Source: Planotetraspora sp. A-T 1434 (lineage in GTDB: Bacteria; Actinomycetota; Actinomycetes; Streptosporangiales; Streptosporangiaceae). Taken from it: a DNA stretch of 64,000 nt. Positions 1 to 64,000 of this stretch are shown piece by piece (positions within the stretch are counted from its first letter, which is position 1; each line of letters opens with the position of its first letter). The notes under the pieces were generated by a model. That model had not been told where the DNA came from and made no database searches. It saw nothing but the letters and a program-made list of their open reading frames with translations. The stretch spans positions 1-64,000 of the forward strand of contig NZ_JAOEGB010000007.1 in the NCBI RefSeq assembly GCF_025420585.1. Direction: 5' to 3'. The position numbers and the translations under genes are program-made.

Positions 1-1
1 C

Positions 2-241
2 GAGATCGCCTTCGACTACGGGATGTTCTGGTTCAAGGGCCAGACCATGGGCACCGGCCAGTGCAACGTGAAGAACTACAACCGGCAGCTCTGCGCGCTC
101 ATCCACGAGGGAAAGGCCCGGCCGTCCTGGGTCGTCTCGCACGAACTGAACCTGGACCAGGCCCCCGACGGCTACGAGCACTTCGACCGGCGGGATCTCG
201 GCTGGACCAAGGTCGTCATCCATCCCGGCCAGCTCAGCTGA
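2..241 (+). CDS. Zinc-dependent alcohol / formaldehyde dehydrogenase, C-terminal part (5' end outside window)
   Basis: Only the last 79 residues are present; the reading frame is open to the window edge. They match the C-terminal cofactor-domain end of medium-chain zinc dehydrogenases of the formaldehyde-dehydrogenase branch: a TMGTGQ turn, a YNRQL helix, a pattern of the type PSWVVSHEL, then DQAPDGYEHFD and a final TKVVIHPG strand. Members oxidise alcohols or formaldehyde with NAD(P) in the cytoplasm. The catalytic and structural zinc ligands lie upstream of the window, so the exact substrate cannot be judged. It ends in TGA, and the next gene lies on the opposite strand. Confidence 0.85.
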   Translation, partial: EIAFDYGMFWFKGQTMGTGQCNVKNYNRQLCALIHEGKARPSWVVSHELNLDQAPDGYEHFDRRDLGWTKVVIHPGQLS

Positions 242-425
242 TACGCGGTGCCCGGCCACCGACGCCAGTGCGCACGCCAACAGCGGCCGGCCCCGGTCGA
301 AGGCCGGCCGCCGCGATGGCGCGTCCATCGCCGGAAGGGTCCCTCTTCGAGCCGCCTTCCACCACGTTGCGGGACCTGCGCCTCATCTCCTAGGAGGGCT
401 GGCGGTTCCTCGACGCTGACGGCTG

Positions 426-776
426 TCACATCAGCTCATCCAGCATGCCGTGCAGGTGGGCGGCGGCCACCTCGATGTCGTCATACTTTCTCTGCGCGGC
501 CCGCACTTCCGCCGCGATGACGCCGCACCGGTGCACCTTGTCGAAGTCGCCGTAGGGGAACTTATAGCGTCCTTTGTTGTCTTCGTCCTGTTCGTCGTCC
601 AACCCGAGGTACCACTTCTGGTACTCACCGAATCCGTGTTGCTCGATAAACGTGTTTTCCTGCGCAGCCGACGGCTGATGTTCGCTCCAGTCATCCATCA
701 CATCCAATACGACCCGCTTCTGCTTGATCAGGTTCTTGGCGTGATCAAACGCCCGCTGATTCAGCCTCACCGCCAT
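426..776 (-). CDS. Conserved small protein of unknown function
   Basis: A 116-residue soluble, charged protein starting MAVRLNQRAFDHAK. It has no signal peptide or membrane segment. A block reading KGRYKFPYGDFDKVHRCG and a His-rich end (AAAHLHGMLDEL) recall a small protein that recurs in actinomycete genomes; I know no function for it. The helical, basic N-terminus and the Asp/Glu-rich middle would fit a nucleic-acid-associated or stress protein, but this is a guess. The gene stands in the same orientation as the 74-residue protein upstream, with 109 bp between them, so the two may be co-transcribed. Confidence 0.7.
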   Translation of the reverse strand: MAVRLNQRAFDHAKNLIKQKRVVLDVMDDWSEHQPSAAQENTFIEQHGFGEYQKWYLGLDDEQDEDNKGRYKFPYGDFDKVHRCGVIAAEVRAAQRKYDDIEVAAAHLHGMLDELM

Positions 777-885
777 GGCCCTTGCCCCGATCTATCCCGC
801 CCAGCAGTCCCTTATTACGCCGGTTGGCGGCCGCGTGGTGGTGCTTGACCGGGATCGTCGCACCGCGCCCACGACCGCGATGCCC

Positions 886-1110
886 TCACTCCTTGGGGAG
901 TCGCTCAGCGAGCAACTGCTTGCCCTGCTCGCCCGTCGAGTGGCAATGGGCCTGGATTCCAGCGAACCAATCGGCGAGTTCCTCGTCGCCTTCGCGCCGA
1001 GCGTCGGCGATGTAGGTCTCCAGCTTCCAGGCCATCCTCAGAGACATGTGGAGCACGGTAATCAGGTCGTAGTGCTTGTCCTTGATCGGGCCTTTCGGCT
1101 GTTGCGACAT
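886..1110 (-). CDS. Conserved small helical protein of unknown function
   Basis: A 74-residue protein starting MSQQPKGPIKDKHYDL, predicted almost wholly helical and without a membrane segment. It has the composition of small actinomycete proteins in which a conserved GPIKDK start precedes a helix rich in Trp, Glu and Asp. The end reads GEQGKQLLAERLPKE. It precedes the 116-residue protein on the same strand. No function is recognised. Coding potential is supported by the clean GC-rich third positions and by the absence of a better ORF on the other strand. Confidence 0.6.
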   Translation of the reverse strand: MSQQPKGPIKDKHYDLITVLHMSLRMAWKLETYIADARREGDEELADWFAGIQAHCHSTGEQGKQLLAERLPKE

Positions 1111-1333
1111 GATCGGTTCCCCCGCCTATCCGACTGGCCGTAACCAGGCTGATGCCCGCCCCTCCGTTGGATAACACTGGTCCCTGGAGATCAGCACGCC
1201 GTCCTGCACCGGCGAGGCGAGTGCGCGAGGTTCTGTTCGATACCCACGTCGGAGCAGGATCGCAGGACGATGTCTGCCGTCTGCTGGCCGCGGCGCTGCG
1301 CTCCGTCCACAGGTGATACCGCTGAACACTACG

Positions 1334-1404
1334 GCGCTCAGCCGGACGTTGCCGACCGGAGCGGGCTCGGCCCACTCCGCGGTCGGCGCCGGCCGGCTGA
1401 GCGC
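1334..1404 (-). terminator. Long nested hairpin after the ABC transporter operon
   Basis: Twelve bases at 1334-1345 (GCGCTCAGCCGG) are perfectly complementary to 1393-1404. Inside them 1351-1357 (GCCGACC) pairs with 1381-1387. The structure begins 5 bp beyond the stop codon of the solute-binding protein gene on the minus strand. There is no U tract, as is usual in actinomycetes, where U-less hairpins are common at gene ends. Confidence 0.65.
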
Positions 1405-1408
1405 GGTG

Positions 1409-3067
1409 TCACTTGCCGGCCTTGTACTTGTCGTAGTCCTTCTGGTTCAGTTCCAGGTACCGCTGCAGGCCGACGCCGTCGAGACCCTTGACGTAGGCGT
1501 CCCAGTCGGTGTCGATGTTCTTCGACCCAGTGATGAAGGCCAGCTGGCCCTGGGCGACATAGCTGTCGAGGTTGGTCTTCAGCGTCGCGAGCTCGGCGCT
1601 GGCGCTCGGGTCCGTCCAGACCGAGACGGTCGGGAAGAACTGCGCCTTGTCCTCATGGCCCTCGTACAGCTTGGTGGCCTGGAACAATCGCCGCTCCAAT
1701 CCCTCCTCGGAGTAGATGTCCTTCGGCACCACCTGGGCATTGCGGTAGGCGAGGGGCATGTTGTACTGCGCCATCGCCTCCCAGGCGATGTTCTTGGGGT
1801 GCTGCGTACCCGGCGTGGGCTTGTACAGCGGCGTGGCCTTGTCGTCAAGCGCGATGTCGCCGGGCCCCGGCTTGGTCCAGCCCACGCCCTCCGGACCCAT
1901 CACCGCGGTCTCGGTGCCCTCGGTCGTGTAGATGTAGTCAAGCATCTTGATCGCCGCGACCTGCGCCTCCTTGCTGGCCTTGTTGGTCAGCATGAAGGTG
2001 AAGGTGCTGGAGCTCGGGTAGTTCAGACTGCTGTAGCTCTTACCGGACGGCCCGGTCAGCGGCGGCGCGGCGTCGTACTGCTTGTCGCGGCCGTCCTTGG
2101 AGCCCAGCTGCACGAAGATGCCCGGGTACAGGAGAGGCGACGAGCCGATCGTGACGGCGTCGGGGTTGTTGCCGATCGCCTGGAGTGCCTCGGCGTTCTG
2201 GGTGAAGGAGGCCTGGTCGATCAGGCCCTCCTTGACCAGCGAGTGGATGTACTTCAGGCCTTCGCGCCACTCGGGCTTGGTCACCGGAGTGGTGACCTTG
2301 TCGCCGTCGAGGGTGAGCAGTCCGAACCCGCCGTTGTTCGCACCGGCCGGGGGGTAGGCGAACGCGCCCATCAGGTAGTCGATCAGGTGACCGTCCTGTG
2401 TGTCGGTGGTCATCGGGATCTCGTCGGCCTTGCCGTTGCCGTTCGGGTCCTTGGTTTTGAAGGCCTTCAGGACCGTGCGAAGCTCCTCTGTGGTCTTCGG
2501 CATCTGCAGGTTGAGCTTCTTCAACCAGGCGCTGTTGATCCACAGCTTGGCCGGGTAATAGCAGTGGAAGCAGTCCGACCATTGCGGCAACGCGTAGATG
2601 TGCCCGTCGGGCGCGGTCGACATCTCCTTGAGCGTCGTGTTGGAGTCCAGCGCCTTCTGGATGTTCGGCGCGTTCTCCTTGATCAGGTTCTCCAGCGGCA
2701 CCGCGACGCCCTGCTTGCCGAGCTTCAGCACCTCGGCCTGGCTGAATCCGTCCACCCAGGGGATCAGCAGGAACAGGTCCGGGTAGTCGCCGCTGGCGAG
2801 CGCGATCTGCCTCTTCTCCTTGGCCGGCCCCGCGTCGTATGTGGTGGTCTGCCAGTGGAACTGGATCTTGAACTTGTCACTCATCAACTTGGTGACCGGG
2901 TTCGTGTCCAGATTCACGTCCGCGCCGGCGGGCGCGAACGTGTTGATGATTACCTTGCCGTCGGCGCCAAGCTTGGGCTTTGAGTCCTCGCTGGAACTGC
3001 AGCCCGCGACGCCCAGTGCCGTGGCGACCGCCAGTGCGGCGGCTGCCCTCGTGAAGCGTATTTCCAT
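1409..3067 (-). CDS. Extracellular solute-binding lipoprotein of an oligosaccharide ABC transporter (LipO/YtcQ type)
   Basis: A 552-residue lipoprotein. A short hydrophobic signal ends in the lipobox VAGC, with the lipidated Cys at residue 23. The mature part is a family-1 type binding protein of the large (about 500 residue) class that works with LplB/LplC permeases, usually for plant-derived oligosaccharides or sugar acids. The ATG at 3067 is chosen because GGAAAG precedes it; an in-frame TTG lies four codons upstream. It is the last gene of a minus-strand operon, 22 bp after the second permease, and is followed by a strong hairpin. No ATPase gene is present, which is normal for this class because MsiK-like ATPases are shared. 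The substrate is not determined. Confidence 0.88.
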   Translation of the reverse strand: MEIRFTRAAAALAVATALGVAGCSSSEDSKPKLGADGKVIINTFAPAGADVNLDTNPVTKLMSDKFKIQFHWQTTTYDAGPAKEKRQIALASGDYPDLFLLIPWVDGFSQAEVLKLGKQGVAVPLENLIKENAPNIQKALDSNTTLKEMSTAPDGHIYALPQWSDCFHCYYPAKLWINSAWLKKLNLQMPKTTEELRTVLKAFKTKDPNGNGKADEIPMTTDTQDGHLIDYLMGAFAYPPAGANNGGFGLLTLDGDKVTTPVTKPEWREGLKYIHSLVKEGLIDQASFTQNAEALQAIGNNPDAVTIGSSPLLYPGIFVQLGSKDGRDKQYDAAPPLTGPSGKSYSSLNYPSSSTFTFMLTNKASKEAQVAAIKMLDYIYTTEGTETAVMGPEGVGWTKPGPGDIALDDKATPLYKPTPGTQHPKNIAWEAMAQYNMPLAYRNAQVVPKDIYSEEGLERRLFQATKLYEGHEDKAQFFPTVSVWTDPSASAELATLKTNLDSYVAQGQLAFITGSKNIDTDWDAYVKGLDGVGLQRYLELNQKDYDKYKAGK

Positions 3068-3089
3068 GGTTCTTTCCAATCGTGAGTTG

Positions 3090-4031
3090 CTAGCCCTTGA
3101 CGGCGCCGACCAGCACGCCCTTGGTGAAGTGGCGGGCGACGAACGGGTAGATGATCAGTACGGGCAGGCTCGAGACGACGATGAGGGCGTACTTCAGGAC
3201 GTTGGCGAGCTGTTGCTGCTGCAGTTGCTGGGCCACGTCCGCGGCGCCGACGTTGCGCTGGTTCAGGATGAGGACGTTCCTGAGCACGATCTGCAGCGGA
3301 AAGAGATCTTGATCCTTGAGATAGACCAGGGCGTCGAAGTAGGTGTTCCACTGGAAGATCACGTACATCAGCGCGAGTACGGCCAGCAGCGGCTTCGACA
3401 GCGGCAGCACCACCGACCGGAGATAGCGAAGCTCGCTCGCCCCGTCCAGCATCGCCGCCTCGTGGAGGTCCTCCGGGATGGAGTTGGCGAAGAACGTGCG
3501 TGCGATGATGACCTGCCAGACGCCGATGGCGTTGGGGATCAGGAGCGCCCAGCGGGTGTTCAGCATGCCGAGGTCCTGGATCACCATGTACGTCGGGATC
3601 AGGCCGCCCGAGAACAGCATGGTGAAGATCAGGCCGGTCATCAGCACGTTGCGCCCGAAGAAGTTCTTGCGCGACAACGGGTAGGCGATGGCGACGGTCA
3701 GCGTGACGCTGATCAGCGTGCCGAAGACGGCGTAGATCAGCGAGTTGTAGTACCCCCGCAGGATCTGCGGATTGTTGAGAGCGACCTCGTAGGCGTGCAG
3801 CGAGAAGTCGACCGGCCAGAAGGTCACCCTGCCCGCGGAGACGGCACTCGCGCTGCTGAGCGAATTGGCGACGATGTAGACCAGCGGCAGCAGTACCAGT
3901 CCCAGGATCACCGCGAGCATGATCGTCACGACGACCACGAACACCCGGTCGCGGAACGGCTCACGGATCCGCTCCTTCGCCACCGGCTTCCGCCGCAGCC
4001 TGGACAGGGGCGACGTCGTCAGCGCGCTCAT
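3090..4031 (-). CDS. Carbohydrate ABC transporter permease (LplC/YtcP type)
   Basis: A 313-residue inner-membrane protein with about six transmembrane helices; the first starts near residue 30 (FVVVVTIMLAVILGLVLLPL). The EAA loop that contacts the ATPase is visible as EDLHEAAMLDGAS. Its ATG overlaps the TGA of the first permease gene (ATGA at 4028-4031), so translation is coupled. A longer open frame runs upstream but is only a shadow of the neighbouring permease. It forms a heterodimer with the LplB-type partner and receives substrate from the lipoprotein encoded next. Confidence 0.92.
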   Translation of the reverse strand: MSALTTSPLSRLRRKPVAKERIREPFRDRVFVVVVTIMLAVILGLVLLPLVYIVANSLSSASAVSAGRVTFWPVDFSLHAYEVALNNPQILRGYYNSLIYAVFGTLISVTLTVAIAYPLSRKNFFGRNVLMTGLIFTMLFSGGLIPTYMVIQDLGMLNTRWALLIPNAIGVWQVIIARTFFANSIPEDLHEAAMLDGASELRYLRSVVLPLSKPLLAVLALMYVIFQWNTYFDALVYLKDQDLFPLQIVLRNVLILNQRNVGAADVAQQLQQQQLANVLKYALIVVSSLPVLIIYPFVARHFTKGVLVGAVKG

Positions 4032-5020
4032 CCCCACAACCCCTTCCCGGTGATGCGCTTGGCGGCGAAGTTGACGAACAGCAGCAGGCAGAGATTGACC
4101 ACCGAGTTGAACAGGCCGACGGCGGTCGCCATGCTGAAGTCCGCGTTGACCAGGCCGGTCTTGTAGACGTAGGTCGCGATGATCTCCGACTGCGCGAGGT
4201 TCAGGTCGTTCTGCAGCAGGAAGGCCTTCTCGAACCCGATCGCCATCATGTTCCCCACGCCGAGCACCAGGATGATCACGGCGGTGGGCATGATTCCCGG
4301 CAGGTCGACGTTCCGGATCCGCTGCCACCGGCTGGCACCGTCGATCTTGGCCGCCTCGTGCAGCGCCGGATCGATACCGGCGAGAGCGGCCATGTAGATG
4401 ACCGCCGAGTAACCCGTGGTCTGCCACACGTCGGACCACACGTAGATGTGCCGGAAGTAGTTCGGATCGCCGAGGAAGTCGACCGCCGGGATCCCGAACA
4501 GGCCGAGCGCGTCGTTCACGATGCCCAGCCGCGGCGACAGAATGAGGATCGTCATCGACACCGCCACGACGGTGGAGATGAAGTAGGGCGCATAGGTGAG
4601 CAACTGGACCGAGCGCTTGAACAAGCCGTCGCGAATCTCGTTCAGCGCTATGGCCAGCACGATCGGGATCGGGAAACTCGCCAGCACCAGGTAGAACGCC
4701 AGGATGAAGGTGTTCTTCAGCAGCGTGCCGAAGACCGGGTTACTGAAGAACAGCTCGAAGTTCTTGAACCCGACCCACTCACTGCCCCAGATCCCCTGAA
4801 CGACGTTGTAGTCCTTGAACGCGATGACGGCGTTGCTGATCGGGATGTACTTGAAGATCACGAAGTACGCCACCGGCACGATCACCAGCAGGTACAGCTG
4901 CCAATAAAGCCGCCAGGAGTGTTGCGCCTCGGCCCAGCGGCTACGCCAATAGCGCGCGGGCGCGTTCCGGCGCCGGCGGGACGGGACCGGCGGGCTCGGG
5001 CGCCGCGTGGTGACCGCCAT
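4028..5020 (-). CDS. Carbohydrate ABC transporter permease (LplB/YteP type)
   Basis: A 330-residue inner-membrane protein. A basic, proline-rich cytoplasmic tail of about 35 residues precedes the first membrane helix (LYLLVIVPVAYFVIFKYIPI), as is typical of the LplB half. The EAA loop reads ALHEAAKIDGASRWQRI. The ATG at 5018-5020 shares one base with the stop of the enolase remnant upstream (TGATG), suggesting it was originally the gene after a complete sugar-acid dehydratase-like enzyme. The promoter region now available to it is that of a broken ROK regulator gene. Confidence 0.92.
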   Translation of the reverse strand: MAVTTRRPSPPVPSRRRRNAPARYWRSRWAEAQHSWRLYWQLYLLVIVPVAYFVIFKYIPISNAVIAFKDYNVVQGIWGSEWVGFKNFELFFSNPVFGTLLKNTFILAFYLVLASFPIPIVLAIALNEIRDGLFKRSVQLLTYAPYFISTVVAVSMTILILSPRLGIVNDALGLFGIPAVDFLGDPNYFRHIYVWSDVWQTTGYSAVIYMAALAGIDPALHEAAKIDGASRWQRIRNVDLPGIMPTAVIILVLGVGNMMAIGFEKAFLLQNDLNLAQSEIIATYVYKTGLVNADFSMATAVGLFNSVVNLCLLLFVNFAAKRITGKGLWG

Positions 5021-5232
5021 CAGTCCACCCGCAGGTCGGCGGCGGCGTCGAGGTCACAGTCCATGCCGATACCGGGTGCGTCCGGCGGCCAGACCCTGCC
5101 GTCCATGATCACTGATCCGGTCCGGGCGATGGCGCCGAGCTGCGGGATGTGCTCGACGAACCTGCCGTTTGGTACAGCACAGGCCAGGCTCATGTGCAGC
5201 TCCATCAGGAAACGGGGTGACCTCACAGTCAC
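5020..5232 (-). pseudogene. C-terminal remnant of a mandelate racemase/muconate-lactonizing (enolase superfamily) enzyme
   Basis: A 70-codon open frame encodes only the end of an enolase-superfamily protein. MSLACAVPNGRFVEHIPQL is followed by a DGRVWPPDAPGIGMD turn, matching the typical HLACAIPN...VEHIPQ...PGLGIDWD finish of acid-sugar dehydratases. The capping domain, the metal-binding acidic residues and the catalytic Lys/His region, more than 300 residues, are missing. It is directly preceded by a truncated ROK gene and directly followed, with one base of overlap, by the LplB-type permease. The layout looks like an internal deletion that joined the two genes. Confidence 0.7.
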
Positions 5233-5378
5233 ACCTGGTCGAGAGGGTTGAGAGGGGATCGAGTGGTTTGAGGTGATTTGAGAGTGCGTGGGATGGTACC
5301 TGTCGCGATATGACCGGCCAGTGGCCGGATCGACGAACGGATTGAGGCCGGCGGGGTCAGGGAACGACGAGCGGACTG

Positions 5379-5600
5379 GAGGCTGACCGGCCGCCCCGCG
5401 CGCCCACCGCCCACAGGAAGCGAGCGGCTGGACGCGGCCGGCTCATGCGGGTAAGCCCTGTCGATGAGCGCGCGAGCGGCCCTGGTGACGGCGACGGAGA
5501 ACAGCTGGAGCCGGCGCGCGAGGCTTACCCGAGTGAGTGGGCCCTGGGTCAGCATCGCTGTGATCACCGCCGTGAACACAGCCATTGCCGCCAGTGTCAC
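5379..5600 (-). pseudogene. N-terminal winged-helix remnant of a ROK-family repressor
   Basis: About 74 codons encode the DNA-binding end of a ROK regulator: a first helix (AVFTAVITAMLTQGPLTRVS), the HTH block LARRLQLFSVAVTRAARALI, then a GGGRAGRPVSL linker of the type that normally leads into the sugar-kinase fold. After the linker the similarity stops and the frame runs through about 50 low-complexity codons towards the enolase fragment. The usual small residue at the HTH turn is Phe here, compatible with decay. Intact ROK repressors are about 380-400 residues long and often control adjacent sugar ABC genes. Confidence 0.55.
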
Positions 5601-5869
5601 AGCGGGCTAAGCCGTGCCTTGCGGGAAACATAGGCGAAACGTAGGAGCAATATTTAACTTCGTCAAGTATTGATTTCGGCTCCAGACCGGTCCTACGCTC
5701 GGCGGCACCCCTGCGCCTGTCGCCCGCCGCAGAACCGAGGACCTGATGCCCGCGTGCTGTTCGACCCCGATCACCACCTGTGGCTGCCGCGCGGCCCGGC
5801 AACCGCGTACGCCGCCCGGCTCGCCGAGGACGGCGCGTCCGCGGTGCCATCAGCTCTAGGGTGAAGTCC

Positions 5870-6562
5870 ATGTCCGAACGACCGACGGCGCTCGTCACGG
5901 GCGCCTCACGCGGGATCGGGGCTGCCGTGGCCCAGGCCCTCGCCCCTACGTACGACCTGGTCCTTGGCGGCCGGGACCGCGCGGCACTGGACGCCCTGTG
6001 CGCCGAGCTGCCTCATGCCCGCCCGTGGGCGGTCGAGCTCACCGAGGTGACCGCAGCCGACGTCGAGGGGATCGACCGGCTCGACCTGCTCGTCCACAGC
6101 GCCGGGATCGCCCGGCTCGGCGCCCTGGCCGAGACCCCCGTGGAAGTCTGGCGGCGGACGTTGGAGGTGAACGTCACCGCTGTGGCCGAGCTGACACGGC
6201 TGCTGCTCCCCGCGCTCCGGGCGGCTCGGGGCCACGTCGTTCTGATCAACTCGGGTAGCGGGCAGCGGGCCAACCCCAACTGGGGGGCCTACGCGGCGAG
6301 CAAGTTCGCCCTGCGCGCCTACGCCGATGTCCTCCGTGAGGAAGAGCACCACGAAGGCATCCGGGTCACCTCGATCTACCCCGGACGGGTTGACACCGAC
6401 ATGCAGAGGGACGTCCGCGCCCAGGAGTCCGGCCCGTACGAGCCGGACAGGTACCTCGAGGCCGGCTCGGTCGCGCGTGCCGTGCTGGCCGCCGTGACCG
6501 CGACGCCCGACGCCCACATGACCGAGATCAGCGTGCGTCCCTCGGCCGGTCCTACGCGATGA
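5870..6562 (+). CDS. Short-chain dehydrogenase/reductase (SDR)
   Basis: A 230-residue classical SDR. The cofactor motif TGASRGIG lies at residues 10-17, the HSAG strand at 76-79, and the catalytic Tyr141 and Lys145 lie in YAASK, with Ser128/Ser130 in the preceding NSGSG stretch. The IYPGRVDTDM segment after the catalytic helix is typical. It should act in the cytoplasm on an unknown alcohol/ketone with NAD(P). ATG 5870 is chosen over an upstream in-frame start because similarity begins at ERPTALVTG. It is convergent with the cytochrome b gene. The 36 bp between them contain a GGGCAC/GTGCCC palindrome at 6565-6576. Confidence 0.92.
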   Translation: MSERPTALVTGASRGIGAAVAQALAPTYDLVLGGRDRAALDALCAELPHARPWAVELTEVTAADVEGIDRLDLLVHSAGIARLGALAETPVEVWRRTLEVNVTAVAELTRLLLPALRAARGHVVLINSGSGQRANPNWGAYAASKFALRAYADVLREEEHHEGIRVTSIYPGRVDTDMQRDVRAQESGPYEPDRYLEAGSVARAVLAAVTATPDAHMTEISVRPSAGPTR

Positions 6563-6602
6563 ACGGGCACGTGCCCCTTCTTGATCTTGTGCTGCCCTCA
6601 GA

Positions 6603-7280
6603 CTAGTGCTGGCTCGGACGAGATCCCGCGGTGTGGTCCTCCTCCAGCCACTTGGAGTGCCACCTCTTCGCCCAGGCCCGTTCCACGTAGCCTGTGCGCA
6701 TCCCCCGCCGTGCGTGCGGATCCCGGTAGGCCATTCGCATGTGCCCGATCAGGACGAGGCCGATGGCCAGGGCCGTCACATCGTGCACGAAGATGGCGCT
6801 CGTCCGGGAGATCACCGGCAGGAGTCCGGTGAACCACATCAGCAGACCCGTGACCATCATGATGGGCACAGCTCCGGCGATCCACCCGGCGTAGATCTTC
6901 TGCCCGGCATTGAACTTGCCGGCAGGCCGTTCGGCAGGCGAGGTCCAGCCTTTACGAACCGCTCGCAGCCACTCCTTGTCGTACCGCGCCAATCGGTTCA
7001 GTCTGCGTAGATCGGCGCGGAACGCGGACGAGGCCAGGCCGAGAAGGAACGGCGCCGGCAGCAGGATCCCCGACCACTCGTGGACGACGACCACCAGGTG
7101 GCGGCGTCCGACCAGTTCAGCGAGCGGCTGCAGATACAGACAGGCCGCCGCCCCGACGCACAGCAGCATGAGCCCGGCCGTGGCACGGTGGACCAGCCGC
7201 TCGGCTCGGGTGAACCGCAATATGCGCCGGGAGCGCTCAGGCGGAGCCGTGGTGCCCGTCAAGCCAACCGTCGACGTCAT
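6603..7280 (-). CDS. Cytochrome b561/formate dehydrogenase gamma-like membrane subunit
   Basis: A 225-residue membrane protein with four predicted helices. Histidines suited to haem b ligation sit in helix 1 (RLVHRATAGLMLL), helix 2 (VVVHEWSGILLP) and the fourth helix (FVHDVTALAIGLVLIGHMRM). Charged loops such as ARYDKEWLRAVRKGW match the gamma subunit of formate dehydrogenase and cytochrome b of molybdenum reductases. Its start lies 44 bp inside the end of the molybdoenzyme gene, so the two are translationally linked. Role: quinone-linked electron transfer to or from the molybdopterin domain at the outer membrane face. Confidence 0.85.
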   Translation of the reverse strand: MTSTVGLTGTTAPPERSRRILRFTRAERLVHRATAGLMLLCVGAAACLYLQPLAELVGRRHLVVVVHEWSGILLPAPFLLGLASSAFRADLRRLNRLARYDKEWLRAVRKGWTSPAERPAGKFNAGQKIYAGWIAGAVPIMMVTGLLMWFTGLLPVISRTSAIFVHDVTALAIGLVLIGHMRMAYRDPHARRGMRTGYVERAWAKRWHSKWLEEDHTAGSRPSQH

Positions 7281-7959
7281 AGCCGTACTCCTCCCAATAA
7301 CCAGGGATGACCTTGTCGGTCACCGAGATGCCGGAAAGCCATTTGGCCGACTTGTAGAAGTACATCGGCGCCGCGTACAGCCGCACGGGCCCACCATGAG
7401 CGTGAGTGAGCGGCTTGTCCTGCATCTTCAGGGCCACCAGCACATCGGAACGGCGTGCCTGCGCGAGCGTGAGGCTTTCGCTGTACACGCCGTCGAAGCA
7501 GGTGAAGCGGACCGCCTGAGCCCCAGGTCGCACGCCGGCCGCGTCGAGGAGGTGCGAGAGCAACACCCCTTCGAAGGGCGTTCCCGGGACCCCCCAGCCG
7601 TCGGTGCACCGCACATCACCGACGATCCGGGTCTGCGGCAACTCTCGCAGGGCATCGAGCGTGTACGTCCCGGGGCGGTCGACGAGGCCATCGATGGTCA
7701 GCTGGTAATTCGTATCGTCCTTCCGGGGCACCGAGCCCGCGACGCTGAAATAGCGGAAGCCACCCGGATTGGGCAGCACCCCCGTCAAACCGGTGGGGTC
7801 CTTCTGCGAGACGGCCTCGAGGACCTTCCCCCAGCCACCCTGCACGTACGGCGCGGCGACAAGGCCCGCGGCGCCGGCGCCGAGCATCGACAACATCACC
7901 CGTCGCGCGATGGGGGGGCCGCTTTCGGCTCCATTTCGTGAATCAGACATATCGCCCAT
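7237..7959 (-). CDS. Tat-exported molybdopterin-dependent oxidoreductase (sulfite oxidase/MsrP fold)
   Basis: A 240-residue protein. A short Tat-like signal (ARR at 18-20 followed by VMLSMLGAGAAGLVAAP) precedes a sulfite-oxidase-type molybdopterin domain. Cys118 in DVRCTDGW is the expected Mo ligand, followed by the conserved GVPGTPFEGVLL and HGGPVRLYAAPMYFYKSAKW blocks. The overlap with the cytochrome b gene downstream makes a two-subunit respiratory enzyme likely, analogous to the MsrPQ or YedYZ pair but with a different cytochrome partner. Substrate unknown; a sulfoxide, sulfite or N-oxide is possible. Two ATGs (7959, 7950) are equally plausible starts. Confidence 0.88.
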   Translation of the reverse strand: MGDMSDSRNGAESGPPIARRVMLSMLGAGAAGLVAAPYVQGGWGKVLEAVSQKDPTGLTGVLPNPGGFRYFSVAGSVPRKDDTNYQLTIDGLVDRPGTYTLDALRELPQTRIVGDVRCTDGWGVPGTPFEGVLLSHLLDAAGVRPGAQAVRFTCFDGVYSESLTLAQARRSDVLVALKMQDKPLTHAHGGPVRLYAAPMYFYKSAKWLSGISVTDKVIPGYWEEYGYDVDGWLDGHHGSA

Positions 7960-8256
7960 TCGAGCAGGTCGCCATCCTCATGGCCAGCGGCGACGGATGG
8001 CCGTAAGACTTCCGTCAGCTTTGCTCAGGTGCCTGGCATGGCACGCGAGCGCGGGGAGGGCTACGACGGCGCGGCGCTCGCAGTGGTGAACTCCGCATGC
8101 CACCCGCCGTTCCGCAGCTCAGCGCCGAGGGCCGGTGGACCGAGGCGACCCCGGCGCAGTCGCAGGACAGCGGAGCCCGGGACCCTCTCCGGGCGAGGCG
8201 CCGATCGGCTGAGCACTCCTTCCCATGCCCCTGGCGCGGCTCGCACCGTCACCACC
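7960..8256. other. Intergenic region between molybdoenzyme and ohr genes
   Basis: Together with the promoter region that follows, about 400 bp lie between the divergent starts at 7959 and 8360. Open frames exist on both strands, but none shows a ribosome site, a conserved motif or a hydrophobic signature. I see no gene here. Confidence 0.5.
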
Positions 8257-8286
8257 TTGACAGGTGACTCCCGATATGGCCAACAT
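8257..8286 (+). promoter_or_regulatory. Probable housekeeping promoter for ohr
   Basis: TTGACA at 8257-8262 and CAACAT at 8281-8286 are separated by 18 bp and lie about 70 bp upstream of the ohr start. A GTGACT element at 8264-8269 and an inexact inverse, AGTCATCAC, at 8287-8295 flank the -10 region and could bind a regulator. No OhrR gene is next door. Confidence 0.45.
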
Positions 8287-8359
8287 AGTCATCACTTAGA
8301 CCGGTGACGCACGCGAAGTGTGCCAGTTCGGATGAGCTCCCGCCAGGAAGGAAACAGCC

Positions 8360-8788
8360 ATGAGTGCCAGCTACACCGCGGTCGTCACTGTGACAGGAGA
8401 GGGCCGCAACGGAGGCCGGGCCACGGCCGACGACGGTCTGCTCGACACCACCCTCGCCATTCCCAAAGAGCTGGGCGGCGCCGGAGGAGCGACCAACCCC
8501 GAGCAGTTGTTCGCCGCCGGCTGGGCCGCGTGCTTCCTCGGCGCCGTCAGGAGGGCCGCGGCACAGCGCAAGGTGACGCTGAAAAGCACAGGCATCACGT
8601 CCGAGGTGACCCTGCACCACGGTGACGACGGCCAGTTCGGTCTGAGCGCCGTCCTCAACCTCACGCTGGGCGGCGTGGACCAGCAGACCGCCGAAGAGCT
8701 CGGCGCGGCCGCCCACCAGCTCTGCCCCTACTCCAGGGCCACCCGCGGCAACATCCCGGTCACCATCCGGGCGACCGCCGTCGCCTGA
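8360..8788 (+). CDS. ohr: Organic hydroperoxide resistance protein, Ohr/OsmC family
   Basis: A 142-residue protein of normal Ohr length. The peroxidatic Cys58 lies in FAAGWAACFLGAV and the resolving Cys122 in HQLCPYSRATRGNI, which is the Ohr rather than the OsmC version of the second motif. It reduces organic and lipid hydroperoxides in the cytoplasm, usually with lipoylated partners. GGAAGGAAA lies just upstream of ATG 8360. It is monocistronic apart from a possible microprotein starting 68 bp after its stop. An OhrR-type MarR repressor, the usual partner, is not adjacent. Confidence 0.95.
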   Translation: MSASYTAVVTVTGEGRNGGRATADDGLLDTTLAIPKELGGAGGATNPEQLFAAGWAACFLGAVRRAAAQRKVTLKSTGITSEVTLHHGDDGQFGLSAVLNLTLGGVDQQTAEELGAAAHQLCPYSRATRGNIPVTIRATAVA

Positions 8789-8855
8789 AGTCCCGCCATC
8801 GGCGGCGCCGCACCGGCGGCGTCAGACCAGGCGCTCCGCATAGCGAAGGAGCATC

Positions 8856-8945
8856 GTGTTGTACATGTCGAATGTCGTGAAGGCCCTGTCGGTGGCCGTA
8901 CTCCTGGGGGCCGTCGCCCTCGCCTGCTTCGCCCAGGTGTGGTGA
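8856..8945 (+). CDS. 29-residue hydrophobic membrane microprotein
   Basis: A GTG at 8856 follows GAAGGA (8845-8850) at good spacing and opens a 29-codon frame ending in TGA at 8943-8945. The product is a single transmembrane helix, KALSVAVLLGAVALACF, with a one-residue-per-side flank (N-terminal MLYMSNVV, C-terminal AQVW). An in-frame ATG at 8865 would give 26 residues. It lies 67 bp after ohr on the same strand. Function unknown; the length, ribosome site and membrane helix support reality, but conservation was not checked. Confidence 0.5.
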   Translation: MLYMSNVVKALSVAVLLGAVALACFAQVW

Positions 8946-9054
8946 GCCTCGAAGGGTGAACGGCGGGCGCGAGGGACACCGCGCCCGCCATTCACCGATC
9001 GGCCGCCTTTTCTTTATCTTGGTGAGACAGCGCATTTTTCGCCAAGGGGGCTGC

Positions 9055-9324
9055 GTGCGGATCCAGTGGCTCCTCCTGCCGCAGAGTCGGTCCGACTTCG
9101 TGGCCATGACGGCTGACGGCGGATACGCCGTGATCGCCCCCTCGATGAAGCGGCGAGCGTCTGGACGCTGGCGAATGAACCGGACCGGTTCGCCACGCTG
9201 AAAGGAATTTCCGAAGACCCCGTAGTGGCGGTCGCGGGGCGAAGTGATCCCACGCCTCCTGGTGGAGCTGCCCGTCATGGGACGGCTGGTGGACATCCCT
9301 GGGCCATGCCCTCAGGTCCGGTGA
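9055..9324 (+). pseudogene. Small unrecognised gene broken by two compensating frameshifts
   Basis: GTG 9055 follows AAGGGGG and starts MRIQWLLLPQSRSDF. That frame meets a stop at 9199-9201. From about 9144 a second frame reads DEAASVWTLANEPDRFATL and continues through GISEDPVVAV. From about 9244 the original frame resumes with VIPRLLVELPVMGRLVDI and ends in TGA at 9322. Joined, the three parts make one coherent product of about 89 residues. The family is not recognised. It is either a decayed gene or a double indel from sequencing. Confidence 0.4.
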
Positions 9325-9362
9325 GCCGCCGGAACTCACACTGCCCGCTCGTGCGGAAGAGA

Positions 9363-9923
9363 TCAGTGGCAGCGGATGTCCCAGCCTGGATCGGTGCTGT
9401 CGAAGATCTCGACTATGAAGGACGTGGGCCAGCCGTTGTCGAACCGGCTTGAGTATTTGGGGAAGTAAACCGTCACTTGCGCGCGCTCGCCATCAACGCC
9501 GGGGATGTCGGCCTGCTTGTAGTACTTCGTGATTTCCTCCTCGGGGAGCTGCGTCGTCAGCGAGAACCTGACGAGGTAGTCACAGTGATCCCCGTTCGAT
9601 CGCAGTTCGACCGAGCCTTCCGCGTCATAGTCCGCGAACTCCGTAGAGGGAGGCAGCGGGTAGGCGTAGAACCGGTCGGTGAAGTCGTCCAGCCGTCCGT
9701 CATCGGCCCACATCGGGATCTTGACGAGGAGGAACAAGCCGAGCACCGGTAAAGCCAGAGCGATAACGAGAGCGATGAGGCAGCCCTTTACCGCGTTCCT
9801 CGGAGAGGACGGAAGCCGGGGAAGGTCATCGGAGGGAACGGGTGGATCAGTCTGCATCGCACCAACTGGAAAATCAGGGGGCACCGGATGGACATCTTCC
9901 AGCTCATGAAGATCCGCAGGCAA
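9363..9923 (-). CDS. Unrecognised single-pass membrane protein with a C-terminal extracytoplasmic domain
   Basis: As drawn, 186 residues: a proline/aspartate-rich cytoplasmic N-terminus, one strong membrane helix (CLIALVIALALPVLGLFLLV, residues about 48-67), then a domain of about 115 residues outside the membrane with several aromatic and acidic patches and two cysteines (DHCDYLV and the final IRCH) that could form a disulfide. No family is recognised. The start is unsettled: the frame opens with TTG at 9923, an ATG at 9857 gives a shorter product, and neither has a good ribosome site. The frame stays open upstream of 9923 for about 20 codons of protein-like sequence (DYAALREAAGLIL). Confidence 0.6.
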   Translation of the reverse strand: MPADLHELEDVHPVPPDFPVGAMQTDPPVPSDDLPRLPSSPRNAVKGCLIALVIALALPVLGLFLLVKIPMWADDGRLDDFTDRFYAYPLPPSTEFADYDAEGSVELRSNGDHCDYLVRFSLTTQLPEEEITKYYKQADIPGVDGERAQVTVYFPKYSSRFDNGWPTSFIVEIFDSTDPGWDIRCH

Positions 9924-10082
9924 GATCAGACCGGCCGCTTCGCGTAGCGCGGCGTAGTCGCAGCACCCACCTCAGAGCACGTCCCCGGCGCCCGCGTGGG
10001 TTGCGCGGCGCCGGAGATCGTGGAGGCGGAGTGGGGCCGGATCCCAGCCCGTCCAGGACTCGCCGCATCAACCGCTGCGCTC

Positions 10083-11495
10083 TCAGACCAGCCGCCTGAT
10101 CTCGCCGAAGGTGCGATAGAAGCCGCCTCGTCCCGAAGGGCGCACCCCCTCGACGAGGTAGCGCGCGCCCACCTCCCGGATCTCCTTGGGGAACTGCACG
10201 TTCCACAACTCGTAACCAGGGCTGACGACGCGGACGCGCAGCCGCTCCCCTTCACGCACGCACTCGACGACCACGCCGTCCCCGGCATGGGTGACCGTCT
10301 CCAACACGACGGACGGCTCCACCGCCGCTAGCGACGCCGCCGCCTTCACATCGAGGGGCTCCGGCACGGTGCCCTCCCGGGCCGCCGCGATCGCCATCTC
10401 GCTCGCGTCGATGCAGGCCAGAGAGCCGTCGGTGGTGACGATGTACAGGCGGTCGTCAAGGAACTGCATGGAGAAGGCCGACCCGCAACCCGTGCCGAGC
10501 TTCCACAGCCGCTCCCCCGAGGCGGCGAAGCAGTACACAGAGGAGTGGCTGTCACCGGCGAAGACGTAACGTCCCTCGGGCGAGGTCGCGCAGGAGTAGA
10601 CGGGACCGTCGCACCGGTAGACGGCCTCGACGGCGCCGTCGCTCTTGGACAGACGGTGGACCGTGCGGCGGGCCGTGCCGGCGTAGACCGCGTGCTCCTC
10701 CTGCCAGCCGAACAGCACCTGATCGGCCACCGGCGTCTGCCAGACGGGGCTGCCGTCGGCGGCGTCGTAACGGGCCACACCACCCGAGTGGCCGTGGTAA
10801 ACCGCGTCCTCGTCGCACCTGACCATCCACCCGGCGTTGCCCTGGCCCGTGCGCGACCACTGGAACTCGTCCTCGTAGTCGATCGTGGTGATCCGCCCGT
10901 CCCGGTCGGAGACGCCCAGGATTCCGTCGTGGATGTCGAGCCAGTAGATGTCGACCTCGGCGGCGATCTCATAGGCCGCCCTTGGCACCTTGCCACTCAG
11001 GTCGTACACCTTGCCGTCGTCGCAGCCCGCGTAGATCCAGAAGTCGTCGGCCACAATGCACTTGACCCCGTCCGGCAGCCGGAAGCGGCCCGTCACGGTG
11101 CCGGAGTGGGTGACGGTGTACACGTCGCCACGCTGGTTGCCGACCCAGCATCGCTCCTCGTCCACGAAGATGCCGAACGCGGAGGCGCCGCTGTTGAAGC
11201 GCCACAGGACAGGCGCCTGCTGGGCGGTGGAGCGGGTGCTGGCGATGGTCCTGCGGGTGACCGCCCTGGGCTGCCGTACGCCGCGTACGGCCGGCGCGTA
11301 CCCCTTGCGCAGCTTCTCACCGACCTTCTTGGCCGCTGCGGCCTGCGCTTTCTCCTCGGTCGGGAAGATGGTGACCTTGGTCTGACCGGCCTCGCCGATG
11401 CGCCCGTAGGTGATCGTCACCTGTGTCCCGGACACGGTCGTCTCGTAGAACTTGTGTGATCCGCCGCCGTCTTCAGACAACTCGAGGTAGGTCAT
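10083..11495 (-). CDS. WGR-domain protein with PQQ-like beta-propeller
   Basis: A 470-residue cytoplasmic protein. Residues 1-75 form a WGR domain (YLELSEDGGGSHKFYETTV, then TYGRIGEAGQT), a module found in PARP-type and other nucleic-acid-associated proteins. From about residue 110 there are repeated beta-propeller blades of the PQQ/WD type (for example VLWRFNSGASAFGIFV, GSPVWQTPVADQVLFGW, GDSHSSVYCFAASGERLWKL). ATG 11495 is chosen because GGAGAG precedes it; a TTG 11 codons upstream has no ribosome site. Proteins with this architecture occur in actinomycetes and cyanobacteria, without a defined role known to me. It is likely monocistronic. Confidence 0.85.
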   Translation of the reverse strand: MTYLELSEDGGGSHKFYETTVSGTQVTITYGRIGEAGQTKVTIFPTEEKAQAAAAKKVGEKLRKGYAPAVRGVRQPRAVTRRTIASTRSTAQQAPVLWRFNSGASAFGIFVDEERCWVGNQRGDVYTVTHSGTVTGRFRLPDGVKCIVADDFWIYAGCDDGKVYDLSGKVPRAAYEIAAEVDIYWLDIHDGILGVSDRDGRITTIDYEDEFQWSRTGQGNAGWMVRCDEDAVYHGHSGGVARYDAADGSPVWQTPVADQVLFGWQEEHAVYAGTARRTVHRLSKSDGAVEAVYRCDGPVYSCATSPEGRYVFAGDSHSSVYCFAASGERLWKLGTGCGSAFSMQFLDDRLYIVTTDGSLACIDASEMAIAAAREGTVPEPLDVKAAASLAAVEPSVVLETVTHAGDGVVVECVREGERLRVRVVSPGYELWNVQFPKEIREVGARYLVEGVRPSGRGGFYRTFGEIRRLV

Positions 11496-11595
11496 GTCCG
11501 CACTCTCCGGATAGCCAAACTTGATCAATTGGTCGGGAGACTAGAGCACGGCGATGACAAAACCGGTGCCGCGAACGAGCCGGCAGTGCCTACGG

Positions 11596-12576
11596 CTACC
11601 GCTGAAGGGCGGAGAGCACCTGGCGGGCGATGAGCTGGTGCCCGGTGGCGGCGGGATGGTCGCCGTCGGCCGCGAGGAGGGTGGTGTCGTCCCCCGTCGC
11701 GCCGTAATCCTTGAACGGCGTGTACAGATCGACATACCGTGCGCCCCCGGCCTGGGCCGACGCGGCGAGCGTGCCGTTCACCGCCCGCGTGAGACTGTCG
11801 CTGTTGGTGACGTACTTCTCCCCCTCGGCCCTGCCCATGGCGCCGTCCACGAAGACGTTCCAGTAACCGGTCACGATGATCCGGCTCCCCTGCCGTGTCT
11901 GCAGCGCCCGCACTCTGGCCAAGATGGCGTCCATGTTCGCGCGTAGCCGTACCAGATCGTCCTTGTAGCAGGCCATGCCGGCGCTCGGCCCGCAGTCGTC
12001 GTCGTCGATGGTGCCGCTGTCGAAGTCGTTGGCCCCGATCGTGATGATCGTCAGATCGGCGGAGAGCAGGGTCTGCCGCGCGGAGTCGTCCTTGAGCTGG
12101 TCGAGCAGTCCCTGGGTGGTGAGCCCGGCGGTGGCGAGGTTGTCGCTGACGACGTCCGTGCCCTGCTTCGCCGCAAGGGCCTCGCCGATCAGCGAGACGT
12201 AGCTGCTGCAGTCGCACGCGGATCCGGCCGGCACCGAGTCGCCGAGCCCCACCACGGTCTTCACCACGGTGTTCACCGTGGCGGGAGCGTGTGACGACGG
12301 CTTCTTCGAGCTGGGTCGCGAGAGCGGGGCGGCGAAGGCCCAGTCGTGCGCGACGAATACATGGGCCGCCGTGCCGCTCCGCGTCACTCCGGCGGCCGGG
12401 AGGTCGAGCAGGACGCCCAGCATCGTCATCACCGCCAGGAAGGCCGCTCGCGCCCGGAGCCGCGCCCGGCGTGCGATTCTCGCCTGGACACGCCGTGACC
12501 GGCGGGAGCCGACGTCACGTCCGTTGACCGACAACACGTCCTCTGCCAGGTCGCTAATGGAGCCGACGGGGGTCAT
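11596..12576 (-). CDS. Secreted SGNH/GDSL-family hydrolase
   Basis: A 326-residue protein. An Arg-rich N-terminus (RRSRRVQARIARRARLRARA) precedes a hydrophobic signal segment at about residues 45-62, so the enzyme should be exported. The SGNH blocks are complete: block I GLGDSVPAG with nucleophile Ser114, block III IGANDF, and block V with Asp304 and His307 (DGDH). Such enzymes hydrolyse esters of lipids or polysaccharides outside the cell. The ATG at 12576 lies 23 bp inside the upstream esterase gene, indicating coupling; an internal start nearer the signal peptide cannot be excluded. Confidence 0.85.
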   Translation of the reverse strand: MTPVGSISDLAEDVLSVNGRDVGSRRSRRVQARIARRARLRARAAFLAVMTMLGVLLDLPAAGVTRSGTAAHVFVAHDWAFAAPLSRPSSKKPSSHAPATVNTVVKTVVGLGDSVPAGSACDCSSYVSLIGEALAAKQGTDVVSDNLATAGLTTQGLLDQLKDDSARQTLLSADLTIITIGANDFDSGTIDDDDCGPSAGMACYKDDLVRLRANMDAILARVRALQTRQGSRIIVTGYWNVFVDGAMGRAEGEKYVTNSDSLTRAVNGTLAASAQAGGARYVDLYTPFKDYGATGDDTTLLAADGDHPAATGHQLIARQVLSALQR

Positions 12577-13648
12577 GCAGCTTGCTGGAGATCCACTTGA
12601 GGGCCGCCGGCAGCATTGAGCTCCATATGCCGTAGTTGTGGCCCCCGGTGGGGAGGATGGACGAGAAGACCCGGGTCGGGGCACGAACGACCTGACGCAG
12701 CCGCAAGATGTCCGGTGCCGTGTCGGAGTCCTGACGGGTGCCCATGACCAGCAGCGACACCCGCGGATGGTGCCTGCCCAGCACCTGGAGGAGATCGTTG
12801 GCCTTCAGCAGCGCGGGCGACCGGGTCACGGCCTGCGCGGTCGGCGTGAAGTATCCGGACAGGCTGACGGCGGCCGCGTATTGCCCGGGATGTTGGACCG
12901 CGAGTTTGGCCGCGCAGAAACCGCCCTCCGAATATCCCATCGCGGCCCAGCCCGCCCCGTCCCTGCGGGCGCGGAAGTTGGCGGTCACCATGTCGCGGAC
13001 GTCTTCGGCGGCCCAGGTCTCCGCGCGGGGGCCGCCGGGGATGTCGGTGCAGTCGGTGTCAAGACCTGGCGCCAGCTGCATCGTAGGGGCGACGAGGATG
13101 GCCGGCCGCGTCGCGCCCCTCGCCATCTCCTGAGTGAGGAGCCCGGTGATGTTGAGCATGGTGAACCAGTTGTGTACGGGTCCGGGATAACCGGGCAGCA
13201 GCTCGATCACAGGGAACAGCTCGTGCCGGTAAGCAGGCTGGCCGTACTGCGGCGGCAGCCACACGTAAACCGGTGCCCTGATGTGCGTTCTCGGCCCGTC
13301 GTAGTCGACGACCCGCACTCCGTCCTGGCCGAACGGCACGAATCTCTGGCTTGTCGAGGCCTGGAACCCGTGCCCGGGTGACGTCAGCGGCACGAGAGCG
13401 TCTCCCGCGTCACCAGTGCTGGAACCGGCCAGGTCGTCCCACGTGGCGTAGAACTCGAACTGGTCGTTGACGACGACCGCGACGGTGAGCACCGCGCATA
13501 CCTGACAGAGGAGGACCAGAGCAGCTCGCCGCACGCCCTGCGACAGCGCCGGCCCGCGCAGCCGGCCACCGATCCACACGGACGCGACCGTCACCGCGAC
13601 CGTCAGCACGATCGTCCCGACGAGAAGTGGCACCCCGAGAAGGCTCAT
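12554..13648 (-). CDS. Membrane-anchored or secreted esterase of the antigen-85/putative esterase family
   Basis: A 364-residue protein with two hydrophobic segments near the N-terminus (about residues 4-26 and 42-60) and a large alpha/beta-hydrolase domain outside. The nucleophile elbow reads GYSEGGF, and the C-terminal histidine is probably that of LPTGGHNYGIW. The fold resembles the esterase D/mycolyltransferase-like family (PF00756). ATG 13648 is chosen because a longer open frame upstream lacks similarity. It overlaps the SGNH hydrolase downstream, so the two exported hydrolases form an operon, probably acting on cell-envelope or environmental esters. Confidence 0.85.
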   Translation of the reverse strand: MSLLGVPLLVGTIVLTVAVTVASVWIGGRLRGPALSQGVRRAALVLLCQVCAVLTVAVVVNDQFEFYATWDDLAGSSTGDAGDALVPLTSPGHGFQASTSQRFVPFGQDGVRVVDYDGPRTHIRAPVYVWLPPQYGQPAYRHELFPVIELLPGYPGPVHNWFTMLNITGLLTQEMARGATRPAILVAPTMQLAPGLDTDCTDIPGGPRAETWAAEDVRDMVTANFRARRDGAGWAAMGYSEGGFCAAKLAVQHPGQYAAAVSLSGYFTPTAQAVTRSPALLKANDLLQVLGRHHPRVSLLVMGTRQDSDTAPDILRLRQVVRAPTRVFSSILPTGGHNYGIWSSMLPAALKWISSKLHDPRRLH

Positions 13649-13881
13649 CACAGCCTCACACTCTCTTGGCCCGCCCGGCTGAACACGACGGGACCTGTGC
13701 ACGCTACTACAACCCCCGTCAAGTCCTCCTAAGTGGCGGCGCCTCGATCACCAGGCGCGTTGACCCTGGTCATGGCGAGCCGGAAACAGGGGTCTGGTCG
13801 TTGTTTGTGGCACTTGTTATGGTCGGCGGCGACGCCGAGCACGGGCCGCTCGGCATTCGTCAGGTGACGGCCGGGGGAAAC

Positions 13882-15021
13882 GTGGGCTTCATGGACCGCA
13901 TCCGCGGTGAGTTCGTCGACATCGTGGAATGGACGGACGACAGCAGGGACACCGTTGTCTGGCGTTTCCCGCGCTACGAGAACGAAATCAAGATGGGCGC
14001 CCGGCTGGTGGTCCGGGAATCGCAGACGGCCGTCTTCGTCAACGAGGGCCGCATCGCCGACGTTTTCACCCCCGGCACCTACGTCCTCGAGACGCGGAAC
14101 CTCCCGCTGCTGGCGACGTTGAAAGGCTGGAAGTACGGCTTCCACTCGCCGTTCAAGGCCGAGGTCTACTTCGTGAGCACCCGCCAGTTCACCGATTTGA
14201 AGTGGGGCACCCAGAATCCGGTCATCGTCCGCGACCCGGAGTTCGGCATGGTGCGGCTGCGGGCGTTCGGCGCGCTCTCGGTACGGATCACCGACGCGGC
14301 CGGTCTCCTGCGGGAACTGGCCGGGACCGACCCCCAGTTCCGCACCGAGGAGGTGCGGGAATACCTGCGGCAGCTGATCGTCGGCCGGCTGGCCAACGCC
14401 CTGGCCACCGCGAACGTCCCCGTGCTCGACCTGGCGGGCCGACAGGACGCTCTGGGCGCCCGGCTGGCGGCCGTCCTCAGTGAAGAACTGGCCCCGGTCG
14501 GCGTATCGGTGCCGACGTTCGTCATCGAGAACATCTCCCTGCCCCCGGAGGTCGAGGCGGCGATCGACACCCGCACCCGGATCGGCATCGCGGGCGATCT
14601 CGACCAGTACACCCGGTTCCAGACCGCGAACGCGATCGCTGACGCCGCCCGCAACCCCGGAGGCGCCGGCGAGGGTATCGGTCTGGGCCTGGGAATGGCC
14701 ATCGGGCAGCGCCTGGCCGCCGGAGCAGCGCCAGAAGCGGTTCCGGGAGTGGTCCCGGGAGCGGTTCCGGGAGCGGTTCCGGCCAATCCGGTCGCCGCGG
14801 CAGGCGGCCCGCCGCCGATTCCATCGCAGGGGGAGTGGTACGTCGCGGTGGACGGCCGCCAGCAGGGGCCGTACGACCTCGCTTCGCTCCCCGGCCTCGC
14901 GCTGACCGGCGCCACCCTGGTCTGGCGGGCGGGCATGCCCGCCTGGCTCCCGGCCGGCCAGGTGCCCGAGCTCACCCAGCTGATGGCCCGCATCCCGCCG
15001 CCCCTGCCCCCGCAGGTCTGA
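13882..15021 (+). CDS. SPFH-domain protein with C-terminal GYF_2 (DUF4339) domain, YdjI-like
   Basis: A 379-residue protein. Residues 1-290 form an SPFH (prohibitin/stomatin-like) domain of the YdjI class that lacks a membrane helix: FMDRIRGEFVDIVEW, VRESQTAVFVNEG, RAFGALSVRITD, ENISLPPEVEAAID. A Gly/Ala/Pro/Val-rich linker (about 300-330) carries short VPGAVPGAVP-type repeats. The end (WYVAVDGRQQGPYD to VPELTQLM) is a GYF_2 module that binds proline-rich partners. GTG 13882 follows GGGGGA. In Bacillus the YdjI-YdjG-YdjF system recruits a PspA protein to stressed membranes; here the zinc-ribbon partner gene follows 59 bp downstream but no PspA gene is adjacent. Confidence 0.88.
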   Translation: MGFMDRIRGEFVDIVEWTDDSRDTVVWRFPRYENEIKMGARLVVRESQTAVFVNEGRIADVFTPGTYVLETRNLPLLATLKGWKYGFHSPFKAEVYFVSTRQFTDLKWGTQNPVIVRDPEFGMVRLRAFGALSVRITDAAGLLRELAGTDPQFRTEEVREYLRQLIVGRLANALATANVPVLDLAGRQDALGARLAAVLSEELAPVGVSVPTFVIENISLPPEVEAAIDTRTRIGIAGDLDQYTRFQTANAIADAARNPGGAGEGIGLGLGMAIGQRLAAGAAPEAVPGVVPGAVPGAVPANPVAAAGGPPPIPSQGEWYVAVDGRQQGPYDLASLPGLALTGATLVWRAGMPAWLPAGQVPELTQLMARIPPPLPPQV

Positions 15022-15080
15022 GGCCCGGCCGCGGCGAACGGCCACCTTGCTCTCACCCGCTTCCCTCCGGAGGACCGGCC

Positions 15081-16193
15081 TTGTCCGACCCTGACACCAC
15101 CGGCCCCGCGACCGCGCGCTCCTACCCGTGCCAGTCGTGCGGGGCCAGCCTGGAATACGCCCCGGCCACCAACGCCATGCGCTGCCCGTACTGCAAGCAG
15201 GGACAGCCAATCGCGCCCGCCGCGCGGGGAGTGCGCGAGCACGGCTACGCCGAGTTGGCCCAGATGCCGCTCAAGCCACGGGAAGCCGCCGAAGCGGCGC
15301 GGCTGTTCATCTGCCCAGGCTGCCAGGCGCGTACGGAAAGCGACACGCTGTCCGAACGGTGCCAGTTCTGCGCCACGCCGCTGGTGGCCGACGCGGGGGC
15401 CACCGAGCGGATCACGCCCGAAGCGGTCGTCCCCTTCGGCATCGACCGGAACGGCGCCCGCGCCGCGCTGCGCACCTGGACGTCGTCTCGTTGGTTCGCC
15501 CCTTCCACCCTCAAGAGGGTGACCGAGGCGGAGACCTTCAAGGGGAGCTACCTGCCGTACTGGACATACGACGCGGACACGGTCTCTGACTACACCGGCC
15601 AGCGGGGCGACCACTACTGGGAGACCGAGACGTACACCGTCACGACGAACGGCGAGAGCCGGACGGAGACCCGTGAGATCATGCGGACCCGCTGGTCGCA
15701 CGCCTCCGGCACGGTTTCGCGCGCCTTCGACGACGTGCTCGTCGCCGGTACGACCCGAGTGGCCTCGAAGCAGTTGGAGAAGCTCACCCCCTGGCCGCTG
15801 GACGAGGCCATTCCGTACCAGGAGCAGTATCTGGCGGGTTTCCAGACCGTGCGCTACGACATCGAGCCGGAGGACGGCCTCGATCTGGCCAAGGAACAGA
15901 TGTCCCCGGTCATCAGGGCCGACTGCCGCGACGACATCGGCGGGGACGAGCAGCGGGTCCACTCGGTCGACACCCGCTACTCCGGCCTCAGCTTCAAACT
16001 GGTGCTGCTCCCCGTCTGGTTCCTGAGCTACCTCCACGGCGGCAGGAGCTGGAACGTGATGGTGAACGCCCACACCGGCGAGGTGATCGGGCAGCGGCCG
16101 TACAGCACCGCCAAGATCCTCGCCGTCACACTCACCGCTGTGGCGATCGTCACCGTGGTAACGCTGATCCTCATCAGGAACAGCGCCAGGTAG
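15081..16193 (+). CDS. Zinc-ribbon membrane-associated protein, YdjG-like
   Basis: A 370-residue protein. Two zinc ribbons lie at the N-terminus, with Cys17/20 and 35/38, then Cys78/81 and 94/97. Next comes a domain with several Trp/Tyr-rich strands (GSYLPYWTYDADT, GDHYWETETYTV), a short hydrophobic loop near residue 310, and one C-terminal membrane helix (ILAVTLTAVAIVTVVTLILI). Such proteins are often misnamed as helicase or primosomal protein because of the ribbons. TTG 15081 is used because GGAGGA lies 9 bp upstream and the product starts SDPDTTGPATARSY. It forms a two-gene unit with the SPFH protein and is probably its membrane anchor. Confidence 0.82.
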   Translation: MSDPDTTGPATARSYPCQSCGASLEYAPATNAMRCPYCKQGQPIAPAARGVREHGYAELAQMPLKPREAAEAARLFICPGCQARTESDTLSERCQFCATPLVADAGATERITPEAVVPFGIDRNGARAALRTWTSSRWFAPSTLKRVTEAETFKGSYLPYWTYDADTVSDYTGQRGDHYWETETYTVTTNGESRTETREIMRTRWSHASGTVSRAFDDVLVAGTTRVASKQLEKLTPWPLDEAIPYQEQYLAGFQTVRYDIEPEDGLDLAKEQMSPVIRADCRDDIGGDEQRVHSVDTRYSGLSFKLVLLPVWFLSYLHGGRSWNVMVNAHTGEVIGQRPYSTAKILAVTLTAVAIVTVVTLILIRNSAR

Positions 16194-16207
16194 GCGGCCG
16201 GAACAGC

Positions 16208-16236
16208 GAAGGCGGCGGAGCCTTCACTCTCCGCCT
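16208..16236. terminator. Hairpins between convergent genes
   Basis: GAAGGC at 16208-16213 pairs with GCCTTC at 16220-16225, and alternatively GGCGGAG at 16214-16220 pairs with CTCCGCC at 16229-16235. The site lies between two converging stop codons (16193 and 16287), so either alternative could serve one strand. Confidence 0.4.
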
Positions 16237-16286
16237 GGTGCTGAACTGACCCATACGCGCCCCGGAGGCCGGTCGCACGCGGCTGG

Positions 16287-17081
16287 CTAGGGTTTGCGGC
16301 CCACACCGCCCTCCACGACCATCAGCGTGGGGACGTGGTCCATGAGCGGACGCCATTCCTGGACCGGGAGCAGGCCGGGCTCCACCAGCTCGAATCCGTC
16401 GAAGAACCGCATGAGCTCGTCGTGGGTGCGGAACGTCGAGTGCGCGGGGGTGTTCGCCGTCATCGCCCGCAGGTTGCGGAGGGCCTCCGGATCGCTGCCG
16501 GCGGTCATGTTGGAGATGACGACATAGCTGCCGGACGTCATTTCCTCGCGCCACCGCGCCACGATCCCCCGGGCGTCCTCCTCGTCGGTGACGAAGTGGA
16601 GGACCGTGAGGAACAGCACCCCGACCGGCGCGCTGAAGTCGATCAACGCACGCAGGCGCGGGTCGGCGAGGATCACCTCGGGGCGGCGGACGTCCGCTTC
16701 GACGGTGATCACGCCTTCGTCGGTCGCCAGCAGGGCGTCGTTGTGCACCTTCACCACGGGATCGTTGTCGACGTAGACCACTCGCGCGGACGGGTCGGCC
16801 TCCCGGGCCAGCTCGTGCACGCTGGGGGGCGTCGGGATGCCGGTGCCCAGGTCGATGAACTGGCGGATTCCCTGCGCGGCCAGGAACCGTACGGCTCTGG
16901 CGAGGAAGGCGCGGTTGGCCCGTGCCACGGAGCGCGTGTCCGGCGCCACGGACAGGAGCTTCTCCGCGACCTTCCGGTCGACGGCGTAGTTGTCCTTGCC
17001 GCCGAGAAGATAGTCGTAGACCCGTGCGGAACTCGGCACCGAAACGTCGACACCCTTGGGAACCCGCTCCAGCCCAGCCAT
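16287..17081 (-). CDS. SAM-dependent methyltransferase-like protein, DUF574 family
   Basis: A 264-residue protein of the actinomycete-specific DUF574 (PF04672) family. Hallmarks are the SARVYDYLLGGKDNYAVDR start, ANRAFLARAVRFLA, the cofactor strand QFIDLGTGIPTPPSVHE, VVYVDNDPVV and a DVRRPE loop. The Rossmann fold and the GTG turn support SAM binding, although substrates of the family are unknown. Genomes of filamentous actinomycetes carry many copies. It is a single gene convergent with the zinc-ribbon gene. Confidence 0.92.
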   Translation of the reverse strand: MAGLERVPKGVDVSVPSSARVYDYLLGGKDNYAVDRKVAEKLLSVAPDTRSVARANRAFLARAVRFLAAQGIRQFIDLGTGIPTPPSVHELAREADPSARVVYVDNDPVVKVHNDALLATDEGVITVEADVRRPEVILADPRLRALIDFSAPVGVLFLTVLHFVTDEEDARGIVARWREEMTSGSYVVISNMTAGSDPEALRNLRAMTANTPAHSTFRTHDELMRFFDGFELVEPGLLPVQEWRPLMDHVPTLMVVEGGVGRKP

Positions 17082-17128
17082 GGCCGCTCCACAATTTCAG
17101 CAATCGCCCTCGGCGATCATAGCCGCCA

Positions 17129-17626
17129 TCAGGAGCCGGTCGAGGGCCAGAGGATGAGCTGGGTGCAGCGGAACAGCGCCAGCTTGCGTCCGGACGCGTC
17201 GGTCACGGTCGCGTCCCAGACCTGGGTCAGCCGGCCGCCGTGCATGAGCGTGGCATGGGCGCGTACGGTCCCCTCGCGGGCCGTGGCCAGATAGGAGGTC
17301 TTGAGTTCGAGCGTGGTGAAGCCACTGGCCCCGCGTGGCAGCGTCACCCGGCAGCCCAGACCGCAGGCGGTGTCGGCGAGCGCGACCACGGTGGCCGCGT
17401 GCAGGTAGCCGTTCGGGGCGAGCAGGTCGGGACGGACGTCCAGCTCGGCGACGAGGCTGCCCTCGGCCACCTCCACGACGCGGAACCCGAGGAGACCGGG
17501 CAGCCGTCCCACCGTGATCTCGGTGAGGCTCTCCGCGCTGGGCAGGGCGGACTCGTCATGAGGGCCGGGTGTGGGGCGGGGGGCGCGGTCACCGGCCGGG
17601 TCCGGATCGCTGTTCACGACGATCAT
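17129..17626 (-). CDS. Hotdog-fold acyl-CoA thioesterase, PaaI-like
   Basis: A 165-residue protein. The first 35 residues are a disordered Asp/Pro-rich leader, and the rest is a PaaI-type hotdog domain: GFRVVEVAEGSLVAEL, NGYLHAATVVALADTACG (the helix carrying the catalytic acid, here Asp in ADTA), FTTLELKTSYL and TLMHGGRLTQVWDATVTD. It hydrolyses acyl-CoA in the cytoplasm; PaaI removes dead-end ring-hydroxylated phenylacetyl-CoA. The ATG overlaps the TGA of the thiolase gene (ATGA at 17623-17626), so the two are coupled. Membership in an aromatic or fatty acyl-CoA pathway is inferred from these neighbours. Confidence 0.85.
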   Translation of the reverse strand: MIVVNSDPDPAGDRAPRPTPGPHDESALPSAESLTEITVGRLPGLLGFRVVEVAEGSLVAELDVRPDLLAPNGYLHAATVVALADTACGLGCRVTLPRGASGFTTLELKTSYLATAREGTVRAHATLMHGGRLTQVWDATVTDASGRKLALFRCTQLILWPSTGS

Positions 17627-18798
17627 CCTTGCGGTCCTTCGAGGACCAGCGCGATGCCCTGGCCCACTCCGACGCACGCGGCCATGACCCCGACACCGCC
17701 GCCCCTGCGGCGGAGCTCGCGCGCGCAGTCCACGACCGCGCGGGCGGCCGAGGCGCCGAGCGGGTGGCCGTACGCGATGGCTCCGCCGTGGGGGTTCACC
17801 CGCGCCTCGCCGACCTCCGTCAGCTCGTCGAGGCAGGACAGGACCATGGCGGCGAACGCCTCGTTGAGCTCCAGGACGTCGATGTCGGAGAGCTCCCGCC
17901 CGGCTCGTTTTAGCGCGGCGTGGATGGCGGGCACGGGCGCGAGAGCGAACCGGTCCGGCGCCACGGCGGCGACCGCGGAGGAGACGATCCGGGCGATGGG
18001 CCGCACGCCGAGCTCGTCGGCGGCCTGCCGGGATCCGACGAGCACGGCGATGGCGCCGTCGTTGATGGGTGAGGAGTTCCCAGCGGTGACCGTGCCGGTG
18101 GGGGTGAACGCGGGACGGAGACCGGCGAGGGCCTGCGCGGTGGTGGCCGGGCGGATCGACTCGTCCCTGGTGACACCGGCGCACTCGACCACGGCGTCGT
18201 CGTGGAGGCCGGTCTCCCATGCGGCATGCGCACGGGTGTGGGACCGCAGGGCCCACTCGTCCTGCCTGGTCCGGGAGATGCCCTTCTCGTGCGCGATCCT
18301 CTCGGCGGAGACGCCCAGAGCCTCCGTCCACTGGCCGGGGAACGCCGGGTTGGGCATCCGCCAGCCGACCGTCGTGGGCAGGAGCGCCAGGTCCCGAGGG
18401 AGTGCCTGGTCGATGGGCGGCAGCACGTACGGCGCGCGGCTCATGCCCTCGACTCCCCCGGCGATGACGATGTCCGCCTCCTCGGTGGCGACGAGCCGGG
18501 CCGCCTGGGCGATCGCCTCGGCTCCGGAGCCGCACAACCGGTTGACGGTCACCGCGGGCACCGTGACTGGCAGCCCGGCCAGCAGGACGGCCATCCTGGC
18601 GACGTTGCGGTTGTCTTCTCCGGCTCCGTTGGCGTTGCCGTAGATGACCTCGCGGACGCGCGCCGGGTCGAGTGCCGGATGGCGCCGCACCAGCGCGGCC
18701 AGCGGGTGTCCCGCCAGGTCGTCGACGCGTACGCCGGACAGCCCGCGGCGATTCCCGCCGAACGGCGTGCGTACCGCGTCGAGGATGTACGCGTCCAT
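17623..18798 (-). CDS. Acetyl-CoA acyltransferase (thiolase), 3-oxoadipyl-CoA thiolase-like
   Basis: A 391-residue thiolase of normal length. The nucleophile Cys89 lies in VNRLCGSGAEAI, His345 in GHPLGASAAR and Cys375 in ACVGVGQG, where the usual Gly before the second Val is replaced. The start MDAYILDAVRTPFGG is canonical, with GGAGGGGG upstream. It cleaves 3-oxoacyl-CoA to acetyl-CoA plus a shortened acyl-CoA; the closest family types are PcaF/PaaJ, the last step of beta-ketoadipate or phenylacetate breakdown. It is the first gene of a two-gene operon with the PaaI-like thioesterase, divergent from the CoA ligase. Confidence 0.93.
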   Translation of the reverse strand: MDAYILDAVRTPFGGNRRGLSGVRVDDLAGHPLAALVRRHPALDPARVREVIYGNANGAGEDNRNVARMAVLLAGLPVTVPAVTVNRLCGSGAEAIAQAARLVATEEADIVIAGGVEGMSRAPYVLPPIDQALPRDLALLPTTVGWRMPNPAFPGQWTEALGVSAERIAHEKGISRTRQDEWALRSHTRAHAAWETGLHDDAVVECAGVTRDESIRPATTAQALAGLRPAFTPTGTVTAGNSSPINDGAIAVLVGSRQAADELGVRPIARIVSSAVAAVAPDRFALAPVPAIHAALKRAGRELSDIDVLELNEAFAAMVLSCLDELTEVGEARVNPHGGAIAYGHPLGASAARAVVDCARELRRRGGGVGVMAACVGVGQGIALVLEGPQG

Positions 18799-18818
18799 CG
18801 GCCCCCTCCATCACCTCG

Positions 18819-18840
18819 CCTGACTTCGCCTACAGTAGTA
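18819..18840. promoter_or_regulatory. Repeated promoter element between thiolase and CoA-ligase genes
   Basis: The divergent spacer contains CTGACTTCGCCTA (18820-18832) followed by CAGTAGTA. The same 13-base core, followed by ACGTAG, recurs upstream of paaN at about 23153. The element ends in the small palindrome CTACAGTAG. The shared location suggests a common regulator, possibly the tandem HxlR protein encoded nearby. Confidence 0.5.
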
Positions 18841-18879
18841 GATTCCTCTCCTGTCCGCATCAGAACCCGGAGGTCCTCG

Positions 18880-20415
18880 ATGCCTGTAAGCCTGTTGGTC
18901 GAACGGGCCGCGGCTCGGTACGGTGGCCGGGTCGCGCTGGAGGGGCCGGACGGCAGGCTGACCTTCGCCCAGTTGGACGACCGGGTGACCAGGCTCGCCC
19001 GGGGGCTGCTCGGCCTGGGGCTCCGCCCGGGTGACCGGGTGCTCGAACTCCAGCCCAACGGCTGTGGCGCGGTGGAGTCGGACCTGGCCCTGGCGGCCGC
19101 CGGCCTGGTCCGGGTGCCGCTCAATCCGCGGCTCGACCCCCGGGAGTGGGAGGCGATCGCGGACGACTCCGGGGCGCGCGCCCTCATCTACGACGCGTCC
19201 TTCACCGAAACGACCGAGGCGCTTCGCTCCGGGCTGGGCGCGGGGTTCACGGTGGTGACCGGTGACGGTCCGGGGCGGCCCCGGGAAGAGCTGATCAACG
19301 ACAGCCCGCCGAACCGGTTACGGCTCGACCACGCCGCCGACGACCTTGTGGGCCTGGCGTACTCCTCGGGCACGACCGGCCGCCCGAAGGGCGCCATGCG
19401 CACCCAGCGCAACCGCATCGCCTCGGCGCTGGCGATGACGCATGAGGTGCTCGGCGGCCGGCCGCGGCCGGACAGCGCGTTCCTGCACGCCGGCCCGGTC
19501 ATCCACACGAGCGGGCTGTTCGTGCTGCCCTTCCTGGTGGCGGGAGCCCGCCAGGTCCTGCTCGAACACGCCGACGCGGCCACCCTCGTGGAGACGATCG
19601 AGGCGCACGGCATCACGCACACCGCTCTCGTGCCGACCATGATCAGCCGGTTGCTGGCGGTGCCCGGTGTCGAGCGCGCCCGGCTGGCGTCGCTGCGGAT
19701 GCTCGCCTATGCCGGCGCTCCGATGCCGGAACGCCACATCCGGCAGGCGGCCGAGCTTCTGACCCCGCACCTCGTCCAGTACTACGGCCTCGTCGAGGCG
19801 ATGCCTCCGCTGACGGTGCTCGACGAGGCGGATCACGCCAGGGGCCTCGACGAATGGCCTGAGCTGCTGCGATCGGCGGGCCGTACGTGCCTCGCGGTCG
19901 GGCTGCGGATCGTGGACGGCGACGGCGCGGTGCTGCCCGAGGGTGAAACGGGCGAGGTCGAGGTGCGCGGCGACCCCGTCATGCCCGGGTACTGGAACGC
20001 GGAGCGCCGCGACGATCTCGGCAAGGCGCTGACCGGCGGGTGGCTGCGGACCGGCGACATCGGACGGCTGGGCCCCGGCGGCCACCTCTGGCTGACCGAC
20101 CGCAAGAACGACATGATCATCACGGGCGGCTACAACGTCTATCCGCGCGAGGTCGAGGAGGTCGTCAGCGGGATCGAGGGCGTCGGCGCGGCGGCGGTCG
20201 TCGGCCTGCCGGACGCGGACTGGGGGCAGCGGATCGTCGTCGCCTACACCGGCCAGGTCGACCCCGGTGACGTCCTGGCCCGGTGCCGTACGGCGCTGCC
20301 GCCGCACAAGCGGCCCAAGCAGGCATACCTCTACCCCGCGCTGCCGCTCAACGCCACCGGCAAGATCAGCCGTCGGGACGTGGTTGAGATGCTGGAGCGG
20401 CGCGAGATCCTATAG
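18880..20415 (+). CDS. AMP-forming acyl-CoA ligase (class I adenylate-forming enzyme)
   Basis: A 511-residue protein. The adenylation motif YSSGTTGRPKGAMRT lies near residue 165, followed by YYGLVEAMPPL (A5 region), GWLRTGDIGRL (A7), DRKNDMIITGGYNVYPREVE (A8) and a C-terminal Lys in NATGKISR (A10). All core motifs of a fatty-acyl or aromatic acyl-CoA ligase are intact. ATG 18880 follows CCGGAGG. It activates a carboxylic acid to its CoA thioester, the entry step of the putative pathway formed with the divergent thiolase/thioesterase and PaaN. The substrate is not predictable from the motifs; it is not a close match to the phenylacetate-CoA ligase PaaK, which is shorter (about 430 residues). 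Confidence 0.92.
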   Translation: MPVSLLVERAAARYGGRVALEGPDGRLTFAQLDDRVTRLARGLLGLGLRPGDRVLELQPNGCGAVESDLALAAAGLVRVPLNPRLDPREWEAIADDSGARALIYDASFTETTEALRSGLGAGFTVVTGDGPGRPREELINDSPPNRLRLDHAADDLVGLAYSSGTTGRPKGAMRTQRNRIASALAMTHEVLGGRPRPDSAFLHAGPVIHTSGLFVLPFLVAGARQVLLEHADAATLVETIEAHGITHTALVPTMISRLLAVPGVERARLASLRMLAYAGAPMPERHIRQAAELLTPHLVQYYGLVEAMPPLTVLDEADHARGLDEWPELLRSAGRTCLAVGLRIVDGDGAVLPEGETGEVEVRGDPVMPGYWNAERRDDLGKALTGGWLRTGDIGRLGPGGHLWLTDRKNDMIITGGYNVYPREVEEVVSGIEGVGAAAVVGLPDADWGQRIVVAYTGQVDPGDVLARCRTALPPHKRPKQAYLYPALPLNATGKISRRDVVEMLERREIL

Positions 20416-20480
20416 GAGAAGCCAGATCGCAACGGCCCTACCATGTGACCGTCAGAGCCGATCGATTCGGAGGTGCGGGA

Positions 20481-21434
20481 GTGGACACGGCCGGGGAGCC
20501 GCGCGGCGGCATCGGGCAGGCGCTGCTCGCCCTCGGCGACCAGTGGTCGCTGCTCATCCTGCAGCGGGCGTTCCTCAAGCACACGCGGCGTTTCGCGGAG
20601 TGGCGGGACGAGCTGGCCATGTCCGACTCGGTGCTCGCCGGGCGGCTGAGGGAACTGGTGGCCGGAGGTCTGCTCGAACCGTCCCCTTACCGGGGGGAGG
20701 GCCGCACGCGCTCCGAATACCTGCTCACCGACCGGGCCCGGGAGCTGTGGACCTTCCTGGTCGCGATCTGGTCCTGGGAGCGGACGTGGGTCGAGCGGCC
20801 CGGCGGGCTGCCGGATCTGGTCCACGAGCGATGCGGCGCGCGCACCGACGCCGAGCTCGGCTGCGCGGCCTGCGGCAAGACGCCGGTCACCGCCCGGGAC
20901 ACCCGGACCGAGCGCGGCGCCGCCAACACGTTCTCGGACGTCGCGGTGCACCGCCTGCACCGCCGTACGGTCCGGGAACGCGCGCCCCGCGACCCGCTGT
21001 CGTACTTTCCGGAGACGCTCGAAATCCTGGGTGACCGGTGGAGCACGGTCATCCTCGCCGCGGCGTTCCTACGGGTCCGGCGATTCGCCGCGTTCCAGAG
21101 CGAGCTCGGGGTCGCCCCGTCGATATTGAGCAACCGCCTGCGGCGCTTCAGCGAGCTGGGCATCTTCGTCCAGTCGGACATCGCGGGCAAGGGCCACGAA
21201 TACCGGCTGACCGACAAGGGCCTGGCATTCTTCCCGGTCTTCGCGTTCCTCGTCGACTGGGCCCAGCGCTGGCACTCCGGCCCGCCGCAGTCGGAGATCA
21301 CCATTGTGCACACCGCCTGCGGCAAGCCGATGATCCCGTTCCTGCGGTGTCTGAACTGCCACGAGCCGCTGGTCCGCGACGAGATTCACTTCGACCTGAC
21401 GGGGACCGTCAGGCCGGGCGCCGCGACTGGGTGA
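20481..21434 (+). CDS. Tandem HxlR-type winged-helix transcriptional regulator
   Basis: A 317-residue regulator with two consecutive HxlR domains. The first covers about residues 10-105 (ALGDQWSLLILQRAFLKHTRRF... VLAGRLRELVAGGLLE). The second covers about 170-270 (ILGDRWSTVILAAAFLRVRRF... ILSNRLRRFSELGIFV). Each is followed by a Cys-rich tail (CGARTDAELGCAACG and CGKPMIPFLRCLNC) that could bind metal. Most HxlR proteins are single-domain homodimers of about 110 residues, so this is a covalent pseudo-dimer. GTG 20481 is chosen because CGGAGG lies 7 bp upstream. It lies 65 bp after the CoA ligase on the same strand and overlaps the 3' end of paaN by 26 bp. Confidence 0.88.
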   Translation: MDTAGEPRGGIGQALLALGDQWSLLILQRAFLKHTRRFAEWRDELAMSDSVLAGRLRELVAGGLLEPSPYRGEGRTRSEYLLTDRARELWTFLVAIWSWERTWVERPGGLPDLVHERCGARTDAELGCAACGKTPVTARDTRTERGAANTFSDVAVHRLHRRTVRERAPRDPLSYFPETLEILGDRWSTVILAAAFLRVRRFAAFQSELGVAPSILSNRLRRFSELGIFVQSDIAGKGHEYRLTDKGLAFFPVFAFLVDWAQRWHSGPPQSEITIVHTACGKPMIPFLRCLNCHEPLVRDEIHFDLTGTVRPGAATG

Positions 21435-23085
21435 CCCGGAAGCGACCGGCGATGAACGACTCGTCGGTGAGCGACGCGTTGCCCGCCGGGTTCAGCCCGG
21501 TGACGTGGTAATCGCTGTAGGCGGCGGAGAAGTTCAGCGGCATCGGCCCGGTCACGTTGGAGGTCAGCGCCGCCCCGGCCACCGCGTACGCGGACTCGGC
21601 GCGGTCGAGGAAGTCCTCGCTGGTGGAGTAGGCGAACGCGGTGATCGCTCCATGCTCGGCGGCATCCCCGGCGGCCCGCTCCAGGGCCTGGTCCGAGCCG
21701 TCGGCCGTGATGACGAACGCGGCCGGCCCGAAGCGCTCCTCGCCGAAGAGATCATGGTCGGCGACGTCGATCATCCCCAGCAGCGGCCCACTCGTCCGCG
21801 CCACCGGGAACTCCGGATGGGCGTACGGCTCGGGCTCCAGGATGACCTGCCCGCGAGCGGCGGTCAGGTCGCGGACCTGGTCGAGCAGGCGCAGCGTCTG
21901 GGCCGACTGCACAGTCGCCATGACAGAAGCGGCCCGGCGCGGCACGGTGCTCACCGCGCGGATCGCCTCCGCCAGGGCTCCCGCGAACTCGTCGGGTTTC
22001 ATCCGGCCGGCCGCGGTCGGGATGCCGTCGCGGGGGACGTAGATGTTCTGCGGGCTCGTGCACATCTGCGCGGAGAACAGGCACAGCGACCCGGCGAGCG
22101 CGCGCAGAACCGGCCCCGGGTCGTCCATGGAGTCGATGAGCACCGAGTTGACGCCGGACGTCTCGGTGTACGCCACGGCGGGGAAGGCATTGGCCTCCAC
22201 CCACGAGCCGAACGCGGCGGAGCCGGTGAAGTCGACGATCCGGGTCTCCGGGTGCTCCACGAGCTGCTTGGCCACCGGCTCGGCCACGCTGTCGACGGCC
22301 AGGCCGACCAGGCCGGGAGAGAAGCCGGCCTCGCCGAGCACCCGGCGGCAGATCCGCACGGCATGCGCCATCTGCAGCACCGAGGTGGGATGCGGCTTGA
22401 GGATGACCGGGTTGCCGGTCGCCAGGCTGGCCAGCAGCGCGGGATAGACGTTCCACGCGGGGAAGCTCGCGCAGGCGATCACGACGGCGATGCCCCTGGG
22501 CGCCAGCCGGTAGCGCTTGGCCAGCGTGACCGTGCTCGTGCCGAAGTCGCGTGACCAGCGGGCCTCTCCCGGCACCCGGTCCATCGCGCTGTACGCCTGG
22601 GCGACCGCCTCGATGCCCCGATCCAGGGCGTTGGTGCCGCTGCCGGTGTAGCTCATGCCGAAGCTCTGCCCGGCCGTGTGCATGGTGGCGAAGGCCAGCT
22701 CGAACGCCTGCTCGTAGATCCGGGAGCAGATCTCCAGGCACACGCCCACCCGCGTCGTGGGGGCGGCGTCCCGCCAGGCCGGCCAGGCCCGCTTCGCGGC
22801 GCCGAACAGCGTGTCGGCCGGGGCCGCGGGATAGGAGATGCCCAGGGGCTCCCCCGTGTACGGCGAGACCTCGTCGGCCTGCCGTACGAGCGGGCCGGGG
22901 TGGTCCATCTCGAACGGACGCCCGAGCTGGGCGCGGAACGCCTCCTCGCCGGCTCGGCGGGCGTCCTCACCACCGGGATGGGCCCCCGGCGCGTCGCTGT
23001 AAGCGCTCCAGCTGTGCCGGGTCCGGCACGCCTCCACCGCTCGGTCCAGTGTCGCGCGGTGCTTGTCGAACAGGTCCTCGGACAC
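21409..23085 (-). CDS. paaN: Phenylacetic acid degradation protein PaaN (aldehyde dehydrogenase family)
   Basis: A 558-residue protein matching the actinobacterial PaaN type: DLFDKHRATLDRAVEA at the start and an aldehyde dehydrogenase core with cofactor strands IAVVIACASFPAWNVYPALL and LKPHPTS, the turn DFTGSAAFGSWVEAN, and a reactive Cys in SAQMCTSPQNIYV. The end carries an ALTSNVTGPMPLNF block. PaaN is assigned to dehydrogenation of the ring-opened semialdehyde in phenylacetyl-CoA catabolism. GTG 23085 has GGAG 7 bp upstream; a longer frame exists but crosses the promoter element. No paaABCDE ring epoxidase or PaaK is in the window. Confidence 0.85.
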   Translation of the reverse strand: MSEDLFDKHRATLDRAVEACRTRHSWSAYSDAPGAHPGGEDARRAGEEAFRAQLGRPFEMDHPGPLVRQADEVSPYTGEPLGISYPAAPADTLFGAAKRAWPAWRDAAPTTRVGVCLEICSRIYEQAFELAFATMHTAGQSFGMSYTGSGTNALDRGIEAVAQAYSAMDRVPGEARWSRDFGTSTVTLAKRYRLAPRGIAVVIACASFPAWNVYPALLASLATGNPVILKPHPTSVLQMAHAVRICRRVLGEAGFSPGLVGLAVDSVAEPVAKQLVEHPETRIVDFTGSAAFGSWVEANAFPAVAYTETSGVNSVLIDSMDDPGPVLRALAGSLCLFSAQMCTSPQNIYVPRDGIPTAAGRMKPDEFAGALAEAIRAVSTVPRRAASVMATVQSAQTLRLLDQVRDLTAARGQVILEPEPYAHPEFPVARTSGPLLGMIDVADHDLFGEERFGPAAFVITADGSDQALERAAGDAAEHGAITAFAYSTSEDFLDRAESAYAVAGAALTSNVTGPMPLNFSAAYSDYHVTGLNPAGNASLTDESFIAGRFRVTQSRRPA

Positions 23086-23118
23086 GTCGCTGCTCCGTAA
23101 AGATGGGCTCTCATAGTA

Positions 23119-23173
23119 GAAGTCAGGCTTGCCGCCGAACAAGCCTTGCGAGCTGACTTCGCCTAACGTAGCA
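23119..23173. promoter_or_regulatory. Operator-like cluster upstream of paaN
   Basis: CTGACTTCGCCTA at 23153-23165 repeats the element found at 18820-18832, and GAAGTCAGG at 23119-23127 is an inverted copy of its first half. The copies lie 34-88 bp upstream of the paaN start on the side where a promoter is expected. They overlap the last codons of the small gene ending at 23123. Confidence 0.5.
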
Positions 23174-23371
23174 CCAGTCCGCGATCAGGCGGGGTCCGTA
23201 CGCTTCGAACTCGCGTCGCCGCCGGACGACGTAGACTCCGGGCGCGCATCCCGTGGGGCCGTCCTCGGGATGCAGTAGATAGGCGACGGCCCGGGTCTCG
23301 AACACGCCGGTGGCCAGCCCCTTGGCGTCCGGCACGTACGGCGTCACCGGCAGCGGTCCTTGCGCGGACAC
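23123..23371 (-). CDS. Unrecognised 82-residue protein downstream of chorismate mutase
   Basis: GTG 23371 lies only 6 bp after the chorismate mutase stop, so the two should be co-transcribed. The product begins MSAQGPLPVTPYVPDAKG, contains FETRAVAYLLHPEDG and GVYVVRRRREFEAYG, and has no membrane helix. Third-position GC is high up to about codon 65. The last 17 codons run over the operator-like repeat shared with the CoA-ligase promoter and look different in composition, so the natural end may have been changed by rearrangement. No family is recognised. Confidence 0.45.
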   Translation of the reverse strand: MSAQGPLPVTPYVPDAKGLATGVFETRAVAYLLHPEDGPTGCAPGVYVVRRRREFEAYGPRLIADWCYVRRSQLARLVRRQA

Positions 23372-23377
23372 CTGGCT

Positions 23378-23704
23378 TCAAGGCTTTCGCGCGGCCATCT
23401 CGTGATGACGGATCACTTCCTGGATGATAAATCTGAGGAATTTCGTGGCGAATTCCGGATCCAGTCTGGCGTCCGCCGCCAGTCTTCGAAGCCGCTCTAT
23501 CTGCGCGGCTTCACGCGCGAGGTCGGCCGCCGGCAGGCCGTGGGCGGCCTTGAGTTCGCCGACTTGCTGGGTGCACTTGAATCGCTCGGCGAGCAGGTGA
23601 ATGAGCGCCGCGTCGATATTGTCGATGCTTTCCCGGAGACTCCCCAATCGTGTGGCTGCGGGCTCCGGGCTCCCGTGCCCTTCGTCGGCTGATCGCTGAC
23701 TCAT
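23378..23704 (-). CDS. Chorismate mutase, AroQ class (monofunctional)
   Basis: A 108-residue all-helical protein. The first long helix carries the chorismate-binding Arg (SLRESIDNIDAALIHLLAERF), followed by VGELKAAHGLPAADLAREAAQIERL and a third helix FLRFIIQEVIRHH. It converts chorismate to prephenate in the cytoplasm for Phe/Tyr synthesis or for a specialised pathway. GGAGACGGA directly precedes ATG 23704; the longer frame to 23737 lacks a ribosome site. It is divergent from the DUF4916 gene and followed by a small unknown gene. Confidence 0.9.
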   Translation of the reverse strand: MSQRSADEGHGSPEPAATRLGSLRESIDNIDAALIHLLAERFKCTQQVGELKAAHGLPAADLAREAAQIERLRRLAADARLDPEFATKFLRFIIQEVIRHHEMAARKP

Positions 23705-23834
23705 TCCGTCTCCGTTGTCGTCGCCAGGCGGTGACAAATCCTCTCAGATCGCCGAGACGGTCGATGCGAACGCCCTGACCCGCGATGGCCGTCCAATCTC
23801 GCGAGGTGAGCGGGCCGGGAAGTACCATCAGGCA

Positions 23835-24371
23835 ATGACCGAAATGACCGAAACCGCGCCCGGTTGGCTGAGTCCCGAAGAGCTCGAACTGACCCGCGCG
23901 CGGATGCCGATCCTCTACGTCGACGCCGTGCCGGTGAGAGTCGACGAGGCGGGAGTGGTCACGCATGTCGGCCTGCTGCTGCGCATCGGATCGGACGGGA
24001 CGGTCAGCCGTGCCCTCGTCTCCGGCCGGGTGCTGCACCACGAGCGTGTCCGTGACGCGCTCATGCGCCACCTGGAGAAGGACCTCGGCCCGACGGCCCT
24101 TCCCCGGGTTCCTCCTTCTCCCCAGCCGTTCACCATCGCCGAGTACTTCCCGACACAGGGTGTCACGCCGTACCACGATCCTCGGCAGCACGCGGTGTCC
24201 CTGGCCTATGTGGTGCCGGTAGCGGGCGACTGCCGTCCCCGGCAGGACGCTCTCGACCTCGTCTGGTTCACCCCCGAGGAGGCGGCGTCGCCCATGGTGC
24301 AACAGGAGATGACCGGCGGGCACGGCGTCCTGCTCAAGCAGGCCCTCGCGCACGTCGGCTGCCTTTCCTGA
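23835..24371 (+). CDS. DUF4916 (Nudix-related) protein
   Basis: A 178-residue protein with the complete DUF4916 pattern: WLSPEELELTRARMPILYVD, VVTHVGLLLRIGSDGTVSRA, the MRHLEKDLGPTALPRVP block and AVSLAYVVPVAGDC. The family is a degenerate Nudix-like fold seen in actinomycetes; the canonical Nudix box is not intact, so hydrolase activity is uncertain. ATG 23835 (MTEMTETAPGWL) is used because upstream in-frame codons belong to the divergent promoter region. No operon partner is evident. Confidence 0.82.
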   Translation: MTEMTETAPGWLSPEELELTRARMPILYVDAVPVRVDEAGVVTHVGLLLRIGSDGTVSRALVSGRVLHHERVRDALMRHLEKDLGPTALPRVPPSPQPFTIAEYFPTQGVTPYHDPRQHAVSLAYVVPVAGDCRPRQDALDLVWFTPEEAASPMVQQEMTGGHGVLLKQALAHVGCLS

Positions 24372-24398
24372 CGTCTCAGGGCCGGGCGCGCTGACCTC

Positions 24399-26147
24399 TC
24401 AGGCACCGGGCGCGGAGGCCGCCACCAGACCGGGCCTGACGATGAGGATATGGCTGTTGGCATGCCGTTCCAGCTGGTGGGCGGCGCCGGCGTCCATCAT
24501 GGCCGCGATCCCGCCGTGGGTCGGCGCGCCGATCACGATGACCCGTGCCCCGATCTGGTTGGCGTGGTCGGCCACCATCCGTCCCGCTCCCCCGTGCTGA
24601 ACCGAGCCGAGGAGCACGTGGCCGACGGCGGGCACGTCGCCGGCCGCCAGCTGCTCAAGGTGCGTCCGCACGGTGGCCCGGGCCGCGTCGAGGCTCTCGC
24701 CCTCGTCGGCCGCCTCGCTGGTCACGGCGCCCTCCCTCGCGTGGATCAGGTGGACGGGCCGTCCGGTCAGCGACGCGAGCCGAGCCGCGGCGGCGGTGAC
24801 CTCCGTGGCGATCGGGGTGTCGTCGATGGCGGCCACGATCGGGGCCGTGATCAGGGGCGCGGCGCCCTCGTGGCGGCCGCCGCCGTACGGCATGCCGCCG
24901 TCCACGGCGACGAGGCGCACCGGCGGGATGGGGGGCTCGATCACTTCGTCGACGCCCTCGGCCTGTACGCGCTCGGCCTGGACGAGATGCTTGTGCGCGG
25001 TGGTGAGGATCAGGATGCCGACGACGAGCACCCCGGCTCCGATGTAGAAGGGGACGTGCAGGTTGGTGTGCTCCACCAGCTTGCCGGCGACGAAGGGGGC
25101 CAGACCTCCGCCGATGAAGCGGACGAACCCGTAGGCAGCCGAGGCGATCGGGCGCTCGACCGAAGAGACGGTCATGACGGCCTGCGTGGTGACCGTGTTG
25201 TTCACGCCGATGAAGATGCCCGCCACGACGACGGCGGCGATCAGCACGGCCGGGTGCGTCGTCCAGATCGCGATGACCAGCACGGTGACGGCGAACAGAG
25301 CAAGATTGACGTACAGCGTGCGGGCGATGCCGAACCGGCTCTGCAGCCACGGGGCTCCGAAGACGGCGAAGATCGCGACCAGCACGCCCCAGCCGGTGAA
25401 GACGAAGCCGAGCTGGATGGCGTCGAGGCCCATCGGGAACGGCGCGTAGCCGAGGACGGTGAAGAACGCCCAGTTGTAGCAGAGCGCGGTCAGAGACATC
25501 GTGAGCAGGCCGCGGTGCCGCAGCGCGCGCAGGGGCGCCACCAGGCTGGTCTTGTGCGCCGGACGCGGTGTCGGGCTGACCAGCACGACCGTCGCGATCG
25601 CCGCGATGGCCATCAGGATCGCGACCCCGTAGAACGGGCCGCGCCAGCTGATGTTGCCGAGCAGTCCGCCGAGCAGCGGGCCGACCGCGATGCCCAGCCC
25701 CAGCGCGGCCTCGTACAGGATGATCGCTCCGGCGAACCCGCCGCTGGCCGAGCTGATGATCACGGCCAGGGAGGTGGCGATGAAGAGCGCGTTGCCGACT
25801 CCCCATCCCGCGCGGAATCCGACGATCTCGCCGATGCCGGGCGAGGCGCCGGCCAGCGCGCTGAAGACCACGATGAGCGCGAGGCCTGCCAGCAGGGTGC
25901 GCTTGGCGCCGATGCGGCTGGAGACCCAGCCGGTGATCAGCATGGCGACCGCGGTCACGACCAGGTAGCTCGTGAACAGCAGCGTGACCTGGCTGGGCGT
26001 CGCGTTCAGCTCATGGGAGATCGCCGGCAGGATCGGGTCCACCAGCCCGATCCCCATGAACGACACCACGCAGGCGAAGGCGACCGCGAACACCGCTTTC
26101 GGCTGCTTGAACGGGCTCACGCCCGCGCCGGCGGCATGACCACTCAT
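24399..26147 (-). CDS. MFS transporter fused to a universal stress protein domain
   Basis: A 582-residue protein. Residues 15-395 form a 12-helix major facilitator of the drug:H+ antiporter type, starting FAVAFACVVSFMGIGLVDPI with the loop-2 motif GWVSSRIGAKRTLLAG. After a linker (about 395-430) comes a C-terminal Usp-like domain of about 145 residues: APIVAAIDDTPIATEV, AARLASLTGRPVHLIHAR, ARVIVIGAPTHGG and SHILIVRPG. GGAG lies 7 bp before ATG 26147. It follows the MarR gene by 31 bp in the same direction, the usual arrangement of a MarR-controlled exporter. The stress domain may sense adenine nucleotides and gate transport; that is inference. Confidence 0.9.
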   Translation of the reverse strand: MSGHAAGAGVSPFKQPKAVFAVAFACVVSFMGIGLVDPILPAISHELNATPSQVTLLFTSYLVVTAVAMLITGWVSSRIGAKRTLLAGLALIVVFSALAGASPGIGEIVGFRAGWGVGNALFIATSLAVIISSASGGFAGAIILYEAALGLGIAVGPLLGGLLGNISWRGPFYGVAILMAIAAIATVVLVSPTPRPAHKTSLVAPLRALRHRGLLTMSLTALCYNWAFFTVLGYAPFPMGLDAIQLGFVFTGWGVLVAIFAVFGAPWLQSRFGIARTLYVNLALFAVTVLVIAIWTTHPAVLIAAVVVAGIFIGVNNTVTTQAVMTVSSVERPIASAAYGFVRFIGGGLAPFVAGKLVEHTNLHVPFYIGAGVLVVGILILTTAHKHLVQAERVQAEGVDEVIEPPIPPVRLVAVDGGMPYGGGRHEGAAPLITAPIVAAIDDTPIATEVTAAAARLASLTGRPVHLIHAREGAVTSEAADEGESLDAARATVRTHLEQLAAGDVPAVGHVLLGSVQHGGAGRMVADHANQIGARVIVIGAPTHGGIAAMMDAGAAHQLERHANSHILIVRPGLVAASAPGA

Positions 26148-26178
26148 CAGCACGCTCCATATCGAGAACTTGGGGGAA

Positions 26179-26655
26179 TCAACGCGTCGGGCCGGTGCCC
26201 GGGCGCTCGTCGGGGACCAGGCGCGCGAGGCCGGAGATGGCGGGCAGGGCCGCGACGAGGCCGGCGCGCTCGGCCTCGTCGAGCTGGGACAGCAACTCCG
26301 CCAGCATGGCCATGCGAGCCTGCCGTCGCTTGGTGTTCACGGCGCGACCGGTGTCTGTGATGTGCACCAGCACGACCCGTCCGTCCTCCGGATCACGTGC
26401 GCGTACGGCGAGGCCGGCCTCCTGCAGGCGGGAGACGAGCTGCGTCATGGCGGGCTGGGTCACGCCCTCCCGCGCCGCCAGATCGGTCAGCCGCCACGGC
26501 CCCGACCGCTCCAGGCTGGCCAGCGTCGCAGCAGCGGTGAGCGACAGGTCGCCTCGCGAGCCGAGCCGCAAGAACAGGCGGGCGAGTTGTTCCAGCGCCG
26601 CGCTGATCTCCGCGACGGGAAGGTCGCCCGGGCTGCCACCCGTCTCCATATCCAT
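26179..26655 (-). CDS. MarR-family transcriptional regulator
   Basis: A 158-residue winged-helix protein: EISAALEQLARLFLRLGS dimer helix, LTAAATLASLERSGPWRLTDLA, recognition segment GVTQPAMTQLVSRLQEAGL, and the wing RARDPEDGRVVLVHITDTG. It should repress itself and the adjacent MFS-Usp exporter. The start codon lies within a perfect palindrome, and no ribosome site precedes it, so the transcript may be leaderless, with TATAAG (minus strand) as a -10 element 8-13 bases upstream of the ATG. An alternative ATG lies two codons downstream. Confidence 0.9.
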   Translation of the reverse strand: MDMETGGSPGDLPVAEISAALEQLARLFLRLGSRGDLSLTAAATLASLERSGPWRLTDLAAREGVTQPAMTQLVSRLQEAGLAVRARDPEDGRVVLVHITDTGRAVNTKRRQARMAMLAELLSQLDEAERAGLVAALPAISGLARLVPDERPGTGPTR

Positions 26656-26666
26656 AAGTAACTTAT
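26654..26666. promoter_or_regulatory. MarR operator overlapping its own start codon
   Basis: ATAAGTAACTTAT is a perfect 13-bp palindrome with a single central base. It covers the first bases of the marR coding region (start at 26655) and the presumed -10 box, so binding would block transcription of marR and the MFS gene. A weaker half-site (TAGGTTATGTA) lies next to it at 26672-26682. Confidence 0.65.
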
Positions 26667-26735
26667 ATCAGTAGGTTATGTATATGGCGACGGGGGAGCA
26701 GGGAACATGGCGGTGTGCGGGGGCAGAAGTTGTGA

Positions 26736-27980
26736 TCACCAGGTCACCGGGAGCTCGTACACGCCGTAGACCAGCCCGTCGTGCTTGAACGGCACCTGAT
26801 CGAGGTCGACGGCGAGCCGCAGGCCAGGGACGCGCCGGAAGAGCGTGCCGTACGCGACCTGAAGCTCGACTCTGGCCAGCGCCTGCCCCAGGCACTGATG
26901 CACCCCGAAGCCGAAGGCCAGGTGGCCGCGCGCGTCGCGCTGGACGTCCAACCGGTCGGGATCGGTGAACACCTCCTCGTCCCGGTTGCCCGCGTCAGAG
27001 GGGAAGATGACCCCGTCCCCCGCGTGGATGAGCTGGCCGTGGAGGTCGATGTCCGCAAGGGCGACCCTGCGCCGTCCAGACTGGAGGATGGTCAGATAGC
27101 GCAGCAGCTCCTCGACCGCGCCGGCGATGAGCGTGGGGTCGTCGCAGTCGCGCAGCGCGGCGAGCTGACCGGGGTGCTCCAGGAGCGCCAGCGTGCCGAG
27201 CGCGATCATGTTCGCGGTGGTCTCATGGCCGGCGACGAGTAACAGCATGCCCATGGCCGCCGCTTCGCGCTGCGGCAGGTTCCCGGTCGCGACCTGCTCG
27301 ACGGCCAGCTTCGACAGCAGGTCCTGCGTGGGGTTGGCCAGCTTCGTGGCGACCAGGCGGTCCAGGTAGCCGATCAGCTCGCTCTGGGCCGCCGCGCTCC
27401 TTTCCGGCGCCTGGTCACGGCTGACGAGAATCCTGCTGTTGTGCTGGAAGAAGCCGTGATCGGCGTACGGCACGCCGAGCAGTTCGCAGATCACCTTCGA
27501 CGGCACAGGCAGGGCGAACGCCTCGACGAGGTCGACCGGCTTCGGGCCGGACAGCATGTCGTCGATCAGGCAGTCCGTGATCCGCTGAATCACCGGCCGC
27601 AGCGTCTCGGCCCGCTTGACGGTGAACAGGGCCGTCACCATGCGGCGCAGCCGGGCGTGCTCGGGGTCGTCCATGCCGACGAAGCTTCGCGTCTGCCCTG
27701 TCCGCGCGGCGAGGCCCGCACTGGGGTGGGGGTAGCCCGCCAGTGTGATGTCGGCGCTGATCCGCGGATCGGCGAGCAGGGCTCGCTGGTCGGCGTAACG
27801 GGTGACCAGCCAGGGGGTGCTGCCGTCCCACAACCGGACCTTGGTGATCGCCGTCTCGGACTGTACGGCCCGCAGCTCAGGGGGCGGGTCGAAGGGGCAG
27901 CGGGCCGTCCGTGCCATCGGATAGTCCGGGATGGCTCCCGCTGACGCGGGCAACCCCAGTTCGACGGATTCTGCGTGCAT
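26736..27980 (-). CDS. Cytochrome P450 monooxygenase (CYP105/107-like class)
   Basis: A 414-residue soluble bacterial P450. The haem-binding loop FGFGVHQCLGQALA has the thiolate ligand Cys363. The I-helix oxygen-activation motif is AGHETTAN, and the K-helix reads EELLRY. The B'/C region has DPEHARLRRMVTALF. It needs ferredoxin partners, none of which is adjacent. ATG 27980 follows AAGG at 9 bp; a GTG three codons upstream is possible. Its promoter region contains three perfect 17-bp direct repeats. The substrate is unknown. Confidence 0.94.
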   Translation of the reverse strand: MHAESVELGLPASAGAIPDYPMARTARCPFDPPPELRAVQSETAITKVRLWDGSTPWLVTRYADQRALLADPRISADITLAGYPHPSAGLAARTGQTRSFVGMDDPEHARLRRMVTALFTVKRAETLRPVIQRITDCLIDDMLSGPKPVDLVEAFALPVPSKVICELLGVPYADHGFFQHNSRILVSRDQAPERSAAAQSELIGYLDRLVATKLANPTQDLLSKLAVEQVATGNLPQREAAAMGMLLLVAGHETTANMIALGTLALLEHPGQLAALRDCDDPTLIAGAVEELLRYLTILQSGRRRVALADIDLHGQLIHAGDGVIFPSDAGNRDEEVFTDPDRLDVQRDARGHLAFGFGVHQCLGQALARVELQVAYGTLFRRVPGLRLAVDLDQVPFKHDGLVYGVYELPVTW

Positions 27981-28036
27981 CTGTTCCACCTTTCACGAGG
28001 CTGTTCGGTGGTGATCCACTTCGCGGCGGATGCCCT

Positions 28037-28087
28037 ATGCACCCGGATACGGCATGCACCCGGATACGGCATGCACCCGGATACGGC
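28037..28087. repeat. Three perfect tandem copies of a 17-bp element upstream of the P450 gene
   Basis: ATGCACCCGGATACGGC occurs at 28037-28053, 28054-28070 and 28071-28087 without any mismatch. Each copy contains CCG-GATA-CGG, an inverted pair of triplets. The array starts 57 bp upstream of the P450 start codon and ends 32 bp beyond the stop of the PhoD gene. Confidence 0.85.
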
Positions 28088-28118
28088 GGCCCACTCAATG
28101 AGAGCGCGGGTGCTGAGA

Positions 28119-29657
28119 TCAGTCCAGGCGCTCGGCGTAGTGATCTCCGTCCAGCACCTCGAAGACCGCTTGCGTCATAGCGGGCGCGGCGGATGACGCG
28201 GGATCGACGACGACCCGAAGCGTCATGGTGACGCGACCGTGCGTCAGGTCGCATCGGATATATCCTCGCCAGTCACCGCTGTAGTAGCGACAGTGGGGGT
28301 TGGCGCTGAGCTGCTCTTCGGTGAGCAGTTGGCCTTTGGCCGGAGAACTGATCGATGTGCCGACGAACTCGGGAGCCACGATGTCCCCCGGCCCGAACCG
28401 GAGATCGTTCACGAAGTTGGCGTGCGCGTCGCCGGTGATGACGACGGGATTGCTGACGCGGTTGTCCCGCAGGTAGCGCAGAAGGCGGCCGCGAGCCGCC
28501 GGGTAGGCGGCCCACGTGTCGCCGGACAGGCGCGGGCTCACCGGGCCGCCGGTGGAGAAGTCGGCCATCATCACACTGTTGGCGAGCACATTCCACCGCG
28601 CCCGGGAGTCGGCGAGCGAGCGCCGGAGCCACTGCTCCTGGTCCGCGCCGAGGATGTGACGATCGGGATCCTCCCGGCCCGTGCATACGGGAACGGCGAG
28701 ACTGCCGTCGATCGAGGGCCCCATCCCTGGCGCGCAGGGCGGCGCGTCGCGATGCTGGCGCGTGTCGAGCACATGAAAGGCCGCCAGGTCGCCGAACCCT
28801 ATCCGCCGATGCACCCGCAGCTTCGATCCGTACGGCAGGGCGGTCGCGGGCACCGGCATGTGCTCGTACCAGGCCCGGTACGCGGCCGCCCGTCGCCGGC
28901 GCAGGGCCATCGTGTCCGCCGCGTTCAATGAGTGGTAGCCGGCGTAGTTGTTCTCCACCTCGTGATCGTCAAAGGTCACCACGAAGGGACAGGCGGCGTG
29001 GGCGGCCTGCAGGTCAGGTGAGCTCTTGTAGAGCGCGTACAGGGCTCGGTAGTCGGAGAGCTCGCGGATGTCCCGGTTCTCGTAGATGTAGTCACCGAGA
29101 TGGACGACCAGGTCGACGCCCTCGTCGATCAATCCGAGGTAGGAGGAGTATCTCCCACTGGCGGTGCGCTTCTGGCAGGACACGAACGCGAACGCCAACG
29201 CCTGGGCGGATCGATCTGGCACTGTACGGAACCTGCCGGTAGCGCTGATCTCCCCTGCCGCCCGGAATCGGTAGAAGTGCTCCGTGTCCGCCGCAAGCCC
29301 GGCCACCTCGGCATGGACGGAGTGGGCCAACTCCGGGAACGCGGCGGCGGTGCCCTCCCGGGCGATCCGGCTGAACGCGGAGTCGGTCGCCACCTGCCAG
29401 TCGACGTTGACGGGCCCGGAGATGGGCTCCGCTCCGAAGGGGGCAGGGGCCAGCCGCGTCCACAGCACCGCGCCATCGGGCCTCGGATCGCCGGACGCCA
29501 CCCCCAGCGTGAACGGGTAGCCGGTCAGGCGACGCCGGGCGAAGATCGCCGGTCCCGCCTGACTCGTGGCCGCGAGGACGGCCAGGCCAGAGAAAGCATG
29601 GATGAGCTCACGACGACTGGCGAACCGCTCAAAATCCGCATCAATGCCCCTTTCCAC
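28119..29657 (-). CDS. Tat-exported alkaline phosphatase D (PhoD)-family phosphodiesterase/phosphatase
   Basis: A 512-residue protein. The Tat signal is SRRELIHAFSGLAVLAA at about residues 15-31. An N-terminal fibronectin-like domain (LGVASGDPRPDGAVLWTRL) is followed by the metallophosphatase domain with metal ligands in VVHLGDYIYEN, VVTFDDHEVENNYAG, SVMMADFS and VVITGDAHANFV. It acts outside the cell on phosphodiesters or phosphomonoesters such as teichoic acids. GTG 29657 is chosen because GGGGAGAAGG lies at ideal spacing; earlier in-frame starts lack one. Confidence 0.9.
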   Translation of the reverse strand: MERGIDADFERFASRRELIHAFSGLAVLAATSQAGPAIFARRRLTGYPFTLGVASGDPRPDGAVLWTRLAPAPFGAEPISGPVNVDWQVATDSAFSRIAREGTAAAFPELAHSVHAEVAGLAADTEHFYRFRAAGEISATGRFRTVPDRSAQALAFAFVSCQKRTASGRYSSYLGLIDEGVDLVVHLGDYIYENRDIRELSDYRALYALYKSSPDLQAAHAACPFVVTFDDHEVENNYAGYHSLNAADTMALRRRRAAAYRAWYEHMPVPATALPYGSKLRVHRRIGFGDLAAFHVLDTRQHRDAPPCAPGMGPSIDGSLAVPVCTGREDPDRHILGADQEQWLRRSLADSRARWNVLANSVMMADFSTGGPVSPRLSGDTWAAYPAARGRLLRYLRDNRVSNPVVITGDAHANFVNDLRFGPGDIVAPEFVGTSISSPAKGQLLTEEQLSANPHCRYYSGDWRGYIRCDLTHGRVTMTLRVVVDPASSAAPAMTQAVFEVLDGDHYAERLD

Positions 29658-30022
29658 GACCTTCTCCCCTATGCCCCCGCCCCATTGCATCGAGAAGCAT
29701 TGCAGGCCGAAGGGCTGATTCCCAGGAAGCCGCACGTTGGAGCGAGGCCGTGCCGCGGCAGGAACTGGAGCATCAGGCGCCTGCGATTCGGAAAGTCAAG
29801 AGACGGCCTCGAACTCTCAACTAGAGTTAACGATCATCTAATCCGGCACCCGACATGCAGGTGATCAATGGCTCCGCCGCCACTGAAAGCGGACTACGGC
29901 TTCTCACCGATCTCCGTGACGAGTTCGTACAGCGGATGGCTCAGCCTGAACCGCTGGAGTGACCCGTCGCTGACGGCCCGCCGGGCACGCTGAGCGCATC
30001 AGAAGCGAAAGAAAGAGGAAAC
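29658..30022. other. Intergenic region with possible gene remnant and an inverted repeat
   Basis: 365 bp between the PhoD start and the microprotein. A 35-codon frame at 29855-29962 (starting MQVINGSAATESGLRLL) looks protein-like but has no ribosome site and may be the tail of a lost gene. An inverted repeat at 29812-29828 precedes it. Base composition is clearly less GC-rich than the surroundings from about 29800 on. Confidence 0.4.
29812..29828. promoter_or_regulatory. Inverted repeat AACTCT-N5-AGAGTT
   Basis: Perfect 6-bp arms at 29812-29817 and 29823-29828 with CAACT between, directly followed by AACGATCATC. The size fits a dimeric repressor or a MerR-type activator site. It lies upstream of the PhoD gene (155 bp) and of the possible remnant at 29855. 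Confidence 0.35.
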
Positions 30023-30148
30023 TTGACCAGAATTTTCTGGATTATCGTAGCGCTACTGTTAGCCGCCTTCCTATGGTGGCTCACTTCGAGTCCTGAACCG
30101 GCATCCGAAGTACATAAGGGCATCTTTGCCACCAAATTAGCAAATTAA
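30023..30148 (+). CDS. 41-residue AT-rich membrane microprotein with TTA codons
   Basis: TTG 30023 follows AGAGGAAAC and opens 41 codons ending in TAA. The product has one membrane helix (IFWIIVALLLAAFLWWL, residues 4-20) and a short polar tail (TSSPEPASEVHKGIF). Two of its codons are TTA, which is very rare in high-GC actinomycetes and read only by the bldA-type tRNA, and overall codon use is far more AT-rich than that of the neighbours. The ribosome site and membrane helix support a real gene. Function unknown. Confidence 0.5.
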   Translation: MTRIFWIIVALLLAAFLWWLTSSPEPASEVHKGIFATKLAN

Positions 30149-30360
30149 CGGAAATTCCGACTCCTAGGTCTTTCTGGCCGCGCGCCACGCTCGCCAGTTG
30201 ACCGTTCATCCTCGCTTGAGAACTATTCGCACAGCTTGTGTGGACCCGCGGTGACACCTCGGCCGGATATATCCCGATATGCGGCTAGGGTGGAAGGTCT
30301 GCATTCTCTGGTCACGCCGTCTTTCGTGTGCTGACCGGCCGCGCTGGGGGCACGAGCGAA

Positions 30361-30421
30361 ATCGACCATGACAATAGTGCTGTTATTTCGCGCGGATGAC
30401 AGCACTATCGTCATGATCGAT
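30361..30421. repeat. Long near-perfect inverted repeat (25-nt arms, 11-nt loop)
   Basis: Bases 30361-30385 pair with 30397-30421 with only three mismatches; the centre of each arm (GTGCTG/CAGCAC plus CATGAC/GTCATG) is almost exact. The element lies between the microprotein and the 3' end of the HATPase gene (30435, minus strand). It could be a bidirectional terminator, a processed RNA hairpin or the trace of a small mobile element. No transposase is adjacent. Confidence 0.7.
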
Positions 30422-30434
30422 GCGGGAAGAAACC

Positions 30435-30935
30435 TCAGGAGTCCAGGCCATGCGATGGCCCTCCGCCGGAGGTCGTTGGCCAGGCGACGAGCTGGAACCA
30501 GACGGACTTGCCGTAGGGGGTGAGCGCCCAGCCCCAGAGGTGGGAGAACGTCTGGACGATGGCGAGCCCCCGGCCACGGAGGTCGAGCTCGCCGGCCTGG
30601 CGTAGCCGGGGAAGCTTGCTGCAGGGGTCGTGGACGTCCACGACGAGTAGTTCCTTCTCCCGGCTGACCGTGACGCGGATCGTGCTCGTCGCGGGGACAC
30701 CGACTGAACCGTGTGTGAGCGCGTTGGTGATGAGCTCCGACGCCAGGAGTTCGGCGACTTCCGGGACGTCTTCAGCCGCGTCCCAATCGACGGCCACATC
30801 GCGCACGAACCGCCGAGCGGACGCTACGCATTTCTTGTTACGCGGCAGCCACTTCTCGCCCAGGACGGGAACGAGCCGGTCCGGCGTGTAGCGATATTCG
30901 GCCGGCACCATGCGGGCCACGATTGCCTCTGTCAT
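30435..30935 (-). CDS. HATPase_c anti-sigma/RsbW-like ATP-binding protein
   Basis: A 166-residue GHKL-fold protein. The N box is LASELITNALTHGS (residues about 64-77) and the G2 box is GRGLAIVQTF; the G1 box is degenerate (VDVHDPCSKLP lacks the usual DxGxG). Such proteins occur in large numbers in filamentous actinomycetes next to XRE (DUF5753) and DUF397 genes, as here, where the XRE gene is divergent. They are thought to take part in anti-sigma or developmental switching. Confidence 0.9.
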   Translation of the reverse strand: MTEAIVARMVPAEYRYTPDRLVPVLGEKWLPRNKKCVASARRFVRDVAVDWDAAEDVPEVAELLASELITNALTHGSVGVPATSTIRVTVSREKELLVVDVHDPCSKLPRLRQAGELDLRGRGLAIVQTFSHLWGWALTPYGKSVWFQLVAWPTTSGGGPSHGLDS

Positions 30936-30948
30936 CGACGTTCTCCCA

Positions 30949-30980
30949 GTCTCGGAATTTCACATCCAGACTGCCGAGAC
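30949..30980. promoter_or_regulatory. Inverted repeat in the HATPase/XRE divergent promoter
   Basis: GTCTCGG at 30949-30955 and CCGAGAC at 30974-30980 are exact inverses with an 18-bp spacer, placed just upstream of the HATPase start (30935) and 57 bp upstream of the XRE start. A natural candidate for autoregulation by the XRE protein. Confidence 0.45.
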
Positions 30981-31036
30981 CCGACTACTGTGAGTACGGA
31001 TTTCGTTACCAAGGCCGACATTTGAAGGCCGAAGCC

Positions 31037-31846
31037 ATGTCGTTGAACTCCGACGAGGGAGGCATTGTGGTCGATTCCTACTCGCCACAGGCGATATGGG
31101 GCAGGGAGCTGCGCCATTACAGGCAGGAGGCGGGGCTGACACAGGCTCAGCTCGCCCAGAAGGTCCATTTCAGCGAGTCCCTGATCAGCGGCATCGAGAC
31201 CGGCCAGCTTCCGGCCAGCCCCGAGTTCGCCCAGTGCTGTGACGAGGTCCTCACGACGGGTGGCTCCCTGCATCGCCTGCTCGACTGGCGGAAGGGGCAG
31301 GTCTTCCCCTCCTGGTTCGGAAAGTGGCGAGACAAGGAGCAGATCGCCACCACACTACGGACCTACGAACCGCTCGTGATCCCCGGCCTGCTCCAGACCG
31401 AGGCGTACGCCCGGGTCTTGCTGCGCGGTAACGAGGCAGCCGTGACGGCACGCCTGGATAGGCAACTCATCCTCACGCGTGAAGACCCACAACCACCGAC
31501 TTTCCGGTGCGTCATTGACGAGACCGTGCTGTACCGGCCGATCGGCGGGCCGGAGGTAATGCGTGGGCAGCTTCATCACTTGATCTCGATGGCCGGTTCA
31601 CGGCTGAGCGTCCAGATTGTCCCGCAGGGGATGCACTCGGGGTTGCTCGGAGGGTTCGGCATCGCGACGCTGGATGGCGGAAGCGACGTACTCTACGCGG
31701 AGACCGCCGTCCGGGGCATCACCACCAGCGACGCGGAGGATGTCACGGCAGCGATCGAGCGTTTCGAGGCCATCCGGACCGAGGCGCTACCGCTGAACAT
31801 GTCCCTTGACTTGATTAAGAGAACGGCGGAGGAAAGATGGACCTGA
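31037..31846 (+). CDS. XRE-family regulator with DUF5753 domain
   Basis: A 269-residue protein. The N-terminal lambda-repressor-like HTH (IWGRELRHYRQEAGLTQAQL, then ESLISGIETGQLPASPEF) is followed by a DUF5753 ligand or partner domain (LRTYEPLVIPGLLQTEAYAR, VIDETVLYRPIGGPEVM, VQIVPQGMHSGLLGGF). The family pairs with DUF397 proteins, and the DUF397 gene follows with a 10-bp overlap. ATG 31037 has GAAGG at 8 bp. In Streptomyces, paralogous pairs influence sporulation and antibiotic synthesis. Confidence 0.93.
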   Translation: MSLNSDEGGIVVDSYSPQAIWGRELRHYRQEAGLTQAQLAQKVHFSESLISGIETGQLPASPEFAQCCDEVLTTGGSLHRLLDWRKGQVFPSWFGKWRDKEQIATTLRTYEPLVIPGLLQTEAYARVLLRGNEAAVTARLDRQLILTREDPQPPTFRCVIDETVLYRPIGGPEVMRGQLHHLISMAGSRLSVQIVPQGMHSGLLGGFGIATLDGGSDVLYAETAVRGITTSDAEDVTAAIERFEAIRTEALPLNMSLDLIKRTAEERWT

Positions 31847-32118
31847 GCATGGCGCGCTGGCGCAAGTCGAGCTTCTCCGGTGACAACGGCGGCAACTGTG
31901 TGGAGATCGCGGAAGTGGCCGATGTGACCGACAGTTCTGATCAAACGGTCGGCCACGTCGATGGTCCTGGCCATAAGAGTGACCACAGCAGGCTGATCGC
32001 CGTACGGGACTCGAAAAACCCCGACGGCCCCAAGCTGTTCTTCACCCCGTCCGAATGGGCCGCCTTCGTCCAGGGCGTGAAGGCCGACGAGTTCAACGTC
32101 GCTCCCGGCGGATCGTGA
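31837..32118 (+). CDS. DUF397-family protein with a central insert
   Basis: A 93-residue protein. The DUF397 core is split: WRKSSFSGDNGGNCVEIAEV and VRDSKNPDGPKLFFTPSEW are both canonical, but about 25 residues rich in Asp, His and Ser (residues 29-54) lie between them where typical members (60-70 residues) have only a few. GGAGG lies 4 bp before ATG 31837, which overlaps the XRE gene. Expected to act together with the upstream XRE protein. Confidence 0.9.
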   Translation: MDLSMARWRKSSFSGDNGGNCVEIAEVADVTDSSDQTVGHVDGPGHKSDHSRLIAVRDSKNPDGPKLFFTPSEWAAFVQGVKADEFNVAPGGS

Positions 32119-32157
32119 CGAGGGTTCACCTCTGGCCGGGCGCTACCTGCCTCTAAA

Positions 32158-32343
32158 TCAGATCGGAGCCGCGCGCCGAGCCCCGCTAGGCCATGCTGGG
32201 TGGCGGGCAGGTCGGCCTGATGACCGGACGGTGGATGTCTGGTAGCGCTCGATGAGTTCCCGGACGTACAAGTCGGTCTCGGCGGCGCACGGGCAATGCC
32301 GTGCGACCGGCGCGTGTGGTGGGCAGTGCGCCGGAGGTGTCAT
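32158..32343 (-). CDS. Possible 61-residue Cys/His-rich small protein
   Basis: An ATG at 32343 opens 61 codons divergent from the metallophosphoesterase gene. The N-terminus is rich in Cys, His and Pro (MTPPAHCPPHAPVARHCPC), followed by a helix ETDLYVRELIERYQTS and a basic Pro-rich tail. No ribosome site is clear and no family is recognised. It fills an otherwise empty 257-bp gap. Confidence 0.3.
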   Translation of the reverse strand: MTPPAHCPPHAPVARHCPCAAETDLYVRELIERYQTSTVRSSGRPARHPAWPSGARRAAPI

Positions 32344-32375
32344 GATGCACGCACCCCCGACCGAGGAGTCCATCC

Positions 32376-33557
32376 GTGTCAGCTACTGAAGCGGCGCAGG
32401 CGGCGCCAGCGAGGCGATCGCTGCGGCCGTTGCTGTTCGGCCTGACGGTCATCGCCATACTGGCGCTGCTGTTCGGTGTGCCGTGGTGGACGTTGGTCAT
32501 CGCGGACACGCGGTGGCCGGCCGCCGTCGTGGTCGCCGGCACGATCGTCTTCGCCGGCGCGCTCGTCGCGTTACCCGCGCTCATGTACCTCGGACACGGC
32601 AGCCGCCACCGTGACTGGGCCGCACGCATCGGCGACACGATCCTCGGCGCCATCTGGGTGATGTTCGTCTGGGCGCTGCTCGGCAACGTGCTGCGGCTCG
32701 CACTCGTGATCGCCGGTGTCGCCGACCCGGTCCTGTCCCGGATCGTCGCCGCCGCGACCGCCGCCGTGTCGCTCCTGCTGATGCTCTGGGGGTACGCCGA
32801 GGCGATGCGCGTGCCCCGAATCAAGCGGGTGGACGTCGCCATTCCCCGGTTGGGTGCGGGCCTGGACGGCGTCCGGGTCGTCCTGCTGACCGACACGCAC
32901 TACGGCCCCATCAACCGGGCGCGCTGGTCGGCCGGGGTCGTCGCCGCCGTCAACGAGCTTGATGCCGACATCGTCTGCCACACCGGCGACATCGCCGACG
33001 GCACCGTGTCCGAACGACAGGAGCAGGCCGCACCGCTCGGCGACGTCCGTGCCCGGCTCGCCAGGACGTACGTGACCGGAAACCACGAGTACTTCGGCGA
33101 GGCCCAGGGCTGGCTCGACCACATGCGGGAGCTCGGCTGGGAACCCCTGCACAACCGGCACATAGTGGTGGAGCGCGACGGCTCCCGGCTCGTCGTCGCC
33201 GGCGTGGACGACGCGACCGCCGCGTCCTCGGGGCGCCCCGGTCACCACGCCGACCATGCCGCCGCGCTCGCGGACGCCGACCCGGACCTTCCCGTACTGC
33301 TGCTCGCCCACCAGCCGAAGCAGATCGACGCGGCCATCGCGCGCGGCGTCGACCTGCAGATCTCCGGGCACACCCACGGCGGCCAGATCTGGCCCTTCCA
33401 TTTCCTCGTGCGCCTCGACCAGCCCACGGTCCACGGGCTGAGCCGGCACGGCGACCGGACCCAGCTCTACACCAGCCGGGGCACCGGCTTCTGGGGGCCG
33501 CCAATGAGGATCTTCGCGCCGAGCGAGATCACCGTGCTCACGCTGCGCGCGGCGTAG
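32376..33557 (+). CDS. Membrane-anchored calcineurin-like metallophosphoesterase
   Basis: A 393-residue protein. Four membrane helices occupy residues 18-145, then the phosphoesterase domain shows all metal motifs: LLTDTHYG (DxH), CHTGDIADG (GDxxD), TGNHEYFG (GNHD/E), LLAHQPKQ and SGHTHGGQIWPF (GHxH). It resembles the YkuE/YaeI group, which hydrolyses lipid-linked or nucleotide pyrophosphates at the membrane. GTG 32376 follows GAGGAG at good spacing. Single gene. Confidence 0.92.
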   Translation: MSATEAAQAAPARRSLRPLLFGLTVIAILALLFGVPWWTLVIADTRWPAAVVVAGTIVFAGALVALPALMYLGHGSRHRDWAARIGDTILGAIWVMFVWALLGNVLRLALVIAGVADPVLSRIVAAATAAVSLLLMLWGYAEAMRVPRIKRVDVAIPRLGAGLDGVRVVLLTDTHYGPINRARWSAGVVAAVNELDADIVCHTGDIADGTVSERQEQAAPLGDVRARLARTYVTGNHEYFGEAQGWLDHMRELGWEPLHNRHIVVERDGSRLVVAGVDDATAASSGRPGHHADHAAALADADPDLPVLLLAHQPKQIDAAIARGVDLQISGHTHGGQIWPFHFLVRLDQPTVHGLSRHGDRTQLYTSRGTGFWGPPMRIFAPSEITVLTLRAA

Positions 33558-33572
33558 CCCCCTCGGACTCCA

Positions 33573-34040
33573 TCACCGCTTCAAGAGGAGCTTCTGCCAC
33601 CTCTGTATCGTCCGTTTGTACGGCTCCGGCATGTGGAGAGCCGGCACTTCGGCGTATTCGAAGAGCCCAAGCTGCTTGTGCTCATTGGAGTTGCGGATCT
33701 CTTCGTCACCGATGTAGGTCGTGCCGTAACTGACGATGAAGCAGTGACTTCGTGGTGTGATCTCGTAGACCCAGGTGTCGATGATTTCCTCGACCATCAC
33801 GGTGAGGTTGAGCTCCTCGAAGACCTCCCGGCAGGCGCAGACTTCCGGAGTCTCACCCACCTCCAGCTTCCCGCCGGGCAGCTCCCACTCGTCGCGTTCG
33901 TTCATGAGCAGGGGGATCCTGCCGCCCATGTCGACGACAAGTTTGACCGATATCGGGAGCCGATATGAGACGTAGCCCGGTTTGTGCTCGACCGGATGTT
34001 CCGGCATGCCGTCACCGCGAGGACTGTCAGGGCTTTCCAT
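33573..34040 (-). CDS. Nudix hydrolase
   Basis: A 155-residue protein. The Nudix box is GGKLEVGETPEVCACREVFEEL, written in two parts: GKLEVGE, then REVFEELNL, in which the usual Gly of the EExGU end is Asn. The metal-binding Glu residues are kept. The fold is otherwise complete, ending in a PALHMPEPYKRTI helix. It should hydrolyse a nucleoside diphosphate linked to an unknown moiety. GGGAGATGG precedes ATG 34040. Convergent with the metallophosphoesterase. Confidence 0.9.
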   Translation of the reverse strand: MESPDSPRGDGMPEHPVEHKPGYVSYRLPISVKLVVDMGGRIPLLMNERDEWELPGGKLEVGETPEVCACREVFEELNLTVMVEEIIDTWVYEITPRSHCFIVSYGTTYIGDEEIRNSNEHKQLGLFEYAEVPALHMPEPYKRTIQRWQKLLLKR

Positions 34041-34133
34041 GTTCCATCTCCCTTTCGTTCATGGGAAGGTTCGTAGCCCCCAGCGGCGGGGGTCAACGGG
34101 CCGTCGACGGCCGCCGCGACCGACGATGGGCTG

Positions 34134-34697
34134 TCATGAGGCGGCCGGGTTGACCTGACCGGCGTGCCCGGGTGACTCGGCGTCGCCCGGACCGGATCCC
34201 GACCGGGCGTGGGACGCGACGACGGCGGCGTGGATCTCTACGGTGAGCGCGTGGATGAGCTGGGTCAGCTCCGTGTTGTGGTGCAGCTCGACTGTCTGGG
34301 CCTTGTAGTCGTGGTCGGCCTTGCGCCGGGCGAAGTCGCCCTGGCGGTTCTGGCCGATCATGACGAAGGTGGACAGGAAGATGGCTTCCAGCGAGACGAC
34401 CAACGTCAGCGTCGGCCAGGGGCTTGCCTCCACGAAGATCATCCATAGGGCGAACCCGAGCGCGTGGATGTAGACGAACTGCATAGACCCGGCGAACCTG
34501 GTGATCGCGTCGGCCACGCGCAGCTGCACGTCGGCCGCGCGCTTCGCCTCGTGTTCGATGATTGCCGGGTGCACGTGCTCGATGAGCGCCGGACGCGTGT
34601 GCCTGTCACGCGCCGGACGCGTGTGCCTGTCACGCGCCGGACGCGTGTGCTCGTCACGCGGCGGACGCGCGCGGGACACGGCCTTCTTGATCTTCAC
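34134..34697 (-). CDS. DUF1003 membrane protein with repeated basic N-terminus
   Basis: A 187-residue protein. The C-terminal two-thirds is DUF1003: RVADAITRFAGSMQFVYIHALG, then a first helix and EASPWPTLTLVVSLEAIFLS, then MIGQNRQGDFARRKADHDYKA. The N-terminus holds an eight-residue repeat (RDRHTRPA, three near-copies) coded by 24-bp DNA repeats. GTG 34697 follows AAGGAG. DUF1003 proteins are small two-helix membrane proteins of unknown function. Confidence 0.85.
   Translation of the reverse strand: MKIKKAVSRARPPRDEHTRPARDRHTRPARDRHTRPALIEHVHPAIIEHEAKRAADVQLRVADAITRFAGSMQFVYIHALGFALWMIFVEASPWPTLTLVVSLEAIFLSTFVMIGQNRQGDFARRKADHDYKAQTVELHHNTELTQLIHALTVEIHAAVVASHARSGSGPGDAESPGHAGQVNPAAS
34586..34657. 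repeat. Three 24-bp in-frame repeats within the DUF1003 gene
   Basis: Period-24 copies at 34586-34609, 34610-34633 (identical) and 34634-34657 (two changes), with a partial fourth copy after it. Each codes for eight residues of the type RDRHTRPA on the minus strand, so the array can expand or contract without breaking the frame. Confidence 0.85.
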
Positions 34698-34855
34698 GGG
34701 GCTCCTTTCCAACCCGGCCGCGATCGGCACCGGGACGATGTGAGCTGACGCTGGCGGATGAACGCTACGCCCTCCTGCCAAGCGAGAGCCCGGTGACTCC
34801 GGCGTTCGATAGCATCGAACAAATCGCATGGACGGACCCGGCGTCGGGAGGTCAG

Positions 34856-35473
34856 GTGGGCAGGAGTGACCGGCGTGCCACGGCGGCCGGCGGCGAGCAG
34901 GAACGCGTCGGCGCCCACATCCGCCGGTTCCGCAACGAGCGGGGGCTCACGCTCCGCGGGCTGTCCGCCAAGTCCGGCCTGTCGATCGGCTTCCTCTCCC
35001 AGGTCGAGCGGGGCGTGTCGTCCATCGGCCTGACCGCGCTCAACAGCGTGGCCAACGCGCTCGACCATCCGGTGGCCGCGTTCTTCGACGACGACGAGCC
35101 CGAGCCGGAGAGTGGCCTCCCGGCCTCACCACCACACCACTTCACGCTGACCCGTCGCGAGGACGGCGCCACGCAGTACGTCTCCGGCCAGCAGACCTAC
35201 CGCATGCTCTCGGAGCGCGGGCCCGGCCTGGTGCTGGAGCCGATGCTCGTGCACATCGCTCCCGGCGGCCGCCGCGAGGAGGCGTACGGCCACAGGGGCG
35301 AGGAGTTCGCCTATGTCGTGCGGGGGGAGCTGCTCTACGAGGTCGACGGCGTGGAGCACCGGCTCTTCCCCGGCGACAGCGTGCACCTCCGCTCCGACGT
35401 GCCCCACCGGATGTTCAACGACACCGGCGAAGTAACCACCGTGGTGTCGGTGGTCACCCCTCGTCTGTTCTGA
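34856..35473 (+). CDS. XRE-family regulator with C-terminal cupin domain
   Basis: A 205-residue protein. The HTH (RVGAHIRRFRNERGLTLRGL, then LSIGFLSQVERGVSSIGL) is at residues 15-70 and the cupin (residues 130-200) has HRGEEFAYVVRGELLYEV and LFPGDSVHLRSDVPHRMFN. Such regulators (PuuR-type) sense small metabolites through the cupin. GTG 34856 follows GGGAGG. It is convergent with the hydrolase-LLM-amidohydrolase operon and may control that operon. Confidence 0.9.
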   Translation: MGRSDRRATAAGGEQERVGAHIRRFRNERGLTLRGLSAKSGLSIGFLSQVERGVSSIGLTALNSVANALDHPVAAFFDDDEPEPESGLPASPPHHFTLTRREDGATQYVSGQQTYRMLSERGPGLVLEPMLVHIAPGGRREEAYGHRGEEFAYVVRGELLYEVDGVEHRLFPGDSVHLRSDVPHRMFNDTGEVTTVVSVVTPRLF

Positions 35474-35505
35474 TCCGTTGCCCTGATCAATGGCCGGTTG
35501 TTCAC

Positions 35506-36642
35506 TCACACGTGAAGTCGCCGGTCCATCTCGGCGACCGTCGCGTGCCAGATCTCGGCCGCGGGGTCGATGACGGAGAAGTGGTCTCCGGGCTGCTCCA
35601 GGAAGACGACCTCGTCGCCCGCCTCCCGCGCCGCGGCGACGTGGCGCCGGTTGAAGTCGATCAGGTCGAGGTCGTCGTCCCGCCCCTGCACGACCAGCTG
35701 GGGGACGCCCAGCGGCAGCCGGGCCGACGGATCGGCCGCCGCGTACACCTCGGGAACCTCCTCCCGGGTCCCGCCCAGGGCCTGCGCGACGGCGCCCGCC
35801 CCGATCCGGCGCCGGTCGCCTTCGGCGAGGTCGAGCACGCCGGCCAGCGAGACGGCGAGCGCGATCCCGCCCAGGTTCTTCCCCCGGTTCTTGCCCCGGT
35901 TCCCGCTCTGGTCGGCGGCCACGCGCAGGGCCAGCTGGCCACCGGCCGAGTGGCCGATCACCGCGATCCGGTCCGGGTCGAGCGCGGGTCCAAGAGTCCC
36001 CAGCGCGGCGGCCCCGTCGGCGATGTCCGCGGTGGTGGCCCGCCAGCCGTGCCGGTCCGGGCGGCGGTATTCGAGGTTCCAGGCGGCGTAGCCCCGATCG
36101 GCCAGGTCGATGGCGAGCGCGTCCATGAGGTCGGCGCCCCAGACCGACCGCCAGAACCCGCCGTGCAGCAGGACGGCCACCGGCAGCGGACGGCCGTCAT
36201 GACCTGGCGGCAGCCGCAACTCCCCCCACTGCTCGGCGGCCTGGCCATACGGTATGCGCCGCGCGGGGTGGCGCAGGCGGTGGACGGCATGCCTGATCGC
36301 CCAGGCCAGTCCCCAGACGCCCCGGCCGGCGATGTGAGCGGAGCCGGCGGCGACCTCGACCGGTCCGGTGGCGGCCAGGTCACACCACACGGTCCGGGCG
36401 GCGTGGGAGCCGGGCCGGCAGAGAGCACGGCGGGCATCCGCGTCCGGGCCGGGCAGGGCCACGATGGCACAGCCGGGACCGGCCTGTCCGAGCGCGTCCC
36501 ACAGCGCGTCGCCGTCCGGAACCGTCACGAAGCGGCCGGGCACGCTGAGGAGGTCGCACTCGGTCTCGGTGAGCCGCCGGAGGAGGGCCAGGTCGGCGAC
36601 CAGCTCTGGCCCGGCGACGACGAGGACGCGGGTGGCGGTCAT
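35506..36642 (-). CDS. Dehydroquinase-like domain fused to an alpha/beta hydrolase
   Basis: A 378-residue protein. Residues 1-125 resemble a type II 3-dehydroquinate dehydratase fold (start TRVLVVAGPELVADLALL, end AGRGVWGLAWAIRHAV), but the conserved catalytic Tyr and the NPGAYTH motif are not visible. Residues 140-378 are an alpha/beta hydrolase of the BD-FAE/kynurenine formamidase type: oxyanion VLLHGGFW, nucleophile elbow GHSAGGQLAL, acid in QGRDDDLDL, and His in PGDHFSVID. It overlaps the flavin enzyme gene by 4 bp. A role in hydrolysing an amide or ester intermediate of the operon's pathway is likely. Confidence 0.82.
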   Translation of the reverse strand: MTATRVLVVAGPELVADLALLRRLTETECDLLSVPGRFVTVPDGDALWDALGQAGPGCAIVALPGPDADARRALCRPGSHAARTVWCDLAATGPVEVAAGSAHIAGRGVWGLAWAIRHAVHRLRHPARRIPYGQAAEQWGELRLPPGHDGRPLPVAVLLHGGFWRSVWGADLMDALAIDLADRGYAAWNLEYRRPDRHGWRATTADIADGAAALGTLGPALDPDRIAVIGHSAGGQLALRVAADQSGNRGKNRGKNLGGIALAVSLAGVLDLAEGDRRRIGAGAVAQALGGTREEVPEVYAAADPSARLPLGVPQLVVQGRDDDLDLIDFNRRHVAAAREAGDEVVFLEQPGDHFSVIDPAAEIWHATVAEMDRRLHV

Positions 36643-37661
36643 CTCACCCTCCGGGCCGGTTCCCGGTTCAACGCGGGCAGTACGGCGGAGCCGAGCAGCC
36701 AGACGCCGAGGTCGTCGGTGAGCCCGTGCGGCGTGCCGAACTCCACCCGGTGGACGCCGGCGTCGATGAGCGCCTGAGCCTGGGCGGCGACCTGTTCCGG
36801 GGTGCCGGAGAACGCGAACAGGTCGAGCAGGTCGTCCGGGATCAGCAGCCCGGCCGCCTCGTGCCGCCCGGCGTCGGTCAGCTCCTTCACCCGGCGCAGC
36901 AGGTCGGCCGGGACCTCGGCGGTCGGGTCGAGATCGGCCACGACGGCGAGGTACATCGCGACCTCCGTCCGGGCCCGGGCCCGCGCGGCGGCGCCGTCGG
37001 TGTCCACCACCGTCACCGCGCCGACCACGATGCCGATCTCGTCGGCGGACCGGCCGGCCTGCTCGGCGCCGACGCGCAACCGGTCGCGGACCACCGGGAC
37101 CATCGCCGGGTTGGCGCTACCGCCGATCTTGATCTCGCCGGCGATCCGGCCCGCGAGGGCGGCGCCGCGCGGCCCCCAGGCGCCGATCAGCAGCGGCGGG
37201 TCCGGCCGGTGTACGGCATAGCGCAGGGTTGTGCCGGAGGCCAGCCGGAACACCCGGCCCTCGAACCCTCCGGCGTCGCCGCCGAGCAGCCGGTAGACGA
37301 CCTGCGCCGCCTCCTCGATGGCCGCCAGCGGTCTGGGCTGCTCGATGCCCACGGCGTCCAGCCAGGTGCCGCGGGCCAGGCCGAGATACGCGCGCCCGCG
37401 CGAGGCGAGATCGAGGGCCGCCACCTGGCCGGCGATCTCGTAGGGAGCCAGCGAGTAGGGGTTGAGGCAGGCCGGTCCGAGGCGGACCCGCGACGTGGCC
37501 GCCGCCATCTCCAGCAGCGGGAAGATGGGCGGCTGGTACATCAGATCACCGAAGACGGTGAGCACGTCGAATCCCTGCTCCTCCGCCCGGCGGGCCAGCC
37601 GGGCGTAGTCGCCCGCCCGCTTGTCGCTCTGAAGGCCGAGCCCGATCTCCACGGGTGCCAC
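36639..37661 (-). CDS. LLM-class flavin- or F420-dependent oxidoreductase
   Basis: A 340-residue TIM-barrel protein of the bacterial luciferase-like family: EIGLGLQSDKRAGDYARLAR, EEQGFDVLTVFGDLMYQPP, SRVRLGPACLNPYSLAPYE, ASRGRAYLGLARGTWLDAVG and LLIGAWGPRGAALAGRIAG. In actinomycetes most of this subgroup use F420H2. It is coupled at both ends: an ATGA overlap with the next gene, and 13 bp after the TIGR04076 gene. Role: reduction or oxygenation step in the operon. Confidence 0.9.
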   Translation of the reverse strand: MAPVEIGLGLQSDKRAGDYARLARRAEEQGFDVLTVFGDLMYQPPIFPLLEMAAATSRVRLGPACLNPYSLAPYEIAGQVAALDLASRGRAYLGLARGTWLDAVGIEQPRPLAAIEEAAQVVYRLLGGDAGGFEGRVFRLASGTTLRYAVHRPDPPLLIGAWGPRGAALAGRIAGEIKIGGSANPAMVPVVRDRLRVGAEQAGRSADEIGIVVGAVTVVDTDGAAARARARTEVAMYLAVVADLDPTAEVPADLLRRVKELTDAGRHEAAGLLIPDDLLDLFAFSGTPEQVAAQAQALIDAGVHRVEFGTPHGLTDDLGVWLLGSAVLPALNREPARRVR

Positions 37662-37674
37662 GTCAGCTCCTCTG

Positions 37675-38019
37675 TCAGGTCAGGTCGGCCGAGTTCATCC
37701 GGCGGCGGCGGGTGCGCTCCACACGCATGATCAGCCGCTCCTCCGGGTCCGGGCAGGCGAACAGCGCGTCCTGGGCCAGCCAGTCGCCGGCGGCCAGGTC
37801 CCGCTGCTTGGCCGCCAGGAACGGCAGCACCGACGCCAGCGCGTACACGCAGAAGTGCTTGCCGTCCGGCAGCCGCAGGTGCGCGCTGTCGGTCAGCTCG
37901 AAGTAGTCGCCGACCGCCATGCCGCAGACCGACCGGCCCTCGATCCGGTCGACGCTGACCCGCAGGTCATAAAGCTCCATGTCACCGGCGGTCTCCTCCA
38001 TGCCGGGTCCTTCCCCCAT
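37675..38019 (-). CDS. TIGR04076-family small protein
   Basis: A 114-residue protein with the family's features: YDLRVSVDRIEGRSVCGMAVGD, FELTDSAHLRLPDGKHFCVYAL, SVLPFLAAKQRDLAAGDW and the CPDPEERLIMRVER end. The two conserved Cys-containing motifs suggest metal or cofactor binding, but no function is known. Its ATG overlaps the amidohydrolase stop by one base; a second ATG seven codons in is possible. Members often accompany oxidoreductases in catabolic operons. Confidence 0.85.
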   Translation of the reverse strand: MGEGPGMEETAGDMELYDLRVSVDRIEGRSVCGMAVGDYFELTDSAHLRLPDGKHFCVYALASVLPFLAAKQRDLAAGDWLAQDALFACPDPEERLIMRVERTRRRRMNSADLT

Positions 38020-39677
38020 CAGAGCACCAGCTCGGCGTGGTGGTGGACGATGAGCCAGCCGTCGGTGGAGTGCCGCAGCACGTCGGTCACCCGCGTGTGC
38101 TCGGCCGGGCCTTCGGCGGTCTCGGCCGCGACCAGCACATATCGGGCGACAGCGGTGTCCCCCCACACGTCGACGCGCATGTCCCGGGCCTCCAGTGAGG
38201 CCGGCGCGGGCCGGGCTCCGGCCGCGTCCCGTTGCGCGCGGTAGGCGTCCAGGTCGGCGCGGCTCCGCAGGGGGCCCGGCAGGTGCGTCTCCCACGTCGT
38301 CACCTCCGGGTGGAGGTGGGAGTCGAAGCGCCGCCGGTCGCCCGCGAGGAAGGCGTCGTACATGTCGTCGATGCCCGCGGCGACCACGGCGGCGGCGTCC
38401 CCGCCGGTCATCGCCATCCCCCATCCCATCCGGTCGTCGCGGACCACGCGGCCGCCCGACATCACCCAGCGCACGCCGCGGAACGCGGACGTCTCCGCGA
38501 GCGGGTCGCCGTCCATCGCGATGAGATCGGCGTGCTTGCCGGCCTCGACGGTGCCGAGGTCGGCCTCCGCGCCGAGCCAGCGCACCGGGCCGAGCGTCCC
38601 GGCGTAGAGCGCGCGGGCCGGGCCGATGCCGGCCTCGGACATGTACTCCAGCTCCCGCACCGAGGCGTTGGTGCCCTCGAAACCCCAGAACGGCGGCATG
38701 TCGCTGCCGAGCAGGACCTCGACTCCCGCCTCGACGGCCATCGCGTAGCTGTCCAGGTGGCGGGGGCCGGCGCCCAGAGAACGGCACTGCATCCACTCCG
38801 GCACGCCGAGCTCGTCGAAGAACTCCTTGCAGCGCGTGACCAGCAGTGTGGGCACCAGGGCGGTGCCCCGCTCCGCCATCCGGGCGGCCACCTCCGGGGT
38901 GAGCTGGTAGCCGTGCTCGACGCAGTCCAGCCCCAGCTCGACGGCCTCGGCGATGACCGGCGCGGGACCGGCGTGCGCGGTGACCTTACGGCCCCAGGCG
39001 TGGGCGGTCTCGATCACGGCCGCCAGCTCGTCGGTGAACAGCTGCCGGGTGTGGATCGCCTCGTGTTCACCGGCGATGCCGCCGGAGATCATCACCTTGA
39101 TCAGGTCGGCGCCGGCCTTGACCTGGCTGCGCACCCCCTGGCGGAAGCCGTCCGCGCCGTCGCACTCGAGGGTGTCCGTGCCCTCATGGCCGTGGCCGCC
39201 GGTGCAGACCAGCGCCCGGCCCGCGGTGAAGATCCGGGGGCCGATCGCGCGGCCCGACGCGATGGCGCGGCGCAGCGCGAAGTCGGCGTGGTCCTTCTCC
39301 GCGACGCATCGTACGGTCGTCACTCCGCAGAGGAGAGTGCGCCGGGCGCCGTCGGCCATGTAGAGGGCCAGCTCGTGCGGGGCCATCCCCTTGACCGCGT
39401 CGCCTCCCTGGCCCGGCAGGGACAGGGAAAGGTGGGTGTGCATGTTCACCAGTCCCGGCGTGACGTACGCGCCGGCCAGGTCGATCTCACGGACGTCGCC
39501 GGCCGCCCTGGCCTGGGCGAGGACCTCGGCGGCGGGTCCGACGGCGGCGATCCGGTCGCCGCGTACCCATACGGCCGCGCCGGGGAGCGGGCCGACGCCG
39601 TCGAGGACCCGGCCGTCGACCACCGTGCAGTTGGTCAGCACGGTCGCCGGCTCCGCCGGCTGATGTGCGGCGCTCAT
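38019..39677 (-). CDS. Amidohydrolase fused to a SnoaL-like domain
   Basis: A 552-residue protein. Residues 10-410 form a metal-dependent amidohydrolase: metal ligands in VNMHTHLSLS, the Lys of LIKVMISGG, HAGPAPVIAEAV, VEHGYQLT and SDMPPFWG, framed by the usual beta-sandwich pieces (VLTNCTVVDG and GTVEAGKHADLIAMDGDPL). Residues 425-552 form a SnoaL/DUF4440-type cone domain (DDMYDAFLAGDRRRFDSHL, TAVARYVLVA, TRVTDVLRHSTDGWLIVHHH). First gene of a four-gene operon with the TIGR04076, LLM and hydrolase proteins. The fusion links hydrolysis to a possible isomerase or binding domain. Confidence 0.9.
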   Translation of the reverse strand: MSAAHQPAEPATVLTNCTVVDGRVLDGVGPLPGAAVWVRGDRIAAVGPAAEVLAQARAAGDVREIDLAGAYVTPGLVNMHTHLSLSLPGQGGDAVKGMAPHELALYMADGARRTLLCGVTTVRCVAEKDHADFALRRAIASGRAIGPRIFTAGRALVCTGGHGHEGTDTLECDGADGFRQGVRSQVKAGADLIKVMISGGIAGEHEAIHTRQLFTDELAAVIETAHAWGRKVTAHAGPAPVIAEAVELGLDCVEHGYQLTPEVAARMAERGTALVPTLLVTRCKEFFDELGVPEWMQCRSLGAGPRHLDSYAMAVEAGVEVLLGSDMPPFWGFEGTNASVRELEYMSEAGIGPARALYAGTLGPVRWLGAEADLGTVEAGKHADLIAMDGDPLAETSAFRGVRWVMSGGRVVRDDRMGWGMAMTGGDAAAVVAAGIDDMYDAFLAGDRRRFDSHLHPEVTTWETHLPGPLRSRADLDAYRAQRDAAGARPAPASLEARDMRVDVWGDTAVARYVLVAAETAEGPAEHTRVTDVLRHSTDGWLIVHHHAELVL

Positions 39678-39736
39678 GGGAGCCTCTCCAGTTCACGGGG
39701 AAGCGAGGGCCCGGGGTGGCCCCCGCATACCGGGGT

Positions 39737-39749
39737 GTTCTATCAGAAC
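39737..39749. promoter_or_regulatory. Palindrome in the amidohydrolase operon promoter
   Basis: GTTCT-ATC-AGAAC has perfect 5-bp arms and lies 60-72 bp upstream of the amidohydrolase start. On the minus strand a TTGTTC precedes it by about 16-17 bp, so the palindrome would cover the -10 region. The divergent partner is 100 bp away, so the site belongs to this operon. Confidence 0.5.
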
Positions 39750-39830
39750 GAAACTCCAGTGAACAAGGGAGGGTAGGCGTTCACCTCGGCAAACTGCCGT
39801 AACAGGTCCGCTGGGCGGCGAGGATGTTCA

Positions 39831-39848
39831 CCGGATTTCAGAATCCGG
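39831..39848 (-). terminator. Hairpin after the LAL regulator gene
   Basis: CCGGATT-TCAG-AATCCGG has perfect 7-bp arms and starts 10 bp beyond the LAL stop codon on the minus strand. No U tract follows. Confidence 0.5.
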
Positions 39849-39858
39849 GAGGGCGTGT

Positions 39859-42591
39859 CTAGATCCCGTCGAGGCGGGAGGCCAGCTGGGACCGCGAGGT
39901 GATGTTGAGCTTCGGGAAGATCCGGTAGAGATGGGAGCCGACCGTGCGAGGCGAGAGGTAGAGCCGCTGCCCGATCTCCCGGTTGGACAGCCCCGCCGCG
40001 GCGAGCCTCGCGATCTGCAACTCCTGCGCGGAGAGCGCGTCCTGGGCGGCGGGGCCGTGGTCGGGGGCGCGTTCCCCGGAGGCGCGGAGCTGGAACCGGG
40101 CCTGCTCGGCCCAGTGATTCGCGCCCATGACGTCGAAAGTGATCATCGCGGAACGCAGCGGCGCCCGCGACTCCGCGATACGCCGCCGGCGGCGCAACCA
40201 GCTGCCGTACGCCAGGTCCAGGCGCGCCTTGGCCCACGGCCAGCGGACGAGGTCGCGCCCCAGCGCGGTGAGGAACAGCTCCTCCGCCTCGTCGTCGTCG
40301 GCCAGGACCGCCCGTGCGTACGACAGGTGGACGTGCAGAGTGGCCGCCGGTGTGACGGCGGCGACCGATTCGAGATCGGCGATCACCGAGCGGGCGTCGT
40401 CGCAGCGCCCGGCGTGTACGGCGGCCTCGGCCAGGAACATGACGGCGTGGAACCGTTCGGCCTGGTGGAAGCATGGGCTGCCGGGGTCGAACAGCGGCCG
40501 GAGCGCGTCGTACGCCTCGGCGTGCCGGCCCACGCCGATCCAGCCGTAGCCGCGTGCGAGCTGGACACAGGCCAGCAGGTTGGTCAGACGCCTGCCGTTC
40601 GCGGCCTGTTCGGCCTCGCGGGCCATGGCCTGCGCCCGCTCGTTGTCGCCGCGCAGGCCGAGAAGCACGGCGTTGAGGACGAGCGACCCGGTGTCCCAGA
40701 TGGGCTGGCCGGTGTCCTGTGCGAGGCGGCGCCCCTCCTCCACCGCGGCGAGGGCCCGCCCCCACTCGCCCAGCTCCACGCGGTCCAGGATCTGCATGGT
40801 CAACACGTGCGACAGCAACCCGAGCCTCCCCTGCTCGCGGAGCTTGTTCTCGGAGCGGTCGAGGAAGTCGACGCTGAGCACCGGCTCGCCGATCGCGTGT
40901 GCCGCCTGGCCCAGCAGACGGAGCGCGGCGGCGTCGGCGACGGTCTCCACGGTCACCCGCGACAACAGGTCGCGGGCGGCACCGGCCTCCCGTACGGGCT
41001 CGGCGGTCGCCAGGGCCGCCACATAGCGCGGGTCGTCCTCGGCGTCCCGGAGCCGCCGGGTGGCGCCCGCCACCCGGGCGCCGGCCTCGGTTCCGGCGTC
41101 GGCCCACCAGCAGCGCAGGGACGCTCCCAGCAGAAGGTTGAGCGCGAGGTCGGTGTCCCCCGCGCCGGCGGACCGCAGCGCGAAGTCGCACAGCTCGAAC
41201 ACCCGTGTCGCGTCGCCGGGAACGCCGTCGTTGAAGATCTCCCGCAGCCACTCCGACCGGGCGCGGTCGAGCTCCGACAGGTCCGTACGGGCCGCCGCCT
41301 GCACGAAGTGGTCCACCATGTCGGCACGCCCCAACCCGAACGCGTGCTCGGCCGCGAGCAGCAGCCTCCGGCCGCGCTTCGCCGAGTCGGTGGTGAGCTG
41401 GGCCGAGCGTTCGAGCGACCGGATGGCCGCCGTCACCGACCCGCGGCGAACCGAGATCGCATGGGTGACCTCCAGCTCATCGGCGATCTCGTCGTCCGGG
41501 CCGATGATCGACTGCGCGCGGTGCCAGATGCGGCGGTACGGCTGGTCCTCCAGGACGGCGGCCAGCGCGGCATTGGCCGCCTGGCGGCGCGCGACGGTCT
41601 CCGAGTGCAGGACACCGGATCGGACCAGGGGATGCCGGAAGGTCACGCGCATCTCGTCGAACCGGAGCAGTCCGAGCTCCGCGGCGCTGTCCAGGACGTC
41701 GACGTTCACGGGCCGCCCGGCCAGCACCGAGGCCGCGGCCAGGATCTCCGGCAACTCGTCGACGGAGTCGACCGCCGCGATGAGCACCGCGTCGCGGGTC
41801 GGCCCGGGCAGTTCGGCGACGCGGCCGGCGAACGCCCGCTCCAGCCGGGTCGTCAGCGGCAGGAGGGAGGGGAGCTCCCCTCCGCGCTCACCGGCCGCCC
41901 GCCAGGCGGCGGGAAGCTCGACGAGGGCCAGCGGGTTGCCGAGCGCCTCCCCCAGGATCCGCTCCCGGTCCGAGAGGCTCAGGTCGGCGGCATGGGCTCC
42001 GAGGACCTCGCGCGCGGACGCGTCGTCCAGCCCGGGCACCTCCATCTCGCGCAGACCGGCGGCGGCGAAAGGGCCGGCATGACCCTTCCGCACGGCGCCC
42101 ACGACGATGATCGGGTCGCGGGACACCCGGCGTGCGACGAACGCCAGCGCCTCATGGGTCGGCCGGTCGAGCCACTGCACATCGTCGACCACCACCATCA
42201 CGGGCCGCGTGGCGGCGACCTCCGCCAGCAGGTTCAACGCCGCCATCGCGATCATGAAGGGCTCCGGCGGCGGTCCCCCCTCGTCGCCGAAGGCCGACAT
42301 AAGGGCGCGCCGCTGCGTCGCGGGAAGAGCGTCGCGGGTGCGGAGAATCGGACGGAGCAACCGGTGCAGCCCGGCGAAGGGCACCTGGGTCTCCGCCTCC
42401 ACACCGATCGTCTTCAGGACGTGGAATCCCGCCGCCCTGCCGCGCTCGGCCACGGCGCGCAGCAGCGTGGACTTCCCGATCCCGGCCTCCCCGAGGAGCA
42501 GGACGGCGCTTCCGCTCTCCCCGATCCGCTCGATGAGCCCGGCGAGCACCCGCATTTCCTCGCCCCTGCCGAAGACGTGAGTGGTCGTCAT
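39859..42591 (-). CDS. LAL-type (LuxR family, large ATP-binding) transcriptional regulator
   Basis: A 910-residue STAND regulator. Walker A LLLGEAGIGKST lies at residues 31-42 and Walker B VMVVVDDVQWLD near 135. A long helical repeat region (about 400-830) follows. The C-terminal LuxR HTH (LSAQELQIARLAAAGLSNRE... LSPRTVGSHLYRIFPKLNI) covers the last 60 residues. Such proteins switch on pathways for secondary metabolism, sugars or steroids on ligand and ATP binding. Its ATG overlaps the stop of a 27-codon leader ORF. Target genes are not evident; the amidohydrolase operon lies 182 bp beyond its 3' end on the same strand. Confidence 0.93.
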   Translation of the reverse strand: MTTTHVFGRGEEMRVLAGLIERIGESGSAVLLLGEAGIGKSTLLRAVAERGRAAGFHVLKTIGVEAETQVPFAGLHRLLRPILRTRDALPATQRRALMSAFGDEGGPPPEPFMIAMAALNLLAEVAATRPVMVVVDDVQWLDRPTHEALAFVARRVSRDPIIVVGAVRKGHAGPFAAAGLREMEVPGLDDASAREVLGAHAADLSLSDRERILGEALGNPLALVELPAAWRAAGERGGELPSLLPLTTRLERAFAGRVAELPGPTRDAVLIAAVDSVDELPEILAAASVLAGRPVNVDVLDSAAELGLLRFDEMRVTFRHPLVRSGVLHSETVARRQAANAALAAVLEDQPYRRIWHRAQSIIGPDDEIADELEVTHAISVRRGSVTAAIRSLERSAQLTTDSAKRGRRLLLAAEHAFGLGRADMVDHFVQAAARTDLSELDRARSEWLREIFNDGVPGDATRVFELCDFALRSAGAGDTDLALNLLLGASLRCWWADAGTEAGARVAGATRRLRDAEDDPRYVAALATAEPVREAGAARDLLSRVTVETVADAAALRLLGQAAHAIGEPVLSVDFLDRSENKLREQGRLGLLSHVLTMQILDRVELGEWGRALAAVEEGRRLAQDTGQPIWDTGSLVLNAVLLGLRGDNERAQAMAREAEQAANGRRLTNLLACVQLARGYGWIGVGRHAEAYDALRPLFDPGSPCFHQAERFHAVMFLAEAAVHAGRCDDARSVIADLESVAAVTPAATLHVHLSYARAVLADDDEAEELFLTALGRDLVRWPWAKARLDLAYGSWLRRRRRIAESRAPLRSAMITFDVMGANHWAEQARFQLRASGERAPDHGPAAQDALSAQELQIARLAAAGLSNREIGQRLYLSPRTVGSHLYRIFPKLNITSRSQLASRLDGI

Positions 42592-42671
42592 ACGGCCGGC
42601 CCCGGCATCGCGGCTTCAACTGCCCGGGCGTAGGCCAGGTGAGCCTGGCCGATCAGCTTCCTGGGGGACAT
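42588..42671 (-). CDS. 27-codon leader ORF coupled to the LAL gene
   Basis: ATG 42671 follows GGAG at 5 bp and encodes MSPRKLIGQAHLAYARAVEA plus MPGPAV; its TGA overlaps the LAL ATG (ATGA at 42588-42591). The good ribosome site and exact overlap suggest that translation of LAL depends on it. It may be the remnant of an older N-terminus or a functional leader peptide. Confidence 0.5.
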   Translation of the reverse strand: MSPRKLIGQAHLAYARAVEAAMPGPAV

Positions 42672-42688
42672 CCGCGCTCCATTCCTCG

Positions 42689-42702
42689 TACGAGTGATCG
42701 TA
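42689..42702. promoter_or_regulatory. Palindromic site upstream of the LAL leader ORF
   Basis: TACGA-GTGA-TCGTA has perfect 5-bp arms, overlapping a second palindrome CTCGTACGAG at 42685-42694. It lies 14-31 bp upstream of the leader ORF start. Confidence 0.35.
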
Positions 42703-42774
42703 GGAACTCCAGCCCGGCCGCCGCTTGGGTAAAACGACTCAACCTCCCGCACAGCGCAGTCATGTGACCCAAGA

Positions 42775-42793
42775 GACGCGCTACCGGCGCGTC
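42775..42793. repeat. Inverted repeat GACGCGC-TACCG-GCGCGTC
   Basis: Perfect 7-bp arms around five bases, in the middle of the 373-bp region between the divergent LAL and polymerase genes. It may be an operator or an RNA hairpin; nothing decides between them. Confidence 0.4.
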
Positions 42794-42838
42794 CTACGGT
42801 CGAGTCACTCGCGTTGGTCCCGAACGGAAGGTAAGGAC

Positions 42839-42946
42839 GTGAAGTCAACGGCTGCGCCCGCACGGTACGACGGGCTGGCACGATGCCCATCGGAGGCGCT
42901 GGCGCGCCGGCCACTCGGCAACCGGGGAGTTGACCCCGTGCTCTGA
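42839..42946 (+). CDS. Possible 35-residue ORF upstream of the polymerase gene
   Basis: GTG 42839 follows GGAAGGTAAGGAC and encodes MKSTAAPARYDGLARCPSE plus a basic tail, ending 18 bp before the LigD-like gene. It has no recognisable motif. It could be a leader peptide or a remnant of a lost gene. Confidence 0.3.
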   Translation: MKSTAAPARYDGLARCPSEALARRPLGNRGVDPVL

Positions 42947-42964
42947 CATGGGCATGGTGGGCTG

Positions 42965-43915
42965 ATGGCCAGCGATGAGGCGCGGGACGGGGTTGAGCTC
43001 ACCAATCTCGACCAGCCGCTGTTCGACGGGGCGGAGGCGACCAAGCGCGATCTGGTCGACTACCTGGACGCCGTCCGTGACCGCGTCATCCCGGCGTTGC
43101 GGGATCGGCCGCTGTCGGTGGTCCGGGTGCGGCAGGGCCAGGCGCCGTTCATGCAGAAGAACATCCCCAAGTACGCCCCGGCGTGGATCAGGACGGTCCC
43201 GCTGTGGGCGGAGACCTCGCGGCGGCAGGTGTCGTACGCCCTGTGCGATGACCGCCGCACCTTGCTGTGGTTCGCCAACCAGCGGGCGGTGGAGTATCAC
43301 CCGACCCTGGTCCGCGCGGGGCAGTGGGAGCACCAGACCCATCTGGTGCTCGACCTCGATCCGCCGCTCGCGGACGCGTTCCCGCTGGCCGTACGCGCCG
43401 CGCTCCTGGTCCGCCAGGCCCTGGCCGACGCGGGCCTGAAGGGGGCGGTCAAGACAAGCGGCGCGAAAGGCCTGCACGTGTTCGTGCCGATCGAGCCGCA
43501 CGCGGCCATGGCCGACGTGGCGGCGGCCACCCGGGCCGTCGCCGCGCGCGCCGAGCGCCTTGACCCGGTCCTCGCCACCACGGCGTTCATCCGGGAGGAC
43601 CGCGGCGGCAAGGTGTTCCTCGACTCCACCCGGTCCGGCGGGGCTACGGTGGTCGCGGCCTACAGCCCGCGCGTACGGCCCGGCGTGCCGGTGTCGTTCC
43701 CCGTGGCCTGGGCGGATCTGGACAGGGTCACGCCGGCCGACTTCACCGTGCACACCGCGGCGCGGCTGCTCGGCGACGGCGATCCGTGGGCGGAGCTCAT
43801 GCCGGAGCCGCAGCGGCTGCCCGCCGATCTGATCGAGGAGGGCCACACGATCCCGGTCGCCCGCGTGCAGGCGATGCACGAGGGCAAGCGGCGCGCCCGC
43901 GCCCGCAGAGCCTGA
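42965..43915 (+). CDS. Stand-alone LigD polymerase-domain protein (DNA primase/polymerase type)
   Basis: A 316-residue protein covering the LigD primase-polymerase domain alone: TKRDLVDYLDAVRDRVIPAL, VRVRQGQAPFMQKNIPKYAP, catalytic acidic motif HLVLDLDPP, SGAKGLHVFVPI and LATTAFIREDRGGKVFLDS. The ligase and nuclease domains found in full-length LigD are absent, and no ku gene is adjacent. It may supply fill-in synthesis in non-homologous end joining or repair. Confidence 0.9.
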   Translation: MASDEARDGVELTNLDQPLFDGAEATKRDLVDYLDAVRDRVIPALRDRPLSVVRVRQGQAPFMQKNIPKYAPAWIRTVPLWAETSRRQVSYALCDDRRTLLWFANQRAVEYHPTLVRAGQWEHQTHLVLDLDPPLADAFPLAVRAALLVRQALADAGLKGAVKTSGAKGLHVFVPIEPHAAMADVAAATRAVAARAERLDPVLATTAFIREDRGGKVFLDSTRSGGATVVAAYSPRVRPGVPVSFPVAWADLDRVTPADFTVHTAARLLGDGDPWAELMPEPQRLPADLIEEGHTIPVARVQAMHEGKRRARARRA

Positions 43916-43919
43916 AGGC

Positions 43920-43997
43920 TCACCCCGCTCGCGGCCCGCCGTACGCGCCGGCCGCTTCTGCGAAGTCCTCCAGCGTCACGTGGATCCGGTCGCGCAT
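43920..43997 (-). CDS. Possible 25-residue ORF in the ABC-operon promoter region
   Basis: ATG 43997 follows AGGAG at 4 bp and encodes MRDRIHVTLEDFAEAAGA plus GGPRAG, then TGA. The good ribosome site and amphipathic helix speak for it; the length and lack of a recognised family speak against. It may be the first exonic-length fragment of a deleted gene, since its end lies next to the polymerase gene's stop. Confidence 0.35.
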   Translation of the reverse strand: MRDRIHVTLEDFAEAAGAYGGPRAG

Positions 43998-44011
43998 CAC
44001 TCTCCTGTTTC

Positions 44012-44061
44012 TTGACTGGTGAACTCACCCGCGGTTACGGTAACTGCCAGAAAGCGCTTTC
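44012..44061 (+). promoter_or_regulatory. Promoter with LacI-type operator for the NMT1-type ABC operon
   Basis: TTGACT (44012-44017) and TACGGT (44036-44041) have an 18-bp spacer. The palindrome GAAAGCGCTTTC (44050-44061) sits where +1 to +13 should be; its AAGCGCTT core is the classic LacI/GalR-type half-site pair. Two further palindromes lie in the same region: GGTGA-AC-TCACC (44018-44029) and GTTAC-G-GTAAC (44034-44044). Confidence 0.65.
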
Positions 44062-44073
44062 CAAAGGGGGGCC

Positions 44074-44955
44074 ATGGTTTCGCGAAGCTCGACCCGCCGA
44101 CTCCAGCCGCCAGGGGCGCAGGCGGCGAGCGGCGTGACCGCGCGGAACCGGCCCGGTCCGGCGGAACGACTGGCCGCCGCCACTGCCCGGACCTGGCGCC
44201 CGGTCGCCGTGCTGGCGGCGCTTTTCGTGATCTGGTGGGCCGTCACCGCCGCGGGCCTCATCAAGCCCTATCTGGTGCCCTCGCCGGCACGGACCCTCGA
44301 CGCGGTCCTCAGCCAGTCGGCGTACTTCGCGCACAACACCTGGATCACGACGTACGAGACGGTGCTGGGTTTCGCGATCGCCATCGTGGTGGGCGTGCTC
44401 GCCGCGGTCGTCATGGTCTACTCCCCCACGGTCGAGAAGAGCCTGTACCCGCTGCTGCTGTTCGCCCAGGTCATCCCGAAGATCGCCATCGCGCCGCTGT
44501 TCGTGGTGTGGCTCGGGTTCGGCCTGTCACCGAAGATCGTCGTCGCGGTCCTGATGGCCTTCTTCCCCATCGTGATCTCCGCGGTCACCGGTCTGAAGAC
44601 GATCGACCCCGAGATGCTGCAACTGTCGTCCACGATGGGTGCGGGGACGGGCCAGACCTTCTGGAAGATCCGCTTCCCGGCCTCCCTGCCCCACCTGTTC
44701 TCGGGGCTCAAGGTCGCCGCGACCATGGCCGTCACCGGCGCGGTGGTCGGCGAGTTCGTCGGGGCCAACGAGGGCCTCGGCTACGTGATCCTGCAGGCGA
44801 ACGGCAACCTCGACACCCCGGTGCTCTTCGCCGGGCTGCTCATCATGTCCCTGCTCGGCGTGGTGCTGTTCGCGCTCGTCGAGCTGCTCGAGAACTTCGT
44901 CCTCCCCTGGCACGCCAGCCGCCGCCGCACCGACATCGCCACGACTTCCCTCTAG
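44074..44955 (+). CDS. ABC transporter permease (SsuC/TauC/ThiX type)
   Basis: A 293-residue inner-membrane protein with about six helices after a 45-residue cytoplasmic N-terminus. The ATPase-contact loop reads PEMLQLSSTMGAGTGQTFW and is followed by FPASLPHLFSGLKVAATMA, standard for the nitrate/sulfonate/taurine and thiamine-precursor permeases. AAGGGGGG precedes ATG 44074. First gene of a three-gene operon with the binding protein and ATPase. Confidence 0.93.
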   Translation: MVSRSSTRRLQPPGAQAASGVTARNRPGPAERLAAATARTWRPVAVLAALFVIWWAVTAAGLIKPYLVPSPARTLDAVLSQSAYFAHNTWITTYETVLGFAIAIVVGVLAAVVMVYSPTVEKSLYPLLLFAQVIPKIAIAPLFVVWLGFGLSPKIVVAVLMAFFPIVISAVTGLKTIDPEMLQLSSTMGAGTGQTFWKIRFPASLPHLFSGLKVAATMAVTGAVVGEFVGANEGLGYVILQANGNLDTPVLFAGLLIMSLLGVVLFALVELLENFVLPWHASRRRTDIATTSL

Positions 44956-44968
44956 GAGGAGACCCCCA

Positions 44969-46003
44969 ATGAGACCCCCGATGAGACTGCGCGTGCTCGT
45001 CGCCGGACTCGTGCCGGCGCTCCTGCTCACGGTCGCCGGCTGCGGCTCACCGGCGACGGAGAAGACCAAGGACGCCCAGGGCCGGGAGCTCGACAAGGTC
45101 ACGCTCACGCTCAACTGGTACCCGTACGGCGAGCACGCGCCGTTCTACTACGGCAAGAAGCAGGGGATCTTCGCCAGGCACGGCATCGACCTGACCATCC
45201 GGCCGGGGCAGGGCTCGCAGAAGACGATCCAGGCGACCGCCTCCGGGCAGACCGATTTCGGCTGGGCGGACACGCCGGCCCTGCTCGCGGGGGTGTCCCA
45301 GGGGCTGGAGGTGAAGAGCCTCGGCGTCTTCCTGCAGACCACGCCCTCGTCGGTGCAGTTCTTCGACGACAAGAACATCAAGTCTCCCGCCGATCTCAAG
45401 GGCAAGTCGATCGCCTCCACCGCCGGAGACGCGCTGAGCAAGACGTTCCCGGCCTTCCTGAAGGCCAACGGGCTGAGCCCCGGCGATGTCACGCTGCAGA
45501 ACACCGACCCGGCGGGCAAGATGGCGGCGGTCATCTCCGGCAAGACCGACGCCCTGCTCGGCTTCGCCACCGACCAGGGCCCCACGATGCAGGAGAAGTC
45601 CGGAAAGCAGGTCTCCTACCTGCGCTTCGCCGACTACGGGCTCAGTTTCTACAGCAACGGGCTGCTTACCTCGACCGGCACCATCGCGGACAAGAAGGAC
45701 CTGGTCAAGCGGATGGTCGAGGCCACCAGCGAATCCTGGACGGCGGCGGAGAAGGACCCCGGCGCCGCGGTCCGCGCGATGGCCGGCGCCTCCCAGCAGC
45801 TTCCCTCGGAGAAGGTCCTCACCGAGCAGTTCAGCGCCACGCTGAAGCTCCTCCACACCGACGCCACGAAGAGCCGGCCCCCGGGGGCGAACGCCGAGGC
45901 GGACTGGGCCAAGACCATCGCCACCTTCACCCAGGCGGGCGTGATCACCAAGGCCGAGCCTCCCGCGACGTACTGGGACGCCAGCTTCGCCCCGAAGGGA
46001 TGA
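44969..46003 (+). CDS. NMT1/THI5-like ABC substrate-binding lipoprotein
   Basis: A 344-residue lipoprotein. Lipobox VAGC with Cys25, then the NMT1/THI5-like fold: LTLNWYPYGEHAPFYYGKKQ, the GSQKTIQATASGQTDFGWAD loop, and KMAAVISGKTDALLGFATDQ. Homologues bind pyrimidine (thiamine precursor), riboflavin, sulfonate or purine-like compounds; WYP near the start is typical of the THI5-like members. GGAGGAG lies upstream of ATG 44969. The substrate cannot be fixed by inspection, and no TPP riboswitch is seen upstream of the operon. Confidence 0.92.
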   Translation: MRPPMRLRVLVAGLVPALLLTVAGCGSPATEKTKDAQGRELDKVTLTLNWYPYGEHAPFYYGKKQGIFARHGIDLTIRPGQGSQKTIQATASGQTDFGWADTPALLAGVSQGLEVKSLGVFLQTTPSSVQFFDDKNIKSPADLKGKSIASTAGDALSKTFPAFLKANGLSPGDVTLQNTDPAGKMAAVISGKTDALLGFATDQGPTMQEKSGKQVSYLRFADYGLSFYSNGLLTSTGTIADKKDLVKRMVEATSESWTAAEKDPGAAVRAMAGASQQLPSEKVLTEQFSATLKLLHTDATKSRPPGANAEADWAKTIATFTQAGVITKAEPPATYWDASFAPKG

Positions 46004-46827
46004 GGATGCGGACGGGCAACGGCATCGCCCCGCCGTACGACCCCGAGGTCACGACCGGCGCTGCCGTGGAGATCGACGACGTCGAGGTCCGCTTCCGCAC
46101 CAGGAAGCAGGATGTCACGGCCCTGCGGGAGGTCTCGCTGCGGGTCGAGCCCGGCGAGTTCGTGGCGATCGTGGGCGCCTCCGGATGCGGCAAGTCGACC
46201 CTGCTCAAGCTGGTGTCCGGCCTGCTGAGCCCGTCCTCGGGCCGGGTCCGGCTGCACGGACAGGACGTCCGGGGGCCGCGGCGCGACATCGGGTACGTCT
46301 TCCAGCGGGCCGCCCTCCTGGAGTGGCGGACCGCCCGGCGGAACATCCTGCTCCAGGCGGAGATGCGCCGGATGCCGAAGGAAGGGGCACGCGAGCGGGC
46401 CGACGAGCTGATGGCCATGACCGGCCTGACCGGTTTCGAGGACGCCTATCCGCATGAGCTGTCCGGCGGGATGCAGCAGCGGGTGGCGCTGTGCCGGGCG
46501 CTGCTGCACCAGCCGCCGGTGCTGCTGATGGACGAGCCCTTCGGGGCGCTGGACGCGCTCACCCGCGAGCAGATGAACGTCGAGTTGCGCCGGATCTGGC
46601 GCGAGACCGGCACCACCGTGCTGCTGGTCACGCACTCCATCGCCGAAGCGGTCTACCTCGCCGACCGGGTGATCGTCATGACCCCGCGCCCCGGCACCGT
46701 CGCCGAGATCATCCCGGTGGCCCTGCCCGCCGAGCGGAAGTACGGCGAGACCATGGCCGAGCCGGAGTTCGCCAGGGCGACGGGCCGGATCCGCGATCTC
46801 CTCGGAGCGGCGCCGGGCGCCGAGTGA
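46000..46827 (+). CDS. ABC transporter ATP-binding protein (SsuB/TauB/ThiZ type)
   Basis: A 275-residue ATPase. Walker A GASGCGKST, Q-loop YVFQRAALLEW, signature LSGGMQQRVALCRAL, Walker B LLMDEPFGALD and the switch His in LLVTHSIAEA are all present. ATG 46000 overlaps the lipoprotein stop (ATGA). The Q-loop with LLEW is characteristic of the nitrate/taurine class. It powers import by the preceding permease. Confidence 0.94.
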   Translation: MRMRTGNGIAPPYDPEVTTGAAVEIDDVEVRFRTRKQDVTALREVSLRVEPGEFVAIVGASGCGKSTLLKLVSGLLSPSSGRVRLHGQDVRGPRRDIGYVFQRAALLEWRTARRNILLQAEMRRMPKEGARERADELMAMTGLTGFEDAYPHELSGGMQQRVALCRALLHQPPVLLMDEPFGALDALTREQMNVELRRIWRETGTTVLLVTHSIAEAVYLADRVIVMTPRPGTVAEIIPVALPAERKYGETMAEPEFARATGRIRDLLGAAPGAE

Positions 46828-46947
46828 CCTGCGGTTACGCTCGCGTTCTTTGTGAGTCGTCACGTATCCTCCTCGGAAGCGCAGCGACTCGTTCTGCGAC
46901 TGGTCAAACGCATCGCGTATCTGTGTTCCCGACGGAAGCCGATTCCC

Positions 46948-47088
46948 ATGAGTCAGCATGTTCACGTCCGCCTCAGTCACGGCCTGGCCATAACCGAAGA
47001 GGGCGACCTGGTCGAGAAGACCGGCTGCCAGTGCGGCGCCACATGGACCGACACCTACCGCGTCGAGGACGGGCAGCCCGAGCCGTAA
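46948..47088 (+). CDS. 46-residue small protein with CxC motif
   Basis: ATG 46948 encodes MSQHVHVRLSHGLAITEEGD followed by KTGCQCGATWTDTYR and an acidic end. GGAAG lies 11 bp upstream. The CxC pair next to a Trp may bind metal. A longer in-frame reading from 46852 starts in the intergenic region and looks non-coding. No family is recognised. Confidence 0.45.
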   Translation: MSQHVHVRLSHGLAITEEGDLVEKTGCQCGATWTDTYRVEDGQPEP

Positions 47089-47147
47089 CAGCGTCAGCCA
47101 GCGTGCGGGCCTTCGGAGTGAATAGCCGCACCGGGCCGGGTCTGACG

Positions 47148-47182
47148 ACGGGGCGGGGCCGCTCAGGACGGCTCCGCCCCGT
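47148..47182. terminator. GC-rich hairpin between converging genes
   Basis: ACGGGGCGG (47148-47156) pairs perfectly with CCGCCCCGT (47174-47182). It overlaps the last codons of the HTH gene (stop at 47163) and follows the 46-residue ORF, so it can serve both directions. Confidence 0.55.
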
Positions 47183-47684
47183 GGTGGCCTTCCTGGTCCG
47201 CGGCGACGGACATGGACCCGAGCAGGCGCTGGGCGGCCTTCTTGAGCGCCGCGGCCACGGAGCCGGCGCGGACCCGTTCGAACAGCGGCGTCTGGGCGTC
47301 TTCGGCGACCGTCCGGAGCCTGGTCTCCTCCTCCTGGAAGAGGTCGTGGAACGCCGCGACCGGGCCGTCGGCCAGGCGGCGCCGGGCATCGCTGTGGCGC
47401 TGCGACACGCGGCCGGGCGTCACCCCGAGAACGCGGGCGATCTGCTTGTTGTCGACCTCGCGGGTGCGGCGGGCGCCACTGAGGATCCGCGCGATCTCCA
47501 GGTCCTCGAGGTGGGTCAGGAAGTTGATCTCGCCCTGCTTGGCCCGTTTGACCGCGGCGACGAGCCGGAGAAGGGCGACGGGGTCGTCGGTGTGCCGATC
47601 AGAGGCGATCTCGGTGAGGAACTCGAGCAGGAGACCGACATGGGTGTCGCTGGTGTCCGCCTTCGGGGGACGACCGACTGGCAT
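47163..47684 (-). CDS. Sigma-factor-like HTH DNA-binding protein
   Basis: A 173-residue cytoplasmic protein. The start MPVGRPPKADTSDTHVGLLL resembles an AT-hook-like GRPPK. A sigma region-4-like HTH lies at about residues 75-105: VDNKQIARVLGVTPGRVSQR, then HSDARRRL. No region 2 is present, so it is not a complete sigma factor. The end is Ala-rich and helical. GAGAAAGG precedes ATG 47684; a GTG at 47708 would add eight residues. Divergent from the TrmB/LuxR gene. Confidence 0.75.
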   Translation of the reverse strand: MPVGRPPKADTSDTHVGLLLEFLTEIASDRHTDDPVALLRLVAAVKRAKQGEINFLTHLEDLEIARILSGARRTREVDNKQIARVLGVTPGRVSQRHSDARRRLADGPVAAFHDLFQEEETRLRTVAEDAQTPLFERVRAGSVAAALKKAAQRLLGSMSVAADQEGHHGAEPS

Positions 47685-47785
47685 TGGCGCCTTTCTCTTT
47701 CGTTTCACGTGCGGACGGGGAACGGTACAGAGAGAAGGTCAGCAAGAGGTTTCCACCCGGTTATCGGGCGGCCAGTTCCGTCATG

Positions 47786-47805
47786 CCCAAATAGCGGTAT
47801 TTGGG
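47786..47805. promoter_or_regulatory. Perfect palindrome upstream of the TrmB/LuxR-type gene
   Basis: CCCAAATA-GCGG-TATTTGGG has exact 8-bp arms. It ends 16 bp before the start codon at 47822, and the other gene starts 102 bp away. An autoregulatory operator is the simplest reading. Confidence 0.6.
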
Positions 47806-47821
47806 ATGTCATGATTAGACA

Positions 47822-48808
47822 ATGCTGGAGGTTGCGGGGCTCAGTCCCGTGGAGGAACGTACCTATCGGTTCCTGGTGTCCGCGGTCGAGGCGGACGTAG
47901 CCGATGTCAGCGCGTATCTGGGTCTCCAGCCGGCCCAGGTCGAGGAGACGCTGCGGTCCATGCGGCGCAAGGGCCTCGTGCGGGAGGTCTCCCTGGAAGG
48001 GCGGAGATTCGCGCCGGTCACTCCCGAGATCGCCCTGGGCGCGTCGCTGCTACGGCAGCGGCAGGCGCTGGACTGGGCCCGCCGCGCCGTGGACCAGCTA
48101 TCGGAGGAGTTTCGCGGCAACGCCCGCCGCAACGACGCCCGCGAGCTGGTCGAGGTGGTGCCGGACCGGGCCGGGATCCGGGAGCAGATCGTCCACCTCC
48201 AGGACAACGCGCGTGACGAGGTGCTCTACTTCTGCCGGACCGGCCCTGTGGTGATGACGGCGGACGAGAACGAGGAGCCGGAGCTGGCCGCGCTGCGCCG
48301 CGGAGTCACCTACCGGGTGATCTACGAACGCGCGCTGCTCGAAGAGGCCGGCATGCAGGCCAACGTCGCCTTCGGGATCAAGCTCGGAGAGCTGGCGCGA
48401 GCCGTCCCCAGCCTTCCGGTCCGGATGACCGTCGTGGACCGGAAGATCGGCCTGCTGACCCTGGTCCAGGACGCCGGCCCGTCGGAGCCGACGGCCGCGC
48501 TGATCCGGGACAGCACCCTGCTGGACGCGTTGCTCGCCCTGTTCGAGAACTACTGGGAGCGAGCGACGCCGCTGCGGGTCCTCGACGACGGCGGGATCTC
48601 CGTGGAGTCCGTTCCCTGCCCGCTGGACTCCCCCGACCTCTATCTCCTCTCTCTGCTCGTGGCGGGCGTGCCCGACAAGTCCATCGCCAGCCAGCTGGGG
48701 ATCAGCCAGCGGACCGTCCAGCGCCGCGTCTCCCACATCATGGAGGCCGCGGGCGCTCAGACCCGGATGCAACTCGCCTGGCACGCCGCCCGTGAACGGT
48801 GGCTCTGA
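47822..48808 (+). CDS. TrmB-like winged helix plus LuxR-type HTH regulator
   Basis: A 328-residue protein. The N-terminal winged helix resembles TrmB (LSPVEERTYRFLVSAVEADV, VEETLRSMRRKGLVRE). The middle (about 125-240) is a phospholipase-D/TrmB-type ligand domain (YFCRTGPVVM, YRVIYERALLEEAGM). The C-terminal LuxR HTH reads LVAGVPDKSIASQLGISQRT and QRRVSHIMEAAGAQTRMQLA. Genes of this type often sit next to subtilases in actinomycetes; here the convergent subtilase stop is only 3 bp away. Confidence 0.9.
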   Translation: MLEVAGLSPVEERTYRFLVSAVEADVADVSAYLGLQPAQVEETLRSMRRKGLVREVSLEGRRFAPVTPEIALGASLLRQRQALDWARRAVDQLSEEFRGNARRNDARELVEVVPDRAGIREQIVHLQDNARDEVLYFCRTGPVVMTADENEEPELAALRRGVTYRVIYERALLEEAGMQANVAFGIKLGELARAVPSLPVRMTVVDRKIGLLTLVQDAGPSEPTAALIRDSTLLDALLALFENYWERATPLRVLDDGGISVESVPCPLDSPDLYLLSLLVAGVPDKSIASQLGISQRTVQRRVSHIMEAAGAQTRMQLAWHAARERWL

Positions 48809-48811
48809 CGG

Positions 48812-51800
48812 CTACTTCACGCCGTAGGCCCGGATGACGGTCTGCTCGATCCTGCCTCCCGCGGCGTCCTCGGCCGAGACCCGCAGCGACACCTGCTTGA
48901 GCGGCGGGTGAGCGACCAGGGTCGTGTAGCGGCCGCCGCCGGTCGGCACGGTGACCAGGCGCGTCCAGGTCTTCCCGTCGTCGTAGGACACCTCGGCCCC
49001 GAACGTCTTCACGGCCGCCGGGCCGGCGGAGGGGGTCCGTACGGCGAAGCTCAGCTTGGCGAGGCCACGGGAGACCTGACCGTTGAGGTCGGCCGGCACG
49101 TCGTAGTCGACCTGCGGCAGGTCGAGCGCCGCCTGTCCGGCCTTCGATCGGAAGGTCCACGCCGTCTCGGTGGCCGTGGCGTGCGTCCACTCCTCGGACG
49201 ACCGCCGCGTGGACAGCTCCAGGCGGTATTCCGCCTCCTCTGGCACCGCGGGGAAGTCGCCCCGGATCTCGCTCCGCTCCTCGACCAGTTCGCCGTTCCG
49301 GTAGAACCGGGCCGACGTCGTGTCCTGCTCGTCGCTGCCCCCGGCGTACCCGAAGTGCCCGGAGGAGTCGGCGAACTCGGGGACCACGACGCTCAGCGCG
49401 TCCCCCGACCGCGTGGGTGCGGGCACAGCGGCCGGGATCGCCGGCCGTACGACCGGTCCGAACCACGTCTCACGCACGACCTCACCGGGCTTGTAGCCCC
49501 GCGGCCGCTCGGTCAGGCCGCCCCGGAGGGAGAACATGTTGTCCCAGGTGAACATGTGCTGCACGATGTGCCGCCACTGCGTGTCGCCGGTGCTGACGTA
49601 CTCGGCCCGCTCCAGCGGAGTCCGGACGATCCGCTGCTGCTCCATCTGGAAGCCCAGGCCGTAGATCTGCCAGGGCCGCCAGCCGAACCGCTGCTCCTTG
49701 GCCCAGGCGAACCCGCCGGACTGCGCGTACGCGGTGTCGACGCGGGCCGTGTTGCGGTCGGTGACCTCGTGCACGATGTGCTCGGGAACCTCGCCGGGGG
49801 AGACCTGCATGATGTCGTAGTAGTAGGGGCTCACGACGTTCACGGACACTTCGAGTACGGCCCGGCCCGCGCCGTACAGCTTCCGCGCGTGGTCATGGGC
49901 GACCGCGAAGGTCGGCAGCGGATAGCGGTCGCCATCCGGGGTCCACGGCTGCCAGACGCTGCCGTCCTTCTCCCCCACGACGATGACCGCCGCGGCGCCG
50001 GCCGCCCCAGCCGCCGCGATCCGGTCCTCCCAGTAACCGCGGTCGGGAGGCGAGACGATCACCGCGCGGCCGCGCAGCTTGAGGCGGGAGAGCTCCTCGG
50101 GGGTGCCGGCGCCTCCGTCGACGAGCGGCCATCGCCGCACGCCGTCCATCTGGGGCGACCTGGCGAGCAGGCTCATCGTCACCGGCTCGCCGGAACCGGC
50201 CAGCCTGGCGGACACCTTCGGCGCGGCGAGCTGCCAGCGGGAGGCGAACTCGAAGCTCCCCTCCTTGACGGGCTGGGTCGGGGTCACGGCGAGCTGCTCC
50301 ACGACCGGGTAGTCCATGACGCCCTGCGAGATCTTGCGGTTGCCGATGGTCCGATGGGTGAAGTAGGTGAAGATGCCGTCCTGCACCACCGGCCGGGGCG
50401 TCTTGATGGTGATCGGGTTCGCCTTGCGGGCGTCCAGCACCACGTCCATGTCACCGGTCACCTGGAGCTCGGGCATGACGACCAGGCTGTCCACGGGGTG
50501 AGCGCTCTGGGTCGGGTCGAAGACGCCCTGCGTCATGTAGGTGCCTTCAGACACCCTGACGGTGATCCCTGTGTCGGCGTGCTCGCGGTCGATGTAGGCC
50601 CACACGTCGTCCAGCGACGAGGCTCCGTACATCGTGATGACGGGGATCGGGGTCGGCTTGCCGTTCCGGTCCACGGCGGTGAAGTGCACGTTGTGGAGAC
50701 GGCCGCGCTTGAACAGCGCCAGGGTCGTGTGCAGCGCGACCGTGCCGTCCGCGGAGACGGCGCTGACGTAGCCGCCGTACCGGCCGGTCGGCACCTTGGA
50801 CAGGGCGGCCCTGACCGGGACGGCGACCGACGCGCCGGCCTCCACGGTGACCTCGGAGGAGCCGAGGCTGATCGCCCCCTCGGGGGACGGGCCGCCGTCG
50901 ACGTTCGCCAGGCCGGCGGTGAGCGTGAGCTTCACCGAGGTCCCGGTGCCGTTGGTGTAGGTGATGTCGCCGCCCGGCTGGTCGTCGTCGCCCTCGTGGT
51001 ATCCCAGGTCGACCGCCCCGGTGGCCGTCACGCCCTGCCGTACGGCACGGGCCACGTCGAGCCGTCCGCCGCCCTGCTGGTAGACGGTCTGATCGGCCGC
51101 CGTCTTGGCGGTGGAGACCAGGATGTCCTTGATCTGCCGGGCCTTCCAGCCGGGGTGCTCCTGCTTGAGGATCGCCGCCGCGCCCGCCACGTGGGGCGTC
51201 GCCATGGACGTGCCGGACAGGGTGGTGTAGGCGTCGCCGACCGGCGTGCCGATGCTGGTCCCGGCCGCGCGGGCGGCGATGATGTCCACGCCCGGGGCGG
51301 TGATGTCCGGCTTGAGCCCCCCGTCGAGCCGGGGACCGCGGCTGGAGAAGCCGGCCAGGGCGTCCGCTCCGTCGACCGCGCCGACGGTCAGGGCGGAGGT
51401 GGCGGCGCCCGGAGTCCCGACGCTGTACTCCTTGCCCTCATTGCCGGCGGCGATCACGAAGAGGGCGCCGGTCTGGTCGGTGAGGTTGTCCACGGCGACG
51501 CTGAGCGGGTCGGTCCCGTCGGTCGGACCGCCGCCGAGGCTCATGTTGACCACGTCGGCGCCGGAGGCCGTGGCCCACTCCATCCCCTGGATGATCTCGG
51601 ACTCGGTGCCGGAGCCGCTGTCGTCCAGCACCTTGCCGACCATCAGCTGGGCACCGGGCGCCACGCCCTTGCGAAGGCCCTGGGAGGCCGTGCCCAGACC
51701 GGCGATGATCGAGGCGACATGGGTGCCGTGCCCGAATCCGTCCTGGACGGAGGGGTCCTCGGTGAAGTTGCGCGTCTGGGCGATCTTCCCGGCCAGGTCG

Positions 51801-52498
51801 GGATGGTTCTGGTCAATGCCCGTGTCCAGGACGGCGACCTTGACGCCCTTCCCGTCGAACCCGGCCTTCCACGCCTCCGGCGCGCCGACCTGGGGGACGC
51901 TGTGCTCCAGTGAGGCCCGGACCTTCCCGTCGAGCCAGATCTTCTTGATCCCCTGGGGGAGCGCCGGCTGGGCCTGGGCCGCGCGGGCCGAGGGCTCCAC
52001 GGTCCGCCACAGGTCGGACAGCTTGCCCTTGTCCGCGGCGACCGCCCGCGCGTTGACGCTCGGCAGGGCCGTGCCGTCCTGGACACCTGGCAGGGCGGCG
52101 GACTTCCTCGCAGCGCCGTCGTAGACGAACAGGAGCGGCAGGGTCGCGCTGCTCGCGTCGTCGTATCCCTGCTCGATCAGCTCGCCGACGTCGAACAGGC
52201 GCTTGTCGACCAGGTTCTTGGCCAGGTAGGGGACCATGTCGGCGGGCGTGATCCGCAGCTCGCCGTCGACCTCCTGGGAGTAGAACCTGATCCCCTCCCG
52301 GCCCTTGCCGGGCTCGACCGTGGCGGTCTGCTTCCCTCCGGCGAGTCCCTCGACCGTCACGACATCACCGGTGATGAGGGTGACCCGATGGAGCGCCCCG
52401 GGCGATGCCGGTGTGGCCTCGGCCGCCGAGGGCAGCGCCGGTAATCCGGCCATGGACAGGGCCACTGTGGCGGCCGTAAGACTCGCGAGCCAGCGCAT
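48812..52498 (-). CDS. Large secreted S8 (subtilisin-like) serine peptidase with PA domain
   Basis: A 1228-residue exported protease. Sec signal at residues 1-26 (AA at the cleavage region), an inhibitor-like prodomain (about 35-200), then the S8 domain with Asp225 (VLDTGID), His257 (GHGTH), oxyanion Asn353 (AAGNEG) and Ser431 (GTSMATPHVAG). From about residue 490 come beta-rich repeats, a PA-like insert near 830-930 (GRAVIVSPPDRGYW, AAGAAGAAAVIVVGEKDG), and a C-terminal beta-sandwich (VSYDDGKTWTRLVTV). No transmembrane end, so it is released or wall-associated. Downstream of the conserved TrmB/LuxR regulator. Confidence 0.94.
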   Translation of the reverse strand: MRWLASLTAATVALSMAGLPALPSAAEATPASPGALHRVTLITGDVVTVEGLAGGKQTATVEPGKGREGIRFYSQEVDGELRITPADMVPYLAKNLVDKRLFDVGELIEQGYDDASSATLPLLFVYDGAARKSAALPGVQDGTALPSVNARAVAADKGKLSDLWRTVEPSARAAQAQPALPQGIKKIWLDGKVRASLEHSVPQVGAPEAWKAGFDGKGVKVAVLDTGIDQNHPDLAGKIAQTRNFTEDPSVQDGFGHGTHVASIIAGLGTASQGLRKGVAPGAQLMVGKVLDDSGSGTESEIIQGMEWATASGADVVNMSLGGGPTDGTDPLSVAVDNLTDQTGALFVIAAGNEGKEYSVGTPGAATSALTVGAVDGADALAGFSSRGPRLDGGLKPDITAPGVDIIAARAAGTSIGTPVGDAYTTLSGTSMATPHVAGAAAILKQEHPGWKARQIKDILVSTAKTAADQTVYQQGGGRLDVARAVRQGVTATGAVDLGYHEGDDDQPGGDITYTNGTGTSVKLTLTAGLANVDGGPSPEGAISLGSSEVTVEAGASVAVPVRAALSKVPTGRYGGYVSAVSADGTVALHTTLALFKRGRLHNVHFTAVDRNGKPTPIPVITMYGASSLDDVWAYIDREHADTGITVRVSEGTYMTQGVFDPTQSAHPVDSLVVMPELQVTGDMDVVLDARKANPITIKTPRPVVQDGIFTYFTHRTIGNRKISQGVMDYPVVEQLAVTPTQPVKEGSFEFASRWQLAAPKVSARLAGSGEPVTMSLLARSPQMDGVRRWPLVDGGAGTPEELSRLKLRGRAVIVSPPDRGYWEDRIAAAGAAGAAAVIVVGEKDGSVWQPWTPDGDRYPLPTFAVAHDHARKLYGAGRAVLEVSVNVVSPYYYDIMQVSPGEVPEHIVHEVTDRNTARVDTAYAQSGGFAWAKEQRFGWRPWQIYGLGFQMEQQRIVRTPLERAEYVSTGDTQWRHIVQHMFTWDNMFSLRGGLTERPRGYKPGEVVRETWFGPVVRPAIPAAVPAPTRSGDALSVVVPEFADSSGHFGYAGGSDEQDTTSARFYRNGELVEERSEIRGDFPAVPEEAEYRLELSTRRSSEEWTHATATETAWTFRSKAGQAALDLPQVDYDVPADLNGQVSRGLAKLSFAVRTPSAGPAAVKTFGAEVSYDDGKTWTRLVTVPTGGGRYTTLVAHPPLKQVSLRVSAEDAAGGRIEQTVIRAYGVK

Positions 52499-52510
52499 GG
52501 GTCTGTAGAC

Positions 52511-52544
52511 CTCTCGTGATCAGGGGTGATGCCGTTCACGAGAG
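52511..52544 (-). promoter_or_regulatory. 5'UTR inverted repeat upstream of the subtilase start
   Basis: CTCTCGTGA (52511-52519) is the exact inverse of TCACGAGAG (52536-52544), with 16 bp between. On the transcript the second arm includes GAGAG, the likely ribosome-binding sequence, 12 bases before the ATG, so a folded leader would hide it. Alternatively it is an operator. Confidence 0.5.
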
Positions 52545-52620
52545 TGGGGGACGGGCATCGCTCCCGTCACGACCACAGGCCTGCCCAAACCGCGACATGT
52601 CGCCAAAACGACAAGCTCGC

Positions 52621-52668
52621 TTGACAACCACGGCAACGCTCATCATACGATTTAATCGAGTGATTAAA
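52621..52668 (+). promoter_or_regulatory. Promoter with TetR-type operator for the doxX-DUF3419 operon
   Basis: TTGACA (52621-52626) and TACGAT (52646-52651) are separated by 19 bp. Immediately after, TTTAATC-GAGT-GATTAAA (52651-52668) is a perfect 18-bp inverted repeat that would cover the transcription start, 20 bp before the first gene. Its form and place are typical of TetR-family repressors. Confidence 0.65.
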
Positions 52669-52688
52669 CCGAGCGGTGAAGGGTTCCG

Positions 52689-53081
52689 ATGGCACGGTCC
52701 TGGCTTACCGCGGCCCCGGTCGCGTTGTTGTGGCTCTACGAAGGCCTGTGGTGCAAGGTCTTTCCCGGCAGGGAGGACCAGCGCGCGATCGTGGCGGGAG
52801 TCCCGTTCCTTCCCGCCGGCGCGGTGACCCCGCTCCTTGTCGCGATCGGGCTCGCCGAGGCCGGCATCGGGGTGTGGGCGCTGAGCGGGTGGCGCCCCCA
52901 CATGGCCGCGGTCGTCCAGACGGCCGTGGTCGCGACGGTCAACCTCGGCGGCCTGCTCTGGGGGTCGGACCACATTCCCGAACCGGCCCGGCTGGTCATC
53001 CAGGACATCGCGTTCATCGCGCTCGTCTGGATGGTCGCGGCCCAGCGGAGGCGACCCCTCCATCAGCGGGAGGCGCGGTGA
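52689..53081 (+). CDS. DoxX-like four-helix membrane protein
   Basis: A 130-residue inner-membrane protein with four helices: SWLTAAPVALLWLYEGLWCK, the Pro/Leu helix around GAVTPLLVAIGLAEAGIGVW, AAVVQTAVVATVNLGGLLWG and LVIQDIAFIALVWMVAA. The WLYEGLWCKVFP and WRPHMAAVVQ segments match the DoxX-like (DoxX_3) family, often linked to thiol or redox systems. ATG 52689 lies 20 bp after the palindrome; GAAGGG lies upstream. First gene of a coupled operon (GTGA overlap with the next). Confidence 0.85.
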   Translation: MARSWLTAAPVALLWLYEGLWCKVFPGREDQRAIVAGVPFLPAGAVTPLLVAIGLAEAGIGVWALSGWRPHMAAVVQTAVVATVNLGGLLWGSDHIPEPARLVIQDIAFIALVWMVAAQRRRPLHQREAR

Positions 53082-53971
53082 GCGGCAATCCGTGGGCCCA
53101 GGGGCGCATCCTGGCAGGCGGCGCGCGCCCGCGCGTGCTGTTCGGCCGCATGTATGAAGACCCCGGCGTCGAGCTCTCCGTCTTCCCCCCACCGGGCGCC
53201 CGGGTCCTGTGTGTCGCCTCGGCCGGGGACACCGCCGCCGCCCTCGCCGGCGCGGGCTACGAGGTCACGGCGGTCGACGTCAACCCGGTCCAGCTCGAAT
53301 ACGCGCGTGGCCGCCTTGAGCGGGGCGCGCCCGCCGTGGACGGCACGGCCGAGCGGATGCTGGCGACGGGCCGCGCGGCGGCGGCCGCTCTGCTCCCCGC
53401 GTGGCGCCGCCCGTCGCTGGAGCGGTTCCTCCGGCTCGACGATCCGTTTGAGCAGGCCCGGCAGTGGCGGACGAGCCTCGACGGCCCGGGCCTGCGGCTG
53501 CTGATGGGCGCGGCGCTCCGGCCCGCCGGTGCGATGGCCGCCGCGCTGCGGCCCGCCTTCCGCGGCGTCGTTCCGGCCAGGTTCGACCTGGCGCTCCGCC
53601 GCCGCATCGCGGGCGGCGTGAGCCGCCATCCCAACGCGCGCAATCCGTGGGCGTGGCGGCTGCTGCTCGGCCACGAGATCCTCCCGGCCGCGAAGCCCGC
53701 CGGGCCTCCGGTGAAGCTGGTGGAGGCCGACGTGGCCGGCCATCTCGAACGCGTGGCGCCCGGCACGTACGACGCGGTGACCCTGTCCAACGTCCTCGAC
53801 GGCCCGGGCCCGGCCTTCGCACGGCGCCTGCGGGCCGCCGTCCGGCATGCCGTACGTCCGGGCGGGGTGGCGGTGCTGCGCAGCTTCCGTGAGCCGGCCG
53901 CCTCCGGGCCGGGCCGGGCCGCCGACGAACGGTCGATGCTGTGGGGCGTCGTGCGGGTGATCGGGCTGTGA
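53078..53971 (+). CDS. DUF3419 / BtaA-like SAM-dependent transferase
   Basis: A 297-residue protein of the DUF3419 family: VLFGRMYEDPGVELSVFPPP, the cofactor turn VLCVASAGDTAAALA (GCG-type sequence replaced by ASAGD), TAVDVNPVQLEYARGRLE, and RFLRLDDPFEQARQWR. BtaA uses SAM as 3-amino-3-carboxypropyl donor to make betaine lipids from diacylglycerol; this copy is shorter than typical BtaA (about 370-400 residues). GTG 53078 overlaps the DoxX stop (GTGA). Second gene of the operon. A lipid-modifying function is inference. Confidence 0.75.
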   Translation: MSGNPWAQGRILAGGARPRVLFGRMYEDPGVELSVFPPPGARVLCVASAGDTAAALAGAGYEVTAVDVNPVQLEYARGRLERGAPAVDGTAERMLATGRAAAAALLPAWRRPSLERFLRLDDPFEQARQWRTSLDGPGLRLLMGAALRPAGAMAAALRPAFRGVVPARFDLALRRRIAGGVSRHPNARNPWAWRLLLGHEILPAAKPAGPPVKLVEADVAGHLERVAPGTYDAVTLSNVLDGPGPAFARRLRAAVRHAVRPGGVAVLRSFREPAASGPGRAADERSMLWGVVRVIGL

Positions 53972-54010
53972 GATACCTGGCTGTGAGAGACCTGGCTGTG
54001 AGAGAACTGC
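53966..54010 (+). repeat. Three 15-bp tandem repeats at the start of the DUF2071 gene
   Basis: CTGTGAGATACCTGG (53966-53980), CTGTGAGAGACCTGG (53981-53995) and CTGTGAGAGAACTGC (53996-54010) each contain an in-frame GTG. The gene therefore has three possible starts five codons apart (53968, 53983, 53998), the first overlapping the preceding stop. Confidence 0.75.
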
Positions 54011-54771
54011 TGCGGCGCCATCCACTGCCGATCCGGGCCCGGTTCGCGCACTCGCTCGTGCTGACCTACGCGCTGCCGCCCGAGGTGCTCGCCCCCTTGG
54101 TGCCGCCCGGGCTGGCGCTGGACACCTACACGGACCGGTCGGGGGTCGAGCACGGGTTCGTCGCCGTCGGACTGGTGGACACCCGCCGGCTGCGGCCCGC
54201 CTTCCTTCCCTTCGGCGGCGACCATCTGCTGACCGGCTACCGGATCTTCACCCGGTTCCGCACGCCCGGCGGCCGGACCATGCGCGGCCTGCGTATCCTG
54301 CGGAGCGACACGGGCAGCCGCCTGATGGTCATGGGCGGGAACCTGCTCACCCGCTATCACTACCGGCTCGCCCGGATGGTCTCCCGGGCCGGGGACGGCG
54401 CCCTGGAGTTCGAGGTGGTCAGCGCCGACGGCCGCGCGGACCTGCGGGTCCGGGCCGACCTGGCCGGAGCCCCGGCGCCGCTGCCCGAGGGGAGCCCGTT
54501 CGCCTGCGCGCGGGACGCCCGGCGCTTCGCCGGGCCGCTGCCGTACACCTTCGAGCACGAGCCGCGGACCGGCGCGATCGTGGTGGTCAAGGCTTTCCGC
54601 ACGCGCTGGGAGCCCGAGCCGGTCGCGGTCGAGGTCGGCGGGCTCACCTTCTTCGACCACGGGCCGTTCGCCGGGAGCGCGCCCGTCCTCGCCAACGCCT
54701 TCCATGTCGCGGATGTCGAGTACGGCTGGCATCGCGGCGTGCGCCGCACCCCTGACGGAGGAGAGCTGTGA
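53968..54771 (+). CDS. DUF2071 / YqjF-like protein
   Basis: A 267-residue protein of the YqjF/DUF2071 family (acetoacetate-decarboxylase-like fold): LVLTYALPPEVLAPLVPPGL, FVAVGLVDTRRLRPAFLPF, the YRIFTRFRT strand, GLRILRSDT and GNLLTRYHYRLA, with FFDHGPFAG near the end. No catalytic function is known; some members bind small molecules. GTG 53968 overlaps the DUF3419 stop. Third gene of the operon. Cytoplasmic by sequence. Confidence 0.78.
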   Translation: MRYLAVRDLAVRELLRRHPLPIRARFAHSLVLTYALPPEVLAPLVPPGLALDTYTDRSGVEHGFVAVGLVDTRRLRPAFLPFGGDHLLTGYRIFTRFRTPGGRTMRGLRILRSDTGSRLMVMGGNLLTRYHYRLARMVSRAGDGALEFEVVSADGRADLRVRADLAGAPAPLPEGSPFACARDARRFAGPLPYTFEHEPRTGAIVVVKAFRTRWEPEPVAVEVGGLTFFDHGPFAGSAPVLANAFHVADVEYGWHRGVRRTPDGGEL

Positions 54772-55499
54772 CCCATGGACCATCCGGCGCCCGGGAGGTC
54801 GTCGTCTACAACTGGCCGCTCTACGCGGCCGGCGCCGCCTGCGCGGTGGCGGGGGCCGCCGCAGCACGCCGGCTGCCGGGCGCCCCGCGAGCAGCGGCGC
54901 GCGGGGGCGCGCTGCTCGCGGCGGGCTGGCTGCTCAGCAGCGTCGCCGCGAGCTGGTGGGTCTACGACCGGTCCGGGCTGCACGCTTACACCTGGCTGCC
55001 CGATCTGCTGCCGGACGGGCCGGGGGACCACCTCGTGGTCTCCGGAGGACTCGACGAGGCCAGCCTGCCGCTCTCCGCCCATGGCAGGCAGACCGTGGCG
55101 GACCTGGGCCTCGCCACCACGGGCTCGCTCCGGCGTGCCCGCGACCGGGTTCCGCCGTCGCCGCGGGCAGTGGCCGCTCGCCCCGATCGCCTGCCGGTGG
55201 AGTCCGCGTCGCAGGACACGGTGTTCCTGGTCTTCGCCGCGCACGAGCTGCGCCGGCCGCGTGACCGGGAGAGCCTGTTCGCCGAATGCGCCAGGGCGCT
55301 CCGGCCGGGCGGCGCGCTGATCCTGGTCGAGCATCTGCGGGACGCCGCCAACGCGGCCGTCTACGGCCCCGGCTCCTTTCACTTCTTCCCGCGCGCGGAG
55401 TGGCTTCGGGTGGCGGGCCGCGCCGGACTGCGGACTTCCGCCGAGCGGCGGATCGGCACGTTCGTCACCGCGTTCGCCTTCCTTCGGGACCCGGCGTGA
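54768..55499 (+). CDS. Membrane-anchored methyltransferase-like protein
   Basis: A 243-residue protein. Two N-terminal membrane helices (about 16-35 and 46-62) precede a Rossmann-like methyltransferase domain: the strand VFLVFAAHELRRPRDRESLF, ECARALRPGGALILVEHLRD and FFPRAEWLRVAGRAGLRT are canonical late motifs, but motif I is degenerate (HLVVSGGLDEASLP lacks a GxGxG). This suggests weak or altered SAM binding. GTG 54768 follows GGAGGAG; it overlaps the DUF2071 stop. Placement after a BtaA-like gene makes a BtaB-like N-methylating role conceivable. Confidence 0.7.
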   Translation: MTHGPSGAREVVVYNWPLYAAGAACAVAGAAAARRLPGAPRAAARGGALLAAGWLLSSVAASWWVYDRSGLHAYTWLPDLLPDGPGDHLVVSGGLDEASLPLSAHGRQTVADLGLATTGSLRRARDRVPPSPRAVAARPDRLPVESASQDTVFLVFAAHELRRPRDRESLFAECARALRPGGALILVEHLRDAANAAVYGPGSFHFFPRAEWLRVAGRAGLRTSAERRIGTFVTAFAFLRDPA

Positions 55500-55918
55500 G
55501 CGGCCTGCTGGAGCTGGAGACCCAGCTGCGCCTGGTCGGCGTCGCGCTGCTCGGCATGGGCGCGTTCCACGCGGTGCTCCCCCGGCTGATCGGCTGGCCC
55601 GCCGACCTCGCCCCCACCAGCCTGCTGACCCGCCAGATCGCCTACGCCCACACCTTCTTCATCGGCCTGACCTGTGTGTGCCTGGGGTTGCCGCCGCTCC
55701 TGCTGACCGCCGACCTCCTGTCTGGCTCCCGGCTGGGGACCGCGCTGCTGGCGGGGCAGACGGCCTTCTGGGCGACCCGCCTGGTGTTCGAGTTCGCCGT
55801 GTTCTCTCCCCGCATCTGGCGAGGGGACCGCTTCCGGACTGCCGGTCACATCGCGTTGTCGATCCTCTGGACCTGGGTTACGGCGATCTTCGCCACGGCC
55901 CTGCTACAGGCGCTATGA
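55496..55918 (+). CDS. Four-helix membrane protein closing the operon
   Basis: A 140-residue protein with four hydrophobic helices (LRLVGVALLGMGAFHAVLPR, AHTFFIGLTCVCLGLPPLLL, LGTALLAGQTAFWATRLVF and ALSILWTWVTAIFATALL). GTG 55496 overlaps the methyltransferase stop (GTGA). No family is recognised. It may hold or transport the lipid made by the operon. Confidence 0.7.
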   Translation: MSGLLELETQLRLVGVALLGMGAFHAVLPRLIGWPADLAPTSLLTRQIAYAHTFFIGLTCVCLGLPPLLLTADLLSGSRLGTALLAGQTAFWATRLVFEFAVFSPRIWRGDRFRTAGHIALSILWTWVTAIFATALLQAL

Positions 55919-55983
55919 TGCCCGGAAATGAAGTGCCGGCGATGATCGTCTGATGCTGGGCCAAGTGGAAACGGGGGTTGCCG

Positions 55984-56721
55984 ATGAGCTTCGAAACGTC
56001 CTCATGGGCCGTGGGGCGCTTCGGCGACCGCGCCGACTTCGTGCGACAGCAGCTCGTCACGTCGCTGCTGGAGGCCATGGGCAACGCGCAGGACGCGCAG
56101 CGGTGGTCCCGCAGCGACAAGCGCTTCCCTTATGGGCAGACCATGATGACCAGGCGCTACGAGGCGCTGGTCGAGGGCTTCCGCAACGAGCCGGGCTTCC
56201 AGATGGTCAAGCCCTACGGCTCGCCGCATCACCTGGTGGTCCTCGACGGCAACCTGCTGCTGCCGTTCCGCTACGGCGAGGACGACACCACGCCCATCAC
56301 GGAGGCCCGGGTCACCGACGGCCGCATCTCCGCGCTGGCCAGAGAGCTGTTCACCCGGTACGGCCCGGCGGCGTCCTACCGGCAGCTGACCCTCGAGGAC
56401 GAGGCCGAGCTCGCGGAGGTCCGTCCCACTCTGGCCGGCCTCCCGGACGACACCCGTCTCGTCCCCGTCGCCTACGCGGGCAACGCCCAGGCGGGGCTGC
56501 TCCGGCTCTACTGGGGCGAGGCGGAGCTGATCGACGAGTTCGGCAGGCTCCGATGGCATCACTACGAGCCGATCCCGCTCCTGACGGCTCACACCGCGAC
56601 CCTTCTACCGGCTCAGCCCGGCACCGCCACGCGCTTCGACCACGGCGCCGTTCCGGACCTCGGCCTGAGCCCGAGGGAGTCCCAGCGGACCGCGGTCGCC
56701 GGCGGCGATGAGCGCCCCTAG
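55984..56721 (+). CDS. Unrecognised 245-residue protein paired with an XRE-ImmA/IrrE regulator
   Basis: A soluble protein starting MSFETSSWAVGRFGDRAD, with no signal or membrane helix. Segments such as QRWSRSDKRFPYGQTMMTRR, YEALVEGFRNEPGFQMVKPY, ELFTRYGPAASYRQLTLED and GNAQAGLLRLYWGEAELID suggest a mixed alpha/beta domain. ATG 55984 follows GGGG at 7 bp. It overlaps the next gene by 14 bp, so both are made together. In gene pairs of this layout the partner is often the substrate or effector of an ImmA-type protease; that role is only an inference. Confidence 0.8.
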   Translation: MSFETSSWAVGRFGDRADFVRQQLVTSLLEAMGNAQDAQRWSRSDKRFPYGQTMMTRRYEALVEGFRNEPGFQMVKPYGSPHHLVVLDGNLLLPFRYGEDDTTPITEARVTDGRISALARELFTRYGPAASYRQLTLEDEAELAEVRPTLAGLPDDTRLVPVAYAGNAQAGLLRLYWGEAELIDEFGRLRWHHYEPIPLLTAHTATLLPAQPGTATRFDHGAVPDLGLSPRESQRTAVAGGDERP

Positions 56722-57832
56722 CCCGCAGGCCGTGGCGGACGCCTTCGACCCCGCGCGGCTCACCCAGGCCCGGCGTCTGGCCGGGATGACGAAGAAGGAC
56801 CTCGCCGAGCGGATCGGTGTCACGCCCGCCGCCGTGGGACAGTACGAGACCGGCATGACCCGCCCGAGGGGCGACCTGGTCCCCCGCCTCGCCGGCGTTC
56901 TCGGCGTCCCGTTGGCGTTCTTCCTGATGGGCCGCCCGCACGGCAAGCTCGACGGGTCCATGGCCCATTTCCGGAGCCTGCGCTCGACCCGGGCCCACCA
57001 GCGGGCCAAGGCGGTCGCGTTCGTCGAGCAGGTGTGGGAGCTCGCGCACGCCCTCGAACGACGCGTACGGCTGCCGCACGTGGACCTGCCCGGATTCTCG
57101 GGCGGCGAGGTCCACCCCCTGGCCCGTGACCCCGCCGAGGCCGCCCGCGCCCTGCGCCGGCTCTGGGGGCTGGGCGCCGGGCCGCTGTCCCACATCGTCC
57201 GGCACCTGGAGGCCCACGGGATCATCGTGGTCTTCCCGCCCCCGGACGAGGACGCCGCCACGGTCGACGCGTTCTCCACGTCCCAGCTGCCCCGGCCGAT
57301 CGTCGTCCTCACCGCCAACCGGTTCGACGACATCCACCGCTACCGGTTCACCGCGGCGCACGAGCTGGGCCATCTGGTCCTGCACGGGGACACCGCCTCC
57401 GGAGACACCCAGCAGGAGCGGGAGGCCGACGTCTTCGCCGCGGAGTTCCTCACCCCGCGCGACAGCATCCTCCCGGAGCTGCCCAAACGGCTCGACCTGC
57501 GGAGGCTCGTCGAGCTCAAGCACACCTGGGGCGTGTCGGTCGACTCCCTGCTGTACCGGTGCCGGGAGGTGGGCCTGATCTCCGACTCCGCCGCGGGCCG
57601 GGCCTACCAGCGGCTCAAGACGCTGCGCGACCAGCCCGGATTCGCCGCCGAGCCGATAAGCGGCTATCCCGGCGAGCAGCCGATGCTGCTCCGCCAGGCG
57701 TTCGACCTCGCCGTCGCCGAGACCGGCCTGACCATGCCGCGGCTCGCCGCCCAGCTGGCCTGGCCGATTCCCCGGGTCCGCGAGCTGCTCGGCATGCCCG
57801 ACCAGCGGCCCGCTCTGCGCATCGTCCCGTGA
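56708..57832 (+). CDS. XRE-family regulator with ImmA/IrrE metallopeptidase domain
   Basis: A 374-residue protein. The XRE HTH is at residues 15-75 (LTQARRLAGMTKKDLAERIG, TPAAVGQYETGMTRPRGDLV). The ImmA/IrrE peptidase domain (about 160-290) has the zinc motif His218-Glu219-x-x-His222 (AAHELGHLVLH) and the third ligand Glu239 in EREADVFAAEFL. A C-terminal HTH-like region follows (TMPRLAAQLAWPIPRVRELL). Such fusions sense a signal, cleave a repressor or themselves, and control mobile elements, stress responses or toxin-antitoxin pairs. Its start overlaps the unknown partner gene. Confidence 0.92.
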   Translation: MSAPSPQAVADAFDPARLTQARRLAGMTKKDLAERIGVTPAAVGQYETGMTRPRGDLVPRLAGVLGVPLAFFLMGRPHGKLDGSMAHFRSLRSTRAHQRAKAVAFVEQVWELAHALERRVRLPHVDLPGFSGGEVHPLARDPAEAARALRRLWGLGAGPLSHIVRHLEAHGIIVVFPPPDEDAATVDAFSTSQLPRPIVVLTANRFDDIHRYRFTAAHELGHLVLHGDTASGDTQQEREADVFAAEFLTPRDSILPELPKRLDLRRLVELKHTWGVSVDSLLYRCREVGLISDSAAGRAYQRLKTLRDQPGFAAEPISGYPGEQPMLLRQAFDLAVAETGLTMPRLAAQLAWPIPRVRELLGMPDQRPALRIVP

Positions 57833-57884
57833 CGCCAAGCGGTCACCCAGCCCGCGCCAAGACGGCCGGGCCAGGCTGGGCCGC

Positions 57885-58370
57885 ATGCCGTTCCTACCGA
57901 GAACCCATGAGATCCCGGCCGGTGTGGAGCACGAGCGCTTCCACATCCGGCCGATCACCGTGCACGACGCCGTGCGCGACTTCGACGCCGTGATGAGCAG
58001 CGCGGCCCGGCTGCGGGAGCGCTTCCCGCTGTGGGGCTGGCCGCCCCCGGCCATGACGCTGGAGGACAACCTCGTCGACCTGGCCTGGCACCAGAAGGAG
58101 GCCAGGCTCCGCCGGTCGTTCAACTACGCCGTGGTGAGCCCCGACGGGTCGCGCCTGCTCGGATGCGTGTACATCGACCCTCCCGAGAAGCGGGGAGCCG
58201 ACGCCGACGTGTCGTTCTGGGTACGCGCCGACGAGGAGGACACCGGCCTGGAGGAGGAGCTGGAGCGGGTCGTCCGCGCCTGGCTCCGCGATGCCTGGCC
58301 GTACGCCGAGGTCCGCTGGCCGGGGAGGGACCTGTCCTGGGAGGAGTGGGATCTCCTACCCTCCGAATAG
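57885..58370 (+). CDS. GNAT-family N-acetyltransferase
   Basis: A 161-residue protein with the GNAT fold: FHIRPITVHDAVRDFDAVMS, the beta-4 strand FNYAVVSPDGSRLLGCVYID, and the acetyl-CoA turn ADVSFWVRADEED. The usual Q/RxxGxG/A motif is not clear in the present sequence. Likely cytoplasmic transferase of unknown substrate. Its end overlaps the PIG-L gene (convergent) by 15 bp. Confidence 0.8.
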   Translation: MPFLPRTHEIPAGVEHERFHIRPITVHDAVRDFDAVMSSAARLRERFPLWGWPPPAMTLEDNLVDLAWHQKEARLRRSFNYAVVSPDGSRLLGCVYIDPPEKRGADADVSFWVRADEEDTGLEEELERVVRAWLRDAWPYAEVRWPGRDLSWEEWDLLPSE

Positions 58371-59177
58371 CGGCAGCAGCCGGCGGATCTCGGCGTCCGT
58401 GGCCTGGCGGCCGTAGCCGGCGAGCTTGAACGTCTCGGCGTGGCGGACCTTCTCGGCGTGCTCGTCCCCGTAGAAGCGGGCCAGGGCCGGCCGCATGGGG
58501 TCTCCGGCCAGCATGAACTCCGCCCAGTGGGTCAGCACGAACTCGCGCCGCTCCGGCCAGGAGTCCTCCGGGGGCACCTGGTCGAGGAACCCGCGCTCGA
58601 ACGGCGCGAACTCGAAGAACTGCGTCGCGTGGGCGGCGCACGCGAGGAGCTTCTCCTCCATCACGCCGTCCACGTCGACGGCCACGTCGTGCCGGTGGCA
58701 GTCGCCCGTGCCGTAGTCGGTCATCAGCAGGCACAGCGGCGCGCGGTCGAGCGCGGGCTTGTCCGGCACGACGTTCGGCACGGAGCAGAACGCGACGGCG
58801 TCCCGCACGACGCGCCCGGCAGCCCGGTTGTCGGGGTGCCCGGCGCAGTCGTCGTGGAACGCGATGACCACGTCGGCGCGCCAGTCGCGGATCACCTCGA
58901 TCACCCTCTTGCGAATTTCGATCGAGGCTTCCAGCTCGCCGTCGTGGGTGTCCCAGATCTGGTATTCGAGGACGCCGAGGTGCTCGGCCGCGCGGACCGC
59001 CTCCTTGGCGCGGCGCCGGGCGAGGGTGATGCGCTCCAGCGCGAAGTGACCGGCGTCGCCGTTGGTCAGCGACAGGAACTTGACCGCGTGACCCTCCCTC
59101 GCGAGCGCGGCCGCCGTCCCTCCGGCGTACATGTCCGCCTCATCCGGGTGGGCGCCCACAACGAGGACCTTGGTCAT
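58356..59177 (-). CDS. PIG-L / LmbE-family deacetylase
   Basis: A 273-residue protein with the zinc motif VGAHPDEADMYAGG (AHPDD-like, His and Asp ligands) and the distal His in CAGHPDNRAAGR. The family removes N-acetyl groups from GlcNAc-containing lipids or mycothiol precursors and conjugates (MshB/Mca). ATG 59177 overlaps the stop of the isomerase gene (ATGA). Last gene of the ABC operon; it would deacetylate the imported compound. Confidence 0.93.
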   Translation of the reverse strand: MTKVLVVGAHPDEADMYAGGTAAALAREGHAVKFLSLTNGDAGHFALERITLARRRAKEAVRAAEHLGVLEYQIWDTHDGELEASIEIRKRVIEVIRDWRADVVIAFHDDCAGHPDNRAAGRVVRDAVAFCSVPNVVPDKPALDRAPLCLLMTDYGTGDCHRHDVAVDVDGVMEEKLLACAAHATQFFEFAPFERGFLDQVPPEDSWPERREFVLTHWAEFMLAGDPMRPALARFYGDEHAEKVRHAETFKLAGYGRQATDAEIRRLLPLFGG

Positions 59178-60193
59178 TGGGTTTCCTTTCTGATCGCGCG
59201 CAGCGTCTCGGCGGAGCGCGCGATGAACGCGAGCTGCCGGTCGACGCCGTAGGGGTCGGTGTAGTAGTCGTCGGGCCCCGGCATGACGCCTTCCCGGACC
59301 CGCTCCTCGCACAGCCGCGCGAGGCGGACCAGTTCGAGGAGCTCTCCAACGTCGAGGTCGGGATGGGCCCGCCGCCAGGAAGGGTCGTAGATCGGGATGT
59401 CGTTCCAGTCGCGGGACGTGGCGTTCTCGATGGTGAGGTTGACCGATGGGTCCAGCTCCGCCAGCACGGCGTGCCAGTCGATGACCCCGTCGCCGCAGGC
59501 GCGGATCTGGCGTTCGAGGCCGCGCGGCGTCTGGAACAGGGTCACGTCGCGCATGTGGGTCTTGCGGACGAGCGGGCCGAGGCGCCGGGTCGCGGCGACG
59601 GGGTCCTCCCCGCGGACGACGACGTTGGCGAGGTCGAGGGTCACGCCCAGGACGTCGACGGCGTCCGCCAGGCGCAGGATCTCGGTGGTGGTGATCTCCT
59701 CGTGGGTCTCCATGGCCAGCCAGGCGCCGTGGTCCCGCACGACGGGCGCCAGCCTGAGGAGGAACTTCCGCGTCGCCTCCAGCTGGTCCTCCCAGACGAC
59801 GTCGGTGCGGAACCGGTCGTTGGCCTGCAGGCCCCACTCGTGCCGCTGGTAGTTGGCGGTGTCGCACCACAGCGACACGCATCCGGCCGCCGCGCACGCC
59901 TCGACCATCCGGGTCATCCCGAGGAGGTAGTCGCCGTCGCCGGCCGCGCGCACCTCGGGCGCCTCCGCCGTGTTGTACGGATTGACCTTCCCGAGCCCCA
60001 TCTCCAGATAGAGGCCGAGATCGCCGGCGAGGTCGCGCAGGTCGGCCAGCAGCCCCTTGTCCAGGGCCGGCGTGACGTCGAGGACGGTCCGGAAGAACAC
60101 CCCGTCGTATCCCAGCTCGTGACAGCGGACGAGCAGGTCGAGCGGGCCGCGCCCCTCGGCGGGGAACTTGCGGCCGTCGATCCCGACCTTCAT
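59174..60193 (-). CDS. Sugar phosphate isomerase/epimerase-like TIM barrel
   Basis: A 339-residue protein of the xylose isomerase-like (AP_endonuc_2) family: VGIDGRKFPAEGRGPLDLLV, FFRTVLDVTPALDKGLLADL, AWLAMETHEEITTTEILRLA, LDLANVVVRGEDPVAATRRL and NLTIENATSRDWND. Metal-binding Glu, Asp and His residues are spread through these strands. ATG 60193 follows GGAAGGAG and is linked to the ATPase stop (ATGA). Probably converts the deacetylated sugar or a derivative. Confidence 0.88.
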   Translation of the reverse strand: MKVGIDGRKFPAEGRGPLDLLVRCHELGYDGVFFRTVLDVTPALDKGLLADLRDLAGDLGLYLEMGLGKVNPYNTAEAPEVRAAGDGDYLLGMTRMVEACAAAGCVSLWCDTANYQRHEWGLQANDRFRTDVVWEDQLEATRKFLLRLAPVVRDHGAWLAMETHEEITTTEILRLADAVDVLGVTLDLANVVVRGEDPVAATRRLGPLVRKTHMRDVTLFQTPRGLERQIRACGDGVIDWHAVLAELDPSVNLTIENATSRDWNDIPIYDPSWRRAHPDLDVGELLELVRLARLCEERVREGVMPGPDDYYTDPYGVDRQLAFIARSAETLRAIRKETQ

Positions 60194-61074
60194 AGCGGGG
60201 CTCCTTCCACGTGGCAGCGGAGCCACCGGCCCGGGGAAGGCTCGGTGGCGAGTGGCGCGACCGGGGGCATGGTGCGGCCGCACTCGGCCACGGCGACCGG
60301 GCAGCGCGCGGCGAACGGGCAGCCCGCCTCCCCGGCCTGTACGGTCCCCGCCGCTGGCGCCGGGTCCAGGGACGATCCGGGAACCGACGCGAGCAGCAGC
60401 CGCGTGTACGGGTGCCGGGGGTCGTCGAGCAGCTCCTCCGCCGGCGCCGACTCGACGGCGTAGCCCGCGAACATGACCACCACCCGGTCGGCGAGGTAGC
60501 GGGCGCTGACCAGGTCGTGGGTGATGTAGAGGAGCGCCACGCCCTCGTCGTCACGCAGGCGGGCCATGAGGTTGAGGATCTCCACCCGGACCGACATGTC
60601 GAGCATGGAGACGGGCTCGTCGGCGACGATCAGCCGGGGCGCGGACGCGAGCGCGCGGGCCGTGCCGACGCGCTGGCGCTCGCCTCCGGAGAGCTCGTGC
60701 GGGCGCCGCCGGACGAACCGCTCCCCCAGCCCGACGCGCTCCAGGAGCGTGACCACCTCCCTGTCCACGTCCGGGACGCGCCGCCCGGACCGGATCACGG
60801 CCCGGCGGAGGTGGTGGCCGATGTCGTGGGCCGGGTTGAGCGACCCGAAGACGTCCTGGAAGATCATCTGTGGCCGTCCGGAGACCGTCACCGATCCCTC
60901 GGACGGGCGCGTGAGGCCCACGATGATCCGGCCGAGCGTGGTCTTGCCGCTCCCCGACTCCCCCACAACCGCGACGATCTCGGCGGGATCGACCGCCAGG
61001 GAGACGTCGCGGACCGCCTTCACCGGGCCGAAGTCCTTCCTCAGCCCGCGCGCCGTCACAACGGCCTCGCTCAT
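60190..61074 (-). CDS. Oligopeptide/dipeptide ABC transporter ATP-binding protein (OppF/DppF type)
   Basis: A 294-residue ATPase with Walker [10 protein letters not shown], a Q-loop [12 protein letters not shown], signature [15 protein letters not shown], Walker [13 protein letters not shown], and the oligopeptide-type C-terminal zinc/iron-sulfur-like cysteine stretch ([15 protein letters not shown]). ATG 61074 overlaps the first ATPase stop (ATGA). The ATG five codons upstream is less likely. Confidence 0.93.
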
Positions 61075-62003
61075 GACGCCTCCCAACACGCGACCACGCG
61101 GTCCCCAAGCGGAAGCAGCGCGGGCTGCTCGGTCCGGCAGACGTCCACCGCGACCGGGCAGCGGGGATGGAACCGGCAGCCGGGCGGCGGAGCCTGCGGG
61201 TCGGGCGGCCTGCCGGGCAGCCCGGCTATCCGCCCCTTCCCGAGGCCGGGCACCGACGCGACCAGCCTCCGCGAGTAGGGGTGTTCCTGGCTCAGCCGGA
61301 AGTCGGCGGCCTTCGCCACCTCGCAGAGCCTCCCGGCGTACATGACGGCGACCCGATCGGCGGTCTCCAGGAGGAGCGGCAGGTCGTGCGTGATGAACAG
61401 CACGGCGAAGCCGAGCTCGGCCTGGAGCGCCCTGATCTGGCCGATCAGCTCGTGCTGGACGACGACGTCCAGCGCGGTGGTGGGCTCGTCCATGACGACC
61501 AGGCGGGGACGGAGGGCGAGGGCCATCGCGATGGCGACCCGCTGCCGCATCCCGCCGGACAGCTCGTGCGGGTACGCGCGGACCCTGCGCCGGTCGATGC
61601 CCACCAGGTCGAGCAGGTCGGCGGGGCTCCGGCCGGGCGCGTGTCCCCGCCCGAGGGCCTCGGCGAGCTGCCGCTCGATCCGCAGCACGGGGTTGAGCGC
61701 GTTGAGCGAGTTCTGCATCACCATCGAGACCACCCGCCAGCGGAGGTCCCTCACCTCGGCGTCGCTCATGGTGAGGACATCCGCGCCGTCGACCAGGACC
61801 TGGCCGCCCGTGATGTAGCCGGGCGGGCGCAGCAGGCGGGTGAGCGCCTGGGCGACGGTCGACTTGCCGCAGCCCGACTCCCCCGCCAGGCCGAGGAACT
61901 CGCCCTCGGCCACGTCGAGGTCGAGGCCGTCGACGACGCTCACGGACCCGGACTCCGCGGCGTACCGCACCCGCAGGTCGCGGACTCGCAGCAGATCAGG
62001 CAT
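61071..62003 (-). CDS. Oligopeptide/dipeptide ABC transporter ATP-binding protein (OppD/DppD type)
   Basis: A 310-residue ATPase: Walker [11 protein letters not shown]-loop [12 protein letters not shown], signature [15 protein letters not shown], Walker [14 protein letters not shown]-terminal [14 protein letters not shown]. Start ATG 62003 overlaps the permease end. It pairs with the OppF-type partner in a heterodimer. Substrate class (peptide, nickel, or sugar conjugate) depends on the binding protein, of which only the end is in the window. Confidence 0.93.
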
Positions 62004-62865
62004 CGCGCACCACCGGAGTCACGAGCACGGCGCTCCGCTGCCGCATGCCGATGGCCTGGCGGAGCAGGTCGGAGGCCCGGAGCCGGGGGTTGGTCCGCTC
62101 GTCCACGGCGTGGTTGATCAGGGCGAGCGAGAAGGCCGTCAGCGCGATGCCGAGGCCGGGGATGACGAACGTCCACCACGCGCCCTGCAGGAGCGCCGAG
62201 CCGTTCTGCGCCCAGAACAGCATGGTGCCCCAGGTCACCTGACCGCTGTCGCCGAGTCCGAGGAACTCCAGCGACGCCTCGGCGCCCACGGCGAAGATCA
62301 CCTGGTTGACGAAGAAGGCGGCGACGATCGACAGCATGTTGGGCAGCAACTCGACCGCGAGGACGCGCCACCGCGACTCCCCCGCCAGCCGCGCGGCGGC
62401 GATGAACTCCCGCTGCCGCAGGCTGAGCGCCTGCGAGCGGAACAGCCGCGCGCCGAACGCCCATCCGGTGAGGCTCAGCACCGCGACGATCGTCACCGGC
62501 CCGGGAGGGAGGAACGCGGCCAGCACCACGATGAGCGGCAGGCCGGGCAGCACGAGGAACACATTGGTCAGCGACGAGAGCACGTCGTCGGTCCGGCCGC
62601 CGGCGTAGGCCGCGAGCAGGCCGACCGCGAGGCTGATGAGCGTCGTGATCAGGGCGACCGCGAACGCGATGAGCAGCGAGACGCGGCAGCCGTACAGGAA
62701 CTGGCTGAGCACGTCCTGCCCCTGGCCGGTGGTGCCGAACAGGTGGGCCGCCGACGGCGGCTCGTTGATGCCGCCCACGCCCTTCGCGGGGTCGTAGGGC
62801 GCCAGCGGCGGGCCGAGGGCCGCGCAGAGCGCCAGCAGGACGAGGGTGACGACCCCGAACCTCAT
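61996..62865 (-). CDS. Dipeptide/oligopeptide ABC permease (DppC/OppC type)
   Basis: A 289-residue protein with an N-terminal helix ([19 protein letters not shown]), the [20 protein letters not shown] block, and the EAA loop [23 protein letters not shown] 62865 overlaps the stop of the DppB-type gene (ATGA). The upstream open frame beyond this start is a shadow. Membrane component. Confidence 0.93.
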
Positions 62866-63845
62866 GCCGCCACCACCTGCCGGACGCGCGGGTCGAGCAG
62901 GGCGTACAGAGAGTCCACGATGAAGTTCGCGGCCAGGACCGACAGTGTGATGATCAGAAAGAGCGCCTGCATGAGCGGATAGTCCACGGTCGTGACGGCC
63001 TGAAGGAGCAGGAAGCCGAGGCCGGGATAGGAGAAGACGATCTCGGTGAGGATCTGCCCGCTGAAGACCATGCCGACGGCCATCCCCAGCATGGTCACGT
63101 TGGGGAGCAGCGCGTTGCGCACCGCGTGCCGCAGCAGGATGTGCCGGGGCGCGAGGCCCTTCGCCTCGGCGAGCGTCAGGTAGTCCTCGGACAGGACGCC
63201 GACCATCGCGTTGCGCATGTTCAGCGTCCAGCTTCCGACCGACACCAGCACGATGGTGAAGACGGGCAGGGCCAGATGGGTGGCCACGCTCCCGGCGAAC
63301 TCCAGCGTGAGCGCCGGCTCCAGGCCGTCGTCGTAGGCGTGCCCGAGCGGGAACACGCCCCAGTCGAACGCCAGCAGGTACATCAGGAGCAGCGCCAGGA
63401 AGAAGTAGGGAAAGGAGCCGACGAAGATCAGGCTCGGCGGCGCGACCCGGTCGACGATCCCCGACCTGCGCCAGGCGGCCACCGCCCCGAGCGCGCAGCC
63501 GATGACGAAGCTCGCCGCGACGCTCACCACGCCGAGGAGGATCGACCAGCCGAGCCCGGTCGCGATGACGTCGGTCACCGGTGACGGGAACTGCGACAGC
63601 GACACCCCGAGGTCGCCGTGCAGGAGGGCCCACAGGTAGCGGCCGTACTGCACGACGAGCGGGTCGTCGGTGAGCCCGTACGCCTCCCGGAGCCCGTCCA
63701 GCGCCGCCGGGGTGAGCTGGGTCGAGTAGTTGGCGAACATCGTGCTCGCCGGATCTCCGGGGGCGAGCCGCGGGAGGAAGAAGTTCACGCTGACCGCGAC
63801 GAAGGCCGCGAGCGCGTAGAAGCCCAGCCTGCGCAGGAGGTACAC
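62862..63845 (-). CDS. Dipeptide/oligopeptide ABC permease (DppB/OppB type)
   Basis: A 327-residue protein: YLLRRLGFYALAAFVAVSVN, RLAPGDPASTMF, GDLGVSLSQFPSPVTDVI, EAA loop DYLTLAEAKGLAPRHILLRH, and a C-terminal DPRVR motif. GTG 63845 lies 3 bp after the binding-protein stop. Membrane component of the same transporter. Confidence 0.93.
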   Translation of the reverse strand: MYLLRRLGFYALAAFVAVSVNFFLPRLAPGDPASTMFANYSTQLTPAALDGLREAYGLTDDPLVVQYGRYLWALLHGDLGVSLSQFPSPVTDVIATGLGWSILLGVVSVAASFVIGCALGAVAAWRRSGIVDRVAPPSLIFVGSFPYFFLALLLMYLLAFDWGVFPLGHAYDDGLEPALTLEFAGSVATHLALPVFTIVLVSVGSWTLNMRNAMVGVLSEDYLTLAEAKGLAPRHILLRHAVRNALLPNVTMLGMAVGMVFSGQILTEIVFSYPGLGFLLLQAVTTVDYPLMQALFLIITLSVLAANFIVDSLYALLDPRVRQVVAA

Positions 63846-63848
63846 CGG

Positions 63849-64000
63849 CTACACCGACCGCAGCTTCGGGTAGACGAGGAACGTCGACGGGGTGCTCTGG
63901 AGGGTGAGCGGCGCGTACGGATCCTTCTCGGTGGGGAAGCCGGTGACGCGCCGGGTGTTGTACAGCCCCCAGTCGGGCTGCTCGTAGAGCGGGACGACCG
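63849..64000 (-). CDS. ABC transporter substrate-binding protein, C-terminal fragment (5' end outside window)
   Basis: The frame is open to the window edge and ends in TAG at 63849-63851. The last 49 residues (VVPLYEQPDWGLYNTRRVTG, then FPTEKDPYAPLTLQ and a VYPKL end) match the finish of dipeptide/oligopeptide-type (family 5) binding proteins, where the chain ends with a strand set after an aromatic motif. First gene of the operon, 3 bp from the DppB start. Confidence 0.8.
   Translation of the reverse strand, partial: VVPLYEQPDWGLYNTRRVTGFPTEKDPYAPLTLQSTPSTFLVYPKLRSV

Follow-up and report, generated by a model that had tools for sequence, protein, structure and literature searches.

A five-gene operon behind an orphan operator

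Which regulator controls an operon that has a TetR-type operator in front of it and no TetR gene beside it, and what might its products do? The operon in question lies in a 64,000-nucleotide stretch of DNA from Planotetraspora sp. A-T 1434 (hereafter the window) and consists of five open reading frames on the plus strand, every junction between them being a 4-base GTGA overlap (Table 1). These overlaps, and the gap of 20 bases between the operator and the first start codon (ATG, 52689), agree with what an original prediction made from the sequence had described. The same prediction had called the operator a perfect 18-bp palindrome; its two arms of 7 bases complement each other perfectly, but no such pairing holds for the 4-base centre GAGT, which leaves 14 of 18 positions palindromic. 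As for the predicted promoter boxes, TTGACA is found at 52621-52626, but judged by eye the downstream sequence at the usual spacing is poor and offers no good -10 box, and a consensus promoter scan reported no promoter at this segment.

Table 1 Features of the operon and its putative regulator (window positions unless a contig is given).
Feature	Position	Strand	Basis
Promoter/operator segment	52621..52698	+	Resembles, in relatives, the sequence between TetR and divA on its divA side; flanks CTCATCATACG (left) and CCGAGCGGTGAAGG (right)
TetR-type operator (putative), TTTAATCGAGTGATTAAA	52651..52668	.	Arms TTTAATC and GATTAAA; also present ahead of the conserved TetR gene on contig C83
Gene 1, DoxX_3-like membrane protein, 130 aa	52689..53081	+	DoxX_3 Pfam match; three hydrophobic stretches
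Gene 2, shortened DUF3419 (BtaA-family) SAM enzyme, 297 aa, GTG start	53078..53971	+	Pfam, hhalign, residues, predicted model
Gene 3, DUF2071 (ADC-like clan), 267 aa, GTG start	53968..54771	+	Pfam match; ADC-like relation from an excerpt of PMC4520260
Gene 4, class I methyltransferase, its N-terminal two-helix hairpin probably in the membrane, 243 aa, GTG start	54768..55499	+	Pfam, predicted model
Gene 5, small integral membrane protein, 140 aa, GTG start	55496..55918	+	No Pfam family; last in order in relatives
TetR regulator gene	G000:C83:80629-81258	minus	TetR_N domain; operator upstream

The predicted families of the first three genes all scored above their Pfam cut-offs, namely DoxX_3 (PF13781, 46.8 bits, cut-off 25) for gene 1, DUF3419 (PF11899, 31.6 bits, cut-off 28.2, the match spanning just positions 12-65 of the 385 in the profile) for gene 2, and DUF2071 (PF09844, 46.2 bits, cut-off 27) for gene 3. 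Gene 4 matched Methyltransf_11 (35.7 bits, cut-off 21.2), and a Pfam scan of gene 5 returned no family. The excerpt of PMC4520260 relates DUF2071 to the ADC-like fold and states that this family has not kept the Schiff-base lysine of acetoacetate decarboxylase. A TetR encoded beside the operon was rejected, in line with the prediction, as a domain scan found none among nine neighbouring proteins (the five of the operon, three downstream, and the S8 peptidase upstream). No description of the five-gene operon was found in the listed titles and first lines of abstracts on DUF3419/DUF2071 and BtaA, and nothing related by title appeared among the matches listed for the operator sequence.

The operator points to a TetR gene on another contig

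Across the 7.78-Mb genome, the operator was found at two sites with ≤2 mismatches, both of them exact, one before the operon and the other before a TetR gene on contig C83. From the base composition of the window alone, a genome of this size should contain about 0.00013 exact sites; the pattern read backwards, which served as a control, gave one genomic site at ≤2 mismatches. The product of the C83 gene is a TetR family member (TetR_N, 42.1 bits, cut-off 24), and this protein is well conserved, with 82-91% identity in the best 22 full-length matches, which span 12 other genera. The operator occurred once per genome in all 36 relatives searched (≤1 mismatch), each time adjoining TetR by its coordinates. 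Furthermore, among 29 TetR loci of other genomes, the site is perfect in 25 and has one mismatch in 3 (28/29 together), and locus L080 has none at ≤4 mismatches. The "missing" TetR of the operon, which had been predicted to lie at a distance, is on this sequence evidence the gene on C83, with the second copy of the operator in front of it.

The resemblance to the TetR locus extends beyond the operator itself. In relatives, a gene termed divA is divergent to TetR in 29/29 loci. The flanks around the operator of the operon scored 23.1 bits against a profile built from the TetR-divA sites of 28 relatives, a score reached by 0 of 127,526 background positions, while the reversed orientation scored -15.4. 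In L056 the start codon of divA likewise lies 20 bp from the operator, and in L060, L063, L065, and L068 the distance is 21-22 bp (by row counts).

An apparent exchange of target genes

A match to a second gene, divB, was present in 27 of the 29 TetR loci (1.5-kb flanks). DivB scored 23.9 bits for PEMT (cut-off 25) and 19.4 bits for a DCC1-like family (cut-off 27.8), both below the Pfam cut-offs, and the former match is therefore called only PEMT-like; 4 of its 12 plasmid matches are annotated as ICMT-family proteins. divAB is a membrane operon, with the PEMT-like and DCC-like segments both in the product of its second gene. In the genome of the window (G000), TetR (90.7%) and the flanking Tex gene (86.2%) are kept at the native locus, and neither there nor in a whole-genome search, run without an internal positive control, was there a match to divA or divB; divA had no match within the window either. 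The assembly comprises 136 contigs and is 98% complete, which leaves room for divAB in an assembly gap; the native locus, though, was read through. Since divAB appears lost from this genome and the promoter/operator in front of the operon is of the divA type, the operon has probably taken the place of divAB under TetR control. Such a swap would have put the five genes under a switch that once belonged to a PEMT-like methyltransferase operon, since lost.

The BtaA-like protein and the methyltransferase

Gene 2 could be aligned with DUF3419 references over its full length (hhalign A1 vs A6, probability 99.7%, E 3.1e-26, 286 columns), and 13/13 of its homologues match DUF3419 at E 0.01 or better. 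It keeps 21 of the 30 residues invariant in five DUF3419 references, which are themselves uncharacterised proteins, and retains E27, D28, S48, G50, D67, Q72, N189, D232, D241, R268, and R285. A central block of 43-51 reference residues is absent, with shorter gaps elsewhere, and where 6/6 references have tryptophan in the DW motif, members of the gene 2 group have G (12/13) or A (1/13). The SAM motifs of genes 2 and 4 had been predicted to be degenerate; motif I of gene 2 is nonetheless recognisable (ASAGD where the references carry SGG), whereas the loop of gene 4, SxGLDE, is indeed unusual, yet conserved. The predicted model of gene 2 is class I methyltransferase-like (mean pLDDT 65.8; best VIA Z 14.0 over 143 residues, rmsd 2.7), and a Foldseek search with it returned no match at E ≤0.001. 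Because the model confidence is middling, model and VIA support a methyltransferase fold only. Its profile, searched against sequences of solved structures, found methyltransferases and spermidine synthases weakly (best E 0.0007), and no BtaA structure was among the matches listed in the structure searches, an absence that carries no weight against BtaA. As far as sequence can tell, gene 2 encodes a genuine, if shortened, member of the DUF3419/BtaA family.

A six-frame PF11899 search of 21 relatives gave the window gene as the sole match (23.4 bits, below the cut-off), and tblastn of gene 2 in plasmids (E 10) added one record, a DUF3419 gene of Mycobacterium riyadhense. A match in G480 (L025), which resembles a general methyltransferase, was excluded when gene 2 was aligned.

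The model of gene 4 (pLDDT 85.8; best Z 18.5 over 150 residues, rmsd 2.8) has an N-terminal two-helix hairpin. Its profile matched methyltransferases and spermidine synthases among sequences of solved structures, the best profile matches being general methyltransferases, and its fold matches include many natural-product methyltransferases. In a class-wide search, 23/296 genomes had a match at E 1e-10, strong only in G000, G445, and G459; the other matches cover the profile partially and look like general methyltransferases.

The operon in other genomes and plasmids

The original prediction had staked its case on the genes being conserved together and on the SAM-binding residues of gene 2, and neither check went against it. 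The residues that gene 2 keeps are described above, and the five genes occur in the same order in 8/8 genomes of another genus (g245) that possess gene 2, as well as on the Streptomyces plasmid L027. Gene 5 comes last in all eight g245 loci and on Streptomyces plasmids L027, L028, and L029. On L028 and L029 (compared at the level of the plasmids), genes 3-4-5 follow the same order without the BtaA-like gene, so that gene 4, whose adjacent region here includes gene 2, also occurs without it; an ArsR gene stands in front (ArsR domain confirmed for L028). L014 has a different candidate regulatory site, TTGAACGTGTTCAA. In L024 (G472), a gene 2 homologue adjoins FMO, CoA-transferase, and MFS genes and was the only one of the operon queries tried that matched.

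The eight g245 genomes hold both the operon and TetR, and their sole operator adjoins TetR; at ≤4 mismatches none was found in the eight operon loci, nor was there one at the operon of L027. The operon is therefore not tied to TetR in g245. G568, the one of the eight carriers checked, also has divA and divB (L119), so the operon does not simply exclude divAB.

Interpretation and alternatives

On balance, we consider it somewhat probable that the operon encodes a membrane-associated set modifying a lipid-like substrate, repressed by the C83 TetR and replacing the lost divAB as its target. The five proteins would modify a hydrophobic (lipid or lipid-like) substrate with SAM-derived groups: gene 2 would transfer a 3-amino-3-carboxypropyl or related group from SAM, the membrane-anchored gene 4 product would then methylate, gene 3 may bind or process a hydrophobic intermediate, and genes 1 and 5 may form the membrane part. 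The C83 TetR would repress the operon in trans, and probably its own gene as well, until ligand binding releases it, and the operon would stand in functionally for divAB. Lipid modification is plausible by analogy, a lipid substrate being suggested by family resemblance only. A bolder version, which we regard as unlikely, is that divAB and the BtaA-like operon, though unrelated, are interchangeable outputs of one TetR sensor, and that the latter, through methylation and the transfer of an aminocarboxypropyl group, yields a membrane lipid that is modified or has a new head group, distinct from DGTS.

The operator might instead be a chance or relict site, with no control of the operon by the C83 TetR, and its absence from the five-gene operons of relatives would fit. 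A chance origin was rejected on the genome-wide rarity of the site and the flank profile score, and the divA-like flanks in the correct orientation and the divA-like start distance make this whole reading highly improbable. The classical betaine-lipid (DGTS) pathway, with gene 2 as BtaA, gene 4 as BtaB, and the others accessory, gains from the full-length alignment and retained residues of gene 2. It is made doubtful by the occurrence of genes 3-5 without a BtaA-like gene, and the missing central block, the replaced tryptophan, and the hairpin and general-methyltransferase profiles of gene 4 speak against it too, so that we hold it to be quite improbable. Given the L028 and L029 arrangements and the L024 context, the roles of genes 2 and 4 need not be those of BtaA and BtaB.

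A further alternative is a resistance or tailoring module acting on a diffusible hydrophobic metabolite (a natural product, toxic compound, or quinone) sensed by the TetR. Regulators that vary among carriers, sporadic occurrence (1/296 phylum genomes, 11/297 family genomes) including plasmids, the L024 neighbourhood, and the natural-product methyltransferases among the gene 4 fold matches are consistent with it. However, the operon has no efflux pump or biosynthetic core, the single TetR-divA arrangement in all 29 loci is unlike a resistance cassette, and a common fold tells no substrate; this module is possible, if doubtful.

For the favoured reading, the main new result is regulatory, as an orphan operator can now be paired with a named TetR. 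What had been a guess becomes a putative regulator-target pair open to a single gel shift. The locus may also be a natural replacement experiment, in which TetR and switch were retained and the controlled enzymes exchanged. If the replacement is true, what either of these two uncharacterised membrane operons does narrows down the function of the other, and the conserved TetR offers a handle on the signal and the lipid or metabolite involved.

Comparison with known systems

BtaA and BtaB are partners in DGTS synthesis, with btaB beside btaA; BtaA takes the first step, moving a 3-amino-3-carboxypropyl group from SAM onto diacylglycerol, and BtaB then methylates the product. Class I lipid N-methyltransferases usually carry a glycine-rich GxGxG loop. 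Gene 2 resembles BtaA/DUF3419 in its whole-length profile match, most invariant residues, and a C-terminal DR block, but differs in the missing central block, in SAG for SGG and DG for DW, and in operon partners other than btaB. Gene 4 shares a predicted class I fold with BtaB and other lipid N-methyltransferases (e.g., phosphatidylethanolamine N-methyltransferase 8ys9), but has the N-terminal hairpin, and SxGLDE instead of GxGxG. The L028/L029 DUF2071-methyltransferase-membrane operon has the same 3-4-5 order, with proteins 60-75% identical, but an ArsR regulator in front and neither a DoxX nor a BtaA-like gene. Compared with the TetR-divAB locus of relatives, the target genes differ, with no divA/divB match in this genome, whereas operator, promoter layout, orientation, and start distance are alike.

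Operator shared with a distant TetR gene

The five ORFs of the operon (DoxX_3, DUF3419/BtaA-like, DUF2071, methyltransferase and small membrane protein, genes 1-5) are joined by GTGA overlaps in the window sequence, and a TetR-type operator, TTTAATC-GAGT-GATTAAA, is present before them, both as described in the original prediction. That prediction had also called for a distant regulator, and a TetR gene with the same putative operator was located on another contig, C83. At ≤2 mismatches, the window's genome contains two operator sites, one before the operon and one directly upstream of this TetR gene; a control pattern (the operator read backwards) gave one site. The longest ORF of the C83 TetR begins upstream of the operator, and TetR starts in relatives lie downstream of it.

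A search of 295 family genomes with the C83 TetR gave matches in 127 at E 1e-30. The best 30 of these 127 supplied the TetR loci, one being the window's own and 29 from other genomes. The operator beside TetR was perfect in 25 of the 29 and had one mismatch in three, and the TetR locus L080 had no operator at ≤4 mismatches. A pattern search (≤1 mismatch) of 36 relatives, namely 28 of the 29 TetR-locus genomes and eight operon carriers of another genus (g245), found the operator exactly once per genome in all 36, where coordinates placed it next to TetR; the control pattern matched once, in one genome. Among the 37 genomes, a second operator site was found solely in that of the window. In TetR loci L056-L084, the operator is often flanked on both sides by additional, weaker matches with a 13-base spacing, which might reflect binding of more than one dimer.

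Promoter likeness to the divA side

In relatives, a membrane operon, divA-divB, is divergent to TetR. The window promoter and the relatives' divA side have in common the CTCATCATACG flank, the right flank and the start distance, and TTGACA stands at the matching place in 7 of 28 relatives. Against a flank profile built from the 28 relatives' sites, with the operator core excluded, the window flanks scored 23.1 bits in operon orientation, equalled or exceeded by none of 127,526 background positions, and -15.4 bits when reversed. Taken alone, the right flank scored 5.8 bits, a weaker result that 27 of the 127,526 positions also reached. The relatives' own sites, the same as used to build the profile, scored 27.7-60.5 bits. 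At the TetR site of the window's genome, the likeness to the divA-side flank is gone (right flank, -19.9 bits). The window's left flank retains in reverse a TATGATGAG element, which resembles the relatives' TetR -10 element and is directed at a divergent S8 peptidase gene that might share the operon's switch.

divA was divergent to TetR in 29 of 29 loci, with the operator between them in 28, and a divB match followed divA in 27 of 29 (flanks of 1.5 kb). divB has PEMT and DCC1-like segments, each below the Pfam cut-off, and of its 12 matches on plasmids, four carry an annotation as ICMT-family proteins. The TetR locus of the window's genome retains TetR (90.7% identical to that of genome G412) and the flanking gene Tex (86.2%). 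Neither divA nor divB matched anywhere in this draft genome, in a search run without its own positive control; the same queries in local tblastn against five other genomes gave 43-63% for divA and 51-61% for divB.

The simplest account would be that a promoter of the TetR-divA type came to precede the five-gene operon and that the original divAB was lost from the window's genome, an arrangement seen in one genome, a draft. The operon may have replaced divAB functionally, because the two would share control and share their character (a membrane protein plus a SAM enzyme). The operon can also exist under other control and alongside divAB, since G568 of g245 has both, with the operator solely at TetR.

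Other upstream elements occur among operon carriers. In the Kitasatospora operon (L014), gene 1 is preceded by a site of its own, TTGAACGTGTTCAA, which may be the operator of another repressor. In the g245 operons (L016-L023), the last 50 bases 5' of gene 1 contain, by eye, a different common element ending in a GGTGGTT-like word immediately before the start codon; this may be a different kind of promoter, whose start would be leaderless.

Gene families and distribution

The DoxX, DUF3419 and DUF2071 assignments held, with DoxX_3, DUF3419 and DUF2071 all above Pfam cut-offs. Pfam also placed a methyltransferase domain in gene 4 and returned no family for the gene 5 protein. The gene 2 match spans only DUF3419 profile positions 12-65 of 385, and in a genome-wide search its score was slightly below the cut-off. 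All 13 aligned homologues matched DUF3419 at E 0.01 or better, and profile comparison with five longer DUF3419 reference proteins from other actinomycetes gave 99.7% probability (E 3.1e-26, 286 columns). Checked against the residues invariant across these references, gene 2 retains 21 of 30; among them are ED in the WED/YED motif, S and G in motif I, Asp and Gln in VDxNPxQ, and Arg in the closing DR block. A central block of 43-51 residues in the references is missing from it, and the tryptophan of the DW motif is G. The core of its predicted model is methyltransferase-like (pLDDT 65.8). Given the homologue matches, profile comparison and kept residues, gene 2 is a DUF3419 member, with a BtaA identity that is putative. 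Intermediate DUF3419 proteins occur in other actinomycetes (L121, L126); one such gene lies on a Mycobacterium riyadhense plasmid beside genes for an iron-containing redox enzyme, GNAT and an RND transporter.

In the predicted model of gene 4 (pLDDT 85.8), a two-helix hairpin (7-35, 38-68) precedes a class I methyltransferase domain. Class I methyltransferases usually have a glycine-rich loop, and at this place gene 4 has a conserved SxGLDExS segment. The putative membrane hairpin rests on the model, because by hydropathy alone just one stretch (47-65) passes the threshold used.

Gene 2 is rare, with matches in one of 296 genomes across the phylum (the window's) and in 11 of 297 family genomes: the window's, eight of g245, L024 and L025. 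The last resembles a general methyltransferase and was excluded from alignments. The five-gene order recurs unchanged in all eight g245 carriers and on a Streptomyces plasmid (L027) with the complete set. Kitasatospora xanthocidica has genes 1-4, a gene 5 search giving no match, and a Chloroflexi bin has genes 1-3 before the contig ends. Genes 3-5 can form an operon without the BtaA-like gene, since they occur alone on Streptomyces lavendulae and S. yangpuensis plasmids, with an ArsR-annotated gene in front. In all eight g245 carriers, genes 4 and 5 share a 4-base overlap, and genes 3 and 4 do so in seven; the exception is L023 (G459), where gene 4 is split into two pieces 1,427 bases apart. 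Gene 1 of L022 (G445) matches in two frames; we read both cases as decay or sequencing errors. In L024, gene 2 is the sole operon gene matched; this homologue, a DUF3419-type enzyme, lies between genes for a flavin monooxygenase, a class III CoA-transferase and an MFS transporter, a setting that resembles a small-molecule cluster.

Directly 3' of the window's operon, two ORFs with a 14-base overlap look like a toxin-antitoxin-type pair. The first protein has no Pfam match; the second has HTH_3 and Peptidase_M78 and scored 116 bits against the spr1629 repressor/antitoxin model (cut-off 335).

Coordinates of features in the window and at other loci
Feature	Location	Strand	Remark
Predicted operator	52651-52668		start of gene 1 20 bases downstream
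Five-gene operon	52689-55918	+	
Segment with the TATGATGAG element	52641-52668	-	toward 52498
S8 peptidase gene	48812-52498		divergent
Two-ORF pair	55978-57832	+	
Operator at TetR	C83:81307		
TTGAACGTGTTCAA site	L014, 6460-6473		
Intermediate DUF3419	L121, 2470-3450		
Intermediate DUF3419	L126, 1354-2469		
Split gene 4	L023, 4875-7066		
Two-frame gene 1	L022, 6852-7209		
Gene 2 homologue region	L024, 4660-9860		

Predicted chemistry

The main rival to a lipid product is that the substrate is a diffusible hydrophobic metabolite. A lipid head group is the favoured candidate product, because of the BtaA family of gene 2, the predicted membrane anchor and the PEMT-like counterpart in divB.
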